A DNA stretch of 64,000 nucleotides from Xanthostigma xanthostigma (lineage: Eukaryota; Arthropoda; Insecta; Raphidioptera; Raphidiidae). Positions 1 to 64,000 of the stretch are shown one piece after another. The stretch is taken from assembly GCA_963575645.1 (NCBI GenBank), contig OY754468.1:8184001-8248000 (forward strand). The letters run 5' to 3'. The notes beneath the pieces were generated by a model. That model ran no database searches and was not told the origin of the DNA. It was given only the letters and a program-made list of their open reading frames with translations. The position numbers and the translations under genes are program-made. Positions within the stretch are counted from its first letter, which is position 1; each line of letters starts with the position of its first letter.

Positions 1-1
1 A

Positions 2-453
2 AAGGTAGGTTTACACGAGACGTGAGCCACGGGCGTATTTCACGATCGCGTGGCTCACGGTTTGTGTAAACAGACAATTCGTACTTCACGATCGTGGTAT
101 TATCGTCCACGAACCTGTCACGACCGGGTCGTGCAATATCAAACAATGTCAGATATTTCAGTCGTGAAAGCTCAATCGTGGTGTACTGTTTGTCTGATTA
201 TGTATATATCTTTTTATCATTTTGACTAAAAATACTTGTAATAAATTATTTTACTCATTTGAAAGTTATTTAATTATAATACATTTATTATTTTATTATT
301 ATATCAACAACATGAGTGTAAATAATGAGTGTAAATGTTAACGTGTAAACACCTTCACGATTCGTGAGACGCTTTTTGAAACCACGCTCGTGAGTCACAA
401 CTTACGCGATCGTGAAATACGCTCGTGGCTTACGTCTCGTGTAAACCTACCTT
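2..453. mobile_element. MITE with about 36-bp terminal inverted repeats
   Basis: The two ends are near-perfect inverted copies: left begins AAGGTAGGTTTACACGAGAC, right ends with its complement at about 453. The interior is full of short palindromes built on CACGATCGTG and on CGTGAGCCACG. It has no coding capacity. The target duplication cannot be checked because the left flank is the window edge. This is a non-autonomous DNA transposon by structure; the superfamily is not assigned. Confidence 0.8.
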
Positions 454-480
454 AAGACGTTATCACGTCAAAAAAAACAT
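454..480 (-). mobile_element. Terminal fragment of a second MITE family (GACGTGATAACGT end)
   Basis: On the minus strand this stretch matches, over about 27 nt, the left end of the element inserted at 34,241-34,448 (poly-T then GACGTGATAACGTC). It directly abuts the 2-453 element, so that element probably inserted into or beside this one. Only one end is present. Confidence 0.5.
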
Positions 481-904
481 CAAGAAAAGCTTGGATAATA
501 AATTGTGCATGATATCCTAACAAAAACCTACACCTCAGAAAAATTTAATGATAAGCATATATATTAATTAGTACTGTAAAAGTAACGAGAATTTGTGTAC
601 CCGTATGTATTCGTTACTTAAAGGACCAGTACCCGTTGCTTTCGTATCGTTACGTTACTCGTTACTTTTCATACGACATACATACTAACAACATCAAGCA
701 TGTACCATCGCATCGAGGCGCGTCGCATACGTGATACGATATGACTTCGTTCGTATAACCGCATCAAACGAGTCGAACTGTCATAGATGCGACAAATGCG
801 AGTAACGAAATGAATTTGTAAGTAACGATTCGTTACTTCGAGTCAGACGATGTACCCGTTACTCGGTAACGAATACATACGGTTTGTTACAGATCTAATA
901 TTAA

Positions 905-1204
905 TACATCAATTGTTACATAGTGGTAAGAGCACTGGACCACATTCGGGAGGTACCGGGTTCGAATCCCGACGGAGATGTGACTGGGACTTTTTCCTGC
1001 TGCCGTTCGTCGAGAAAAGGCAATTCCTGTACCGGCCATTTTGTTGAGGTTTTCCGTGGTTTCCCTCAATAATTCCAGATAAATATCGAGATGGTTCCTT
1101 ATTTAAGGCCATGGCCAATTACCTGTCAAACTCTTATGCGCAAAATTTGCCTACCTTATCCTAGTTTCGTAAAACAAATCCTTCATTCATTTATTGCTAT
1201 TGAT
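905..1204 (+). mobile_element. tRNA-headed SINE, copy 1 (5' truncated)
   Basis: A pol III A-box-like segment (TAGTGGTAAGAGC) is followed by a canonical B box (GGTTCGAATCC) at about 959-969. A body of about 230 bp follows, matching copy 2 at 33,078-33,385 in reverse orientation almost end to end. The 5' end is shorter than in copy 2, which carries a fuller tRNA-like head. No open frame of note is present. Pol III promoter function is inferred from the boxes only. Confidence 0.75.
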
Positions 1205-1316
1205 GAAGTTTAAAAATGTAGAAAATAAATGGATACAAGGAATAATTCAAATGTTGTTTTGCCGAAGTCTAAACTGATGTTGTTTAATAAGAGCGCCGAA
1301 TATTACGCCCTGAAAA

Positions 1317-2058
1317 TCTATACTAATATATAAAGCTGGAGAGTTTGTTTGTTTGTTTGGTTAAACGCGCTAATCTCAGAAACTACTGGTTCAATTAAAA
1401 AAAAAAATGTTTGTTAGATAGCCCATTTATTGAGGAAGGCTATAGGCTACATAATATCACAATCAATAGGAGAGGAGCATCAATGAAAAGTGTTGCAAAA
1501 TGTATCTCAAAAATAAGAGTCTATTCAGGTGAAATGCCCTAACTAAATATACCAATATTAGCGTTGTACGTTTACAAGCCCGACTGGCTCAGTCGGTAGC
1601 GCATGCGTCTGTTAATATCAGGGTCGTGGGTACAAACCCCACGTTGGGCGAAAATATTATTTTTTTTTATTTTCTACACTACTTTATTCTAAGGCTTACA
1701 TTTAATTTAATTTTAATTTTATTTACGACTAATTAAATTTAAATCTAATTAATAACTCATTTGAAAACTGTTATACCTAACTATTGGTACCTATATAAAA
1801 ATTATTTTCCTACAGAGTTTTCAATTAATTTTTTATTATATTTTATTAATTACAGTAATTATTGATTTAAAAGAAATTTATTACTTAAAAAAACTATAAA
1901 TACTGCTTTTTATCGACAAAAACTTTTGAACGGTAACTCCGATCATCAAATTTGGACACAACATTCATCGCGGTAAACTAAGATGAATGTGCGTACTCAT
2001 GTCCCTCCCTTCCCCATTTGTTCTTTTGCACCCGGGTGAAACCGGGCGGAACCGCTAG
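1317..2058 (+). mobile_element. Non-autonomous Helitron carrying a tRNA-Lys-like segment, copy 1
   Basis: It starts with TCTATACTAATATATAAAG and ends with a short hairpin (GCGG/CCGC) followed by CTAG, lying between A and T. This is the Helitron signature: 5' TC, 3' hairpin plus CTAR, insertion between A and T, no target duplication. Copies at 15,951-16,682, 31,695-32,313 and 44,936-45,254 share both ends. It has no Rep/helicase gene. A tRNA-like sequence occupies 1578-1650. Confidence 0.85.
1578..1650 (+). pseudogene. tRNA-Lys-derived pseudogene inside a Helitron
   Basis: A cloverleaf-length sequence with matching acceptor arms (GCCCGAC / GTTGGGC), D-arm GGCTCAGTCGGTAGCG and a T-arm. The best-matching relative in the window (16,200-16,272) has a CTT (Lys) anticodon, but here the loop reads CTGTTAA (GTT). 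The T-loop has a substitution (GGTACAA instead of GGTTCGA), and the anticodon stem is poorly paired. It is therefore a decayed passenger, not a functional tRNA gene. Confidence 0.7.
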
Positions 2059-2280
2059 TGTTCAATAAATAGCCAAACAATTTCAAAAATTTAAATATTT
2101 CGAAATTTAAAAGAGAATTGAAGACTCTCCTTTTTAAACAATGTCTGTATAAGGTAGATGATTTTGTTGTTAATGAGTTGTAAACACAAATTATTTTTCT
2201 TTTGACGAATCCTATACATTGTTCCTATGTCTTTGGATCAATAAATTCTAATTTCCAAGTTTCGTTCCAAAATATGATTT

Positions 2281-2465
2281 GAAGGAGATTTATTTGGTTG
2301 AGGAACAATAGAAATAAGCTTTACCAAAGTATCGCTTGTGGCCAACGTTTCGAAAATTATATTTTCAACCTTAGGGCCTCATATAATTTCGAAACTTTGG
2401 CCACAAGCGATACTTTGGTGAAGCTTATTTCTATTGTTCCTCAACCAAATAAATCTCCTAATTCT
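2281..2465. repeat. Palindromic repeat related to Penelope-type terminal repeats
   Basis: Two arms of about 75 bp (2285-2360 and 2385-2460) are inverted copies of each other around a short loop. The arm motif (CGAAAC.TTGGCCACAAGCGATACT) recurs at 30,866-30,895 next to a hammerhead-like core. The open frame across the palindrome is a by-product of the repeat. Confidence 0.65.
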
Positions 2466-2579
2466 AATTCTATATTAACCAGGGAAAATATTACGAAATT
2501 ACGAAAAGGGATTTATGACCTAAATTATTTAAATACCCCGCTTGTTGATAATAATAAAATTAATATTTGAAAGCTTCAT

Positions 2580-3330
2580 TCAATTAAAAAGTAGCGAATC
2601 AGTATACACACGGAAAATCGAAGTTCTACTGTATTTTGTCAACAACATACAATTAAGTATTTCGAATTTGTATTTGAGTTTATAATACTAATTATTACCA
2701 ACTTTTGAATAACTCGGTAGCTCATTAAAAGAAACAAAATGATTGTCAAAATTGTTTATAAACTGTATTAATTAGTCAGAATTACGAATATATGAACAAA
2801 CATAAATAAATTAAGTTTGATATAAAATAAAAAAATCATTTAATTATTACGGTTCTTTTTTGCAAATTTAGTTTATGTACCTAGTTTATAATGCATTATT
2901 TTATAACAAACTTTAAAAGTCACACGCGTCATGAGAACATTACAATCGAGATACATACTACATTTTTTGCAAGCATCGTCTATAAAATAGTTGATTTTCA
3001 CACCATAATGACTACATATTTTACGTGCATAAAATAAAAGTGTACATGTATCTAGTTTGTAATGCATTATTTTATGTACCAGTGTGACATTATGTTAAAA
3101 CGATCGATTGACGAGTTTCAATAGTGACACGAGTCATAAAAGCTTTACAATCGAGATGCACTGTTTTATGCACGTATGTATCTCCTATGATATACCTGAT
3201 TTTCACATCATAATAACTATATCTATACAAATAAACAAAATTGAAGTGTCTGTTTGTAATGTCAAAATAACAGCGTTTTACTAAACACATATTGAAAGTA
3301 TATACCTATATGATACTTACAACAAAAAAA
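2580..3330. other. Intergenic stretch, no gene seen
   Basis: AT-rich sequence. Two imperfect repeats of about 200 bp, at about 2870-3070 and 3090-3290, share phrases such as GTCATxAxAxCxTTACAATCGAGATxCA and TGTTTATGTACC. They look like an old tandem duplication. The short open frames follow this repeat and have no recognisable protein content. Confidence 0.4.
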
Positions 3331-3339
3331 CAATTTTTA

Positions 3340-3653
3340 TAATTTTTGTCTGTCTATCTGTTTGTTCCGGTTAATCCCCGAAACGACTGGACCGATTTTT
3401 CCATTTTGACGGGATGTTATAAGGATTAGCTTATGCTACTTTTAGTTTTAAAAAAGAAATAGGGTTCAGCAAAAAAAAAAACGATTTTTAAAATATTTGT
3501 CTGTCTGTTTGTTACAGCTAATCGCCGAAACGACTGAACCGATTTTGACGGGACTTTTACTGGCAGATAGCTGATAACTTGGGCTACTTTTATATTAGAA
3601 AAGAATTAGAGTTACTCGCAAAAAAATTTATTCCACGCGAATGAAGCCGCCGG
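3340..3653 (+). mobile_element. Helitron-like 3' fragment (second family)
   Basis: The segment contains duplicated phrases (GTCTGTCTGTTTGTT..., CGAAACGACTG.ACCGATTTT) at about 3348-3410 and 3498-3550. It ends with GAAGCCGCCGGTAATAGCTAG followed by T, resembling a Helitron 3' end (short GC hairpin plus CTAG|T). No matching 5' TC end was identified, so the left limit is approximate. Confidence 0.45.
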
Positions 3654-3939
3654 TAATAGCTAGTTTGTAATATTTATTACAGTTCACGTTCGGCCATATT
3701 GGTATCTATGTGAACTGTTCAGCGCCTACTTTGCTTCTCCGTCGCTCATGTGGATTTAAATGGCAACTGACAGAGATATAACGATTGAATTGGTAAAATT
3801 GCATTACTAGTGCAAGAAAAGGTGATTTTAATACCGCTGTACAGGTATGAAAAGCAGCTATTTTTGAAGGGATTTTGCGAAAAAATTTACGTCGAGGGTT
3901 CCTTTTTCTAGTTCAATCTAGAGCCTCGTTCCTTTTATC

Positions 3940-4575
3940 TAAACCGCTGTCTTCGTTAAATACATCCCAGCCAATTAGGCAACGGGACCATTCCAACTTC
4001 AAAATGTTGACATTTGATATGGTATAATAAAGAAAATAAAATTTCTGATATCGCTTGAAGTGACACGGGTAATGGCTAGTATTCAATATAATATTTACAA
4101 TTCGTTGCCATGGTAATAATATTTTCCACGCCATGTAAAACAAAAGAACAGCTAATTTTTTTTATTTTCAAAATATTTCTGAAACTAAAATTTATAAAAA
4201 AAATGTTTTAACAAAACTTTCTTGTAAGAATAAATAGAATAATAAACCGTTATGAAAAGTATACCACTATTATATAAAAAACACCGTTTATAGCATATAT
4301 CTCTTCTGCGCTTGCGCCGATTTTCTCCAAAAATAATAGGGCTCTTCATATTTGCATACCAAACATCCTCCCAAAATTTGGTTACAATCCGCTCATCTGT
4401 TTGACCAGAATCGTGCTCACAGACTAACAGACGCACAGAGTTTTTCCAAAAATATATTTTTTTGGATTTTGGTGACCTCAAAACGAAAAGATATTGTAAA
4501 ATTTTAAAAAGTGATGTTTGTCCTAAACAAGTACCATTCCCGACTTGTGGGTTGGAATGATAAAAATGCAAATAA
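3940..4575 (+). repeat. Dispersed repeat family A, copy 1
   Basis: An element of about 640 bp with two recognisable halves. The first contains GACCATTCCAACTTCAAAAT and CAGCT.ATTTTTTTTATTTTCAAAATATTTC; the second runs from TATATCTCTTCTGCGC to AAGTACCATTCCC. Other copies lie at 5575-6135 (halves in the other order), 48,760-50,115 (reverse, split by an insertion) and 51,050-51,695 (truncated by the virus). Conceptual translation of the minus strand gives a shared phrase (FWEDVWYAN.KSPI.FGENRR), but frames are broken and I do not recognise a protein family. Confidence 0.7.
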
Positions 4576-4717
4576 GATAAGAAAAAATTAAAAATACAAC
4601 TACTATTTGCTACGTAGTGTTTAAAAAATTCCCCCACCCATTGATATTAATTCATTAATAAAAAATTCTGGCACACTACGTGTGTTCGTTAATACAATAG
4701 AAATAAAAATAATATCG

Positions 4718-4810
4718 GCCGTTGTGAATGGCACATCCGGCGCTAAAACCAGAGTTTTCGGGTTCGAGACCTGACAGTGACATGAAAACACCCGCCTTAG
4801 AAAAAAGTCT
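4718..4810 (+). repeat. Possible degenerate tRNA-like/SINE fragment
   Basis: A single B-box-like GGTTCGAGACC occurs at about 4760 with a loose A-box-like segment 40 bp upstream. No second copy was seen in the window. Weak evidence. Confidence 0.25.
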
Positions 4811-4819
4811 CATCGCGTT

Positions 4820-5500
4820 ATTTTTTTAAGCGTGCAAAGTGACGTCGCCGCAAAAAAACGTAACACCTAAACAAAACAAATTTGAAAACTTACCGCCCTT
4901 GGCGTAACAGGTCCAACAAACAATACGCCAGCAACAATGAATGTCATTAACGATAAACAACGAGCGCGCCGTTTTTGTTTTGTCACCGCCTCCCACGACA
5001 TTGTTTTGTCTACGACGACGACAACAACAACAACAGTCTTGTATAGTAGGTATAGCAAGTGTTAGCGACAATATACAATTATTACACCGATAGCTGTTAG
5101 TTATATAACAGCAACGTCCGTTAGCCGCGACTGCTTCTTACAGAATACACCGTTGTCCTGTGACGAAACGCAAAAGCTTCCAAGCACGACAGCGTTCGTA
5201 TAACGACCACGTTTCGATATATACATATGCTGGCGCCGGCACACTCTACTAGGTACACAGTCAACTGTCTGTTTGTGGAGGCGCATGCGTATTGATCAAT
5301 AAACGGAAACGAGTTGTGTTTTTGTTGCTGAACCGAAACTGTAATCATATATCGATAGAGTTCACAATATGATCAGAAATTTAGCAGTGGTCTTCAGTTA
5401 TATCACAATCGTAATAGACCAAGATCCCGAAGCCGCCAGACTTACGTCATTTTAGTACATACTGCTAAGATTTTATCAATAAATGTGTAATACTTACAGT
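4820..5500. other. Intergenic stretch, no gene seen
   Basis: Mixed-composition sequence with a short run of GAC/CAA triplets at about 5010-5035. The overlapping minus-strand frames here are low-complexity (poly-Cys/Val from the triplets) and resemble no known protein. Confidence 0.4.
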
Positions 5501-5502
5501 AT

Positions 5503-6135
5503 AACCTATTTATAACGAATCAAGGGACCGAGCATTTTTTTTCGTTATAAAGTTTCCGTTATATAGAGAACCGTTACAGTATATATCTCTTCTGCGCATG
5601 CGCCGATTTTCCCCAAAAACAATAGGGCTCTTTATATTTGCATACCAAACATCTTCCCAAAATTTGGTTTCAATCCGCTCATCCGTTTGAGCTGTATCGT
5701 GTTCAAAAACAAACAGACTAACAGACACACAGACTAACAGACGCACAGAGTTTTTCCAAAAATATGTTTTTTGAATTTGGGGGACCTCAAAACGGAAAGA
5801 TATTGTAAAATTTTTGAAAAGTGATTTTTGACTTAAACAAGTACCATTCCACACTTGTGGGTTGGAATGGTAAAATTCCAGTCAATTGGGCGACGGGACA
5901 ATTCCAACTTCAAAATTTTGACATTTGATATATAAAGAAAATAAAATTTCTAAAATCGCGTGAGGTGACGCGTATTCAATGTGAAATTTGCTCCTACATA
6001 ATTGTTTCACGTCATGTAAAATTATTCAAAGCATGCTTAACTAGTTTATTTCTGACAGATCTACAAACCAAAAGAACAGCTGATTTTTTTTTTATTTTCA
6101 AAATATTTCGAAAACTTAATTATCAAAAACTAAAC
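5503..6135 (+). repeat. Family A repeat, copy 2, with a pogo/Tigger-like end
   Basis: 5575-5872 matches the second half and 5873-6135 the first half of family A, so here the halves are in the opposite order to copy 1. This suggests family A was once tandem. Just upstream, 5503-5575 contains CAGTATAACCTATTTATAACG and its inverted counterpart, a pattern reminiscent of pogo/Tigger-type termini. Confidence 0.6.
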
Positions 6136-6169
6136 AAAAATTTTCTAACGACTATTCGTGTTTAAATCT

Positions 6170-7750
6170 TTGAAAATAATGAATTCACGTGTTTAGTACT
6201 ACTAAGAACCTTTTTTGTGGGAAATTTAATTCTCTACAAAATGTTGCTATCAAAAATTCTATCAGTTATCACCCGGTTTACGCTGTTCACAGGTTTGATC
6301 TAGGAAGCTGAAATTTTGGAAGATTTTTTTAGGTCCAATGCTAAAGCATTAACCAATGTGACCGAAAATAAAAAAGTAAACTCCCTACTATACACATTCT
6401 TTCGTTAGGCGTACTTTCTCCGATCATAGTACCTATATTATGTCATAACTGAATACTTGTGGTGGAAGAGCCGGGCTTTTATACATGGCCGTTATAAGTC
6501 ACTTATATTTCACATGGTTTAACCAGACCTTTCAAAAAGGGTTCAGGCACAGTCAAAGAACGTTAAATTATTATTAGATTCGAATAAAAAAGCCACCATT
6601 TGATTTCAAGTCTAATAAAAAAATATAAATTTAAAGAAATGCTAACCTAACACCTTTACTTCCACCACAAACCAGTGACAAAAATGAACGTACCTAATAT
6701 TATTTTCTCGAGAATTTTTGTAGATTTGTCAGACAGCAAACGTACTGAAATGACCCGAATAGGTTCGAAACGGCACGGAAATTAAACGAAGACACTCTTA
6801 CTATTTATATCGAAGCAATTCCGACTCGGAACACTGATTTAGTTAATTTTCGTTTATTTTTACGCATCCTAAAAGTGTGGATTGTTGTGCTCCGTTTCGA
6901 GTTGATTCACTGTGTTTCCTACTTTACATTCAATATAAAAAATTAAAATTATAATATGCGCGTGACTCTCGCGCGTTAGAAGTGCAACTTCTTAGGTTCT
7001 AGCCTTCCGTGACGATTTTGTTGGTTCAGAATTAGGAAATCGTTATGTGGAATTTGTTACAGTGGCTAGAAAAAATGGCTACGTATACATACTATACGCT
7101 CTGCGCATGCGTGTGAGTGTGTATGATGCTTTGACAGAGACAGTAGAAACGATTCTCCCACTATTTCCTCTCAACTGCCGGTTGAACTCGGAGAAGGGGA
7201 AGCGTTTCATTTTTCGTCTGATTCTACCGCGTTTAAAGAAGTTTCACTAAAAAAAAACTAAAATTTTCATTGAGCCTTATTTAAATAAAAATGAAAAAAT
7301 TGATTTATTCGCATCGAAAATATATTCTTTAAATGGGTAAAAATTGATTCAGAATTTTTTTTAGTCAATCTAGAACAAACTGATGTATACGAACTAAAAT
7401 CAAAAAACAGCAACGCCTTGATGGAATTTGATAAATGGGGTGTCGATTGATTCGTTATAATCTCAAGAGTGACACTGGATGTATGACGTCACGTAAAATT
7501 AAATATCGCGGACGCTAGACGTTATTTTGTCAGTACGCGAAAAACACCTTTTTATGTAGGGTATTAAATGAAACGGCTTGATGAGTCAATTTAAAAAATA
7601 TGCATATATTAAGGGAACGAGATTAAAGTAAAAATACTTTTTAAATAAGCAAAAACCCAGCTGCGTAAAAATGACTACCTAAAGGGAAAAAAACGAGTGT
7701 GCTTTAGACCACACGACTGAAGTAAAACTTCCGTTCGTTCATTATAATAA
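6170..7750. other. Intergenic stretch, no gene seen
   Basis: No protein-coding signal on either strand. A 67-residue plus-strand frame at 7047-7250 has no recognisable content. The sequence AAAGAAGTTTCACT near 7235 echoes family C repeats. Nothing else supported. Confidence 0.4.
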
Positions 7751-8092
7751 TTATTTAATTGAAAACACTGTAGGATAATTATTTTTATATACCTAGGTAC
7801 CTATAGTTATAACAGTTTTCAAATGAGCTATTAATTAGATTTATTTAATTTTAATTAGTCGTAAATAAAATTAAAATAAATTTAAATGTAAACCTTAGAA
7901 GAAATCAATGTAGAAAATGAAAAAAAAATTAAAAATATATTCGCCAAACGTGGGGCTCGAACCCACGACCCTGATATTAACAGTCGCATACTCTACCGAC
8001 TGACCTAGCTGGGCTTATGAATGTACGACCTAATATTGATATATGCAGTTATGGCATTTCACCTGAATAAAAGCTATTTTTGATATAATATA
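7740..8092 (-). mobile_element. Truncated Helitron with tRNA-like passenger, copy 5
   Basis: The interior matches the reverse complement of the 1317-2058 Helitron, including the segment around AATTAGTCGTAAATAAAAT and the tRNA-like region 7943-8014. Neither the TC start nor the CTAG end is preserved. The tRNA-like anticodon loop reads CTGTTAA on the minus strand and the acceptor stem is mismatched. Confidence 0.65.
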
Positions 8093-8129
8093 CGAAACGT
8101 AACTCTCTCTCTTTCTATCTTCACTAACT

Positions 8130-8255
8130 TATATCTCCCTCTCAACTTCCGTTCGCCTCGCCCGATCACAGTTTCCGTAAATCTTTCGTCACGCATTTAC
8201 CAGCTTATTCCCCAAGTCAAGCGTGCGTAAAGAAGTTTTACTTCAAAAATAAAAA
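8130..8255 (+). repeat. Dispersed repeat family C, copy 1
   Basis: Contains the phrases CGCCTCGCCCGATCACA, CGTCACGCATT.ACCAGCT and CCCCAAGTCAAGCGTGCGTA followed by AAGAAGTTTTACTT. The same block is found reversed at 13,205-13,340 and direct at 40,140-40,235. No termini or target duplication could be defined. Confidence 0.65.
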
Positions 8256-9000
8256 TAAATGACTTTAAGAAAACAAAAGCCCATCACACAAATGAAACTA
8301 ACTAAAAGGAATAAAACAAGTCGGAAAATCTCAATACGTAGAAGCTGGGAATCTAATTTTACCTTTCTTTTATTTTTGAATGGGTCCCCACTTGCTCAGT
8401 TTTGAAGTTTGCTAACTTATTTTCTTCCTTTTAGCTAGTCTTATTTTTGTGCTGTCGGGTTTTTTGGTTTGTATAGTAAATGGGTAAAGCAGAAAAGTTT
8501 CCACGATAGCCCTTTAAATAAAACAAAAATTTAAATTTCGTCATTTTCTAGTTATATTAAAGGACTCTAGAAGCAATTAAAGTATAGAAACAGAAGCAGT
8601 AGGTTCGTTTACAGTTTTTTATCATATTTACAGATACTTGGTGTGAAACTGGGATATGTGACCTAAGACAGGTAGTGTCATCTGTTGTAAAACAAACGCA
8701 CTTAAACGTTTGTTTTGTAAATACAGCTGCAACAAAGCGTTCGATTACAGATTGGTATAAAGATAAATATGTACTAATTGCTTTCTTATTGTGGCATTCT
8801 ATCTAGCCTAGTCAAGAAGTGAGATTCATGAGAAAAATATATCTCCAACAAAAAATATGAGCAATAGCTTATTCGATAAAGTCCCACTCCCAGAATTCTA
8901 TCTCTATTATTTATAGTTTTAATTTAACGTTGAAAATAGGGGTTCGCGCGGCCGTTACAGCTCGAGCGCAACGCCCTGTTGAGAGAGTACAACACATAAA
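8256..9000. other. Intergenic stretch, no gene seen
   Basis: AT-rich, with no open frame of coding character and no clear repeat partner within the window. Confidence 0.4.
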
Positions 9001-9009
9001 ATAATTTTT

Positions 9010-9345
9010 CTTCATACCTCGATCAAAAGTACGTACTTTCGTCCCTTATAGCAGGGACGAAAGTTTGACATTTCCTCCCTGTTATTTATTATATTAAATG
9101 ACAGCGGTAAACCTAGTTACGAGTATAAATACGCATGAGAAATTTTTTCCTCCCGCCGTTCTCACTAGGAGTAAATGTCAAACTTTCGTCCCTGCTGACG
9201 AAAGTACGTACTTTCGAGCGGATATGAAGAAAAATCGTATACACCACACGAACCTTAAAAGTTGAAATCTCGCCGAGGGCATCATGACGCGCAGGGCCGA
9301 GATTTCAACTTTTAAGGCTCGTGTGGTGTAATATACTATTTTTAT
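9010..9345. mobile_element. Dispersed hairpin element family B, copy 1
   Basis: Two nested inverted repeats: one built on GTACGTACTTTCGTC...AGGGACGAAAGTTTGACATT (about 9030-9215) and one on CACACGA.CCTTAAAAGTTGAAATCTCG (about 9243-9328). Related arrangements are at 38,686-39,125 and, reversed, 40,716-41,150. It ends in GTGTAATATACTATTT, as the 39-kb copy does. No coding capacity. Confidence 0.65.
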
Positions 9346-10040
9346 AGTATTAAAGAGTATTAAAGAACAATTTAAAAATTTGAATAAGTTATGGTGTCAT
9401 CTTAACACTTAAAAGTATAAAATTCCGTTGAATTATTTTATTTATTTTTAAAAAAGTGAGTCTATTGTTAACTAAATAATTTTTTTCGAAGAACCGTCTC
9501 CAATTAAAAACAACAAAAAATGTTTAAATAATTGGCGTATGAATATTTTGCTTCATGAAACCTTTTTTACATATTATATACTTAACAAGATTACGTCATA
9601 TAAATATTTAAAAGTCATTTATTTTGTTTATTATAAATTTTTGTTAACTTTAAAAAATTAGAATATACAAAATAAATAATTTTTAAGAGCTTTTATAACG
9701 TGATCTTGTTAATCCTTTTGCAGTGAAATCTATAATATGTGCATACTATTTATATACAAACAATTACGATAGAAAAGACCCAATACTTGTAGAACGGCTA
9801 ATTGAAGGCGAATTCTGTACACTGTTTTCAAAATCGCGAGAATATGAAGAAAATTTGTTGGTTACATTTTGTTTGTACTGTACAAAAGTATGTACGCGCG
9901 TACCTACTCGTTCAGCGTCGTACTAAAGCCGTTCATATTGTAACGAATCAAAGCGTCTGGTCTATAGCTAATGAATATGCTAGGGTTTGTTTAATGGAGA
10001 AACCAGGGAAACAAGAAAAACAGTAGTTTAGTTTGGAAAA
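9346..10040. other. Intergenic stretch, no convincing gene
   Basis: Short overlapping plus-strand frames at 9723-10,026 contain no recognised motif and have no supporting signals. The rest is AT-rich. Confidence 0.35.
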
Positions 10041-10050
10041 GAATAAAAAT

Positions 10051-10200
10051 ATGACAGGAGTGAAAATAAATAATACAGTAATGAATAAAGAAATAAAGAG
10101 TGATAAATAAAGAGTGATAAATAAAGAGTGATAAGTGCAGAAATAAATAGTGATGTATAAAAAAATATGACAGGAGTGAAAATAAACAATACAGTGGATA
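10051..10200. repeat. Short tandem repeat within a direct duplication
   Basis: A 14-bp unit, AAATAAAGAGTGAT, is repeated about three to four times at about 10,092-10,135. It is flanked by two copies of ATATGACAGGAGTGAAAATA at about 10,049 and 10,164. Confidence 0.75.
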
Positions 10201-10503
10201 ACAATAAACAATAATTGCTGAAGGGTTGTATTAGAGTATATATACCGTTGTTCTGCATATATAAAAAAAATAAAAGAAAGATTTTTATACAAATTGCTCT
10301 ACAGTTTTGTTACAATGTATTTTCATGGATCGTCGGTCGACTGACGCAATTCAACCAGCGAGCTCGACCTACGATTCCCGTCAGCACGACATAGCTATAC
10401 GCGCGTAGCAAATTGTCAGCAACGTGTAATACACTTGCATTTATATAGCTACGCTCGACCGACGTACGCGTTGACCATCGGTCGAGCACTGTTTCCAGCC
10501 TAA

Positions 10504-11291
10504 TAGGCCCCACTCACGATCACACTTCATGCAACAGTTCAGTGTTCAAACTTATAGTTCAGTGAAGCATGATAGTGTGTGGGACAAATAAACACTGAAA
10601 CCAACACTGAAGTCAAGCATGAACTCATCAAATGCATCTTGATTTTTGAACGACTTCAGTGTTCAGTGTTCAAGTAAACTGTTGTGTGTGTGGGTGTTTT
10701 TCAGTTCAGTTTTTGGAGTTCTGTGTTTTGTACAACTAGAAGCCAAAAATCTCAATGTTGCTGCCTTTCTTGTGCAGAAATAGATTTTCACATATTTGTG
10801 TCCTGGTTCTTAATAAATAGGGTAACTAATTCCAGTAAATAATTGTAAGTTAATTCATTCATTCGTAAATAATTATTGCAATCAAGCGGCTCAAGATGTA
10901 ATTCATTAATCAAATAAACATGACTTCTTGAATCACGCATTTCTAACCAATTTTTCACCCATATTCTTCTTTTTTTTTCTTATTTCTCTGTTTTAAATAC
11001 AATCCCATAGCTCTGAACAGCCAATCCTCACCATTTAAATTACTCATTTAGTTCTTATTAATGAACTATACTCTATAGTATAATATTATAGTGTGTATAT
11101 AATATAATATATCTTATGTATCTATACTCGACGAGTGTATGCCAACAACTGAACCAAACTGAACACAAAAAATTTAAAAAACTGAGCAGTTTGCATGAAC
11201 TGTGTGTGGTGCCAGTCAGTCTTTCGATTAATCTGTCCAACTTCACTGAACACTGAACTGTGGCATGAAGTTTGATCGTGAGTGGGGCCTA
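10504..11291. mobile_element. PIF/Harbinger-type MITE with TAA target duplication
   Basis: Ends are inverted copies: TAGGCCCCACTCACGATCA at the left and its complement at the right, continuing with TTCATGC and CAGTTCAGTGTTCA over more than 40 bp. The flanking trinucleotide TAA is present on both sides (10,501-10,503 and 11,292-11,294). A 3-bp TWA duplication is the hallmark of PIF/Harbinger elements. The interior is non-coding, AT-rich and contains further CAGTGTTCA repeats. Confidence 0.75.
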
Positions 11292-11639
11292 TAAGGCTTG
11301 AGTCATTTCAGCGCTTTAAGCTGCGTAGTTTTAGAATTACGTCGTTTGACCAGAGACGTTACGTCTGCTTCATAGGAACGTTCTATTTCACCGGTTAAGC
11401 TTGATCGATATAATATTTCCTCGACTTACCCCATAGAACAAGCAGCTTCTCTTTCTTTCTTTTGGCAAATATTACTCTGTCTCTACAAATGCTCTGGCTA
11501 CCGAATTACTTCCTACCCTCTCACTAAAGTTTACAAACAATGTATACGGTTGTAGCATCCATTGAAATTGAATGAATGAATGAATAAATTAGAGGTTATA
11601 GCTTAATAGCCCATTATACACGTCGTCCTTAATGAATTT

Positions 11640-11930
11640 TTGTGCTCTTACTTGTCCTGGATCTAGTCTTCCAATAGTTTGGATCTTCTCATGAATTCCA
11701 GAAGATTGGTGACTAGAGGAGTTACTCCGATCTCATTAATGTATCCAAAGATGGTTATTCTCCTGTAGGCTAGGGCCTCGCATTCAAACAGTAAATGGTT
11801 GGCTGTTTCGTCCTCTATTTCGCAAAATCTACACTGAGTCGATCTTGATGTATCCCCACTGTGTGTAGATGCTTTCTCAAGGGTGCATGACCGATTAACA
11901 GCCCAACCACTGTCCTGAGATCCATTAAAT
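11640..11930 (-). pseudogene. Non-LTR retrotransposon C-terminal fragment (RNase H-proximal zinc motif)
   Basis: The minus strand reads, across one frameshift, a GHAPLRKHLH segment followed by CRFCEIEDETANHLLFECEAL. This CxxC...H...C pattern occurs near the C terminus of insect LINE ORF2 proteins with an RNase H domain. An in-frame stop follows about 35 codons later. No RT or endonuclease domain is nearby. It is a dead 3' relic; the clade (R1/I/Jockey-like) is inferred only. Confidence 0.65.
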
Positions 11931-12173
11931 TAATTCCTTACATTTTAACTCAAAAAAGTGGATATGAACTTATATGTACGCCCGTCAGAAGTTATACTTC
12001 TTTGGCGTGATTAAAAATAGAAATTTAATTTGCATGCAAATCATGTATTGAAATCTATACTAATATGTATAGAGTGCGAATTTTGTGAATTTGTGTGCAT
12101 GTCGAGGGTACCTAATCTCCTTAACCATTGCACCTATTTGAAAAATTATTTCACCACTATTTAAAATGAACCT

Positions 12174-12667
12174 TAAGGTAGTACGAGCACCAAGGCAATT
12201 TTAAATAAAAGGCTTGATTTTTTTTTATATGAAGTTGGACTAAGTCTAAACCAATTCTGAAAATTTAAAGGGGGGTTGCCTGATTATTTAAATAAATAAA
12301 TGACTTCAAAAGTAGGCATATTTAACATTGGCTTTATGATAAAACGGTAGATGGATGATATGTTCTCCAAAATTAGTCGGTGGAAATTAAAAAAAAGTAT
12401 TTAAATTAAAGTTAAAACCTTAATAAATTATTGAAAACAAAAAAAGAACCGTTGTGATATTTAATCTTTTTAATTAGTCGGACACAAAGAGTTTTTTTTT
12501 TGTTTTCAATAATTTATTATGGTTTTAACTTTAATTTAAATAGTTTTTTTTTAAATTTCCATCGACTAGTTTTGGAGAAATCAATGAAAACATATAATCC
12601 ATCTACCGAAATATCAAAAAAATCAAGCCTTTTATTTAAAATTGCCTTGATGCTCTTACTACCCTAA
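12174..12667. mobile_element. Foldback MITE of about 490 bp
   Basis: Terminal arms (left begins TTAAGGTAGTACGAGCACCA; right ends CTTACTACCCTAAG) continue as TTTTAAATAAAAGGCTTGATTTT and its complement. A second inner pair runs from about 12,345 to 12,460 and 12,490 to 12,605. Almost the whole element could fold into a hairpin. No coding content. Confidence 0.75.
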
Positions 12668-13200
12668 GAAAACAAGCGCTAGAAAACTGGTAGTCGAATC
12701 TAGCGGCCAATCCAGCTACATATGCAGCGGCCTTAACATTTCGTTGACGATACATAGACTACTATTATTTTATTAAATCACAAATTTGACATAAGTCGTT
12801 TTGTCTTGTAGCCAATAGGAGAAAATGTAACAGAGATAGTGTGAGAATGAAATAGAGCATTTTGTCTTATATGTTTTGAATAGCAAAAGGAGCGACATTG
12901 AATATTCATTTCATCTAGGATAGTAATTGTAATGTTTCGGTTGGGGATAATATTTACATTTTAATTGAACACTCGAGGCTGTTTTCCTTTCATTCATGAC
13001 TAATTTGCCTTCACTATTCACTGTCTATACGTTTAAATTGAGCAAGAAACCGGAGTAATTTAAAATTCAAAGTATAACCGAAACTTCCGTCTTCGATCAC
13101 ATTCGATCAGGTTTCGACAAAGCGTTCGGCTTCGGGCAAAATTAGGTCGACGGTTTTGCCAACGGTCAACAGGAAAAAGGTAATTTGGGGACATCCATTA
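12668..13200. other. Intergenic stretch, no gene seen
   Basis: No repeat partner or coding signal recognised. Confidence 0.35.
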
Positions 13201-13204
13201 ATTA

Positions 13205-13345
13205 CGTGAGATGTTTTTTTGAAGTAAAACTTCTTTAGGCACGCTTGACTTGGGGAGTAAGCTGGTGAATGCGTGACGAGAGCGTTTACGAAAAGTGTGA
13301 TCGGGCGAGGCGAACGGAAGTTGACGCGAACGGTGACTTGGATGA
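13205..13345 (-). repeat. Dispersed repeat family C, copy 2 (reverse)
   Basis: Reverse complement of the block at 8130-8255 and 40,140-40,235, including AAGTAAAACTTCTTTA.GCACGCTTGACTTGGGGAG and GCGTGACGAGAGCGTTTACGAAA. The overlapping 103-codon minus-strand frame is a product of this repeat. Confidence 0.65.
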
Positions 13346-13719
13346 CAAAAACTTCACTGGCTAGTGGCGCCGTCAGGTGGCCGAAAATATAAGCAGTACT
13401 AACAATAGAATGACACATACTTTACTTGCCGGTGGCGCTATCGGGTGACAGAAGAAAGTTTTGCAGAGCTAAATAATATTTCATAAAGATTTACGCTTAA
13501 AATCCAACGAGAGATAAGTAATTGCAGTGTATTACTTTTGTTTTTATTATCTTTATGTTTATATTTCTTTCTTCTTACATTAGACTGTTCAGTTCGTTCT
13601 TGAACAATTTTATAAATTAATATTTTGTTCAATACATTAAATATTCTACCTTTAAAGTGAATAAAATTGTAAACTCATTTTAAAGTATATATTAGATATA
13701 TTAGATGTATGTTAGATTT

Positions 13720-14205
13720 CCATTCGTCAAGAATTTATCCTACAATATCAACAGACTATTTTCTAACACAAATATCAAGTTGGTGTTTTATAACTTAAAT
13801 AAATTAGACAGGTTATCGCAAGTCTTAAAGATAAAACACCTATTTTACATCGATCTAATATAATTTATAAAATACCTTGTAAACGTAGTAAGTGCTATGT
13901 GGGGCAAACAAAACAGTTACTAAAACATAGAATTTACCAACACAGAATGGACTGTAGAAACATAAATATATTAAGTGCTAATAAGACCGCGTTGTCATCT
14001 CATCATTTCGACACTGGACATAAATTTCTATTTAATGAATTTCAAATATTAGATAAAGAGTCAAATTGGAAGAATCGCAATATAAGTGAAATGTGTTTTA
14101 TTAGAAAAAATAATTCTATTAATTATAGAACAGATACTCAAAATTTAAGTACTCAGTATAACTATGTTATGAAAACAACTAGTTTGGGTTTTTTATTTTA
14201 ATTTT
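13720..14205 (+). pseudogene. Penelope-like retroelement fragment with GIY-YIG endonuclease
   Basis: An open stretch from about 13,835 to 14,201 reads IYKIPCKRSKCYVGQTKQ, then RIYQHR and HHFDTGHKF. This is the GIY-YIG endonuclease (Y...YVG core, then R, H and later E in SEMCFI) that ends Penelope-like retroelement proteins. Upstream, in another frame, KLVFYNLNKLDRL matches the linker before the nuclease, so at least one frameshift is present. The reverse transcriptase is missing. The nuclease segment itself is uninterrupted to its stop codon. The element is non-autonomous and probably dead. Hammerhead-like terminal repeats typical of this class occur elsewhere in the window. Confidence 0.75.
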
Positions 14206-14349
14206 TCCCAATTTAAATCAATGTTGGTTCTGTATTAATATTCTTTTGTTTTTTGTTTAGTCAAGCAGCAGGTATTTAGGAACGCTGCCTAAGAAATTGT
14301 TTTATTTTTCTGTACATAATATGTATAATTTTTTCTAATAAATTTTATC

Positions 14350-15030
14350 TTATCTTATCTTGTTATGAAATTGAACTAACTTCCGTAATTTTATATTTAT
14401 TTTTTAAAAATTTATACATAAACTTGTTGCCATGTTTTTGTCTTATGTACCTTAACTTTTGTTAATTGTTATGGTTTCGGGCGAATAATAACAAATTATG
14501 GCAGGAAGATGTTTCACTTCAGTCGTGTGGTCTAAAACACACTGTTTTTAAATTTAGACCCCACCATGTGAGATTTGGTACAATGTGGTGGGACTCCCCT
14601 CCCCCGCACGTGAGATTTACCCTACAATTTTTAAGTAATTAAATTTATTTGTACGTTCATGTATTTTGCTTCATACCACTAAATACCTAAGCGTTAATAC
14701 TAATGTCTTCTATACAGAATGATCGGTAATTGTACGTAATCCTCTCGGGAAAGAAACTTTGACTAATTTAGAATGATTTACCTCTATCACTTTAGGATCG
14801 GAAATGCGTCGCCGCTCCCGACTTCCTTGTGTTTGCGCGCGCATATACTGTACACTAGTTGCTTCTCTATGTGACCTGTCACAGCCCACACAGAGACGCT
14901 GTGCACTGCGTGTGCGACTATAGTATACTTGACACGTTCACCGCTTGTATGTACACACTTTGTAGGTATTAGTTGACGGGTCGAGATTTATTGGAGGGTG
15001 AAATTTAGACACAAGGCGAAATCTAGTTAC
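14350..15030. other. Intergenic stretch, no gene seen
   Basis: Contains no repeat or coding sequence that I can support. Confidence 0.35.
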
Positions 15031-15033
15031 AGT

Positions 15034-15135
15034 AGAACCTCGATAAGTTAAAGTTCAAGGGAAATGTTGAAAAATTTAAGTTATCCAGTTTTTTACTTAT
15101 CGAGAGTTAAAGTTATAGAGGTTTTGGAAGTTCCA
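15034..15135. repeat. pogo/Tigger-like element terminus
   Basis: CAGTAGAACCTCGATAAGTTAAAG at 15,034 is followed by an internal inverted copy (TTTAAGTTATCCAG, then ACTTATCGAGAGTTAAAG). This matches the general look of pogo/Tigger terminal sequences (CAGTAGAACCTC...). No transposase is present nearby. Confidence 0.45.
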
Positions 15136-15139
15136 TTTT

Positions 15140-15840
15140 TAACTGGACGAAGTTCAGCTGTTCCAATAAATTGCTAATAAATTTTATATCGAGGTATTTA
15201 TTTATTCAATTAGATTCAAATGCACAATTTTTGAAAATATTTTAAATAAAATTTTAATAAAACGCGAGTATAGTGCTAACAGTAGTATTCGTTCGCTAAA
15301 CATAAATTATTGAGCTCGTATATAAATACTTAGACGAATATTTTTTTTGTAAACAACTGCGTTGTCTGTATATTATAGTTTTTTGTGTGTTTTTATTACT
15401 TAAAAGTCGTTGTTTTGTTTGTTTCATTTTTTCTATTTCACTTCCATTGTATAAGAGAAGTACTTTTTGTTTGTGTATATGTTTTGGTAACATTTTATTG
15501 TTATAAATACCTAAATATTTACCACCACAACAAAGAACAGTTTTGTTACAATACACTTATCCAACTTAGCCTAAACCATTTCATTTTATAATAATAAAGT
15601 TATAAGTTATTTTGTTTTCGTTTTACTGTTATATTTCAAGGTATAAATTATGCCCAGTGTCACTCGTAGGTGACACTCCATTAAAAAAAAATTAGGTAGT
15701 ACTTTCTCATGTTTTGTTCCATATTTTGTATACGTTAATAAGCATGAAACAAAAATAATTGTTTTCATAGATCATAGCATCGGAATTAAATAGTTAACGT
15801 AAACAAAACAAGTAAAGCTACAGTAGCGTACGTGAGTTAG
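15140..15840. other. Intergenic stretch, no gene seen
   Basis: AT-rich. The 60-86 codon frames on both strands are compositional (Phe/Tyr/Val-rich) and show no family resemblance. Confidence 0.35.
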
Positions 15841-15844
15841 GTTC

Positions 15845-15925
15845 ACTGTTTTGTAGAGCACACATTTCGGTAAAACGTTACTAGCTTAAAATGCGCAATC
15901 AACCAAGAATGAAAGAGTTTCATTT
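15845..15925 (-). pseudogene. Ionotropic receptor pseudogene scrap
   Basis: On the minus strand this stretch encodes SWLIAHFKLVTFYRNVCS, closely matching the TM1-to-pore segment of the intact receptor at 19,173-21,005 (SCWLIAHIKLEMFYQNASMC). DNA identity is also obvious on alignment with 19,890-19,970. The match stops within about 80 bp. It ends 25 bp before the Helitron at 15,951. It is a relic of a lost paralogue or a fragment captured and scattered by rearrangement. Confidence 0.75.
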
Positions 15926-15950
15926 TGTTTTGTGTTATTAACGTATAATA

Positions 15951-16682
15951 TCTATACTAATATATAAAGCTGAAGAGTTAGTATGTTTGTTTGTTTGGTT
16001 GAACGCGCTAATCTCAGGAACTACTGGTTCGAATTGAAAAAAAAAATTGTTGGATAGCCCATTTATCGAGGAAGGCTATAGGCTATATAATATCACGCTA
16101 TGACCAATAGAAGCAGAGCACCAATAAAAAATGTTGCAAAATGTACCTCAAAATTAGCGTCTACTCAGGTGAAATGCCCTAACTAAATATTCCAATATAG
16201 TCCGGCTAGCTCAGTCGGTAGAGCACGCGACTCTTAATATCAGGGTCGTGGGTTCGAGCCCCATGTTGGGCGAATATATATTTTTTTTTTTTTAATTTTC
16301 TACATTACTTTCTTACATTTAAATTTACTTTAATTTTATTTACGACTAATTAAAATTAAATAAATCTAATTAATAGGTCATTTGAAAAATGTTACAACTA
16401 TAGTAAGGTATCTATATAAAAATAATTTTCCTACAGTGTTTTCAATTAAATATTTCTTCTATTTTATTAATTCCAGTAATTATTGATTTAAAAGAAATTT
16501 GTGACTTAAAAAAAGTATAAATTTTGCTTTTTATCGACAAAAACTTTTGAACGGTAACTACGATCATCATGAAATTTGGACACAACATTCATCTCGGTAA
16601 ACTAAGATGAATGTACGTACTCATGTCCCTCTCTTCCCCATTCGTTTTTTTGCACTCGGGTGAAACCGGGCGGGACCGCTAG
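15951..16682 (+). mobile_element. Non-autonomous Helitron with tRNA-Lys-like segment, copy 2
   Basis: Same structure as copy 1: starts TCTATACTAATATATAAAG after A, ends with the GC hairpin and CTAG before T. Length 732 bp. The tRNA-like region 16,200-16,272 is the best preserved of the set. Confidence 0.85.
16200..16272 (+). pseudogene. tRNA-Lys(CTT)-like sequence in Helitron
   Basis: Keeps GCTCAGTCGGTAGAGC in the D-arm, a CTCTTAA anticodon loop (CTT, lysine), and a canonical GGTTCGAGCC T-loop/B box. The acceptor stem has one mismatch (GTCCGGC against GTTGGGC), and the anticodon stem is broken (ACGCGA opposite TATCA). Pol III promoter boxes are intact, so it could be transcribed, but it is unlikely to make a working tRNA. 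Confidence 0.7.
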
Positions 16683-16857
16683 TAAAATATAAAAGAGGCC
16701 CCTGTAAACATCTGAGAACAAAATATTACATTATTCTGTAAACTTGGTCATAACACAATTACAATTACTTTAATAAATAAAATTATCGACCAATTTTTCA
16801 GACAATATATTAACAAATTATATAATATTATAATTCAATTAATTAACGTTATAGTGT

Positions 16858-17050
16858 TAACACACGGTCGAACTTGGTCCGGTCCGACAACGGACATGGT
16901 ACGGCGGATCAAGTTCGCTGGTTGCAACAGACGACCGAATCTGTTCCCATCGAACCGGGCGGACACGCAGACTACTGTACAGACGAACAGATTTGGTACG
17001 GAGCGGACCAGATCCGCTGTCCGCTTCGAACCAAGTTCGACCGTCTGTTA
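16858..17050. mobile_element. Small GC-rich MITE of about 190 bp
   Basis: Ends are inverted copies: TTAACACACGGTCGAACTTGG at the left and CCAAGTTCGACCGTCTGTTA at the right, with GGTCCG/CGGACC-type repeats inside. GC content is far above the surroundings. The three overlapping open frames here are mutual shadows of the palindromic structure. Confidence 0.7.
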
Positions 17051-17384
17051 GTACTATTACTGAAATAATTATTGTTTTTAAAGAATCTTTTCCTTGCATT
17101 TGACTACTTATTTTCTTGCATATGACTACTTATTAAAATTTTTTGTTTTAATAGGGATCCGTTAAATGAGCGGAGCTTTAAAAACATGGCGACGATGCGG
17201 TATAATTTCCCATATAGTTCCTATAAGTATACAGTGCAATTGTGAATTTTTTGAAATGTAATAAAATGATAAGTATCAGAACAATATGTAATTGGGCTGA
17301 TACAAATCATCGAAAAAGGAATTTTTTTTTAAGGGAAACGTGTATTTAATGCCGGTCATATCATTAAATTAAGAAAAAAATCAT

Positions 17385-17715
17385 CTCAAACAAAAATTTC
17401 AGATTTTCAAAAATCTTAGTATGGGGTTTTCTTCGTTAAACTGTCTACTTTCAGATGGTGTATTACATTTGTTAATGTAACATTGAATTCCTCTTTTATG
17501 AATGATTTTAACTGTACATTTTCATATTATATAATTGCCTTTGAACAATATTGTCCAAATTTGGCAATTATATATGAAAATGTACAGTTAAAATCATTCA
17601 TAAAAGGGGAATTCAATGTTACATTAACAAATGTAATACACCATCTGAAAGTAGACATTTTAACGAAGAAAACACCATACTAAGATTTTTGAAAATCTGA
17701 AATTTTTACATTTCT
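17385..17715. repeat. Long foldback repeat, arms about 140 bp
   Basis: The left arm (17,395-17,545) is an almost perfect inverted copy of the right arm (17,555-17,710), with only a few mismatches and a loop of about 15-30 nt around ACAATATTGTCC. Shared phrases include ATGGTGTATTACATTTGTTAA and its complement. No terminal transposon signature identified. Confidence 0.8.
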
Positions 17716-18530
17716 TTTTTAGGTTGAATTTTGGGGTAATTTTTCGGTTTTTTATTATTACTACATTGGCAAATTAATTTTTTTATTCGAAAAAATTACA
17801 GCTTATTAAGGACATAGAAGGGTAAGTCTTCTGAAAATTTCATGAAAAAAAAATCATTTTTGCAGGAGAAAAAAATTAAAAACGTAAAACACGGTTTTTT
17901 CGATATTTCTCTAAATCTTTAAGGTTATGTGAAAAAATTATATTCATAAAAGTTGTAGATCCTTTTAATACCTACCACATTGCTATGCAATATTTTTCGA
18001 TTGGAGGTCAACTTTCGCCGGAAATAACGAAAAACCGCGTTTGAGCCCTAAAACGCGCCCCCACATCCCTCCGGCCTTTTACGCATTTGAATTTTTGGTT
18101 TCTGTATTTCTGACGACAGTTTCTTCTCTTCCTCGTCATTCGTTTTCTGTTATTAATTTTGTCCTTGTCAAAAGCTAACTGCACTGGTCTACTATTCAAT
18201 AAATAATTTTAATTTTCAATATTAAGACTGAGTATAATATCTACTTGGTAAAATATTTAATCATCTGCATTAAAATGACGTGGCAGCCTTTTTCTATACA
18301 GACTTTTTATTTATTTTTGCACGAGGTGAAAACTTCGCAAGTTCTATAATAATTCATTTATTAATTTATTCAACGCTTTTGAATATTGTTATAAAAAACA
18401 TTCACGATTAACACTATTGATTCACAGTACGATTCATAATCATGTTTACCATATGTTAGTTGTAAGTTTCGCCGCCAGATAGAGTACTCCATATAGCGGA
18501 CCCCAATTACTAATTGATTTTTATATTATT
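17716..18530. other. Intergenic stretch, no gene seen
   Basis: AT-rich sequence with a GC-richer patch at 18,040-18,130. The basic 63-residue minus-strand frame there (18,008-18,199) has no recognised homologue. Confidence 0.35.
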
Positions 18531-18533
18531 TAG

Positions 18534-18585
18534 CTCAATTCTGAAGAAGATCCAAATCCAGATCGAAACGTTAATTAATTGAATT
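18534..18585 (+). ncRNA. Hammerhead-ribozyme-like motif (Penelope-type)
   Basis: CTGAAGA at 18,541-18,547 fits the hammerhead core CUGANGA. It is followed by a GATC...GATC stem (18,549-18,552 with 18,561-18,564), GAAAC at 18,565-18,569 and GTT. Flanking AATT/AATT can form stem I. The order (stem I, CUGANGA, stem II, GAAA, short stem III, GUH) is the type I arrangement known from Penelope-like elements. One extra A lies between the core and stem II, as in the related motif at 30,843. Self-cleavage is untested. Confidence 0.5.
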
Positions 18586-19172
18586 ATAAATATATAACTT
18601 GTTAATATAATATTGTCTGAAAAATTGGTCGAAAATTTTATTTATTCAACACGCGTGAGTAATATATAATTTCGGGGCCGTGATAAATTCGGGAGAAATA
18701 ATAAATTACTTCATGTTGACGCGTAGAGTGCGAATAATTAGCCGAAACTGTACGGTAATATATTACTGCATAGTTTCTGGACCAATAGGCACGCGGTAGC
18801 GATTTGTACATATGAAAACAGCATCGCAATTCAGCGAAAGTCAGGGCCATCTTGTGTGCATCGAGGCACCGCCCTCAATACGTCAATCAATAAAGTGATT
18901 TATTATTTCTCCCTCTTTTATCAGGGCCCCGATTACATATTTACTCATGCTAGTTGAATAAAGTATTATGTGCGACTATTGATCGAAGGAGAATATTCCC
19001 CTCACGTGTTATCGCACTCGCTACGCTCGTGCGGCTAATTTCACGCTCATGGAATCTTCTCCTTCTCTCACTAGTCGCACAATATACTATTTATAGGAGA
19101 ATAATTAGACGGTAATAAATAATTTGTACAATTACTTTACACCAATTTTAATATGAAATATTTTAAATTTTA

Positions 19173-21005
19173 TTATTTAAAATATTTAGAAGACACACCT
19201 CTAGTATATTTAATTATTAATTCTAAAATAAATACTACGAGTGCCGTTATATTTCCAACGATCAATAGAATAAAAGCACTTTGAAGATGGTCCATTGTTA
19301 GTACAATGTTATCCTCAATTTCTTGAAATTTAAATTCCTTTGTTTTTAAATCAGCTAGCCATTTAACCGGCAAGCCTGAAGCCTGAATCCGAAGGATCAT
19401 TTTATCAATCATGAAACGGAAAGGATGATATTTATGAATAAAGAGAGCACGGTAAATTACGTAAAACAAGTCTTTGAATGCATATATTTTTGGACTCATT
19501 GTAATGTTATCATAAGTCGATTCTAATAAATCCGGGAGCTTGAAATAGGGAATCAGTCCTGCGGTTTTCTTTCGATGCGAAATAATTTGGGCTAAACTTT
19601 CGTAAGAAAAACTGTTGTTCATTATTTTACACAAGTTGGTCAGTTGTTTATTGCCAGTTAGTTGGATAGCTTGATACGGATGTACTCTTACAAATAGTTC
19701 CATTCGTGATTCGATCATGTCATCAATAGTTGAAATTTGTTTCTCGTAAAGAGGTTTGGTCAAAAAGCTACTAAACTCCACTTGAAAAATTTGGTTCATG
19801 TTCCATCCGTACAACACACAAAATAATAAAAAAACATTCATGAAACATAATCTTGGGTTTTGTTGAATTCCACCACCAGCCACGATTGCAACGCTTTGTA
19901 GAGCGCACATAGAGGCATTTTGGTAAAACATTTCGAGTTTAATGTGCGCAATCAACCAACAAGAAAGGGCTATGACAATGATTAAAAGCAAAATTGTAAC
20001 CCACACGTATTCATCAAAAATCAAAATCAAAACTTTCCATCGTGGTGATTTTTCTGCTATTGGAACAACAAAAACTAAACCGTTACCAAATAGAGTTGAC
20101 GTAGTAAAGAAATTTTGTTTGTCAACCAAAGGTACACTGGCTCCCAAGCATTCGAAATTTTTGACATCATTTTCTAATTTGTAAAGCGTTCCGTTATCAA
20201 GCCATTCAGATCTGTATTCTTGGCCACTTCTAACTGTAATATTAAGTCGCAAAGCTCTTGATAATATTTTGAAGAAGCGCACGTCTAATCCTGGATTTGT
20301 TTCTGAAGAAGCATTTATTAAAAATGGCCGGATTCCCATTACACTGATGACAAAATGGCAGTTTACCGGATTCATATTTTTGGAACTTAACATTTCTATA
20401 TCGACAATATTGACCTCACTCAAATTTTTGATGAGTCTTGCATTAATGTTTTTCCCGCAATTATTTAAAATATCAGTCGGGATTTGGTGAAACACTTTAA
20501 AATCTTGATTTGTACCATAAGTCATTATAATTAGGGCATTTATAACGAACGATTCCCATAATCGTTTAAAGGATGCCCAAACCTCTTCGATGTCACTCTC
20601 CAATAACACAAAAACAACCGGCAAATTATTTTTCAGTAAAGATTGGTGAGTTTTATTTTCACTAATTTCATCAAGTAATTCATATTTACCGATCAATATA
20701 TATCCGTCTGGCTCGAAGACAGAATCTTTATTATTATAATCTTCATTAAGAAATGTGTAAGAAAATTTAAAGTTTGTAATTATCGCATCCAAAATGTTAT
20801 CGTGTTTGTAGAATATTTTGATAAAACTTGAATGTTTAAAGTAAACATTTATTATATTTGAAAGTTGATGTAAATTTGCAGATTTAGATTCACTTGATTT
20901 TTGTAATGGCGTATTGATATGTGAGCATGAAGTTACCATTAAAATATTAAATATAGTATTTAACAAATACATATTCAAGTAAAAACGTGTCATTTTTCCT
21001 AGCAT
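19173..21005 (-). CDS. Divergent ionotropic receptor (chemosensory IR), intronless
   Basis: Encodes 610 residues from the ATG at 21,005 (an in-frame TTG lies just upstream; a second ATG is at 20,993). Features in order: a hydrophobic signal peptide in the first 30 residues; a divergent N-terminal region; a split ligand-binding domain (S1 about 225-320 with IRPFLIN and NPGLDVRFFKILSRAL; S2 about 425-570); three membrane spans at about 333-355, 387-407 and 575-600; and a pore-loop region (SVAIVAGGGIQQNP). This is the layout of insect variant ionotropic glutamate receptors, which form odour/taste cation channels in sensory neurons, usually with a co-receptor. The glutamate-binding arginine of true iGluRs is not evident, as is usual in divergent IRs. 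The absence of introns is typical of the antennal-silent divergent class. The frame is intact. A pseudogene scrap of a relative lies 4 kb away at 15,845. Confidence 0.9.
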   Translation of the reverse strand: MLGKMTRFYLNMYLLNTIFNILMVTSCSHINTPLQKSSESKSANLHQLSNIINVYFKHSSFIKIFYKHDNILDAIITNFKFSYTFLNEDYNNKDSVFEPDGYILIGKYELLDEISENKTHQSLLKNNLPVVFVLLESDIEEVWASFKRLWESFVINALIIMTYGTNQDFKVFHQIPTDILNNCGKNINARLIKNLSEVNIVDIEMLSSKNMNPVNCHFVISVMGIRPFLINASSETNPGLDVRFFKILSRALRLNITVRSGQEYRSEWLDNGTLYKLENDVKNFECLGASVPLVDKQNFFTTSTLFGNGLVFVVPIAEKSPRWKVLILIFDEYVWVTILLLIIVIALSCWLIAHIKLEMFYQNASMCALQSVAIVAGGGIQQNPRLCFMNVFLLFCVLYGWNMNQIFQVEFSSFLTKPLYEKQISTIDDMIESRMELFVRVHPYQAIQLTGNKQLTNLCKIMNNSFSYESLAQIISHRKKTAGLIPYFKLPDLLESTYDNITMSPKIYAFKDLFYVIYRALFIHKYHPFRFMIDKMILRIQASGLPVKWLADLKTKEFKFQEIEDNIVLTMDHLQSAFILLIVGNITALVVFILELIIKYTRGVSSKYFK

Positions 21006-21649
21006 TTTAGTACTCGTCAACCCAGTTAATAAATATATACTTAATAAAAAATGTAGTGTTTATACACGAGTGATTTTTTTTTAATAAATCAGATATCCTT
21101 AATATTCAGGTTCAATATAATAAATGAGGTAATAAAAGTCAGAAACTAATTTTTCCGTGTTATTATTTATTCATCAAATTGACGAATAAAGAGTGACATG
21201 AAATAATTAACTCCTGGTCTATAATAACCTCACTTTACATACTAATATTTACTATTTTGAAGTTAAAGTACATATGCCGATTTCATAGCAGGAGAACCGA
21301 ACGCGTCGAACTTATGATAAACAAGAAACGCGAACCCTTTTTTACATGTTTCCTTGAATAAGGAAGAACGCAAAATAGCTGCCAGCCTTTTTATACCGGA
21401 ATATTAATAAAAACAAGCTCTTAATTCGAAAAAATATATTTTTTCTACTAAACGTTCTTCTTTGTTTCTTTTTTTTGTATTTTGTAACGTTGAAGTTTTT
21501 TTACCATTCCAACCCACGCTTGTGTTCCTTAAAACTTTAAAACGAAAAGATGTAAATTTTGTTAAAAATGTATATCCGCGGATACGGATCTGAATACGGA
21601 TTTTTGGTTTCAAGATCCACGGATACGGATACGGATCTTAACTTTCTTA

Positions 21650-21770
21650 GTGTACGCACATCGGCCTTTGGAAAGAGACTATCTGTTATGGGAAAAAGTT
21701 ATTGACCTCTTTAAGAGTTAACTCTCATAACAGATTGTCTCTTTCCAAAGATCGATGTGCAATATCTCAT
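21650..21770. repeat. Hairpin repeat of about 115 bp
   Basis: GCACATCG.CCTTTGGAAAGAGAC..ATCTGTTATG and its complement face each other around TAGTTATTGACCTCTTTAAG. Looks like a tiny foldback element. Confidence 0.65.
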
Positions 21771-21779
21771 TATAAAGAT

Positions 21780-24700
21780 AGTTGATTTAGTACCTTTGAG
21801 TTATGTACTATTAGTATGGTACTCACTACGATAAATGTTTGCAATATAAAGGTGCCAAATACGATTTAAAAAAATAAAAAATAATCTGAATGGAATTTAA
21901 CAGGTTTTCATTATTACCTAATCACCTACATGTATATATAAAATTTTATCTATGAATTGAAAATTAATAAGGTAAAAGATCCGGATTATCCGGCACATCA
22001 CTAGTTTGTATATTAACGTCTCTACAATTTTATAGCCGCCTGTATAAATTATACAGTCACATTAATAAATGAATGTAGAAAGTAATTTTCTTGATGCTTA
22101 CTTTTTTATTTATTATAAAAGCTTCCAACGAAATTTATAAAAAAATAATAATGACATAATAAAAACAGACTCTCCCAAAAATACTTAGCTACCATCGGTT
22201 TTCATTGTATTTTGTATTAGACATTATAAAACGACCAAAAAAATGACTTAAAAATAATAAAATAAATATGTTTAAAACAACTATGATTTAAATAAATAAG
22301 TCATATTTAATTTATTATTTTAAGTAATATTTAATTTATTATTTTAAGTAATATTTATTATTGACTCACTCCGAGCGCCATTACTCTGTGCTGAGCTGTT
22401 CTGTACTGCGCACACAGCACAGGCCACAGAGGCACTTGTTAATTTTGCACGTACAGTGACTTAAACCATTCACATTGACGTCGTTGAAAAAGATATAATA
22501 TTGTAACAATAGACATTATTATTGTTAAGCTTTTATTATACTATATAGTTTATCCGAAATGCGAATAATATTACATCAGAATTCATATTAAAATGAGCTC
22601 AGAGCTGAGTGTGTGTATTGTGCTGTACAATGCTTCGTGACTCTTGAGCATGGCATGATGACAGTTCACACCTCTGCAGTAGTGCGTACTGTCTAGTGTC
22701 GCTCCTTTGAACGACTCCCTCTGAGCGACTCTATTTCCTCGAAGCCAGTTCCTAATAAAGAGTCATGTGGACGCATCACTACTTCAGAATGAGATATCGG
22801 ACTGGAAGCAAACATTTGATCGACCAAACCAATCGTCCGTGAACGGCTGTCATCGTTTATTGTCGTAGCTTCCGTTTCCAATGTAGACCTACATTATAAT
22901 CTTGGTGTTCGTTTTTCTTCCGATGTCGACCGACATCGGATCGGGAGAAATATGAATCCAAAGTAGGTGTGATTAGTTCTTACAGTGAAAGGATTTGGTG
23001 CGCTCAACTCATAGCTCCTTAGTTGTTTAACATTTATGATTTATTTTAAATCTGGAATAAGGAACTAATTAGCTTTTATTTGGGCACTAAAATTCAGCGA
23101 GGTTTTTTGGAGAAAAATGCCTAAACGTGAGCAAAATTGTCACATTCTTGTAGGGCGATTTTACAAAACGCAAGCTTTCTATCTAAATAATACGTAAAAT
23201 AAGTTCATAAATCAAAGCACAGTGAGAATCATTACAACTTTGCTAAAGTCTTAAAAGAATTTTCGTGTCTCCCAATTTTTATTCGAATATTTTAAGAACA
23301 CCAACAAATTAAATAGTGAGCGCTGTTGCCAAATTTCCGATACAAAGCACGTAATGAAACGAGCTTCTTTCCGCTTTAACTTCCGCCAATCAGCCAATCA
23401 GATAGTTATAACTGTATGGTATGGATTGACGTAAACAATTTTTCGTTGTTTTAAAGATTTTTAATTGTTTTGATTAATATACCTTGTGTAAATATAATAT
23501 AAAGCATTAACATTGCATTCAAATATAGCGTGTTTTATTAATTAATAACCTCAAAATTATCTTGTGAATCAATTGTATTCCCTCATAATAAGAACTAGCC
23601 ATATCTTGAATTGAACCGTGAATTTTTATTTAATGGGACGGTCCCATAAATTCGCTACTAATTTTCTTTTACTAAATAGTAAACATATACGGTTTTGTCT
23701 TGAGGCCAAAGATATGTACACAAGGAGATTTTAAATATCTGACTTGAAGTGAGCATGGACAAACGTTCACCAGACATGAAAAGAGAGAGAAAGACAGAGA
23801 GAACGCTAAGAAACAGCGTCAGTTGCACCGTCGATCGATCGTTTACCCGCAGTCCGGTCCTGTTTAAGAGATGTATATTATGTATATGTAGCAGCGTTAG
23901 TCCAATACTAGCCATTTCTTAAAACGTCAAGCCATTTTATAAAAACAAACTAAAGAAAGGCTCAATTCGGGTCCGCACCGTAAATTCACGTCAAAATGTT
24001 GATAATTTCTCAAATTGCAATTAATTGCAGACAGGGTTGCCAACCGTCTTCTTTTCATCGGACACCATTCTCTTGTTAAGAAATTTTTCGAATTTGTACA
24101 AAGTAAGTACTAATTTTTAGAAAAACTTTATATATTTTTAGGAACATAATTTTTCAATAAAAATTTTTTGATAATAGGTTATTTTAGGACTGTTTTTCGT
24201 AGAGTGGCTTAAATTATGTATGTCGTAGTTATAGGCCGCATTTTTGGTTCATAAAAATAAAATCGCTAGATCTAGAACTTATTTTTTTTAATTCTTAATT
24301 CCGCGCGAGAACGCTAGCTGCATGATATGTTATGGCTTGACGTCACTATTGTAGTAAACAAACGTAAGCTGACACGTTATTTCTTTGCGTTGATTTACTA
24401 CAACTGTGACGGGATACACGAAACCTTTTTTAAACTTGAATAACAAATCAATCGTGTGTTTTTATTGAAACCAATATGTTTGAGTTTCTCAAAAAATTAT
24501 ATCGCGTTAAAAATCTCTAAAATTGACCTGTCTGTAAAATTTCATCCGAATCGATGGAAAAATAGCGGAGTTATAAAGCTGTGATATACTTTTTTTACCA
24601 ATTGGCTACGGAACCCTAAAAATGACCGAACGCTTCATAAAACGGCTAATTTCAGAACATAGCTGCGACACACACACAACGCTATATAGCGCAAGGCAGC

Positions 24701-25055
24701 TTGCGAAAAGCATGCCACCCCAAACCAACAAAACATTACAGTTCACAACAAACGATAGGTAAGCACCAAGGCTGGTAGCGAAGAGAGGTAGCCTCACTCC
24801 GTGGGATGATGTCATTCTGCCGATCTGTACTACGAATGCGAGGCAACGGGTGTTGTTTATGCACTTTTATGGCACTCCTTAACAAATGTCACACAAATCA
24901 AAAAACAGAATATTGATGTTATTTTTAACATATTGAGTGTATTTATAGATAATTTTTTGCTGACAATTAAAGAATATTCCAGCCTATTAAATATTAGAAA
25001 GCAAAGCAAAAATATCTGAAATAGAGAGCAGAAAATTTTTTAAATGCCTAATAAT
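21780..25055. other. Long intergenic stretch, no gene seen
   Basis: About 3.3 kb with no convincing gene on either strand. Details: a perfect CCGATGTCG-AC-CGACATCGG hairpin at 22,919-22,938; duplicated TAAGTAATATTTAATTTATTATTT near 22,300-22,350; and a phrase ACGGAACCCTAAAAATG at about 24,607 that resembles widespread insect repeat sequence. Short minus-strand frames at 22,693, 23,658 and 24,606 have no recognisable domains. Confidence 0.4.
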
Positions 25056-25063
25056 GTGTATTA

Positions 25064-25332
25064 CAGTGATTCTCGACCACTGTGCCGCGAAATTCTTAGT
25101 GTGCCGCCAAATTTTAGAATTGTATATGTCACCGTAAAATTGTAAATACCGTTAGGTTGTAATCTGTCTCGCGAGATTGTGAACTGTCGAAAGATTGTGA
25201 ACCTCAACGTAATAATAATACATTAAATTGTAAGTAGTACGTTGAGGTTCACAATCTTTCGACAGTTCACAATCTCGCGAGACATATTACAACCTAACGA
25301 TATTTACAATTTTACGGTGACATATATATAGT
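25064..25332. mobile_element. hAT-like end with a near-perfect palindromic MITE
   Basis: CAGTGATTCTCGACCACTGTG at 25,064 resembles hAT termini. It is interrupted by a palindrome at about 25,122-25,328 whose ends are ATATGTCACCGTAAAATTG and the complement. Arms of about 90 bp match almost exactly (CTCGCGAGATTGTGAACTGT, CGAAAGATTGTGAACCTCAA), with a 35-nt loop. No coding content. Confidence 0.7.
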
Positions 25333-25769
25333 AAAAATGATTTTATTTGAATTAACTTTGAATGAAGAGGAAGAATTAATTTTGCTTTCTAATAATCGAG
25401 ATTTAATTTTGAAATATTCGGAAGAATCAATTAATTCATTTTGGATTAACATTAGATACGATTATCCCATAATATACCAAACTACAAAGACTCATGTCTC
25501 ATGATTACTGGTGCTTCAAGTACATGCCCCACTGTTGCCTTGGAGGTGATACTCGATCTTTCCATCTCCCACTCTATTTAGAGAAAGAAGCAGCAATTTT
25601 TGCGACTCGATTGCAAAGAACAAAAATTTGAAAAGAAGTTTGACCCTGCAGGCCATCCCTGTAACTTCCCGCTATTTTCGAGTTCAAAACGCTCAAAAAT
25701 ATATAAAATATGGCAAGAAGTTTATTTTTTAGCTCTTCGAGCTCAAAAAAAAAACAATTTGTTACGAAA

Positions 25770-26690
25770 TTTTCGTTCACTATATCTCATGAACAAATGA
25801 ACCGATTTTGATGCGATTTGCGGCAGTCGACTCAATTTTTTATCCTTAAAAAGTAATTTATTACAGAAAAATCGATCTCATAGGAATTTTACGAGCAATT
25901 TAAAAAAAACACTTTTTTACAAATTTTTCGTTCACGATATCTCATGAACAAATGAACCAATTTTGATCTGGTTTGCGGCGATCGACGCAGTTTTTTTAAC
26001 TTAAAAAAGTAAATTATTACAAAAAAATCGATTTGATAAGAATTTTACGAGTAATTATAAAAAATTACTTTTTTCCTAATTTTTCGTTCACGTTATCTCA
26101 TGAACAAATGAACCAATTTTGATCTGGTTTGCGGCGATCGACGCAGTTTTTTTAACTTAAAAAAGTAAATTATTACAAAAAAATCGATTTGATAAGAATA
26201 TAACGAGTAATTATAAAAAATTACTTTTTTCCTAATTTTTCGTTCACGTTATCTCATGAACAAATGAGCCAATTTTGATCTGGTTTGCGGCGATCGACGC
26301 AGTTTTTTTAACCTAAGAAAGTAAATTATTACAAAAAAATCGATTTGATAAGAATTTTACGAGTAATTATAAAAAATTACTTTTCTCCTAATTTTTCGTT
26401 CACGTTATCTCATGAACAAATGAACCAATTTTGATCTGGTTTGCGGCGATCGACGCAGTTTTTTTAGCCTAAGAAAGTAATTTATTACAAAAAAATCGAT
26501 CTAATAACAATTTTAAGAATCATTTTAAAAAAACACTTTTTTACGATTTTTTCGTTCACGGTATCTCGTGAACAAATGAACCGATTTTGATGCGGTTTGC
26601 GGAAATCGACGCAGTTTGTTAAGGAGAAGAGCTGATTAGATTTTGGAATTATTCGGTTTAGTAGTTTAGAAAATATTTTACAAAAACAAA
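25770..26690 (+). repeat. 156-bp tandem repeat array, about six units
   Basis: CTCATGAACAAATGA(A/G)CC recurs at 25,784, 25,941, 26,097, 26,253, 26,409 and 26,565, giving periods of 157, 156, 156, 156 and 156 bp. Units 3 to 5 are nearly identical, the outer ones more diverged. This is the pattern of local unequal exchange. Each unit contains TTTGCGGCGATCGACGCAGTTTT and ATCGAT. No open frame spans it. Confidence 0.9.
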
Positions 26691-26844
26691 TTTTTAAAAA
26701 TTTTTGAAACTTGTTTTTTTAAGATTTCTCAAAATTTTTTGGGCCGAATCGTTTCAAATTTTCAGGAAGTCTAAGTTCACCAAGATCACGTCAGATGCCG
26801 CAAACCGCGTTTCAGTCGGACACTCCGTTCAAAAGATATAAAAG

Positions 26845-26847
26845 GTT

Positions 26848-26881
<34 letters not shown>

Positions 26882-26893
26882 TACATACAGCCC
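26845..26893. repeat. CA/ACAT microsatellite
   Basis: An uninterrupted run of ACAT and AC units immediately downstream of the 156-bp array. Confidence 0.85.
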
Positions 26894-27244
26894 TACGGAC
26901 ATCATCGCCAAAATAGTTTTAATAGCTTCCTAGGACCTCAAAACGTCGAGATCTGGCGAAAACTCGATTTTCGAAAATCGGGGTGAAACCAATAACTTCC
27001 CGATTTTTGAAAAAAAAAAAAAAAAATTTTTTTTATTTTTTTTAAAGCGGGAAGTTAAAAAATTTTAAGTCTGGAGACTTAACAAGCCATCTAAGTATTC
27101 TTAGAAATCCTAACCTAATGACCTGTACAGTGGTGGATCTGATGGATGTCAGATTCAAATTTGACAGAAGATTCAATGCTACTATAGAAAGGGAAGAAAG
27201 TAAGATAGACTTCCCTAGAGGATCCCTGGTATACAGACGGATCT

Positions 27245-27830
27245 AAGATGGATAATAAAAAATTTTTTGGACTACATATTTCTGATGATTTATCCTGGGA
27301 TAAACATATTGACTCTATCTGCCCAAAAGTCAATCAAATTTGCTACCTGTTGAATAAATGCAGGTATATTATTTCAGAAGACATTTTAAAACTTATATAT
27401 TACGGATATTTTGTTCCCACTTGTACATATGGAATTATTTTTTGGGGAGGATCTACAATTATACAGAGGATATTTGTAATAGAGCAATAAGAATCATGAC
27501 TCGATCAAATATGTTGACTCCCTGCAGACCTCTGTTTAAAAGTCTAGATATTTTAACTATTCCGTGTCTATTTATTTATGAATGCCTAAAATTTGTTAAA
27601 AAAATCCAGAAATGTTTTTAAAAAGGGAAGAAGTTCATAATATCAATACCAGGTGGAAACACAAAATTTGTATACCCAAACATAAATCCACGCTCTATGA
27701 AAAAAGTGCTACATACAGTTGCGTTAAATTATACAACAAATTGCCTGAGAATATAAAGAATATCAATAATATCAACAGGTTTAATAAGGCAGTAAAATTG
27801 TTATTAAATGAGCACGCTTTTTAGAGTGCT
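27245..27830 (+). pseudogene. Jockey-like non-LTR retrotransposon, RT C-terminal fragment
   Basis: Three frames joined by frameshifts read FFGLHISDDLSWDKHID, then YFVPTCTYGIIFWGGS, AIRIMTRSNMLTPCRPLFKS, and KLYNKLPENIK. These are in the conserved order of the end of a LINE reverse transcriptase (thumb region: F.G...D..L.W..HI..., Y...V...L.YGI..WG, Q..A.R.I, CRP.F..L..L, YN.LP..I). At least two frameshifts break it. The 3' UTR continues to an (ATT)n tail at about 28,811 but is split by the MITE at 27,891-28,658. Confidence 0.8.
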
Positions 27831-27890
27831 CACGAATACTTAGAACTCTAAGTTTTTTAAATTAACTTTTATCTGATGATGTCTATATAC

Positions 27891-28658
27891 AGGGTGTCCC
27901 ATTAAGAATGGGACATAGAACAACCGCGGACTCTCCAATTCAAAATAAAACGATTAAGCGAAATATGCTTAGATAAAATGTTACTCGCTCTACCAGTGGC
28001 GTACGGCAGGAGTAAGTAATGCTTGTACCCCTTCTAAATGTTACGCCGCTGTCTAAATTTTAATTTTGACTATAATTTTATTTTTTTTGATATTTTCTAA
28101 GTCAATAATGTACACTTGTTAGTTTGTTGTAAAGTCATTGGTTTTCGAGATATTCGCAGTTTTTTTAAGACAAAATTGTAAAAATGAATATTATTAATAA
28201 TAATACAAATAAAAAGTACATGTCTATCTATCTTTAACTGCGAATATCTCGAAAACCAATGACTTTACAACAAACTAACAAGTGTACATTATTGACTTAG
28301 AAAATATCAAAAAAAATAAAATTATAGTCAAAATTAAAATTTAGACAGCGGCGTAACATTTAGAAGGGGTACAAGCATTACTTACTCCTGCCCTACGCCA
28401 CTGGTAGAGCGTACTGAACTAATTTTTTTATTGTTAGGTTCATTTTATGATATTTAACAAGTGTGCCGATTTGAGTAAAATTATACGGTGTATTAAAAAA
28501 ATTATGGACAATAATAATTTTTCAGTTTTCAACTTCAACACCCCGTATTTCGGAAACGAGTAACATTTTATCTAAGCATATTTCGCTTAATCGTTTTATT
28601 TTGAATTGGAGAATCTGCGGTTGTTCTATGTCCCATTCTTAATGGGACACCCTGTATA
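27891..28658. mobile_element. Long foldback MITE nested in the LINE 3' UTR
   Basis: Ends read ACAGGGTGTCCCATTAAGAA and the complement, between TATA-rich flanks consistent with a TA-containing duplication. Arms run from 27,891 to about 28,180 and from about 28,238 to 28,658. The right arm carries an extra segment of about 140 bp (28,418-28,555) absent from the left. The LINE 3' end resumes after the right end, so insertion followed the LINE. Confidence 0.8.
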
Positions 28659-28814
28659 TATATTTTAATATTTTTTATCAATTGTCTGTTATTGTTTATT
28701 TTTACTTATTTATTTACTTTGTGTTATGAATTGACGAACCTTCCTGCGGTTTGCATGTTATTTATAAAGGTTAATAAATTTATTATTATTGTTATTATTA
28801 TTATTATTATAGGG

Positions 28815-29445
28815 GGCTTTGATTATTTAGTTTATTCTTCTATCTATCTTTGTACTTCATCTGAAACAGCCGCCAGTTGACACTTGAGCTGAATGGTCGT
28901 ATGGAACGAGTCAACCTTATACTCACCCGACCTTAGGGTAAGCACAGACTGCTGCAGTCGGTAGTACCGACGCTTGTCGGCTAGTAGCGGCGGTGTAGGC
29001 GCCGGTACTGTAACGGCGAACGGATTGGTTCAATGCTGTCACGACCGGCTGACGGAGCGCTTCGAGCCCATGCATATATACAGATATATTGACTTTGCAC
29101 GAGTGTGTGCGTGAGTGCGTGCGTGCTTGTGCGTGAATGTGTGTGTGCGTGCGTTAGGGCGCCCGATACGCACTTCTGCAGGCATGGCCGCCTGCATACT
29201 AATTAACAAAAGTAATAATAATATTGGTTGCAGACAATCGAATAACGGTTACCATAAAAACACTTGCCTTTGTACTAATAAACGATGTCATTGTGTAGCT
29301 GTTGATGATACGTCATCACTGACGTCATTAAACTGTCCTTTAATAGCTGCAACTGCAAAACTACAAAGGTCAGTAACCTTGATTCTCAACTGCATGACGT
29401 GTTAATAGTTTAGGCGTTTTTAAAATATAGGACCCCGCACTAACG
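28815..29445. other. Intergenic stretch, relatively GC-rich
   Basis: GC content rises at 28,930-29,200, with GTGCGTG-type simple repeats at 29,103-29,155. The 96-codon plus-strand frame at 29,115 is partly made of that repeat and is not convincing. Confidence 0.35.
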
Positions 29446-29447
29446 TT

Positions 29448-29950
29448 ATGGGATTTGGTTTTCGGTTAAATTGATCGAAAATGGTTTTGTTTTATAGTTT
29501 TAAGGTCAATAAGAAAAAGTGTCCATGGGCGCATAGACTAAAATCTAATAGATTTTTAGCTACGGGTATGTTTAGCGAGATTGTAGATATAGAGATATCC
29601 ATTGAATTCACAATCTTAAAAAAAATCCTAAGCTCTAGAAATATGTTTTCGAGTGCGCTGAATCCGAATATGACATTATTATTTTATACAGGATGACACC
29701 TTCCAACATTTCCTAATTTTCGACTATTTTTCTATTTCTAAAAAAGAAACAAAAGTTGAGCATGGAACATGTTTGTGACTTCAATGGATATCCCTATATC
29801 TAAAATCTCGCTTAACATATCTGTAGCTCAAAATCTATTGGTTTTTACGCTATGCGCCCATGGACACTCTTTCTTAGTGACCTTTAAACTATAGAATAAA
29901 ACCATTCTCGATCAATTTAACCGAAAACTAAATCCTATAAGGTTTGAGTC
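29448..29950. repeat. Foldback element of about 500 bp
   Basis: The left arm (GGATTTGGTTTTCGGTTAAA..., GTGTCCATGGGCGCATAG) is inverted at the right (CTATGCGCCCATGGACACT..., TTTAACCGAAAACTAAATCC). The centre contains TCTAGAAATATGTTTTCGAG and ACAGGATGACACC. No coding domain. Confidence 0.75.
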
Positions 29951-30160
29951 GAGTCCTTTTGTATATTAAAATGACATTTTTTTCTAGAGCTGTTTCGTAT
30001 AAATGTTTTCTACTTGCTTTTCAATCGAATTTCAAACCTTCCCTGAGCGTAAAATATTTTTAAAACAAGTGTACAATCTTAACTGTAAATAGATAGATAC
30101 ATAACTAGATTAAATATATAATTACATGCGATTTTTTTGCGTTTAACCATTGATCTAGAC

Positions 30161-30695
30161 CAGTGATTCCCAAAGTGGTCTATATCGACCCCCAGGGGTC
30201 GACGACAACTTACAAGAGGTCCATGTCAGCGGGAAAAAAATTGGGTGTCCATGAAATGAAAATGGGGGTCAACGATAGTGAATCTCCTAACAAAAAAAGA
30301 AACAAACTGGACATCGTTAACCGAAGAGATTTAAGATTAAATCTAAATAAATTGATGCCAAATGTTGAAAATTTATTATTAAAGCATCAGAGGTTCATCC
30401 CTCACACTAAAAGCATTTATTTTTTGCTTAGTTACGTTATGTAACAGAAAATAAATTTTAAGTTGGTTCGTTTAATTTGAATCTAATTAGTGAATGTATA
30501 AAACTAAACATTTCACACTACATTTCACTACCGTTATAAATTTAAATCGTTCAAAGTGAGTAGCACTATATCTGTTGTCAAAAATACATTTGAAATTAAT
30601 GAATTTGCAAAAAATCAATATCAGATAAGGGGGTCTATTCAAAACCGAAAAACATGGCAAGTGGTCTACGAGACAACAAAGTTTGGGGACCTCTG
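30161..30695. mobile_element. hAT-superfamily MITE with perfect 8-bp duplication
   Basis: Termini are CAGTGATTCCCAAAGT and, inverted, CAGAGGTCCCCAAACT. Flanks carry an exact 8-bp direct repeat, ATCTAGAC (30,153-30,160 and 30,696-30,703). CAG..GxTTCCCAAA termini plus an 8-bp duplication define hAT elements. The 93-codon plus-strand frame inside has no transposase features. Confidence 0.9.
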
Positions 30696-30834
30696 ATCTA
30701 GACAAAGTAAGAGAACAGCTATCTCACTCCTGCACAAGGTAAATAATGTCGTTTACAAAAGTAGTTCGCCGTCGGTTTCAATTTATGATGTCTAGTCATC
30801 ATTGAGCAAAGATAATATATTATCTTAACTTGCA

Positions 30835-30890
30835 TTGAGGCCCTGATGATGAAAATATATTTTTCGAAACGTTGGCCACAAGCGATACTC
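30835..30890 (+). ncRNA. Hammerhead-ribozyme-like motif (Penelope-type)
   Basis: GGCC-CTGATGA (30,843-30,849), then a GAAAA-TATAT-TTTTC stem-loop (30,851-30,865), then GAAAC (30,866-30,870), GTT and GGCC. Stem I would be GGCC/GGCC. All core bases of a type I hammerhead are present, with one extra T before stem II. The following CACAAGCGATACT also occurs in the palindrome at 2281-2465, so it belongs to a dispersed family. Confidence 0.6.
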
Positions 30891-31009
30891 TGATAAAGCT
30901 TATTTCAAACTTGTTTCTCAACCAAACAAATCTCCTTCAATAGAAAAACTTCTTGAAAATTCATTAAGAAAAAATTGTATATATAGGTATGAACAAAAAT
31001 TATTAGATT

Positions 31010-31200
31010 TATTTATTGTACGACGTTTTGTCTATAAATTTAGACTTTGTCAAGTAGGTATAGCAAAATAAATAACAGTAAATATTAAAATCAACATTAA
31101 TTACTAACCATAGCAATTATAATTATTGTTAATTATTTTGCTGTACTTGAAAAAGTCTAGATCTATAGACGAAACGTCGTACATTAAATCTCTTATATTT
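31010..31200. repeat. Inverted pair of degenerate hammerhead-bearing repeats
   Basis: ACGACGTTTTGTCTATAAATTTAGAC at 31,020 and GTCTAGATCTATAGACGAAACGTCGT at 31,155 are inverted copies. Each ends in GAAACGTCGT on the relevant strand, but the CUGANGA core is lost (CTTGAAA). They resemble the terminal repeats of Penelope-like elements. Confidence 0.5.
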
Positions 31201-31690
31201 TTGTTCACACACCTGCATTTTTTTCATAGCCCCGTCGGAGCTGATTTTTATATTTTTGAAATACACTAAATATTTTTTAGGGTGTTGGGCTTATTTAGGA
31301 TGTAATTAAGGTATATTCAGTGAAAAACTAAATTTAACATTTACAGAATTTTGGAAAATCATATGTCTATTGATATGGACAACGGGTCAAATTTTTTTAC
31401 GGTAATTCTAGCATAGGATGTTTCATTATTTTTAAGTATAACATCATAAAGTTAAGATAAATATCCGCACAAGAAAAATAGATTACATCATGAAAATGCG
31501 TAAGTTATACTAAGTAATACATAATCAGAATGTAGGTACCTACACCTTTATTATCTTTGCGTGAATCCATATCCATGACTGCGATCAACACTTGATTCGA
31601 TATTTAGAGCTACACACATAGTATTTTTTTGTTTTGTTTGGCATGCCAACATCTCTGATAAACCCCTAGCACAATGAAATGTTTATATTT
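31200..31690. other. Intergenic stretch, no gene seen
   Basis: Nothing supportable was seen between the hammerhead-like repeat and the Helitron. Confidence 0.35.
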
Positions 31691-31694
31691 GATA

Positions 31695-32313
31695 CTAGCG
31701 GTCCCGTCCGGTTTCACCCGGGTGTAAAAAAACGAATGGAGAAGGGAGGAATATGAGTACACACATTCATATTAGTTTACCGAGATGAATGTTTTGTCCA
31801 AAATTTCATGATGATCGGAGTTACCGTTCAAAGGGTTTTGTCGATAAAAAGCAGTATTTACCTATACTTTTTTAAACTAATAATTTTTTTTTTTAAATAA
31901 TTAAATAAAATTAAAATAAATTTAAATGTAAGCCTTAGAAGTAATGTAGAAAATAAAAAAAAAATAAAAATATTTTTGCCCAACGTGGGGCTCGAACCCA
32001 CGACCCTGAAATTGACAGTCGCATGCTCTACCGATTGAGCCATCCGAAGTTGTGTACTCACAACGCTAATATGAGTATATTTAGTTAGTGCATTTCACCT
32101 GAATAGAAGCTTATTTTTGAGATACATTTTGCAACATTTTTCATTAATGCTCCGCTCCTAATGGCCGTAGCGTTATATTATATAGCCTATAGCCTTCCTC
32201 GATAAATGGGCTATCCAACAAAAAACTTTTTTTTCAATTATAAACCAGTAGTTCCTGAGATTAGCGCGTTCAAACAAACAAACAAACTCTTCAGCTTTAT
32301 ATATAAGTACAGA
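31695..32313 (-). mobile_element. Non-autonomous Helitron with tRNA-like segment, copy 3
   Basis: Reverse-oriented copy: the CTAG end lies at 31,695-31,698 and the TC start at 32,312-32,313, between T and A flanks as expected. The tRNA-like passenger (31,978-32,049, minus) has a CTGTCAA anticodon loop and a mismatched acceptor stem. Confidence 0.8.
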
Positions 32314-32319
32314 TTTAAT

Positions 32320-33070
32320 TATGCAGACTTATATTACACGCGTTAGAATAGTACTTATGTCCATTAAAATGACCCGTAGGACCAATGGACACGATATCTA
32401 ATATAAATTTTCTTGAAAGATATATCATACTTAAAAAAATTAATACATATTGTTGTGGTGTTATTACGTCACGTTTAACATATGAGCTAAACGTCATTAA
32501 AAATTTTAACATCTTTAATCATCTTCTTTTCGACATCCAAGTCCATATTTTCGACAATTGCTTAAAAAAATGAATGGGTTAAAAAAAATAATAACTAGAA
32601 AAATTTGCAGAAAAATATAAAGTAATTTTAATAAATCTGTCTACAATAATTTAAGCTATAAAATTGATCCACGCTCTGTTACCAGTTTTATAGGGAAAAT
32701 TGCAGTTGGAAGTTTTATTGAAAAACTTTTGCAATTTTCATTCTGTTATTATAATTTATTATTTTAAAACTCATTCGTTTTTTATTGCTATGAAACTATT
32801 GTTGTTTTTTTATAGGTATATATAATAATTTTTTTAAAGCTAACACCGATAATAGTACAGTCATTTGGTGCCGATAAAATAGGTTATATACCTGAAAGTT
32901 TTTCCGGGAGTTTTGAAAATTAGTTATTTTATAGATTTCGATGTAATAATAATAATAATAATAATAATAATGCGTTTAACGTCCATTTCTCGACTTTATG
33001 TCATAACAGACGCCACTCGCACCATTACTATTTTTTTTCTACCACACTTCCCGTTATTTTCTATTTTTAA
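32320..33070. other. Intergenic stretch with an (AAT)n microsatellite
   Basis: A run of AAT repeats lies at 32,945-32,970. No coding sequence recognised. Confidence 0.4.
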
Positions 33071-33077
33071 ACTTCAA

Positions 33078-33385
33078 CTTAATTAATAGCAATGGGCGAA
33101 TGAAAGAATTTTTAGGAAATTAGAATAAGGTAGGCAAATTTTGAGCATAGGAGTTTGACAGGTAATCGGCCATGGCCTTGAATAAGGAACCATCTCGATA
33201 TTTATCTGGAATTGTTGAGGGAAACCATGGAAAACCTCAACAAGATGGCCGGTACAGGAATTACCGTTTCTCGGCGAGAGGCAGTGGGAAAAACTCCCAG
33301 CCACATCTGCCCTTGCCGGGATTCGAACGCGGTACCTCCCGAATGCGAGTCTAGTGCTCTCACCGCTACGCCACCCCGCTCGGTA
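33078..33385 (-). mobile_element. tRNA-headed SINE, copy 2 (fuller copy)
   Basis: On the minus strand it begins ACCGAGCGGGGTGGCGTAGC, with an A box (TAGCGGTGAGAGC) and a B box (CGTTCGAATCC). The roughly 230-bp body matches copy 1 at 905-1204. Its 5' head is about 15 bp longer than copy 1. Confidence 0.8.
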
Positions 33386-33809
33386 TAGATTTCGATGTGC
33401 TCTTTCCGAATTTCTACTTTGCCACCTCGTATCTTTGCCGGTCGCGCCATGTTGAGAAAATGGCGCCTGAAAACAGTTTTTTGTAACAATTTTTTTTCGA
33501 TATCTCTAACGCGAAACTAAATATCGAAAATTCACCCTGTTTGTGAATTCATAGTAGCCTGTCTCAATAAATCATTTCGAATGCCGCAAACCTGATTTGC
33601 TTTAAAGATATCGTTCGACAAAAATGTGTTTACACACACCTGGGACCCCAAATCGTCGAGAAATCAGACCGAAAGCAATAATAGTTAGCGAGACGGTGAC
33701 AGAAATGGTCAAGGAGCACTTGGTGGCAGAAACGCTCCCTTTCGTGTAGTTTGAGTGCCCCTCTGGCAAGTACATCAAATTAGCAGTTATTTCGTTTTCT
33801 TGGTGTGAC

Positions 33810-34240
33810 AATACATTTAATTATGGAATTCTTGTCTGGGGCTATTCTACATGCTCGAATCGTATTTTCATTCTACAGAAGAAAGCCTTAAGAATAATTC
33901 TTAATCTTAGATCACGTGACACCTGTCGTAATATTTTTATTGGACAGAAATTGTTGACAGTGCCATCTGTTTATATTTATAAAGCTGCTATCTTTACCTG
34001 TAACAACTACAGCAATTTTGATTTACGTACAAGAAATAGGAACAACTTAAAAAGCATTAGACCTAACCTAACACTCTATATGAAAAGTCTCTTATATTGT
34101 TGTGCTAGGATATTTAATCATATTCCTTACGAAATAAGAAACGCTGTTAGTTATCGACAGTTCAAAAGAAAACTTAAGGTTTGTCTTTCTGATAAATGTT
34201 TTTATTCTGTAGAGGATTTTTTTAATATGTGATTTTTTTT
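33810..34240 (+). pseudogene. Jockey-like non-LTR retrotransposon, RT C-terminal fragment 2
   Basis: Reads NYGILVWGYSTCSNRIFILQ, KKALRIIL, DTCRNIF, LTVPSVYIYKA and RIFNHIPYEIRN, the same conserved region as at 27,245-27,830 but from a different LINE lineage. The last 140 codons are open to a stop at 34,232. Upstream conserved blocks are missing. The 3' UTR resumes at about 34,449 and ends at an (ATT)n tail at about 34,570, after a MITE insertion. Confidence 0.75.
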
Positions 34241-34448
34241 TGACGTGATAACGTCTTATAAATTGATGAAACACCAGCTGCACGCACGAAAAAGTGTAAC
34301 GCCGTAACGTTTCGCCTGACCCTGTGCGTGCAAGCGAGAGCGCAGTATAAGCGATAGAGAAGCACGATCGGCCCAAGTTTGACAGCTACTAAAATTTAGG
34401 TTATGTATTATTAAATATGATATTCGAGCGGAATACGTTATCACGTAA
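34241..34448. mobile_element. MITE (ACGTGATAACGT ends) nested in the LINE 3' UTR
   Basis: Ends GACGTGATAACGTC and TACGTTATCACGTA form a short inverted repeat of about 12 bp. The interior is GC-richer than the flanks. The left end also occurs at 454-480 in reverse orientation. Confidence 0.6.
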
Positions 34449-34579
34449 AACTATCGTCCGTAATCCGACTTTACAGACAACCAATTTTTTTTATATTTTG
34501 TTTGTATCATTCATCAACTGACTTCTCCTATACAATTTCTGTGTCTTTGGAGCAATAAAGTATTATTATTATGATCTAG

Positions 34580-35460
34580 CAGTGACAAAATTGGCAGATA
34601 TTTTTTTTCAAACTTTTTGGGTACTAATAGAAAGGCTAGTAAGAATTTCTGCCACCGAGCGAGAACTTTGCGAATTTTTGCCTGTGCAAATTTTGAAGAA
34701 GTGAGCTCACTTGGACCCACGAAAATTTTCTCGTATTCCGGGTCACCCAATCAACCATTCCGTTAAGTTTCAACTTAAAATTAATTTTTTTGACGTTTTT
34801 TTTTCGAATTTTTGAAAGGACTTTGAATGTCTCTGCTGGGCGTAAATTGGAAGAAATTTTTTTTCCTGGAATTAGGAGTTCTCCTAAGATGCCTTTCATC
34901 ATTTTCTACCATTTTTTTAAGTGCCCCAGCGTCGTATCTTAAGAATACACGAAGAGAGCCTTTCTGCCACCAACTGCTCCTTGACCATTTCTGTCACCGT
35001 CACCTAACTATTACTTCCCTTCTTTTGAAAATGTTCAATAACGGAGGTTAAATATACAAAAACAAGAGTGTACTTAATCTGACTATACTTAACATTTAAC
35101 CGTGGTTTTACTGTATTCGGTAATTACGGGTATTTACTGTACGCGTTTATTGATTTATAAAAGTCACCCACGTAAAGTACGTCATTCTCAGTGATCTCAC
35201 AACACAACCTAAACTTTATGATATAAAATATACAACATATTTAATGCACGTTTCAAACAGTTTTGTCATTATTTATTTATATATTTATGAAATGGATTTT
35301 TAAGTGACAGCTAAATGTCATGAGAATTTAAAAATTTAATAAACAATTTATTTGAAATTCAGAAAGATTGACAAATATCAAGTTTTTCGATACCTACTAT
35401 ACTTTTATAACAAAAAAATGTGTTGTTTGGAATTTTTCATTTTGAGCAACAAGCTACGTT
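34580..35460. other. Intergenic stretch, no gene seen
   Basis: Minus-strand frames at 34,514-34,902 are lysine/phenylalanine-rich and overlap one another. The region shares the phrases GCTCCTTGACCATTTCTGTCACCGT and, inverted, GGTGACAGAAATGGTCAAGGAGC with 33,700, so part of it is another inverted repeat. Confidence 0.4.
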
Positions 35461-35464
35461 TAAT

Positions 35465-35960
35465 AAAGCGTAGTTGGAAGATTAAAGGATGAATCCTGGT
35501 GGCATAGGATCTATGAACTAGCAAATACGGAAGGTTTTTTAATTGCATTTTATTGTCTGACGTTTCGGCAAACTTTATGCCATCTTCGGAGAATCTAGAA
35601 GATTTATATATAAAAAGTTTTAAATTATTGTTGTTACAGTTGTTATTGTTAAAGTTAAAGTTAAAAAATTGGAAGTAAAATAAATAAAATAAAAAATAAC
35701 TTTAACTTTAACAACAATAATTTTAACAATAACAACTGTAACAACAATAATTTAAAACTTTTTATATATAAATTTTCTAGATTCTCCGAAGATGGCATAA
35801 AGTTTGCCGAAACGTCAGACAATAAAATGCAATAAAAAAAACCTTCAGTATTTGCTTAGTTCATCGATCCTATGCCACCAGGATTCATCCTTTAATCTTC
35901 CAACATTTAAACAGGATCATCATCACTCTAAATTATTAGAGTTATTTTTCACAATAACAA
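35465..35960. repeat. Penelope-type inverted repeat with decayed hammerhead cores
   Basis: Arms 35,490-35,690 and 35,700-35,890 are inverted copies. Each holds CCGAAGA, then a GGCA...TGCC stem, GAAAC and GTC (plus strand at 35,786-35,816). One core base differs from the hammerhead consensus (CCGA for CUGA). The outer sequence GGTGGCATAGGAT recurs at 47,340 and 47,430. Confidence 0.6.
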
Positions 35961-36735
35961 AGCTTAGTGCTTAATCACAGCTGATAAAAACGGTCGTAAA
36001 ATGCTTTTCGCGATCACAGAAATGTTCCGAGAACATTGTTTAGAATCTTAATGAGTCAACCTTAACTTTTCCTCCAACGACCAGCGCTACCCCATTTGCT
36101 CGGACCCTTGCTGGAGGCGATCCCATTATTTAATCATTACCACGCATATATACATACCTACATGACATACTATCTAATCACGCGCGTTGATAAACAAGCC
36201 CAGTTATTAGCTTAATAGACCTTAATTATCAGTCACTGCTTTAGCTTCTCGTATTGCAACTTAATCAATCATCACCAATTAAGAACTCCTGAAAGCTTAA
36301 GGTCAAGGTTTACATTTCAGTAAAGTAAATTACATAATAACGACCATTCACCGCAAATTGCGTTGTTACAAAATAGTTTTGTAAACATTATTTTAATATC
36401 AGTCATAACCAATTAAACAATACTGAAATATTAAGGTCAGGGTTTATATTGCAGCCCAGCTTCGCCCGAGTGCACTAGCTTCTTCGTTCGAATTTAGAAT
36501 TAATTAAGAAAATAACTATATCGACTAGTAAAAATAATTAATTATTAAGTACAGCGGATTCAATACGATTTTTGCCCGGGCAAAGCTGTGCCGGACAGTT
36601 GTTATATAGATCTAAACATTTCCCAATAATTAATAAGTTTTCAAACTCTGTATTTCCAAAAAACAAATAGCTGAGGAGCCAGTAGTTGGATGACAACACA
36701 TATTTTAACATTTTTTTATTTCTTATTTATAATAA
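35961..36735. other. Intergenic stretch, no gene seen
   Basis: No coding frame. A possible Helitron-end scrap (CCCGGGCAAAGCTGTGCCGG) lies at about 36,576. Confidence 0.35.
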
Positions 36736-36740
36736 TGCTA

Positions 36741-37112
36741 TAAGCCTATATTTATGATGGCAGACATTTCCTCCAATTGTAACATCCCGGCAGACACAAT
36801 AAAAGGTCCACTGTATGCGCGCGATGATATTATTATGCAAACATATGATGTCGAGTGAGAGCAACCGATTTTTTGACAGCTTCATGAAATTTATTTGTTT
36901 ACACATACACGCAGAGTTTAAGAGAGAAAATTCCATGGAAACAAGCAACCAAAATTTCATGAAGCTGTCAAAAAAAGCCATCGCATGCTCTCAATCGCAC
37001 TCATATATATGTATAATAATATCATCGCGCTCATACAGCGGACCTTTTATTGTGTCTGCCGGGATGTTACAATTGGAGGAAATGTCTGCCATCATAAATA
37101 TAGGCTTATAAT
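36741..37112. repeat. Foldback element of about 370 bp
   Basis: Arms read AAGCCTATATTTATGATGGC... and the complement, matching over about 160 bp (CATTTCCTCCAATTGTAACA, CAGACACAATAAAAGGTCC). The loop is about 50 nt near 36,910-36,945. The overlapping frames on both strands are shadows of the palindrome. Confidence 0.8.
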
Positions 37113-37119
37113 ATTACTA

Positions 37120-37790
37120 TAAATAGTTTTAACTATTTAATAGTTTTTTAATTAATTTTTAACAAAGTAATAAACTGAAAATAAGAATTGGAACTGTCGC
37201 CAATAACCTTGGCTGTTGACGCCCTTTAAAAAAATGCCTTACCCAAATAACCATCTAAGTAATAACAGTATCGGTTTCCGTGTTTAAAATGGCCTTTATA
37301 TAACACACAGTAAATTATTTTGTGTAGCTCCGGCAGATAATATTACTGAATATATTGAAATATTTCCACGTTGAATAACTGACACACTGAAACATCGAGC
37401 ATTGAACAGATGTTTCGTTGCCATGGTTACCAGGACGTAGGCACCGCCAACGAGAAGTTCATATCATCAGCTCAGCCTACTGTATTCAGGTATATTTAAT
37501 ATACAGGATGAACCCAGAGATATTAGACTGGAGTACGCGAGTGAGCCGTGAAAGTGTTTGCAATTCAGAGAAAGAAAAGTTCCTTATCTCTGTGGTAACT
37601 AATGATACAAAGCAATGCTGATTTGAATAAACATATATCTGGTTTTCTGGACCCGCTGCAGCGTTCTCTCTCTCTCAGCGAGGACACTTTCACTTATGCC
37701 AAGCATACGAACTAGCGAACTCTAGTTACTTATGATAGCACCACGCGACAGAAGACCAAAAAATAATTTAAGAAATTCCTATACACTAAT
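37120..37790. other. Intergenic stretch, no gene seen
   Basis: No repeat or gene that I can support. Confidence 0.3.
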
Positions 37791-37809
37791 GTCCGATAGC
37801 TTTTTGTTT

Positions 37810-38285
37810 TCAAGTGACTTACAGACTGTTAAGTTTTGTAGAAAATGTTGTCTTCGGAACTATAGTTTCGGAAACATTTTGAAATTAAAAAAAAATCAGC
37901 TGTTCTTTTGTTCTAGCGTTCTGTCAAAAGAAATCAGCTGAGTTTTTGTAAATAATATTTTCGTCGAAACTAGTTTCGGAAACATTTTGAAAATAAAAAA
38001 AATCAGCTGTTCTTTTATTCTCGTGTTCTGTCAAAAAGAAAACAACTGAGTTTTTGTAGATAATTTTTTCGTCGAAACTATAGTTTCGGATATATTTTGA
38101 AAATAAAAAAAAATCAGCTGTTCTCTTGTTCTGGTGTTCTGTCAAAAAGAAAACAACTGAGTTTTTGTAGAGCATTTTTTCGTCGAAACTATAGTTTCGG
38201 ATATATTTTGAAAACAAAAAAATCAGCTACTCTTTTGCTTTGGCACTGTCAAAAATAAAAGAGCTGATTTTTTTATTTAAAGCGT
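37810..38285 (-). repeat. 109-bp tandem repeat array derived from family A
   Basis: TCAGCTGTTC-type sites at 37,896, 38,003, 38,114 and 38,223 give periods of 107, 111 and 109 bp. Each unit contains TTTTTGTAGA..ATTTTTTCGTCGAAACTATAGTTTCGGA and TTCTGTCAAAA, which belong to the first half of family A. The 97-codon minus-strand frame is simply the repeat read through. Confidence 0.85.
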
Positions 38286-38685
38286 TGTCGGTCGCTTTAT
38301 GAGTCCGAAACCCTCTAAGTACAAAGGGAGTCAGTACCATTAAAAAAATAATACTGCAAATAGCATATTACTTTAATATTACAATACAAGCAATAAATAT
38401 TTTTCTTTAGTGGAAGAAAATGAAAAAAGGTTGGCACAATGGCGACTGAAATATTTACACGATGTATGTAGGATATTCTTTCTATTCACGTATTCAAATT
38501 ATTCAAAGTAAACGCACGCAAAATGTACAGTGTATCTATTCAAGGCATACAAAACGTTTCCTTGGCAATGAATAGATTCATGCGAATGTTGTAAATCTGT
38601 GGCCGCAAGGAAAAACTGATCAAGGCAGACTTATGCTAAAATGACACATTTGAAAATAACCAAACTTGTAAAAAATACTTTTTCT

Positions 38686-39125
38686 TCATACCTCGGTCGA
38701 AAGTACGTACTTCCGGAATCAATTTTAAGGCAGAAAGTCTAACTTTTACTCCTTGGTGGGATTACACACACCAATGCGGAAAGTTCGTACGTTCGGGTGG
38801 TAGTAAAGCAAAAACAACCGATCAACTGTTGTTTAGATGTCGTTTCCATAGCAGTCCTATTACATAGTCGCGAACAGCTGTCATTCGTGTTTTGCGTATA
38901 ATTTCAAAGCTTCTTGCTTGGAATTTATCTCTGTTTTTTTGTAATTAATTAATGTATTTAATAAGCGTGTTTACGACCGAGGTATAAAGAAAAATAGTAT
39001 ACACCACACTGGCCGAAAGTGTGACATTCGCCCTTCGCACCATGATGCTCTCGGCTTCGCCTCAGGCATCATGGCGCGCAGGACAAGGATATCACACTTT
39101 CGGCCCTTGTAGTGTAATATACTAT
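38686..39125. mobile_element. Dispersed hairpin element family B, copy 2
   Basis: Begins CTTCATACCTCGGTCGAAAG and contains a terminal hairpin made of CCACACTGGCCGAAAGTGTG and CACACTTTCGGCCCTTGTAG around GCACCATGATGC. Matches the reversed element at 40,716-41,150. Confidence 0.65.
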
Positions 39126-39134
39126 TTAAAAGTA

Positions 39135-39395
39135 TTTAAATACAAATACAACAACTTTGCTATAATATTGAGTATTTAAATACAAATACTTTTGCTTTAT
39201 AGACTTGTAAAAAATACTTTTTAAAACTATTTGAAATACAAATACTACAAAAGTATTTGAAATACAAATACAAATACTACAAAAATATTTGAAATACAAA
39301 TACTAGAAAAGTATTTGAAATACAAATACTAGAAAAGTATTTGAAATACAAATACAAATATTAGACATGTATTTGTGTTTTGAAATACTTTTACT
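39135..39395. repeat. AATACAAATACT tandem repeat
   Basis: Irregular units of about 27 bp (AAGTATTTGAAATACAAATACTAG). Purely low-complexity. Confidence 0.8.
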
Positions 39396-39782
39396 TAAAT
39401 TACAAGTCTGAAAATAACCGAGTACCAACTCTCCAGATAGTATTTAACACAGTGACGTTCCGTTACAAAAATAAAATTTTTAAACGGGCAGACGTAGCGG
39501 ACTACCCACAGAAGTGAAAATTTAAAACTATGAAATAACAGTATAATATTTTGTATGGCTTCGTTGTCACTAATTTGTGTCAGCGTTTTTCGTTTCATTT
39601 ATTTTACTCCCCAAGCTAACGAGGTGCTACATAAGAAGTTTCACTTGAAAAAAAAATAATAGTGATAGCCAGTAGACTTTTGTGCTATCAGAACTATTAT
39701 TGTCTTTAAAAATTTACTTACCTAAATATTTCGACAAGCGACTGCAATATACTCAGCTGAAGTGATTATTTAGTTGCCTAAT

Positions 39783-40110
39783 TTTAATATAATTCAGTCA
39801 TATACTTTTATTCTATACTGAGCATAGGAATAAAATCGCAATGGTGCATACATATACTTCCGTCTTTTTTTACGCCGTAAGCACTGGCGTATTCAGGAGG
39901 GCAGAACGAGGACGGGGGACCCGGCTTAAGAAATTTCTAATTTAATCTCTCCTGGGCCAAAAGCTGGGTACGCCCATGTTAACGTCATAGAAAAAGACAA
40001 AGTATTTGAAACAGAGATGCTTTATTCAGATTGAACCAATCCTATCATCGGAGAAATCAGGGAATTACATCGAAGAAAGAGACGCAGATATATTTTGACA
40101 ATAGGCCTGC
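39783..40110. repeat. Dispersed repeat family D, copy 1
   Basis: About 320 bp is repeated directly at 42,125-42,460, including CTTTTTTTACGCCGTAAGCA, GACCCGGCTTAAGAAATTTC and CCTATCATCGGAGAAATCAG. The 42-kb copy has a 12-bp insertion relative to this one. Type unknown. Confidence 0.7.
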
Positions 40111-40139
40111 ACTGTGTCTTAGATATAAAAAACGTAACT

Positions 40140-40235
40140 GCCTCGCCCGATCACACTTTTCGAAACGCTCTCGTCACGCATTCACCAGCTAACTCCCCAA
40201 GTCAAGCGTGCGTAAAGAAGTTTTACTTAAAAAAT
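40140..40235 (+). repeat. Dispersed repeat family C, copy 3
   Basis: Matches 8130-8255 and the reverse of 13,205-13,340. Confidence 0.65.
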
Positions 40236-40715
40236 TGCTTATACAGGAGAATAGTTACCATAAATAAGATATTAGAAACATAACTATCTGGTCTCTAGTA
40301 ACATGTTAAATGTCTCCATTGTAGTATTATGTGATAAAGATGTCGGCTGCCGCGGTTGTTAGAAACTGCTCAGCCTTATTCACCGAAGGAAATTGTATTG
40401 TTTCCGCGCGATGGAACATTCTTTTATTATACATGTATCGTTCAACACTACCATCGCGTATATAGAGTGTATCACAGGAATAAGAACGTAGGGAAAACAC
40501 GGTTGTAAAAATCATTAAAGGATCAGTGATTTGCCTTCCCTCTATTCATGACAATTAAGACAGCTGAACACAAGGCTGGTTTTGCAGCTAGAAACACTGC
40601 TGGGACTCGGGCTCGCTGCCGTGTGAGTTACAAAGATGAAAATAAAAAACAAAAATAAAAATTTTGAAGAAAACCACGACGGAAGTAAACGTAAATAAAA
40701 AAGAAGTAACAGTAT

Positions 40716-41150
40716 ATTACATCACAAGGGCCGAAAGTTTGATATCCTTGCACTGCGTGCTATGATCCACATGACGCACAGTAAAAAGTATCAAACTTTC
40801 GGCCAGTGTGGTGTATACTATTTTTCTTCCTCGTAAGTACGTTTATTAAATACATTAATTAATTAATTACTTATTAGTCACATAAAAAGACAGATAAATT
40901 CCAAGCAAGCAGCTTTGAGGTTATACGTGAAAAAAAGAATGACAGCTGTTCGAGACTATCAGCTAAAATGTAATAGGGTTGCTATGGAAATGACTTCTAA
41001 ACAACAGTTGATAAGTGATTTTTTCTTTACTGCCGCCCAAACGTATGTACTTCTCGCATCAGTGCGTGTAATCCCACCAATGCGTAAATGTTAGACTTTC
41101 CGCCTTACAATTGATGCCGAAAGTATGTTCTTTCGATCGAGGTATGAAGA
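40716..41150. mobile_element. Dispersed hairpin element family B, copy 3 (reverse)
   Basis: Inverted relative to 38,686-39,125: the hairpin (AAGGGCCGAAAGTTTGATA... and TATCAAACTTTCGGCCAGTG) is at the left, and CGATCGAGGTATGAAG at the right. Confidence 0.65.
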
Positions 41151-41162
41151 AATAAAATTTTA

Positions 41163-41385
41163 GTATACCCCGACAAAAGGAGATAAATATAACCAAAGAA
41201 AATTCGTCGGGGGGCTGCCATTCCCTGCCCTGAATTAAGAATAAGAGAATATCAGTTGAAGACTACAATTATTTACATCAGTCACATACTCTAAAATTGT
41301 AACACATATTTTAGTTCATTTCAGGGCAGCGAATGGCAGCCCCCGATGGATTTTCTCTGGATATTTACCTCCTTTTAATAAATAA
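41163..41385. repeat. Foldback repeat
   Basis: Arms contain CGTCGGGGGGCTGCCATTCC and GAATGGCAGCCCCCGATGG, with AAAGGAGATAAATAT and ATATTTACCTCCTTTT outside. A smaller inverted pair (ACTGGAGTTGCCATT- and AAGTTGCCACTGCG-type) follows at 41,420-41,535. Confidence 0.65.
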
Positions 41386-41539
41386 AATTATCGAATTTGT
41401 TGGTCAGTAAGAGCTTTTTAGGAATATGGTTGCTGTCCTAAATAATGATCAATCACAATGGCAACTCCAGTTTTTTTCATGTTATTACATAAAAAAAACC
41501 AAGTTGCCACTGCGTTTTAACATTATTTAGTTACCACCC

Positions 41540-42120
41540 TGTGTTCTTACTTAAGTTATAATTAATGGGGCGTTGACATACTTTATACAGGGACAGTTCT
41601 ATATGTAAGTGGTTTTTAGGCCCACTTTGTAGTTCGTTCGTAATAACGTTACCTATAGCTTTTACATTATACATAATGCACATATATATATAGGGCTTCC
41701 ATATTTCGATATTTCGTAATTCCAAAATTACTGACAAAATTTTTAAACACATCAATTACAAAACTGAAGAATATCGAAATTTCGAATTTAAATAACATTA
41801 AAATTCTATTAGTTTAGGTATGAATGGGAAAATTTATACTTTATTTATCCCATTAATTCCTACTTACAGTAAAAAATCATCTCCTGAAATTATCTTCCAA
41901 AACCAAAATCCAACTTTTTATACTTCACGCCTGTATTTGAGCTACCACACTGCCAAATTTCAAAATTTTACATCACATAGATTTAGAGGAAATCGCCTCT
42001 GGTAGACTGGCGGACACCGAAGTAATTTTAATTTGAATGAGACACTAAAAATAACTATTTATTTAATTTGCCGACTACAAATCGACCCTTGATTAGTTTT
42101 TTACCCGTTATTAATTTTTT
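41540..42120. other. Intergenic stretch, no gene seen
   Basis: A 61-codon plus-strand frame at 41,820 shows no family resemblance. Confidence 0.3.
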
Positions 42121-42124
42121 CTCT

Positions 42125-42460
42125 AGAATTATCATATACTTTTAATCTATACTGAACATAGGAATAAAATCGCAATCGAACTATTAGGATGCAAACATAT
42201 ACTTCTGTCTTTTTTTACGCCGTAAGCACTGGCGTATCCAGTAGGACAAAACAAACACGGGAGACCCGGCTTAAGAAATTTCTAATTTGCCCCCTCCTGG
42301 TCCAAAAGCTGGGTCCGCCCATGTTAACGTCATTGAAAAAGACCAAGTTTTTGAAACAGAGATACTTTATTCAGATTGAATGCAAGTACATCAACCAATC
42401 CTATCATCGGAGAAATCAGGGAATTACAACGAAGAAAGAGATGCAGATATATTTTCGATA
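42125..42460. repeat. Dispersed repeat family D, copy 2
   Basis: Direct repeat of 39,783-40,110, 2.3 kb away. Confidence 0.7.
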
Positions 42461-42904
42461 CGCTTTGTTGCGTTCACTCACCGCACATTAAGTAGATAGG
42501 CAATGATTCATATAGTTCCGGAATCTAGGATGATTGGAGGCCCTATGTACGTGGGATAAGTGCATTTATAAATCACTAACTCTATAGACTCTTTGTCATC
42601 TGTGCGGTTTGTGTGAAGCACACGATGCGTTTATATGTTGTATTTACAGTTCATTGGCTGCTCATCGCTTATGGCTTTCCGACATTATATTAAAAACTCA
42701 ATACATGCGCTAAGTAAATAAATCTAATGCTTTCTAAACATGACTTCGTCTCCCGCATATTGAGAAATTAACAAGAATTAATAAAGACTGGGCACACTTG
42801 TCAAGCCAAGGGCGTAGATATGGGGAGGTAAAGCAGTAATTACCCCCCCCCCCCCCAGGATCATAATAATAAAATAATAAAACTGAAAAGAATACAAATA
42901 CCTG

Positions 42905-44010
42905 TTTAGTTTGGAAATTTTTAACCCAAAAAATGTTTTGGCCCGTCATTTTAAAGGATATTTTATCTACTTTTTTCTATCAGGCAATGCCTATACCTGA
43001 CCCAAAAAATCGAAATTTTGAATTTTTTTCCTTCTTGTTTCAACATTTTTGAAATAAAGAAAATGTTTTAATTTTTTTTAAATAAGTCATTTCGATGGGA
43101 AATTCAATTCTCTACATAAAGTTTCATATAAAGTGTATCGAAATTTTGGTTCGTTTGCGAGATACAGGTATTGAAAAAACTTTAAAAGGGTGCATTTTCA
43201 CCCCTATCTCCAATTTTCACCCTCCAATTGATTAGCACTTCGTGATTTTTTCTTCTTAAATGACCCATTGACCGACTCCTGCATAAAAACCCGTGCACGT
43301 CTAGTTCCTTATTGCCCTGTTTTTTAGCCTATCAATACCTACATATTTTTGGAACAAAACTACTACAAATGTAAAAGAAATATTGATTTTTTTTTCAAGA
43401 GAAAAAATCTATACCCTTGTAGCATGCATGGATTAACATGAGCATGACCCACACAGCACCACTCCTGCAACCTGTACAATGTTGCACGTCAGATCAGTAC
43501 AAACTAGCACGAAGCAACACAAACGAGTACAAACCAACAACTTACTTTAGTAGTAAGTAGTTTTGCTCCAAAAATATGTATTGATAGGCTAAAAAACAGG
43601 GCAATAAGGAACTAAGACGTGCACGGATCGGACAATGGGTCATTGAAGAAGAAAAAACCGCGGAGTGTTATTAAATTAGAGGGCGGAAATTGGAGATAGG
43701 GGTGAAAATGCAGTTTTTTCAGTATAGCCCGCAAACAAAGCAAAATTTCGATACACTTTATATGAAACTTTTTGTGGAGAATTGAATTTCCCATCGAAAT
43801 GACTTATTTAAAAAAAATTAATTTATTCCAAAAATGTTGAAACAGAAAGGAAAAAAAATCAAAATTTCGATTTTTTGCTTTTTTTGCCTATAACTTTTTT
43901 TGGGTCAAAGATAGGTATAGGTACTATAGGCATTGCCTGATAGAAAAAAAGTAGATAAAATTTCCTTTAAAATGACGGGCCAAAACATTTTTTGGGTTAA
44001 AAATTAACCA
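42905..44010. repeat. 1.1-kb foldback element
   Basis: The left arm (42,905-43,345) and right arm (43,570-44,010) are inverted copies sharing GGCCCGTCATTTTAAAGGA, TTTTTCTATCAGGCAATGCC, CGATGGGAAATTCAATTCTC and AGGGCAATAAGGAACTA-type sequence. The roughly 220-nt centre contains ATCAGTACAAACTAGCACGA. No coding domain is recognised. Confidence 0.8.
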
Positions 44011-44685
44011 AAACATGGTCACTAGGGTGTTTTTTTTTATTTTTGATAGTAACATTTTGTAGAGAATAAAATTTCCTACAGCAAAGGTATATACAAAAAA
44101 CATGGATATGTAAAAACTTGGCAACCTTTTAGATGTAAATTATTTTTTGTACCGAGTTTGGCCTCTTTCACATTTGTGCTTTAAGTGGGATTATTATTAC
44201 AAGCTTTTATTTAACTTCACTTGACCCAATTCCGTGCATCCGACGACTTGAAATTTTTCACACATATGTTGTTCTAACGACAATGCAACGATATCATGTC
44301 TCCGATCTGATCACGGAATAAAGAAAGCGTGTACCTATCGAAAACTCTCAATTGGATGCACATTTTGCTTAGCTTAGCGAGAAATTTCCGCGTGAGTTTT
44401 TTTTATCCTTTGAGTTTTTTTAAACGCTTGTTTAAAATTTTAACAAGCTTAAAAATATTGTCGTGTAGGTTTGTCGAGACGGTTGCATTTATTTTAAATT
44501 AATCCTGTGCATGCAAAGAGCACGTTTCTTTATTATATAGGAAAATCTATTTTCAGCAGTCGTCTGTCTCTACAAGAAATAGATGCGCGCTGTGAACACA
44601 ACGTTGCCAAGTCAAACATAACACCCCACAAGCCCAATAAAATAAAATATGAAAAATCCTTTTTATATATATTTTTTTATATCAA
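44011..44685. other. Intergenic stretch, no gene seen
   Basis: AT-rich, no supported feature. Confidence 0.3.
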
Positions 44686-44687
44686 AC

Positions 44688-44930
44688 TAGCGGCCCGGTT
44701 CGGCTTCACCCGAATTTGTAAATTGCCACCGTTTTTTCGTCGACTTAAGTTGCAAAATTGTTCTTCACGAATAGCGCTTTTATTTTAAAGCGATATTATA
44801 GCCTATGTCCATACCTACTGAAAGACCATTCTAAATAACAGTGAAAACATTTTTGAAATCGAATGAGCAGTTTTAGAGTTTACTTCCTACATCTAACCTT
44901 ACAAAATTTACCTCTTTATATAATACTAGC
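44688..44930 (-). mobile_element. Helitron-like fragment (third family)
   Basis: ACTAGCGGCCCGGTTCGGCTTCACCCG read on the minus strand ends in a GC hairpin plus CTAGT, a Helitron 3' end. A related end lies at about 47,640. The 5' limit is not defined. Confidence 0.5.
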
Positions 44931-44935
44931 GGTTC

Positions 44936-45254
44936 CGCCCGGTTTCACCCGGGTGCAAAAGAGCGAATGTGGGGGGAGGTAGTTTACCGAGATAAATATT
45001 TACCAAACTTCATGATGATCGGAGTTACCGTTCAAAAGTTTTTGTCGCACGGACAAATTTTGAATTATATTTTGCAACATTTTTTATTGATGCTCCGCTC
45101 CTATTGGCTGTAGCGTGATATTATATATAGCCTATGCCTTCCTCGATAAATGGACTATCCAACAAAAAAATTCAATACGAACCAGTAGTTCCTGAGATTA
45201 GCGCGTTCAACCAAACAAACAAACAAACTCTTCAGCTTTATATATTAGTATAGA
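44936..45254 (-). mobile_element. Deleted Helitron, copy 4 (no tRNA-like segment)
   Basis: Both ends match the 1317-2058 family (CTAG at 44,936-44,939; TC at 45,253-45,254), but the middle, including the tRNA-like segment, is missing. Confidence 0.8.
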
Positions 45255-45261
45255 TATATAT

Positions 45262-45374
45262 AGCGGTCCGTCCCGGTTTCACTCGGGCGTGATAGATATA
45301 ATTCTTTACTCAAAGCTATTTAACGAAATGCATTTTGCAGAATGATATCTATCTCACCCGGGACGGACCGCTAG
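45262..45374. repeat. Palindrome made from two facing Helitron 3' ends
   Basis: TAGCGGTCCGTCCCGG at the left is inverted at the right (CCGGGACGGACCGCTAG), with TGATAGATAT / ATATCTATC inside. Each outer edge looks like a Helitron 3' terminus (GC-rich, CTAG). It lies 8 bp from the deleted Helitron at 45,254. Confidence 0.65.
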
Positions 45375-45379
45375 TGTAT

Positions 45380-45970
45380 TATAAATATCAACAACTGCAA
45401 TAGACGGAGACTTACAGCAAATCGTTTTGTCAATAATGTTTTGTTGTAGGTACGTGTCCTTCTATTATAGATCTTGTGAAAATTTCCTAAGCCTGACAAC
45501 ATAGCAGTGTGGACACACTACAATGCACGTGTCTGAACTCTGAACTGAAAATAAATATATGGAACTGGAACATCGCCGCGACTATGTGATGTTTTTATAA
45601 TAATTATAACAGCAAAATTTTTAATTTTTGAAAGACGTGCTCCTTATAAATAGCTCTTTTCACAACATTTTCAATATTTTTGACAGCTAAATTTTGAGCA
45701 AATTTACTTCCAATTGCCAATAGCTTTGGCTAAATACTGAAATTGTAGTACGACTACTTTTTGCATTCAGGATCACTTTGTTGTCCGTCTGGCTGTCTGT
45801 CTGGGCAAGACTCTTGGAAATCAAAGCCTATAGGGTACTTCCCGTTGACCTATAGAATAATTAAATTTGCAATATCTTATAGCACAAGTAAAGGGAAAAA
45901 TCCGAAAACCGTAAATTTGTGGTTACATCACAAAAAAATAATGTCGTTAAACCGCAACAAGATGCTACGC
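45380..45970. other. Intergenic stretch, no gene seen
   Basis: No supported feature before the tandem duplication. Confidence 0.3.
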
Positions 45971-45974
45971 ACGT

Positions 45975-46335
45975 ATTTACTAACAGTTCTAATACAAAAC
46001 AAGCGTCCGTTACCGGTGCGTTTATACAGCACAATATGAGAACTCTCGCATGCAACACGGTACGACAACCAGGCTATCAGATATGGCTAAACGAGGTAGA
46101 ATACAGTTCAGTAGTTCATCTGAACTCATTGCAATTACACGCTTAGTAAAACTGACCGCGACAGAACAAGCGCCCGCTACCTGTGCGTTTATACAGCACA
46201 ATATGAGAACTCTCGCATGCGACACGATACAACAACCGGACTATTAGATATGGCCACGAGGTAGAATACAGTTCAGTAGTCCATCTGAACTCATTGCAAT
46301 TACACGCTTAGTTGGCAAACTGACCGCGACGTTTG
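45975..46335. repeat. 167-bp tandem duplication
   Basis: GTGCGTTTATACAGCACAAT occurs at 46,016 and 46,183. The two units are about 90% identical, including GAGGTAGAATACAGTTCAGT and ACTCATTGCAATTACACGCT. Overlapping frames on both strands arise from this duplication. Confidence 0.85.
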
Positions 46336-46339
46336 TCGG

Positions 46340-47320
46340 TGTATGGGGACAACAGTTTTCTAACGGCTATGAGGGAAAAATCTTCGAGATTCAATTCCCG
46401 TGATGGACGAATTATTTACATACCTACAAGTTTGTACGAAACCCTCGGAACGCGAGTCTGACTCGCACTTGGCCTTTTTTGTGCTTTACGCACTAGTACG
46501 AAATGGGTAATTTTACTACCGCTATACAGGCGTTTGCATCGAATATTGCATTGAAATATTAGGTGTCAATGTTTTTCCTGATGTATCGAATACACAACAT
46601 TGTTTATGAAAGCGGTATGATAAATATTAAAATATATTATCTAGTTGTTTCGCTTTTTAACAGTAACAACATTAATACACAAGTTTTTAATTCGTTTCAT
46701 CGTAATAAACATAAGTAGCATGCGGTAAGCGTTGCTATGGGAGTTGTGACGTAGCTTCTATCAGTTTGTCATAAACAAATATTACTTGATTACAGTCATT
46801 TTTCAAAGACCTGCTGTTTCCAGCAGATTAATTATAACTTACTTATTTGTTTATAATTGACAATTTAGCGATAGTCAAAGCACTCGGGTTTTAATTAATT
46901 TTTTTTTAATAGGGTATATGCATGTAACTTATATTTAGTTTAAATGTTATTTTTTGTAATCTTTATTGCAATTGATTAAACTCTAAATAGCTTTTTTCTT
47001 TTTAAATTTTTTCTAAATAATAAATATTAATTAAACAAAAATGCAATAAATACGCGCGAAATATAAAATATGGAAACGCAATACTATTGATTCGACCGTA
47101 GTGTGACGTCAAAAAACACGTTAACATATGGTTGCCATAGCCTCTTTTTCAATACAAATTTATTTAAACAAAATTGTTGACATGTTATATGACGTCACAT
47201 ATCACCCGCCAAAAAATGGCGCGTTTAAATAATCAAAAAATAGCTTGCCCAAAAAGAATATTTTTTTTTTAATTCAATAAGAATGTTTTAATGAATGATT
47301 TCACCTCATTTATTATGAAA
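46340..47320. other. Intergenic stretch, no gene seen
   Basis: No repeat partner or gene recognised. Confidence 0.3.
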
Positions 47321-47324
47321 GATT

Positions 47325-47525
47325 AAAAGGATGAATCCTGGTGGCATAGGATCGATGAACTAAGCAAATACCTACTGAAGGTTTTTTATTGCATATTAAA
47401 AAAAACCTTCAGTATTTGCTTAGTTCATCTATCCTATGCCACCAGGATTCATCCTTTTAATCTTCCAACATTTAAACAGGATCATCATCACTCTAAATTA
47501 TTAGAGTTATTTTTCACAATTTAAT
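47325..47525. repeat. Penelope-type inverted repeat, short copy
   Basis: AGGATGAATCCTGGTGGCAT and its complement flank AAGGTTTTTTATTGCA..., a collapsed version of 35,465-35,960 without the hammerhead-like centre. The right side (AACAGGATCATCATCACTC) matches 35,910-35,960 exactly. Confidence 0.65.
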
Positions 47526-48750
47526 ATGAAAATAATTGATTTTAAATGTTTTCAAAAATTGTACATACTCGTATACCCTATTGTAGAAAAATAATCAGTA
47601 GTAGTGTCTTTAATGTCCCGTTATTTTTAGTAATTTATTAGCCACTAGCGGCCCGATCCGTCTTCGCTAGAATATGTAGATTGCCAGCGTTTTTTCGTCG
47701 AAATTCATATCCACGAAAAGCGCTTAACATTAAAATGGGTATAGTAAGCTATACTAGACATATGCCATCGCAGACTGCTCTGTAGACCTATGGGCTATGT
47801 GCAAGAAGGCGGAGTTACAAATTTTTCGATGCGAGCGTTTGTGGTGAGCACTAGGGGAAACTTCAACCCCAAATTTTCCGTATGTCAATGAGCAATGTTT
47901 ATTAAAAGTGAAAATAGTTATAATTTTATTAAGTTTTTTAATTACAAAAAAAACATGGGAAAACTAAGCGGGCTGTTGCGCTGATGGCGATTTAAGTAAA
48001 ATAAAGAGCATTGGCGCCCTAATTTCACGTTCCGCTGTCAGTGTAAACAAATTAACATCAATTTTCCTTATTACATTTTTTTGACACATCATAGCCAACT
48101 AAAGTTTTTGACTTATCACCATACAAACATGTCGCAATTTCCATAAAAAGTGAGTTCAATAATTCTCTATTACCCACTAGCGGCGCTAGAAGGCTTCTTG
48201 CACACAGCCTATAAAAGAGGAACAATTCCACCATACATTGTTTTGTTATATTTCAAGGGGATTAGGCAGCGTGTTTTTCGATGAAAGCTTGATGCGACGG
48301 CCACATGAAATCATACTCTATGACCGTTGCATGATTTATTGCTCATTTAGTCCACAGTTGCGCTGCGATCGATTCGGTTGTCCCCGCTTTATAGTCTGCA
48401 CCCGGCCAATAATAAAATCACGTGTAAATACGATTTAGTTCTAATTTTCTCATATCTATTTTTGTCATATCTCATCTACCGTGATCAATCAAATTAGATC
48501 AAATTAATATAAATAATAGGTCTTCCTTCTGGTGTAGATAGTTTTATAAATCTCTCGTCTCATAAAAACTAGTACACTGAAATGCAACATCCGCAACACT
48601 GGAATGATAAAAACATAATACTTATTGTTTGTGTATATTTATATATATAACTGATAACAGACTCTAGAGGCGTATGAAAAGAGATTAGTATATAAAAGTA
48701 TCAGCTGCTCATAATATAACATTGTAATATTTGTGGCGAAAAGGCACTCA
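47526..48750. other. Intergenic stretch, no gene seen
   Basis: A Helitron-end scrap lies at about 47,640-47,720 (GCGGCCCGATCCGTCTTCGC). No gene supported. Confidence 0.35.
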
Positions 48751-48759
48751 TGTCGATTT

Positions 48760-50115
48760 TTACCATTCCAAACCTCAAGTAGGGGAATGGTACTAGTTTA
48801 GGTCAAAAATCACTTGTTATAATTTAAAAAAAATGTATTACTTTATTGCTTTATGACTGTAGTTATTTCGTAAAATTTAGAAAAATAGACAAAACAGAAT
48901 CGGCCACATGTTGACAAAATTCAAGAACTTGAGATTGACAGTTTAACCCTTAAAAATGATTAACTGCTTTAAATTTGTCACGCTAAAGCAATTAAAAAAA
49001 GGGTTCTAAGAATTATGTATGAATGAGTGACAATTGCAATGTGTTTTGGTATGATTGGTTGAGAGAGAATGACAGTTGAAGGGTTTTTGAATGTGATTGG
49101 TCATCGTGGGTGTGTGCGAAGAAGGATTGAATGAGTGAAGATGATTTTTTAAGATATTGAAGTAAGTGATGTTGGATATAGATGGATATAGTTAGTTGAA
49201 GTAAGTTGATGGTTGAGGTTGAAGTTGAAGATTGGAGTTGGAAATGTAAGCTGAGAGTTAAATGAAATTGTAAATATTGTAAATAAAGTTGTACAAAGTC
49301 GAGATTGGTTATTTCAATTTATTTCCATCCTGACAAGAGGAATAAATTAGGGATAAATATACATATATCAGTTATTCAGAAGTGGGCTATAATTATTCTT
49401 TAACAATTATCTGAAGTGGGATTAATTGTTCTGTATCAATTATCAGAAGTGGGATTAATTGTTCGTTAACAATAATATTATCAGAAGTGTGATAGAATTA
49501 TTGTTCTGTATCACACTTTTCGAAATTATACAATATATTTTCGTTTTGGGATCCCCCGAATCCAAAAAACATATTTTTGGAAAAACTCCGTGCGTCTGTT
49601 TGTCTGTGAACACGATACAGGTCAAATGAATAAAGGGATTGACACCAAATTTAGGGAGGATGTTTAGTATGCTAATATGAAGGTCCTATTGTTTTTGGGA
49701 AAAATCGGCACATGTGCAAAAGAGATATATGCTATAACGATGTTTTTTATATAATAATGGCATACTTTTCGTAACGGCTTATTATTCTATTTATTTTTTC
49801 AAGAAAGTTTTGTTAAAAATTTTTTTGTCTAGACTTTAAAGTTTCGGAAATATTTTAAAAATAAAAAAATCAGCTGTTCTTTCGTTTTGTAGATGTCAGA
49901 AATAAACTAGTTAAGCTTTGTTTAATTTTAACATGACGTGGAACATATTATGTAGGTTACCATGGCAACGAATAGCAAATATCATATTGAATACTAGCCC
50001 TTACCCGCGTCACCTCACACGATATCAGAAATTTTATTTTCTTGATTATAATCAAATGCCAACATTTTTGAAGTTGGAATGGTCCCGTCGCCCAATTGGC
50101 TGGAATTTTTTAATT
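48760..50115 (-). repeat. Family A repeat, copy 3, split by a 696-bp insertion
   Basis: Minus-strand family A sequence runs from 50,115 to about 49,515 and resumes at 48,813 down to 48,760. The two parts join at the point where intact copies read straight through AAAAGTGATTTTTGAC. A 5-bp ATCAC is present on both sides of the insert (48,809-48,813 and 49,510-49,514). Confidence 0.7.
48814..49509. mobile_element. Insertion of 696 bp in family A, possible LTR-type sequence
   Basis: Bounded by an ATCAC duplication. It contains a 360-bp stretch beginning TGTCA (48,976) and ending TGACA (49,335), which could be an LTR. After that come four degenerate copies of ATCAGAAGTGGGATTAATTG (49,380-49,500). 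No coding region. The assignment is tentative. Confidence 0.4.
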
Positions 50116-50133
50116 ATTACACTTAGTATATTT

Positions 50134-51045
50134 TAATAGCGGGGGTCTACGTAGAGAAAGGAGTAACTATGCCAAATAAAGGGAATGCATCAGTGTTTTG
50201 TCTCAATCGCGTGCGAAACTGCGGGTAACCGTTAGTTACATATAAAACACGCGCATATTCGAATTCAACGCTGTGTCAAAATTTCAAAACAATCGGAGAA
50301 GAGCTTACGGAGTTTTAAGATTTTGAACAAACGGACATTACCTACATTTTTATGTATCACCAACAAAATTTTGTTGTCACGAATTCAGAATTTTACCATG
50401 GGCGCCGATGATGCCACCTACGGCACTGGATCTGTTATTTCAGGTAAAAAATTTACTACGTACCTATTGTACCACTTGTTTTAATGGGTTTTTGTAATCT
50501 TATAATAATTATTATCAGCCAGCTAACAAATATTTGTCGCACACACTTTTAAACTTTAGATTAGATTACGTACTCGGTGTCCACTTCAATAAAAACTAAA
50601 CTCCAGGAAACTGCAGTCGCTCAAACTAAGGGATTAAATACGGCTTAAAAATGACTCTAACCTAACCGTTCATTAAAATGAAAAGAATTACATATCTCAA
50701 ATAATTTTTATTTAAACTGCAAACATTTATCTTGACAATTCCTATATAATGGAATTATTAAAGTAAAACTTATTTTCGCACGGCAGGGTAAATTCGATCT
50801 ATGCGATTGAAAATGTTACGAAACGCTGCAAAGACAAAGGCTCCAGGGATCAAACCATGAAGAACCCCGACGATGCACACACATTGATTCTATAGAGTGT
50901 ATTGAGTACGTTTTTTGCGCTTTTGCGAATCGTTCAATGCTCCTTATATTTTAAAGTTTTGTTCAAACAGACTATTTTCATACTGAATGCGAAAAAAAAC
51001 ACGATGAAAAATTCCATTATTATTGTTGTTTTTTTAAATGAAGCA
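50134..51045. other. Intergenic stretch, no gene seen
   Basis: No supported feature. Confidence 0.3.
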
Positions 51046-51049
51046 AAAA

Positions 51050-51695
51050 AAATTCCAGCCAATTGGGCGACAGGATCATTCCAACTTAAAAAATATTGAC
51101 ATTTGACTTAGGTATTATAAATAAAATAAAATCTGTGTTAACGTGTGCTGTGACGCGGGTAACCGGCAGTATTAAATAATATGATATTTGCTATCGCAAT
51201 ATCAAGTATGTATCAGCTATCTAACTAATTAATATCGTTTTAACAGATCTTCAGAACAAAAGTGCGCAGTTGATTTTTTTATTACTTTCAAAATATTTAC
51301 GAAACTAAAATTTTGAAAAAAAATAATTTTGCAAAACTTTCCTCGAAAAATAAATAAAAAATTTCGGGTCGCAGTCCGAAGCCCTGCCGACAATATAGTG
51401 TATTTGCTAACACAGGCAGTGTAAAGTGGCCCGATTGGGCCCATTTTAAAGAGACTTCGTGCGGTGATGGATTTCAATATGTGGTCCAAATGTCGTATAT
51501 ATACATAATAATATATAAACGGACTTTTCAAAAAATTGTGCCAAACTTTTTAGGAGGTTATGAAACGTCGAGAAATTTTGGTCCGACCCCTAGGTCCCGC
51601 CATCCGACCGACGCCAATAGTGTAAGTGCCTTATGGCAAATACACTAATAACAAACCGTTATAAAAAGTATATCATTATAATGTAGTAAACAACG
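51050..51695 (+). repeat. Family A repeat, copy 4, truncated by the virus
   Basis: Matches the first half of family A, carries an insertion (about 51,361-51,646), then resumes with ACAAACCGTTATAAAAAGTA and stops at ACAACG (51,690-51,695). Intact copies would continue with TTTATAGCATATATCTCTTC. The break therefore marks the left junction of the viral element. Confidence 0.75.
51396..51646. mobile_element. MITE of about 250 bp inside family A copy 4
   Basis: Ends TAGTGTATTTGC and GCAAATACACTA are inverted, with ATA on both sides. Predates or is independent of the virus insertion 50 bp away. Confidence 0.6.
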
Positions 51696-52250
51696 AGTAG
51701 TTCTTTTATGTATGTTCAGATTCACCCTTACACCCTGCCTGGAAAATGCATTTTCCGACAGTTTTCCAAACGAGGAAAAAAAATTTTCCGGGTCGAGTTT
51801 GGGCTCAAATGAAAGAGGGGGATCAGACGACCACGCCCATGGCGTCCAATCGGTCGGCAGAGGTTCCGTTCTCGAGACGGGTGGGGGTACCCTTTCCCTA
51901 TGAAAATTTCCAGCGTCGAGTGGGGCGTCTAATTAAACTAGAGCACGCCCCCAACACGTCTGCGTCGTCCAATCGCTCGTCAGACGTCCCGTTCTCGAGA
52001 CGGGTGGGGGTCCCTTTGCAAAAAAAAAATTTTCACAGTCGAGTGACGTCTCTAATCAAACAGCATGGCCGCGGGAACACGCCTACATGCTGCGTTCTAC
52101 CCCGGCTCGCTTCGTTCTCCGAGCAGGGAGGGGACTGGGGGCTTGTTAATATTTTACAAGGGGGCTTGCATGCGTTAACGAGTCTGCATCGGTCACTGTC
52201 TGTTGTATGTGGGATAGGAACATAAAGATGTTAAAATAAAACATAATATA
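51696..52250. repeat. Viral terminal region (candidate terminal inverted repeat) with 123-bp tandem units
   Basis: Markedly GC-rich against its flanks. GTCGAG at 51,792, 51,915 and 52,038, and CTCGAG at 51,871 and 51,994, recur at exactly 123 bp, giving about two and a half units. Because 123 is 41 codons, one plus-strand frame (51,746-52,225) reads through as 41-residue repeats sharing VPFSRRVGVP; I treat that frame as a by-product. A perfect 16-bp palindrome GGAAAATGCATTTTCC (51,741-51,756) lies 45 bp from the terminus and may be a protein-binding or replication site. Whether it is a true inverted repeat depends on the right end, outside the window. Confidence 0.7.
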
Positions 52251-52332
52251 TCTTAAAAAGATTTTTTATTTATTCATAAATAATATATTGTTATAAGATC
52301 ATCTTAAAAACTAACAGGTTTATTCATTATTA

Positions 52333-52689
52333 TTATTGAGATTGCATGTCTGTGCTTGTTTCTTTATTCGCATTTTTTCGAGGATAGACGGAGAAGTAGT
52401 CGTTGTAATGATCTATCAATTTTTCAACAGATGCAATTTCTCTATCGATTCCAACACACTGACAGGTATCTGGTCCGCATCTCGTTCTATCGTCAGCCCA
52501 CACGCAATTCGCATAGTGTGAACCGTTTTTGTTATCAATCAGCTTGAAAGACTCGGCGACAGCGACGTCCTCATATTTGTCTTTGAAATTCTTGAAATGT
52601 TGCACAGTTCTCGGACACTTGATGCGGTAGGCGTTTTCGCCAAACAGCAACGAGTTCAGTTTATCTTTAACGATGTTTAAGTATCCCAT
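52333..52689 (-). CDS. Cysteine-rich viral protein of unknown function, 118 aa
   Basis: Not recognised. The frame is open further upstream to an ATG at 52,737, but the TATA/initiator pair at 52,712-52,747 places transcription start at 52,714, so the ATG at 52,689 is the first in the message. Cys25 and a cluster of His58, Cys62, Cys71, Cys76 and Cys78 could bind zinc or form disulfides. The C terminus is polar and Ser/Gln-rich. It is the last gene before the terminal region. An AATAAA on the minus strand at about 52,267 could serve polyadenylation. Confidence 0.7.
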   Translation of the reverse strand: MGYLNIVKDKLNSLLFGENAYRIKCPRTVQHFKNFKDKYEDVAVAESFKLIDNKNGSHYANCVWADDRTRCGPDTCQCVGIDREIASVEKLIDHYNDYFSVYPRKNANKETSTDMQSQ

Positions 52690-52711
52690 ATTCAATCGCT
52701 TCAATTGACAA

Positions 52712-52747
52712 ACTGAAAAGCACCCGGACGGTAACACATGTTTTATA
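52712..52747 (-). promoter_or_regulatory. TATA plus initiator for the 118-aa gene
   Basis: TATAAAA starts at 52,747 and TCAGT has its A at 52,714, 33 nt downstream. The initiator matches the arthropod consensus. It excludes the upstream ATG at 52,737 as the start. Confidence 0.65.
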
Positions 52748-52800
52748 ACAAGTATCCCAACACCTTTATTTTTTTTTCATCATCTCTCTCTCTTTCTCTC

Positions 52801-53160
52801 TTAATTATTAGATGTAGAATTTATACACGTTTCCATCAAGACGCTTATGTTCTGTCTCAAGTAATGCACGTTCCAAGTCAGCAGACCGAACAGATGCGTG
52901 GTCGATCGATTGATTTGTTCTTGGAAATCGTTCAATGTACTATTGACTTTTCCCATTGCATCGATTACATATTCAACATTTTCCACTTGAAATTTATGAA
53001 ACATTCGACTGTAGGTACTGTTTATTTTCAAAATCGATCCGCATTTGTTGTCTAAATCCGAAACCCAAAAATCTAAAATTATGAGGTCTGCAATTACGTA
53101 TGCGCTCACCAAACCACACACTGCAAACGTGAAGAATGTTCTCCACTCGGCGACACCCAT
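52801..53160 (-). CDS. Putative type II membrane glycoprotein, 119 aa
   Basis: Not recognised by family. A single hydrophobic span (about residues 8-30, FFTFAVCGLVSAYVIADLII) follows a short N terminus. The remaining 89 residues carry five N-glycosylation sequons (three NST, plus NRS and NIS) and two cysteines. This suggests a type II surface protein with a glycosylated ectodomain, perhaps in an infected-cell or virion membrane. Start ATG lies 9 nt after the predicted transcription start at 53,169. It could alternatively be a small accessory membrane protein; no role in entry can be claimed. Confidence 0.7.
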   Translation of the reverse strand: MGVAEWRTFFTFAVCGLVSAYVIADLIILDFWVSDLDNKCGSILKINSTYSRMFHKFQVENVEYVIDAMGKVNSTLNDFQEQINRSTTHLFGLLTWNVHYLRQNISVLMETCINSTSNN

Positions 53161-53166
53161 TGTAAC

Positions 53167-53196
53167 ACTGAATGTCGATTACACACTTCGCTTATA
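53167..53196 (-). promoter_or_regulatory. TATA plus initiator for the membrane glycoprotein gene
   Basis: TATAAG starts at 53,196, and TTCAGTG places +1 at 53,169, 27 nt downstream. The spacing is slightly shorter than in the other promoters. Confidence 0.5.
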
Positions 53197-53313
53197 TTAA
53201 TATCTGAAATATAAATTTTCCCCAAGGTATTTTTTTAATAAAAACGCAGTATTACGTTTAAATATATTTATTGTAAAAAAAATCAATACATTAAAAATTG
53301 CTTAAATCTAATT

Positions 53314-53811
53314 TCATATGTTTATATCATGCATTTCAAAATCGTCATAAACACCGCTGTCATCATAATTTCCATCATCTTCAAAGCCTTCGTCGTTTTC
53401 GTAATCTTCGTCGTCGTAGTCTTCGTCTGAATCATCTACTCTATCTTCAGTTGTTTCGAAAATAATTTTAATTTTTAAATTTTCTACTATAATTGTTTCT
53501 TTTTGTGACTTTAAATCTGAACAATCAATATAGTTTGATTGCAGTAATTCGTTTGTGTTTTTGTCTCTTACAACAACTGTAATACCGGCTTCAGGAATCT
53601 CCATGTTGTTATTATTCTCAAAAGAAGCAGCAGCAGCAGTAGTAACAGTTCTGTTCTGCTCGACTGACAACGGTGAATTGACAATTTTCAGTACCGGAGT
53701 GAGAATATGAGAGACTTTTTCAATTCTTCTTTTAAATCGATCGCGATCTCTAGCAATCTGTTCCCATATTCCCACCCGCGCTTTACGATATGCAAAATTC
53801 CAACAAATCAT
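53314..53811 (-). CDS. Acidic-tailed viral protein of unknown function, 165 aa
   Basis: The open frame begins with a GTG at 53,844, but the first ATG is at 53,811. The N-terminal part is basic (ARDRDRFKRRIEKV). The middle may be a small beta-rich domain (ITVVVRDKNTNELLQ, ENLKIKIIFE). The last 45 residues are almost entirely Asp/Glu/Tyr/Asn. Such tails often mimic nucleic acid or bind basic proteins, but function is unknown. No TATA/CAGT pair at the usual spacing was found. A short upstream frame starting at about 53,856 could affect translation. The preceding gene stops at 53,863. Confidence 0.65.
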   Translation of the reverse strand: MICWNFAYRKARVGIWEQIARDRDRFKRRIEKVSHILTPVLKIVNSPLSVEQNRTVTTAAAASFENNNNMEIPEAGITVVVRDKNTNELLQSNYIDCSDLKSQKETIIVENLKIKIIFETTEDRVDDSDEDYDDEDYENDEGFEDDGNYDDSGVYDDFEMHDINI

Positions 53812-53862
53812 ATAGTTAATCTTTACCTTATCGTTAAAACACACTTTTTTTTATTCATTTTC

Positions 53863-54711
53863 TTAATTAAAACTACTGCTACTACTATTAATGTCAGAAA
53901 GAATTTTTTCACTACAAACTATAGGTAGTTCATAAAATAATCTTTCATAATTAATAGTATGTAATATATCTCTAGGAATAAAAAAATCGTTGCTGCTTAA
54001 GCGTAAACAATTTAGCAGCTTGCACTTATCTAAATACGTATTATAATATAAATTAATGTTTTTTGAATAGTAAACGTAAGAACACAATAAACTATTCACA
54101 TTGTCTTTTAGTTCTAATAAACATTCCCACTCGTCTTTTGATAAAATCAGCGAACTGGGAGAAGTTGTTCTTTTAAATTTTAAATGTTTTATGTTCTTTA
54201 GATAGACTTCTTTAATTTCCACGTTTCCACCAATCACTGAGTAAAATCGACGATGAGCGACGTCGTTAAAGTACTTGTTAACATAGTTGCACAAGAGCAT
54301 CAGCGCGCACCAATCGTTTTGATCCAGAAAAATGCTTGTTGTTTTCAAGTCTCGCAGTTCGAGCGTTGCTTGAAAGCCTTGAGAGGGCAACCAACCCACG
54401 TTGACGTATTTATTTCGTTTTGCGTCGATAAAGAAGATGTTTTGCATCAAAAGTTGCGTTCTAGAGTTCAATGCGCCCAAGTCCGACAGAGACGAAGCAA
54501 GTGGTGTTGATACCTCAGACGTAGCACTCGTATTTTCGATTGAAAACTCTTCGTTGCACACCAGTGGAAACTCTACGATGTCTTCACCTCTCCCCTTGTC
54601 CGCATTCTCAATCGTTGCGTTGTAGTCATTAATATTCACATCGTATGAATTCATCATCGTCGTCGTTGAGTCAGAGTTGTAAAACCGAAATATATTCGGA
54701 GAAGTAGTCAT
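53863..54711 (-). CDS. Viral protein with two PC4-like repeats, 282 aa
   Basis: Not a recognised family, but two segments share one pattern: residues 97-148 (NKYVNV...LEL...SIFLDQNDWCALMLLCNYVN) and 154-210 (RRFYSVI...SLILSKDEWECLLELKDNVN). Each is several beta strands followed by hydrophobic-L-x-x-(D/E)-W-x-x-L and a helix. That is the arrangement of the PC4/p15 single-stranded-DNA-binding coactivator fold, so a role in viral transcription or replication is possible. This is inference from pattern only. The first 85 residues are Ser/Thr/Asn-rich and probably disordered. Start is supported by a TATA/CCAGT promoter 23 nt upstream. Confidence 0.7.
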   Translation of the reverse strand: MTTSPNIFRFYNSDSTTTMMNSYDVNINDYNATIENADKGRGEDIVEFPLVCNEEFSIENTSATSEVSTPLASSLSDLGALNSRTQLLMQNIFFIDAKRNKYVNVGWLPSQGFQATLELRDLKTTSIFLDQNDWCALMLLCNYVNKYFNDVAHRRFYSVIGGNVEIKEVYLKNIKHLKFKRTTSPSSLILSKDEWECLLELKDNVNSLLCSYVYYSKNINLYYNTYLDKCKLLNCLRLSSNDFFIPRDILHTINYERLFYELPIVCSEKILSDINSSSSSFN

Positions 54712-54731
54712 GTTTCAACAAAACCTTGCAC

Positions 54732-54765
54732 ACTGGTTCGCTGTCTTGCTACGAATCGTGTTATA
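54732..54765 (-). promoter_or_regulatory. TATA plus initiator for the 282-aa gene
   Basis: TATAA starts at 54,765 and CCAGT has +1 at 54,734, 31 nt downstream. The TATA box sits 7 nt after the stop codon of the upstream gene. Confidence 0.6.
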
Positions 54766-54771
54766 ACACAT

Positions 54772-55377
54772 CTAATGACAGTCTGATGTTACCCTTCCCT
54801 TCTGCACCGTGTCGCCAACACTTCTGTTGAAATCTGTCTCGACAGCTGCTGCTGCAGCTGTTGTGCTCGTCGTTTCGTTATGATCAATTGTTAAATTTCG
54901 TTGCAGTTTATGCGCAAGACTGTTAATATCTTCGCGGAAATTTATATCGACGTTCAACAGTTTCAATCGCTTCAAATACCCGTGCAATTTTTCGTATAAT
55001 TTTTCGAGTGCTCTTCTATCAGTAACGCTGAGCATAAACATTTTTTCATAGTAAGTATTTTTGATAAACACTTCAAAAACTATACGTCCGTCGTCCAAAA
55101 CGAATCGCACTTGACGCGGATCTGTTTTTAAAAATCGTATACCCTGCTTCCAAGGAGTGGGTGTTTGCTGTGCCACATTATTTTCGTCAAAGACAAATCC
55201 CCATTCTTCTAATTTTCGTTTATTTTCCGCAGAGAGAGCCAAAAAACGTCTGCTCTGATTGAACAGCTCTACGCCGAGAATTTCTTGTAAAGTGGTCGCG
55301 GTCGATCGAACGGGCACAGATCCAACGCACCATTTATCAACGCTATCATCGCTCATAACGTTGCTGAATGCACTCAT
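54772..55377 (-). CDS. Viral protein with one PC4-like segment, 201 aa
   Basis: Residues 79-133 (IRFL...RQVRFVLDDGRIVFEVFIKN...MFMLSVTDRRALEKLYEKL) repeat the beta-strands-then-helix pattern seen twice in the neighbouring 282-residue protein, so the two genes may be paralogous. The tail is Thr/Ala-rich (STTAAAAAVE). Function unknown; nucleic-acid binding is a guess. ATG at 55,377 is 14 nt downstream of the predicted transcription start. Confidence 0.7.
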   Translation of the reverse strand: MSAFSNVMSDDSVDKWCVGSVPVRSTATTLQEILGVELFNQSRRFLALSAENKRKLEEWGFVFDENNVAQQTPTPWKQGIRFLKTDPRQVRFVLDDGRIVFEVFIKNTYYEKMFMLSVTDRRALEKLYEKLHGYLKRLKLLNVDINFREDINSLAHKLQRNLTIDHNETTSTTAAAAAVETDFNRSVGDTVQKGRVTSDCH

Positions 55378-55388
55378 TCTTGCTAAAG

Positions 55389-55424
55389 ACTGATCTATTT
55401 AAAGTTAATGTTTTGTAATATATA
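55389..55424 (-). promoter_or_regulatory. TATA plus initiator for the 201-aa gene
   Basis: TATATATT starts at 55,424, and TCAGT has +1 at 55,391, 33 nt downstream. Confidence 0.65.
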
Positions 55425-55447
55425 TGCAGCTTTTTTCTCCCTCCAGC

Positions 55448-55984
55448 TCATAATGTTTGGCGCGTACATAATTCAGAAACATATTTTCGCAGTTTGAACA
55501 CGTTCTTGCATGCACAATTGTTTGCAAATTTCATGTTTGTATGCGAGACTGTTTTGCAGACGCTCTCATATTTTGAAGGCAGAGACAATACTTTCAACGG
55601 AGGACAGTTCAGACACTCTAAATCCACATAGACTAAATCTTCTGGCCCGTTTTCTTTTAAGAATTTTTGTTTCTCAAGTCCTTTGACGAAAATCAGCTTT
55701 GAACCTTTAAAAATCCTAGTCAAATGTTTCTTCAGTTCGCTATATTCAACGCCTACGCTGTCGCTGTCGCCATCATTCCAATCGAGACCGTTTATTTTTC
55801 GTTTATTGTAAGCATTTTGTTTTTTATATTTCGCGTCGAGTAAACGTTTTTCGTACGGCGGCCCGAACACTATTTGTTCTACACTTTCGCTAAACAAATT
55901 GCAAAATGCCAATTCCTTTGCAAAGTATTCATGCCCGTTACCCACGACGAACTGAACGTCACAAATTCCCGTTTTACAAGACAT
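55448..55984 (-). CDS. Conserved-looking Polinton-associated protein, 178 aa
   Basis: I recognise a pattern seen in proteins from insect genomes and Polinton-like elements, but not a named function: AKELAFCNLF near the start, FGPPY, NGLDWNDGDS, a VKGLEKQKFL block, then DLECLNCPPLKVL and a Cys/His-containing end (CACKNVFKL). The alternation of strands and the KG.EK..FL...V.LE motif hint at an RNase H-like fold, which I cannot verify. The ATG overlaps the stop of the major capsid gene (TAATG), and no promoter signature lies upstream. It is probably translated from the capsid message. Confidence 0.7.
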   Translation of the reverse strand: MSCKTGICDVQFVVGNGHEYFAKELAFCNLFSESVEQIVFGPPYEKRLLDAKYKKQNAYNKRKINGLDWNDGDSDSVGVEYSELKKHLTRIFKGSKLIFVKGLEKQKFLKENGPEDLVYVDLECLNCPPLKVLSLPSKYESVCKTVSHTNMKFANNCACKNVFKLRKYVSELCTRQTL

Positions 55985-57216
55985 TACACAATTTTTGCGA
56001 CCGTATTTTGTAAGGGATGATAGGTGAAGAGTTTATCGTGTATAATCAAACAGTACGCTGTTGTGTTTGGGGAGAAATTTTCGTAAGCTTCGATCATCAA
56101 TTTGATATCTACAACGCCCTTCTTGATGGCTTCCGGTTGTCGCGAGCAATCGAAAACAATTAGCGGTGATTTTGTTTTGAATTCGTTTTTATTCAAAAGA
56201 GGCGCGTTTTTATTTCCATAGAAATAGATTTCCTGTCCCTTGAGATACTTTTCGTATACAATGTTGAAGTCATTTTTTTCGAAATTCATAGAGAGCGGTT
56301 CGTAGGGATACGCTTCGGAATTTAAAAAGAGTTTTGCCGTCCGCAGTTTACAGTGATCGAAGACGCTGCTGTCCTTTAGTTGAGTGCCGTAGCGTTTCGT
56401 TTGAAAACCCACAATGATCAGACGCGGCGTTTCGACTTGATTGGTGGTCGTCACGGTCCATACGTGTTTTGTAGACGTCGGCAGCGCAGGATATTCGTAC
56501 AGATCCCACGATCTGAACACGATGTTTTTATTTTTGTTTGCCGTCTTCAAGAGTTTAATTTTCATATCGTTAGACGGTATAATATAGGGCACGTTCCACT
56601 TAATGGACGTTAATTCTATTTTGCTCGATTTTTGAATTTGTCCTTGAGCTGCTGCAGTTGTTAAAATTGCCGAATTATCGTCTCGCTTACGTATCAATAT
56701 CAATTCTTGTTTACCGTTCACCATCACTCTCTTGTGATCGTGTGCGAAGCCCAAAATGTATTTCAAAGGTATGCTGACGCTAAAGTTTCCCTCCGAATCT
56801 AACAAGTCGGCGTTTTTATTTGAGCTTAAATCCCAACCGCAGTTTGAAAGTGCTCTCACGTCGTCTGGACTGTGCAACACATAGCCGATCATGGTGGCCG
56901 TGATGCCTACGTTTTTAGTAGAGTCAATTGGCATGCCCCACAATTCATAGCGAATTTCCTCAAACAGATGCGCTATTCCGTTGTTGATGATGCTCGAATT
57001 TTCTGGTTTTCCACCGTCTTCGTCGATCAATTTCCCGCGCACTTCGAGCACGCTGTCGTGAGGAAACGTGATGGCATCCTGATTTTGAATTGCTATGCGG
57101 ATTTCATCATTAGACTTTAATTGATTGGTGTTAAACGGTTCCTGTGAGTGAACGCGAATCGAGTCTATACTTTCGTCTAGAACTATCGGAAAGTCGACGG
57201 CCAGAATGTCTTGCAT
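55984..57216 (-). CDS. Major capsid protein, double jelly-roll, 410 aa
   Basis: Hexon-like capsid building block of Polintons/adintoviruses. Conserved features in order: DESIDSIRVHSQEPF near the N terminus, SNDEIRIAIQNQDAIT, VLEVRGKL, FEEIRYELWG, FSVSIPLKYILGF followed by KQELILIRKRDDN, then WDLYEYPALPTSTKHVWTV, and the second barrel with VGFQTKR..., KLFLNSEAYPYEPL and a C-terminal IEAYENF. Trimers of such proteins form pseudo-hexagonal capsomers in the nucleus. Length is in the usual range for the group (about 400-650 aa, at the short end). The gene begins 4 nt after the stop of the lysine-rich protein (TAAAAAAATG) and overlaps the next gene by one base. It has no promoter of its own, so it should be expressed from the penton promoter. 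Confidence 0.93.
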   Translation of the reverse strand: MQDILAVDFPIVLDESIDSIRVHSQEPFNTNQLKSNDEIRIAIQNQDAITFPHDSVLEVRGKLIDEDGGKPENSSIINNGIAHLFEEIRYELWGMPIDSTKNVGITATMIGYVLHSPDDVRALSNCGWDLSSNKNADLLDSEGNFSVSIPLKYILGFAHDHKRVMVNGKQELILIRKRDDNSAILTTAAAQGQIQKSSKIELTSIKWNVPYIIPSNDMKIKLLKTANKNKNIVFRSWDLYEYPALPTSTKHVWTVTTTNQVETPRLIIVGFQTKRYGTQLKDSSVFDHCKLRTAKLFLNSEAYPYEPLSMNFEKNDFNIVYEKYLKGQEIYFYGNKNAPLLNKNEFKTKSPLIVFDCSRQPEAIKKGVVDIKLMIEAYENFSPNTTAYCLIIHDKLFTYHPLQNTVAKIV

Positions 57217-57220
57217 TTTT

Positions 57221-57469
57221 TTATTTCAGTTCAAGTCCGATCGATTTTAGAAAATTTAAATTCTTTTTATTAATTTGATTTTTTTGCTTTTTCTGACTTA
57301 TTTTTATTTTTTTCTGACCGAATCCTGTCTTTTTTATCACCTTCTTACTTTTCTTTACACTCGGTGCTGCTTGTGCTGTTTTTTTCGCTGTTATCGATTC
57401 AGTGGACGACGCTAGACTGGCGTAATTTGACCTTTGTTGAAGTTTATAATCTCCGTAATATATACCCAT
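57221..57469 (-). CDS. Small lysine-rich protein, 82 aa (candidate virion core protein)
   Basis: Contains 19 lysines and one arginine, mostly in KK pairs, with a GFGQKKIK patch in the middle and an acidic-free C terminus. Small basic proteins between capsid genes often condense DNA in adenovirus-like virions, and the GFG segment could be a protease site. Both are inference. It is sandwiched between penton (TAAGATG junction, 1 nt) and major capsid (4 nt), which argues it is a genuine gene and structural. Confidence 0.7.
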   Translation of the reverse strand: MGIYYGDYKLQQRSNYASLASSTESITAKKTAQAAPSVKKSKKVIKKTGFGQKKIKISQKKQKNQINKKNLNFLKSIGLELK

Positions 57470-57470
57470 C

Positions 57471-58178
57471 TTACAAGCGTTTCAGATGTAAACGCACAGT
57501 GACAGGCTCGCCGTTGAAATTCACTAATCGATCGTTCTGGTCTACAATAGTAACGGTCACGTTGTCTATAACACGACGATTTATCGGCAAATAAATGACG
57601 TTTCTCGGCGTAATGGATATCTTATAGCCAGGCTCCTCTTGTGGATAGAACTGAAAGAGAGTGTGCTCGGGCTGTCCGTTTAAATAGGATCCGCTGACAA
57701 TGTTACACTTCACTCTGACGGCGTTTATTTTTGAAATATGTGCATTAAAATCTGCTTTGTGTGCACTGTTTGCTTCCAGCATCGGACGTGTCATGCTGAA
57801 ACCCAGCAAAGATCCCACACTACCTTCGGCGCCGATGTCTATAATCACATCGCTCTTTATTTCCGTTTTCAACGTGTTGTTGTTTGCCTTGATTCTAATT
57901 GTTCTGTTCACTTTTTTCAACTCTTCGACAAGGTAGTTGTTGATATCATTGATATCGTACGCCCCTTTCGGTATCTCGATCGTTTTCCTATTGTCAGGAA
58001 AGTCTGGATCCTGGTAGACAAATTTATTGTTGGTCTCATCAATATTTGGAATCGAGTGCCACGACTCAAACTCAATCAGTCCCAGTTGATATTCCTCGCT
58101 CTCGTCGAGCACGATCGCCGGATAGAACAGACTGCTCAACACCGATTCGGCTCCGCTCAGGGTGAACGTGAACGACAT
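57471..58178 (-). CDS. Penton / minor capsid protein, single jelly-roll, 235 aa
   Basis: Matches the Polinton minor capsid (penton) protein: MSFTFTLSG start, then EYQLGLIEFESWHSIPNI, KTIEIPKGAYDINDIN, a GSLLGFS block, VKCNIVSGSYLNGQPEHTLFQF, and PINRRVIDNVTVTIVDQND near the end. It fills the five-fold vertices of the capsid. The frame is open to 58,217, but the promoter at 58,221-58,257 makes the ATG at 58,178 the first in its message. That ATG also overlaps the protease stop as TGATG. Heads the penton, lysine-rich, major capsid and 178-aa run. Confidence 0.9.
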   Translation of the reverse strand: MSFTFTLSGAESVLSSLFYPAIVLDESEEYQLGLIEFESWHSIPNIDETNNKFVYQDPDFPDNRKTIEIPKGAYDINDINNYLVEELKKVNRTIRIKANNNTLKTEIKSDVIIDIGAEGSVGSLLGFSMTRPMLEANSAHKADFNAHISKINAVRVKCNIVSGSYLNGQPEHTLFQFYPQEEPGYKISITPRNVIYLPINRRVIDNVTVTIVDQNDRLVNFNGEPVTVRLHLKRL

Positions 58179-58543
58179 CAAGTTTCTAATAGGAAAAACA
58201 AGCAGTGATGTCCGCACAAAACTGAGTTGAATTTCTGTCTTCTCTCGTAGTTATATACTATGTTGCAACCTTTCAAATAGTTGACGGCGAGCTCTTTCGG
58301 CGGTTGCAAGTTGCCGAAACTGTCAAAGTACTGTACATTTTTACCGATTTTTCTATACGCCACCCAATGCGTCCCGGGACCGTCTCTATCATCTAAATTT
58401 ACTACAGCGCTCTCGTTCTTTTTCGGTTTTTTAGGCAGCGCGTTTCTCATGTACACGCCTCTGAAGAACTTGATGCGTAATATTTTAGCATAGCGTTTGA
58501 TTTCCGCATCGGTGAGCGCGTGTTTCGGTAACGTTTTTAAAAG
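58178..58543 (-). CDS. Adenain-like cysteine protease, expressed by -1 frameshift or from an internal start
   Basis: Maturation protease of the adenovirus/Polinton type. The recognisable fold begins with LTDAEIKRYAKILRIKFFRG and continues with GPGTHWVAYRK (catalytic His), VQYFDSFG (Asp) and RRQKFNSVLCGHHC (oxyanion Gln, then the nucleophile Cys seven residues later, as in adenain). The frame is open from 58,576, after a TAG, but contains no ATG until 58,450, which would delete the N-terminal helix. Its upstream part overlaps the end of the PLA2 gene, in the -1 frame relative to it. The heptamer at 58,543-58,549 would join the frames. The coordinates given start at the first base read after the shift. 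An ATG-initiated short form of 90 residues is the alternative. The role is cleavage of capsid precursors during assembly. Confidence 0.85.
   Translation of the reverse strand, partial: LLKTLPKHALTDAEIKRYAKILRIKFFRGVYMRNALPKKPKKNESAVVNLDDRDGPGTHWVAYRKIGKNVQYFDSFGNLQPPKELAVNYLKGCNIVYNYERRQKFNSVLCGHHCLFFLLET
58221..58257 (-). promoter_or_regulatory. TATA plus initiator for the penton-to-178-aa cluster
   Basis: TATATAA starts at 58,257 and TCAGT has +1 at 58,223. It lies inside the protease coding sequence. The 45-nt leader has no other ATG before 58,178. Confidence 0.65.
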
Positions 58544-59421
58544 TTTTTTGAAGCCGTCGCCGCCGGCCGGTAAGGTCTATAATAAAGACCGTAGCCTCGC
58601 CGATAGGGTTTCAAGTAGAGACCGCTTCCTTTCTTGCCGAGCGCTATCGCTTCCATTGTTTCGTTGTGACGATTCGCTTCGGAGAGTTTATCTCTGGCCG
58701 CCTTGGTGTCCATGACGGTTTTGGCGACGTTCGCAGCTCCGCCGGCCAGAGCTCCCAACGCCGACAGACCGGCAAAGAGCGGGATTAGCGGTAAAAATCC
58801 TCCCGTCTTGGGTACGGGTATCACGCGAGATTCACCATTATTTTTTATTGCAGCATTTGCATATTTGTTTACGCCCGTCGAGTTAATTGTATCCAGTTCT
58901 AGCTGTGCTCGTTTAATAAGATCGTTCTTGATGTTAGATTTTCTAGTTTTCACACTTCTTCCTCTCCTTCTCCGTATTCCGGCTGATTTTGCTTTTCTTT
59001 GCCTACTGACGCGTCTGCGTTTAACACCTGCGCCTGCGGAAGAAGTTCTCTTCATTTTTCTTCCCATGCCGAGTTTAGTTTTAATTTTCATAGCGTTTGT
59101 CGTAAGCCACGCGGCAGTTTTTTCACTTAAACTGGAGTCTTTGGCTTTGACGCGATTCCAAGCGCTCTCGAGTAGCTCTCTGTCGGCTGTGTGACGTTCT
59201 TTTAAATCCTTTGTGTTTGCGTAAGCTATGTCGTGCTTTTTGCACGCTTCGTCCAATCGATTCACGCCCAAATCGCCTTTGTTCAAACGTTCCTTTAACT
59301 TTGTTCCGGGTCCGCAATAGCTGTAGCCGGGGATGTGTAATTCAAACGGGAGTTTGTTGATTAACGTGTTGACAAGTCCACGTCCGCTAACTTTATCACT
59401 TGTGGAACGGTAAACGATCAT
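58537..59421 (-). CDS. Minor capsid protein with parvovirus-type phospholipase A2 domain, 294 aa
   Basis: Residues 29-67 hold the secreted-PLA2 core of the parvovirus capsid type: HIPGYSYCGPGTKL (calcium loop) and ACKKHDIAY (catalytic His63-Asp64). Such domains breach the endosomal membrane after uptake. A strongly basic stretch follows (about 120-165, many RR/KR). Then comes a hydrophobic segment (FLPLIPLFAGLSALGALAGG, about 210-230), as in adenovirus pVI/pX-like proteins. The C terminus has GSGLYLKPYRRGYGLYYRP repeats that resemble adenain-type cleavage sites. The ATG at 59,421 follows a GCAGT initiator at 59,436. The end overlaps the protease frame (see the frameshift site). Confidence 0.9.
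   Translation of the reverse strand: MIVYRSTSDKVSGRGLVNTLINKLPFELHIPGYSYCGPGTKLKERLNKGDLGVNRLDEACKKHDIAYANTKDLKERHTADRELLESAWNRVKAKDSSLSEKTAAWLTTNAMKIKTKLGMGRKMKRTSSAGAGVKRRRVSRQRKAKSAGIRRRRGRSVKTRKSNIKNDLIKRAQLELDTINSTGVNKYANAAIKNNGESRVIPVPKTGGFLPLIPLFAGLSALGALAGGAANVAKTVMDTKAARDKLSEANRHNETMEAIALGKKGSGLYLKPYRRGYGLYYRPYRPAATASKNF
58543..58549 (-). promoter_or_regulatory. Candidate -1 ribosomal frameshift site, A AAA AAC
   Basis: In the PLA2 frame the codons read TCA AAA AAC TTT TAA, which is the optimal X XXY YYZ slippery heptamer. The zero-frame stop follows after one codon. A -1 slip continues CTT TTA AAA ACG into the protease frame. A GC-containing stretch (CCGAAACACGCGCTCACCGA, about 58,515-58,534) lies downstream at stimulator distance; a convincing stem-loop was not established by eye. 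Confidence 0.6.
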
Positions 59422-59433
59422 CTTTTATACTCA

Positions 59434-59468
59434 ACTGCGTGTGTGTGTTCGCAATGTCCCTTTTTATT
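59434..59468 (-). promoter_or_regulatory. Weak TATA-like plus initiator for PLA2/protease
   Basis: AATAAAA at about 59,468-59,462 sits 32 nt upstream of GCAGT (+1 at 59,436). A second TATAAAAG at 59,429-59,422 abuts the ATG and would start transcription inside the gene, so it is a less likely choice. Confidence 0.45.
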
Positions 59469-59494
59469 CTAAAAGTCATTTTTCAAAAAACAAA

Positions 59495-60514
59495 CTATAC
59501 CACATCTTTCTTGTCTATCCACGAGTTGTGACTGTTGTCGAAGCCCAACCATTTGACGTACAATCTGTTACCTTTCGTTCTCAAGACTCTCTCCACCAAA
59601 TAGACATTGTTGTGATTGGGCACTTTTTGAATTTCCTCCTCGTAAAAGCCGCCCTTAATCGGTGTATTGTTTGCGTCGACCAGCTCATAAGTGTGCGGAT
59701 TGGTGGTCAGTTTTACTTTAGACACAGTAAAAACTTCAGTAGTCCAGTTGGGCAGGTAGCCTTTGTCGAACAAATGTTTGTATTTACTTATGCGCACGCG
59801 ATCGCCGACGTGTATTTTTTGTTTTCTCAAATCCACTCGCTTGACTGCCGAATAGACGGTTTTCAGTAATTTCTTTTCATTTTTTTCATTAACCTGTCTG
59901 GGTTTCATTTTTATCGTTCTGTGTTTGGTATTGTTATAGTCGGCTACAATGTTCGGCAACGCCGTGAGCCACTTGTAATTACCTTCGATGCTGAAGCGTT
60001 TCCACAGTCGCGCCTTCAGTGTTCTTATGAAGCGCTCGACAATGCTACTCTTTAAATTGCTAAAGCTCGAATAGTGATTGATGGAATATTTTTTCATTAA
60101 ATTTTGAAAATTTGAATTGTAAAATTCCGTTCCGTTGTCAGTTTGCAGATTACGGGGTGGCTTTTTAAGTTTTTTTAGAATTTTCAACATTGCGTCCGCC
60201 ACCTCCTTTCCACGTTTACTTTTCAGCGGTTGCGTCCACGCATACTTGGAAAACGCATCGATTACGGTGAGAATGTATCTGTAGTTGCTGTTCACGCCGG
60301 CGTACGGAATCATTTCTGCGAGATCGGCCTGATACAGGTCGTACAGACCCTTGACGAGCACACGTCTGCGGCGATAGTTCTTTCTCGCCGGCTTGTGCAG
60401 CTCGTTGACAATTCTAATTTTTTCTGCAGAGGCTTTTTGCGATAATATTTTGACGTTGTTGTTCTTGTTGTTGATGGCGGTGTTATTTCGCGTTCGAAGA
60501 CGACCGCGTTTCAT
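59495..60514 (-). CDS. Polinton integrase (DDE, RNase H fold) with C-terminal chromodomain, 339 aa
   Basis: Inserts viral DNA into the host genome. Catalytic residues are visible as YQADLAEM (Asp64), LQTDNGTEFYN (Asp126) and SIVERFIRTLKARLW (Glu160). This is followed by NDYNNTKHRTIKM-type sequence (ADYNNTKHRTI) and an SH3-like DNA-binding segment (HVGDRVRISKYKHLFDKGYLPNWTTEVF). Residues about 300-338 form a chromodomain (YLVERVLRTKGNRLYVKWLGF...W), which in other elements recognises methylated histones and steers integration. The N-terminal zinc-binding HHCC domain is not evident; the first 50 residues are basic and Asn-rich. The start overlaps the end of the upstream gene by 32 nt in another frame. 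Confidence 0.93.
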   Translation of the reverse strand: MKRGRLRTRNNTAINNKNNNVKILSQKASAEKIRIVNELHKPARKNYRRRRVLVKGLYDLYQADLAEMIPYAGVNSNYRYILTVIDAFSKYAWTQPLKSKRGKEVADAMLKILKKLKKPPRNLQTDNGTEFYNSNFQNLMKKYSINHYSSFSNLKSSIVERFIRTLKARLWKRFSIEGNYKWLTALPNIVADYNNTKHRTIKMKPRQVNEKNEKKLLKTVYSAVKRVDLRKQKIHVGDRVRISKYKHLFDKGYLPNWTTEVFTVSKVKLTTNPHTYELVDANNTPIKGGFYEEEIQKVPNHNNVYLVERVLRTKGNRLYVKWLGFDNSHNSWIDKKDVV

Positions 60515-61385
60515 TGTAAAATATAGGATTTAAAAAAAGTTTTCTGCGTTGTATTTTCGATAGCAGCGTTGTCTTAAATGCTCTCTGCGCTCTCTCTTTG
60601 ACAACAGACGCTAATTTCAAGTTTGTGTTGGTTAATATAGGTTCCAATCTACTGCTGGACTCGTTGGCAAAATATTTTATAGTCGACGACGACGATAATG
60701 ATGATAATGCCGATGAAGATAATGTCGTCAACGGTTGCGGTGGCGTCAATTCGTCATTATAGCTGCGTGATAGAAATCGACTGACACGCGACGTTTTTAA
60801 ACTTCTATGTAAAATGTCTATTATTTCATCATCTTCGTCAGAGGCGTGGTGGAGATAGCGCGTAAAATTCAAAGCCGTCGACACGTCACCTTTTTTCTTC
60901 AACTTTTTCGCTACGCTCGAAGCCGACAGTCGTGGAAGTTTGTTAACAAAACGTCTAATTAACGGTTCTTCTTCTTCTTCTTCTTCCGTTTCATATCGAG
61001 TTTCCATAATACTAAGAAATCTCACCGGCGATGGTGGTGGTGGTTGTGGTGGCGGTGGTGATGGTTCTTGATAATCGTTGCTAATATTAAGATCATCAAC
61101 ATTATCATCCCCACCACGACCATTTTTTTTATTTTTTGTACCGATATTTTGCAATAAGGCTATTTTATTCTGTTGTGTATTATTATTATATTGAATATTC
61201 CTTTTATTTTTTCTCGTAAGTGACAAATTATTGACCTGTATAAGCTGTTTTCTTTTGTGCAATTCAACTTTAGCAGTACTTTTTCTTAGATTAGCGTAAA
61301 CTGTTCTCGCCGCACGTTCTGCGCTTATCAAGTCTTTCGTAGTTGCTATGTCAACATCTCTGCTATGTCTATTGATTGAGAACAT
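60483..61385 (-). CDS. Low-complexity viral protein of unknown function, 300 aa
   Basis: No family recognised. A basic N-terminal third with possible helices (AERAARTVYANLRKS) is followed by a proline run (PPPPQPPPPSP), a glutamate run (seven in a row), a KKLKKKGDVSTALNFTRYLHH helix, Ser-rich stretches and a basic C terminus. It may be largely disordered. Begins 2 nt after the fiber-like gene stop; ends inside the integrase start. No TATA/CAGT pair at standard spacing, so it may share the fiber-like message. Confidence 0.7.
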   Translation of the reverse strand: MFSINRHSRDVDIATTKDLISAERAARTVYANLRKSTAKVELHKRKQLIQVNNLSLTRKNKRNIQYNNNTQQNKIALLQNIGTKNKKNGRGGDDNVDDLNISNDYQEPSPPPPQPPPPSPVRFLSIMETRYETEEEEEEEPLIRRFVNKLPRLSASSVAKKLKKKGDVSTALNFTRYLHHASDEDDEIIDILHRSLKTSRVSRFLSRSYNDELTPPQPLTTLSSSALSSLSSSSTIKYFANESSSRLEPILTNTNLKLASVVKERAQRAFKTTLLSKIQRRKLFLNPIFYNETRSSSNAK

Positions 61386-61386
61386 T

Positions 61387-61983
61387 TCACTCGCTTAATA
61401 ACGGATAGCGTAGGTATATTTCCACGCCTAGCGTAACCCTGTCTTTAATTTTTAACGCCGCCGTTCTTGCACTAGCTGAAAATTTTATGCGATCACCGGT
61501 GTGGATTATAGTCGATTCAAGCGTCGAATACAATTTATCGTTGATGAATATATTTGCGTCCACAGGCGACGTTCTTATAGACCGTATTTCCATTCCGTCG
61601 CACTCCTCGCCGAATATATACTCTACGAATCCTTCGGTTAGAGTATAATGATTTTCGGGTGTTAATTTAGCATCGCGACTGAACAGACGAATCAAAAAAT
61701 GTCCGCGATATGTTCTCAAAGAATTCTTTATCGATAGGGGTATTGTATTGTCGATAAAGTGGTTCATCAGACTTATTAATTTATTGTTTAAATATTCAAT
61801 CGTGACAGCGTCCTGTTGGTCTGTCGGATCACCGACATTTGTCAGTTTTTTGCCATTAAAGTCTAAATTATTATCTACAATTTTAAAGCCGAGTGTAGAA
61901 GAGAGAACAGGAGGAGGAAAAGGATCGTGAATTAATTTCCACTGCCGACGTCTACTGTGTCTTCCAAACTTGTCCACGGGCAT
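61387..61983 (-). CDS. Fiber-like / attachment-type protein, 198 aa
   Basis: Residues about 35-70 read LDFNGKKLTNVGDPTDQQDAVTIEYLN. This is the pattern of phage and viral fibre shafts (L.L.GK.ITNV..PT...DAVTK.YVD) that precedes trimeric coiled or beta-helical fibres. A conserved N-terminal MPVDKFGRHSRR peptide could anchor it to the penton. A short coiled segment (LISLMNHFID) and a beta-rich C-terminal domain (GHFLIRLF, DRVTLGVEIYLRY) follow, which could be a knob. The receptor-binding role is inferred from architecture only. The ATG is 14 nt after a strong TATA/TCAGT promoter. Confidence 0.75.
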   Translation of the reverse strand: MPVDKFGRHSRRRQWKLIHDPFPPPVLSSTLGFKIVDNNLDFNGKKLTNVGDPTDQQDAVTIEYLNNKLISLMNHFIDNTIPLSIKNSLRTYRGHFLIRLFSRDAKLTPENHYTLTEGFVEYIFGEECDGMEIRSIRTSPVDANIFINDKLYSTLESTIIHTGDRIKFSASARTAALKIKDRVTLGVEIYLRYPLLSE

Positions 61984-61994
61984 GTTGAAAGCGC

Positions 61995-62030
61995 ACTGAC
62001 GATCGAGCGGTAAATAAAACTCAATTTATA
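61995..62030 (-). promoter_or_regulatory. TATA plus initiator for the fiber-like gene
   Basis: TATAAAT starts at 62,030; GTCAGTG has +1 at 61,997, 33 nt downstream. The TAA inside the TATA box is the stop codon of the upstream gene (GTA TAA). Confidence 0.7.
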
Positions 62031-62991
62031 CAATAATGTTTGCTTCCCTCAGTTCTTCTATGATTGAAACTATTTCGTTGTGATGCGAAGTATTGCCAGC
62101 TTCTTGGGAAGCGTACAACAATTTCAGTCTGTCTACCAATTCGTTCAAATTATTCCAATACACATACTCTTTCGTCTTGTTTCGGTTCATTTTTAAAAAC
62201 ATTCCCTTACCGGTCGCTGCAACTGATCCTGTTGTTGTTTCAGTTTCTTTGTCATTTTTGTTTGCAAACAGAGGTGCGATTATATTTTTATATTTAAAAC
62301 CCGAATTAGATTTTATTTTACCATCTGTTTTTAGATGTGCGCCTGTATATTTTAAAAGCTGCGCGTATACTGCCCTATCCTGTCCCGTATAATTTTCAGG
62401 TTTTTTCATAAAAATCAATTCATAAAGTCCCGCAGTACCGTCGACCTTGTATTTACCGACTACAAAATCGTTTTCAAGAAAACGTATTTCCTTATCTCCA
62501 ATCATGTATTTGCCTGCATTTTCGTCGCCATCATTTTCTTCCTCGTCTATATATTTAACTCCGTAAACGTAGTCTTTTTGACTTACAGGTTTTCCATTTA
62601 AATATGTTTCCGAAAGATTTGTAGTGATCGGCTTGGTGACAGTGGTAGTGGCGGTAGGTGTACTAGATGATATCGGTGCTTGAAAATCAAGTTTACGGCT
62701 CAAAGCGGTTCTTGTAGCAGTCGTCGTCGTCGAGGACAGTTTCCGTGGAGTTTCGTCTAATTTTAATTCTCTCTTAAGAAACTTCCGTTCTTCTTCATCT
62801 TCTTCTTGTTCTTTTTTTACACGATCTATTAGAATTTTAATAGGACCTAAGAGCGGTTGTAATTGCGTCTCTGCACATCTGCTCTGCTCAAAAACACCCG
62901 ATTTTATGATATTATATTTATTTCTAACGGATTTAATGGCTCTTCTCAATCGCTTACGCAGGGAAATTTCGCTTTTATTCTTCTTCATCAT
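62026..62991 (-). CDS. Conserved Polinton protein (DUF8207-like), 321 aa
   Basis: The C-terminal half matches a protein repeatedly found in insect Polinton-like elements: KYMIGDKEIRFLENDFVVGK, TAGLYELIFMKKPENYTGQD, LLKYTGAH, YWNNLNELVDRLKLLYASQE, and an ending IVSIIEELREANIIV. The family has no assigned function; I recall it as DUF8207, which should be confirmed. The N-terminal half is basic, then Glu-rich (EEDEEERKF), then a Thr/Ser linker, suggesting a tethering or scaffold role. The true start is one of the paired ATGs at 62,991/62,988: the frame extends to a GTG at 63,006, but the promoter puts +1 at 63,021. Confidence 0.8.
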   Translation of the reverse strand: MMKKNKSEISLRKRLRRAIKSVRNKYNIIKSGVFEQSRCAETQLQPLLGPIKILIDRVKKEQEEDEEERKFLKRELKLDETPRKLSSTTTTATRTALSRKLDFQAPISSSTPTATTTVTKPITTNLSETYLNGKPVSQKDYVYGVKYIDEEENDGDENAGKYMIGDKEIRFLENDFVVGKYKVDGTAGLYELIFMKKPENYTGQDRAVYAQLLKYTGAHLKTDGKIKSNSGFKYKNIIAPLFANKNDKETETTTGSVAATGKGMFLKMNRNKTKEYVYWNNLNELVDRLKLLYASQEAGNTSHHNEIVSIIEELREANIIV

Positions 62992-63018
62992 GTCACCGGA
63001 GCGCACGACAGAAGCACA

Positions 63019-63054
63019 ACTGCGTAATAATTGAACGGGACGTGTATATTTATA
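63019..63054 (-). promoter_or_regulatory. TATA plus initiator for the DUF8207-like gene
   Basis: TATAAA starts at 63,054; GCAGT has +1 at 63,021, 33 nt downstream. Again the TATA box contains the stop codon of the preceding gene (ATPase, GTA TAA). Confidence 0.7.
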
Positions 63055-63754
63055 CTTGCTGTTTCACGGCTATAAATTTGTCAAAATTCACTCTATATCG
63101 ACCTTTGTTTAGATCCGAGTCTCTATCGATCACGAAAAAATTGTACTTGTTCTCCGCCCAGCACTTGACACAGAGATTTTTAAACTCTTGAAAAGTCATA
63201 TCGGTGTTGACATAATCATCATAAGCATGATGCAAGTTCATGTCGTCTTGCTTGAAGAGCACAATAAAATTAGCATTGTCTCTGACGAGCTGTTTGGGTA
63301 TTCTACTGTACGACTGACATAGGTAAAAACTGTCGACGCTAGCGTGTCGTCCCATGCTAAAGTATTCGCGAATGTTGCTCTGACTTTCACACGCCACATC
63401 GTCGAAAATAAAAATTGAATTCGGCTTTGCCTCGTTCGGATGCATTATTGTTTCACTGTCGGTAAAGGTGTAATAGCCCATTCCACTGACGCCGCTCAAG
63501 ATCTCTGCAAGCAGTCGATATTTCTCCTGTTGCAGAGATTTCGAGTATACGTATACATTTTCAAACTTTAGTCCGTTGCTGTCGATCAACAAGGAAACCA
63601 TAACATTGGTCTTACCGCAATTCGACGGACCAACAACAATACACCTCACACTAGTGGGAAGTAAAACTCCATGTTTCTTAATTATTGTCTGTGCACTTTT
63701 TTTTTTATCTAGATTTAAAATTTCAATCTTTACCGGCTGCTGTAACAGTTTCAT
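63050..63754 (-). CDS. FtsK/HerA-type genome-packaging ATPase, 234 aa
   Basis: Drives DNA into capsids. Walker A GPSNCGKT at residues 42-49, Walker B IFIFDD at 114-119, then a sensor region (SFYLCQSYSRIPKQLVRDNANFIVLF) typical of the A32-like clade of Polintons, adintoviruses and NCLDVs. The frame is open to an ATG at 63,826, but the TATA/TCAGT pair puts transcription start at 63,780, so the ATG at 63,754 (MKLLQQPVK) is used. Length is normal for the family. It is the rightmost complete gene in the window. Confidence 0.93.
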   Translation of the reverse strand: MKLLQQPVKIEILNLDKKKSAQTIIKKHGVLLPTSVRCIVVGPSNCGKTNVMVSLLIDSNGLKFENVYVYSKSLQQEKYRLLAEILSGVSGMGYYTFTDSETIMHPNEAKPNSIFIFDDVACESQSNIREYFSMGRHASVDSFYLCQSYSRIPKQLVRDNANFIVLFKQDDMNLHHAYDDYVNTDMTFQEFKNLCVKCWAENKYNFFVIDRDSDLNKGRYRVNFDKFIAVKQQV

Positions 63755-63777
63755 TTTTTGATCACAGCTCACGAGCA

Positions 63778-63814
63778 ACTGAGGAAGAAATGGTGTGTGT
63801 AAGTTTTTTATATA
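63778..63814 (-). promoter_or_regulatory. TATA plus initiator for the packaging ATPase
   Basis: TATATAAAA starts at 63,814; CTCAGTT has +1 at 63,780, 34 nt from the first T (32 from the inner TATAAAA). The best-formed promoter of the set. Confidence 0.7.
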
Positions 63815-63826
63815 GAAGAAAAGCAA

Positions 63827-64000
63827 TGAACTTTTAATTCAAAGATTGCACCACTTTAATCAGTCTGAAATGAAAAAATAAAAAAAGTAAACAGTGTTGA
63901 GTTTTACAAATTGAAAAATTTAATAAATTTATAAAAATACAATAATCAATAATAAAAAAAATATATGGATATTTTTGTTAGTAAATTACAACAATTTTAT
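63827..64000. other. AT-rich intergenic end of window
   Basis: No gene. Contains several AATAAA/TTTATT motifs on both strands, suggesting a 3' end of the next gene(s) beyond the window. Confidence 0.4.

Follow-up and report, generated by a model that had tools for sequence, protein, structure and literature searches.

A Polinton-like element appears to make its maturation protease only through a one-base ribosomal slip at the end of its capsid-lipase gene

Frameshifting of the Gag-Pro kind is characteristic of retroviruses and related elements, and -1 frameshift sites of the MMTV/HTLV type use the heptamer A AAA AAC. Among adintoviruses, a 2024 preprint (in the parts available) mentions -1 slippery sites that KnotInFrame predicts close to the 3' ends of some penton ORFs, and it proposes a "similar relationship" for hexon-adenain ("Hexain") ORFs (PMC11071296). 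Insect Mavericks are described, in the available part of another source, as having both CAP (PLA2) and PRO (PMC5803895). In the available portions of that paper and of PMC8363768, PMC8097293, PMC9683012, PMC10120064, PMC12721341, PMC12567637, PMC8547959, PMC6905037, PMC6431247 and PMC5601938, "frameshift" refers to decay, search settings, variants or other elements, or does not appear in the main text; those of PMC4028283 and PMC12945077 contain nothing on such a frameshift. The original prediction for the locus described here stated that no frameshift was known in the expression of adintovirus or Polinton proteases. Given the penton and hexon-adenain proposals (PMC11071296, available parts), this was too broad; a PLA2-protease frameshift, however, is not described in the parts of the literature on Polintons, Mavericks and adintoviruses that were searched.

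The window (the whole 64,000-nucleotide stretch of DNA that was analysed) contains a Polinton/adintovirus-like element in its last 12 kb, on the minus strand, as judged by Pfam matches to its proteins. Our list of ORFs covers 45-64 kb of the window. The element encodes an A32-like ATPase, an integrase with a chromodomain, a PLA2-domain protein, an adenain-like protease, a gene in the penton position and a double jelly roll hexon; the ATPase gene adjoins the window's end at 64,000. As in other Polintons and adintoviruses (Eupolintoviridae), there is an rve integrase with a chromodomain (the chromodomain match is below the Pfam cut-off), and a double jelly roll hexon is found together with a packaging ATPase and an adenain-like protease. 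An NCBIfam search with seven proteins gave no match. The features are:

63050..63826, minus strand: A32-like packaging ATPase (PF04665, E 2e-06)
59495..60514, minus strand: retrovirus-like integrase with chromodomain (PF00665, E 3.4e-13; PF00385, E 7.6e-4, below cut-off)
58537..59421, minus strand: PLA2-domain capsid-associated protein, 294 aa, 0 frame (Pfam PF08398, E 5.1e-14)
58621..58635, minus strand: KKGS↓G motif in the PLA2 tail, a second possible cleavage site (GXG-type motif, recurrent in homologues)
58588..58602, minus strand: RRGY↓G motif in the PLA2 tail, a possible protease cleavage site (GXG-type motif, common to PLA2 homologues)
58577..58579, minus strand: TAG, the upstream limit of the -1 (protease) frame (direct reading of the window copy, L060)
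58543..58549, minus strand: slippery heptamer A AAA AAC, 0-frame codons TCA AAA AAC (same phase in 48 of 49 protease loci of this genome)
58537..58539, minus strand: 0-frame stop TAA, one codon past the heptamer (direct reading)
58178..58543, minus strand: adenain-like protease, -1 frame, 121 aa after the slip, stop at 58180-58178 (Peptidase_C5, adenain profile, AlphaFold, Foldseek)
58448..58450, minus strand: earliest ATG in the protease frame (M32); helix 12-21 lies before it and strand 27-32 ends there
57471..58178, minus strand: next gene, putative penton by position only (no Pfam match)
55984..57216, minus strand: hexon, double jelly roll major capsid protein (PF21738, E 3.3e-93)

Two other observations concern the gene map. 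The gene in the penton position has an ATG that overlaps the stop of the protease (TGATG, 58176-58180), which is a possible termination-reinitiation arrangement, and in the other subfamily of this element (see below) this ATG is a few bases 3' of the stop. Also, the ORF at 61387-61983 weakly resembles a phage tail fibre (PF03906, E 0.01, below cut-off) and is a candidate fibre or spike gene, as are the genes that resemble it in two contigs from other collections (5221-7731 of L001 and 3833-5299 of L002).

By direct reading of the minus strand, the PLA2 ORF ends in TCA AAA AAC TTT TAA (58551-58537), with A AAA AAC at 58549-58543 in the phase of the 0 frame. After the slip, the -1 frame reads CTT TTA AAA ACG and remains open to the protease stop (58178-58543, 121 aa, no inner stops). 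The protease as read from the slip is LLKTLPKHALTDAEIKRYAKILRIKFFRGVYM..., and the last M of this stretch is the first ATG, codon 32 (58450); LPKHALTDAEIK is an example of the N-terminal peptide. There is no ATG in the protease frame between the upstream TAG (58579-58577) and codon 32. The predicted shifted product has 293 + 121 = 414 amino acids. The original prediction had described the end of the PLA2 gene, the phase of the heptamer, the adenain-like protease in the -1 frame, the lack of an ATG before 58450 and a fusion of about 414 residues (293 plus 121), and our reading agrees at each of these points. The junction therefore has an X XXY YYZ heptamer in the 0-frame phase and inside the overlap of the two ORFs. 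In the window element and its near relatives, the -1 ORF also lacks a start of its own, and this arrangement is conserved, yet 31 of the 120 listed protease homologues start upstream.

AAAAAAC occurs 53 times in the 64,000 nt of the minus strand, and the chance of an in-phase occurrence between the two stops (about 12 in-phase positions) is about 1%. Heptamers of the form XXXYYYZ are about twelve times commoner than AAAAAAC (117 versus 10 in the 12-kb element strand). It is the conservation results, not this figure of about 1%, that carry the claim of frameshifting. A second AAAAAAC lies inside the protease gene (58426-58432); it is read CCT AAA AAA CCG, out of the slip phase, which illustrates that the heptamer alone is common.

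A protein search of the 623-Mb assembly (28 contigs) identified 49 protease loci, as did two further queries, and we compared all 49 stretches, including the window's own copy (L060). In 48 of the 49, TCAAAAAACTTTTAA is present and the protease follows in the -1 frame, and 42 of those 48 have a near full-length PLA2 ORF (289-297 aa). In the exception (L023), a stop replaces the TCA before the slip; we consider this a decayed copy. The first M after the slip is at index 20 in 30 copies and at index 31 in the other 18. When grouped by the protein after the slip, the 48 copies form groups of 29 and 17, plus two single divergent copies (L057 and L059). Copies within each main group are near-identical and dispersed and are therefore recent and not independent of each other; so many dispersed copies with open frames suggest that the element was active recently. 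In L057, PLA2 and protease are in the same frame, but this is not a natural fusion: the frames were joined by a deletion in the PLA2 tail and the protease has a stop, so this copy is decayed. Two database proteins (P0069 and P0108) also look like in-frame PLA2-protease proteins; they are known here as protein sequences.

The PLA2 proteins of the two main subfamilies (A, which includes the window's copy, and B) are 77% identical, with pS of 0.46 and pN of 0.13; the last four PLA2 codons include too few identical codons to be informative. Between A and B, the segment from the slip to M32 has 13 differences, of which 8 are at third positions of the -1 frame (pS 0.27, pN 0.10), and if it is read in either of the other two frames then pN exceeds pS. 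This segment, which has no ATG, looks coding in the -1 frame, to judge from this pair of subfamilies. Compared to L057, the third-position changes are 12 of 21 for A and 8 of 12 for B; compared to L059, they are 3 of 6 for A and 6 of 14 for B, and the coding signal between B and L059 is weak (pS 0.20, pN 0.14). The single difference between A and L056 is at a third position.

To look further afield, we compared the C-termini of PLA2 homologues (the best 120 of 2,350), as protein sequences. KN followed by 0-2 residues and the stop is found at the end of 117 of these 120 (the exceptions are P0154, P0225 and P0235), while the spacing between KN and the GLYL-like motif before it is variable (6 to 14 residues in most). 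Every residue found before KN in the 117 tails can be encoded by an NNA codon (S55, P25, Q16, K8, T6, A4, E1, G1, V1). F, Y, H, N, D, C, W and M, which make up 20% of tail composition, are never found there. If the homologues are thinned to 78 representatives, KN is present in 76, and the chance of seeing no exception before KN is then 2.8e-8 given the composition of the tails or 1.8e-7 given that of the whole proteins, assuming independence. After KN, the 117 tails have Y37, F28, stop 23, C18, S7, L1, I1, H1 and R1, so that in 114 of 117 (all but the I, H and R) the next codon could be TNN. As CTN encodes Leu for any N, variation after KN is silent in the -1 frame while it replaces residues in the 0 frame. 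A fixed NNA AAA AAC T would produce this pattern, as far as protein sequences can tell. In three protease homologues that start upstream (P0010, P0039 and P0079), the LP motif is preceded by KKL, the residues expected from A AAA AAC T.

A distant relative with this arrangement is an IMG/VR contig (L001) whose protease is 40% identical to the window's. Upstream of the protease, L001 has a 0-frame ORF of 207 aa that has no Pfam match and that ends in AAA AAA AAA AAC CCA GAG TTT TAA, which is the same heptamer, in phase. Its protease is encoded in the -1 frame, which is closed by a stop three codons 5' of the slip and contains no ATG upstream of MRND. The run of 11 consecutive A in L001 makes polymerase slippage or an assembly error possible at this site. 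The only homologue of the 0-frame ORF that we found is 100% identical to it. The scan of IMG/VR gave one protease relative (L001, recurring as L061 and L072) and one PLA2 locus of another type (L003). The sole match among GTDB contigs, in a bacterial bin (L002), has an ATG-started protease. L062-L071 and L073-L079 proved to be noise on inspection, and tblastn searches with the protease against phages, and with PLA2 against phages and plasmids, gave no matches. In all, the heptamer and its phase, for which the original prediction proposed a comparison of relatives, recur in 48 of 49 loci in the same genome, in L001 and, by inference from protein, in 117 of the best 120 PLA2 tails.

The identification of the protease rests on several comparisons. 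Its match to Peptidase_C5 is below the Pfam cut-off (E 9.5e-4), and a profile match to adenain (1avp, E 1.6e-4) begins at adenain residue 7. AlphaFold, given an alignment of 59 sequences, models the 121 aa with a mean pLDDT of 93.8, and the best Foldseek matches are to the human adenovirus 2 protease (1nln, E 4.8e-07) and to the adenain of the Terrapene box turtle adintovirus (TM 0.81). H59, D74 and C110, which we take to be the catalytic residues of an adenain-type protease, are invariant in 20 aligned sequences and are all after M32. The predicted fold and the His/Asp/Cys arrangement are those of adenain (peptidase C5). In the model, helix 12-21 and strand 27-32 precede or reach M32, and both are conserved among the aligned proteases; this agrees with the original prediction of a conserved N-terminal helix encoded before 58450. 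A start at M32 is unlikely, given the model and alignment, because the protease would lose its first helix and first strand.

Called starts in protease homologues (120 matches listed of 173 found) are mixed; these were compared as proteins, and a called start written as M may be ATG, GTG or TTG. Relative to the FRG strand, the start is 10-31 aa before it in 42 of the 120, further upstream in 37, and within 9 aa before it or after it in 41. We count these 41, which were called only from near or after FRG, as favoring frameshifting. In contrast, 31 of the 120 form a class of about 147 aa that has its own upstream start and keeps the N-terminal helix, and 28 of these 31 lack KKL or KKI before LP. 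The original prediction had held that ATG-started proteases with the same helix and no slippery site would count against it. This is borne out in part: 28 of the 120 listed homologues have an upstream start but not the slip signature, and the protease of L002 is ATG-started. The frameshift mechanism is therefore not universal. In one of the 31 (P0004), the extension can be aligned to -1-frame sequence 5' of the slip in the genome studied here, and may overlap the PLA2 tail.

Stimulatory RNA structures downstream of the slip are usual, but not universal, at -1 frameshift sites. The original prediction suggested a pseudoknot as something to look for, and we found none: minimum free energy folding of L060, L034 and L001 gave z from -0.88 to +1.80, with no stem or pseudoknot that clearly beats shuffled sequences, and a simple search for H-type pseudoknots in L060, L034, L057 and L059 gave no candidate. 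On its own, A AAA AAC with a stop behind it may allow shifting at a low rate; we infer that such a rate could be enough for a protease needed in few copies.

On the comparative evidence, the best explanation is that this junction is probably a programmed -1 frameshift site of the Gag-Pro type in a Polinton/adintovirus. Most ribosomes would read the PLA2 capsid protein through to the TAA, and a minority, at a rate we can only presume to be low, would slip on A AAA AAC into the -1 frame and make the PLA2-protease fusion (293 + 121 aa). Slippage is the simplest route to the protease because its N-terminal helix could not come from any in-frame ATG. Through the fusion, a few protease copies would enter the particle beside their substrate, and cleavage at the GXG sites of the PLA2 tail could then release them. 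Support comes from the sequence, the phase, the missing ATG, the conservation, the coding-like segment between A and B, and the predicted adenain fold. Against it we count the lack of a stimulatory structure, the upstream-start homologues, the near-cognate codons by the slip and the weak coding signal between B and L059, and also that the copies in this genome are recent and non-independent and that the homologues (the best 120 of 2,350) were compared at the protein level.

Each of the other explanations accounts for part of these data. The ribosome might reinitiate after termination, or initiate at a non-AUG codon, just past the PLA2 stop, using a near-cognate codon here and an ATG in those relatives that have one. 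Near-cognate codons do lie no more than five codons from the slip in all three elements: A has ACG, B has ATA and TTG, and L001 has ATC. Moreover, the 42 of 120 listed homologues that start 10-31 aa before FRG start at about this place, and the protease stop overlaps the next gene (TGATG). Nevertheless, we consider this improbable: it does not explain the conserved NNA AAA AAC T in a fixed phase, the near-cognate codon differs between subfamilies, and such codons are frequent by chance (9 of 64). It is quite improbable that a spliced or separately initiated message provides an upstream in-frame ATG and that the heptamer is incidental. The in-frame start about 30 codons upstream in 31 of the 120 listed homologues would fit such a message, as would a pyrimidine run and AG just upstream (CTTTTTTTAAG) in L023, L056, L059 and the subfamily B copies examined. 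However, the window copy has TTTATTATAG at this site. Also, the AG is part of an Arg codon, and GL(Y/F)L(K/R)PY motifs among the best 120 of 2,350 PLA2 homologues have Lys 89 times and Arg 14 times, so conservation of the AG is unsupported (although a Lys codon AAG could also give AG), whereas KN is conserved.

The remaining two explanations seem weaker to us. The KN(F/Y/C) tail could be conserved because it functions as a C-terminal peptide, in the manner of adenovirus pVIc, with the protease starting at the internal M32. The length of many tails (counted from the last GX↓G, 11-12 aa in 74 of the 119 homologues, versus 11 aa for pVIc in the available part of PMC4246237) and the location of H59, D74 and C110 downstream of M32 are compatible with this. 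But constraint on a peptide predicts neither F, Y, C, S or stop with a constant T as the first base nor NNA before KN, and a start at M32 would delete the conserved helix and strand, so this is very unlikely. Finally, transcriptional slippage on the A run could yield -1 messages, and L001 has 11 consecutive A; the window has only six, and the AAC T context is conserved even though slippage on an A run needs no such context, which makes this idea hardly credible.

Returning to the frameshift reading, the PLA2 tail itself resembles a part of the adenovirus system. In the last 45 residues of the best 120 of 2,350 homologues, we found XXGXG followed by a hydrophobic-aromatic pair in 119, and at least two such motifs in 115. 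The peptide that starts at the last P1' Gly is 11 or 12 residues long in 74 of the 119 and 17 residues long in the window's own PLA2. By analogy, these GXG motifs point to possible cutting sites in the fusion, and perhaps to the reason for the position of this tail next to the protease. According to the available part of PMC4246237, pVIc is the 11-aa end of adenovirus pVI and a partner of the protease, and is released at IVGL↓G; its Gly1', the hydrophobic position 2' and Phe11' are important; and the protease also cuts a non-consensus site, QRGF↓G. In both systems, then, a precursor capsid protein has a short tail after a GX↓G site, with the 11-aa tail serving as the partner of the protease in adenovirus, for which that part of the paper describes no translational fusion (PMC4246237). 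Furthermore, pVIc has Cys10', unlike the PLA2 tails, which have no fixed Cys (Cys follows KN in 18 of 117 tails, from the best 120 of 2,350). The resemblance to pVIc leaves the frame pattern after KN unexplained. A more speculative idea, which we think is rather unlikely, is that in Polintons with PLA2, this protein plays the part of pVI: its final 11-12 residues, behind a GX↓G site, would be a pVIc-like partner peptide, the conserved terminal A AAA AAC T would turn this peptide into a tether for the protease in a minority of chains, and lineages that gained an upstream start would have lost the slip site. If so, adenovirus keeps as two genes what these Polintons make as one frameshift fusion.

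Insect Mavericks are similar in that insect Polintons have a PLA2-type CAP and an adenain-type PRO, but the available part of PMC5803895 treats these as separate ORFs and uses "frameshift" for errantiviruses. The penton and hexon-adenain proposals for adintoviruses are closer, as they concern the same virus group and a predicted -1 shift that joins adenain to a capsid gene; in the available parts of that preprint (PMC11071296), the PLA2 junction is not named, the idea is called hypothetical, and there is no conservation test. Frameshifting of this type is a classical mechanism, and one already suspected for this group of viruses, while the gene pair, the conservation test and the class of upstream-start proteases without the slip site were not found in the literature searched. 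If the frameshift reading is correct, then protease annotations that start at an internal ATG need correcting, and the assembly of Polinton particles becomes testable, with the fusion peptide as a target for mass spectrometry and the slip site as a clean reporter. A close parallel is retroviral Gag-Pro, which shares the heptamer and its phase at the end of a structural gene, a protease without an ATG in the -1 frame, and a fusion of structural protein and protease. Here, in contrast, the element is a dsDNA one, the protease is an adenain-type cysteine protease and its partner a capsid-associated PLA2 protein, and no stimulatory structure was found. The retroviral solution would thus recur in a dsDNA virus lineage that is related to adenoviruses, using a capsid-associated lipase and an adenovirus-type protease.
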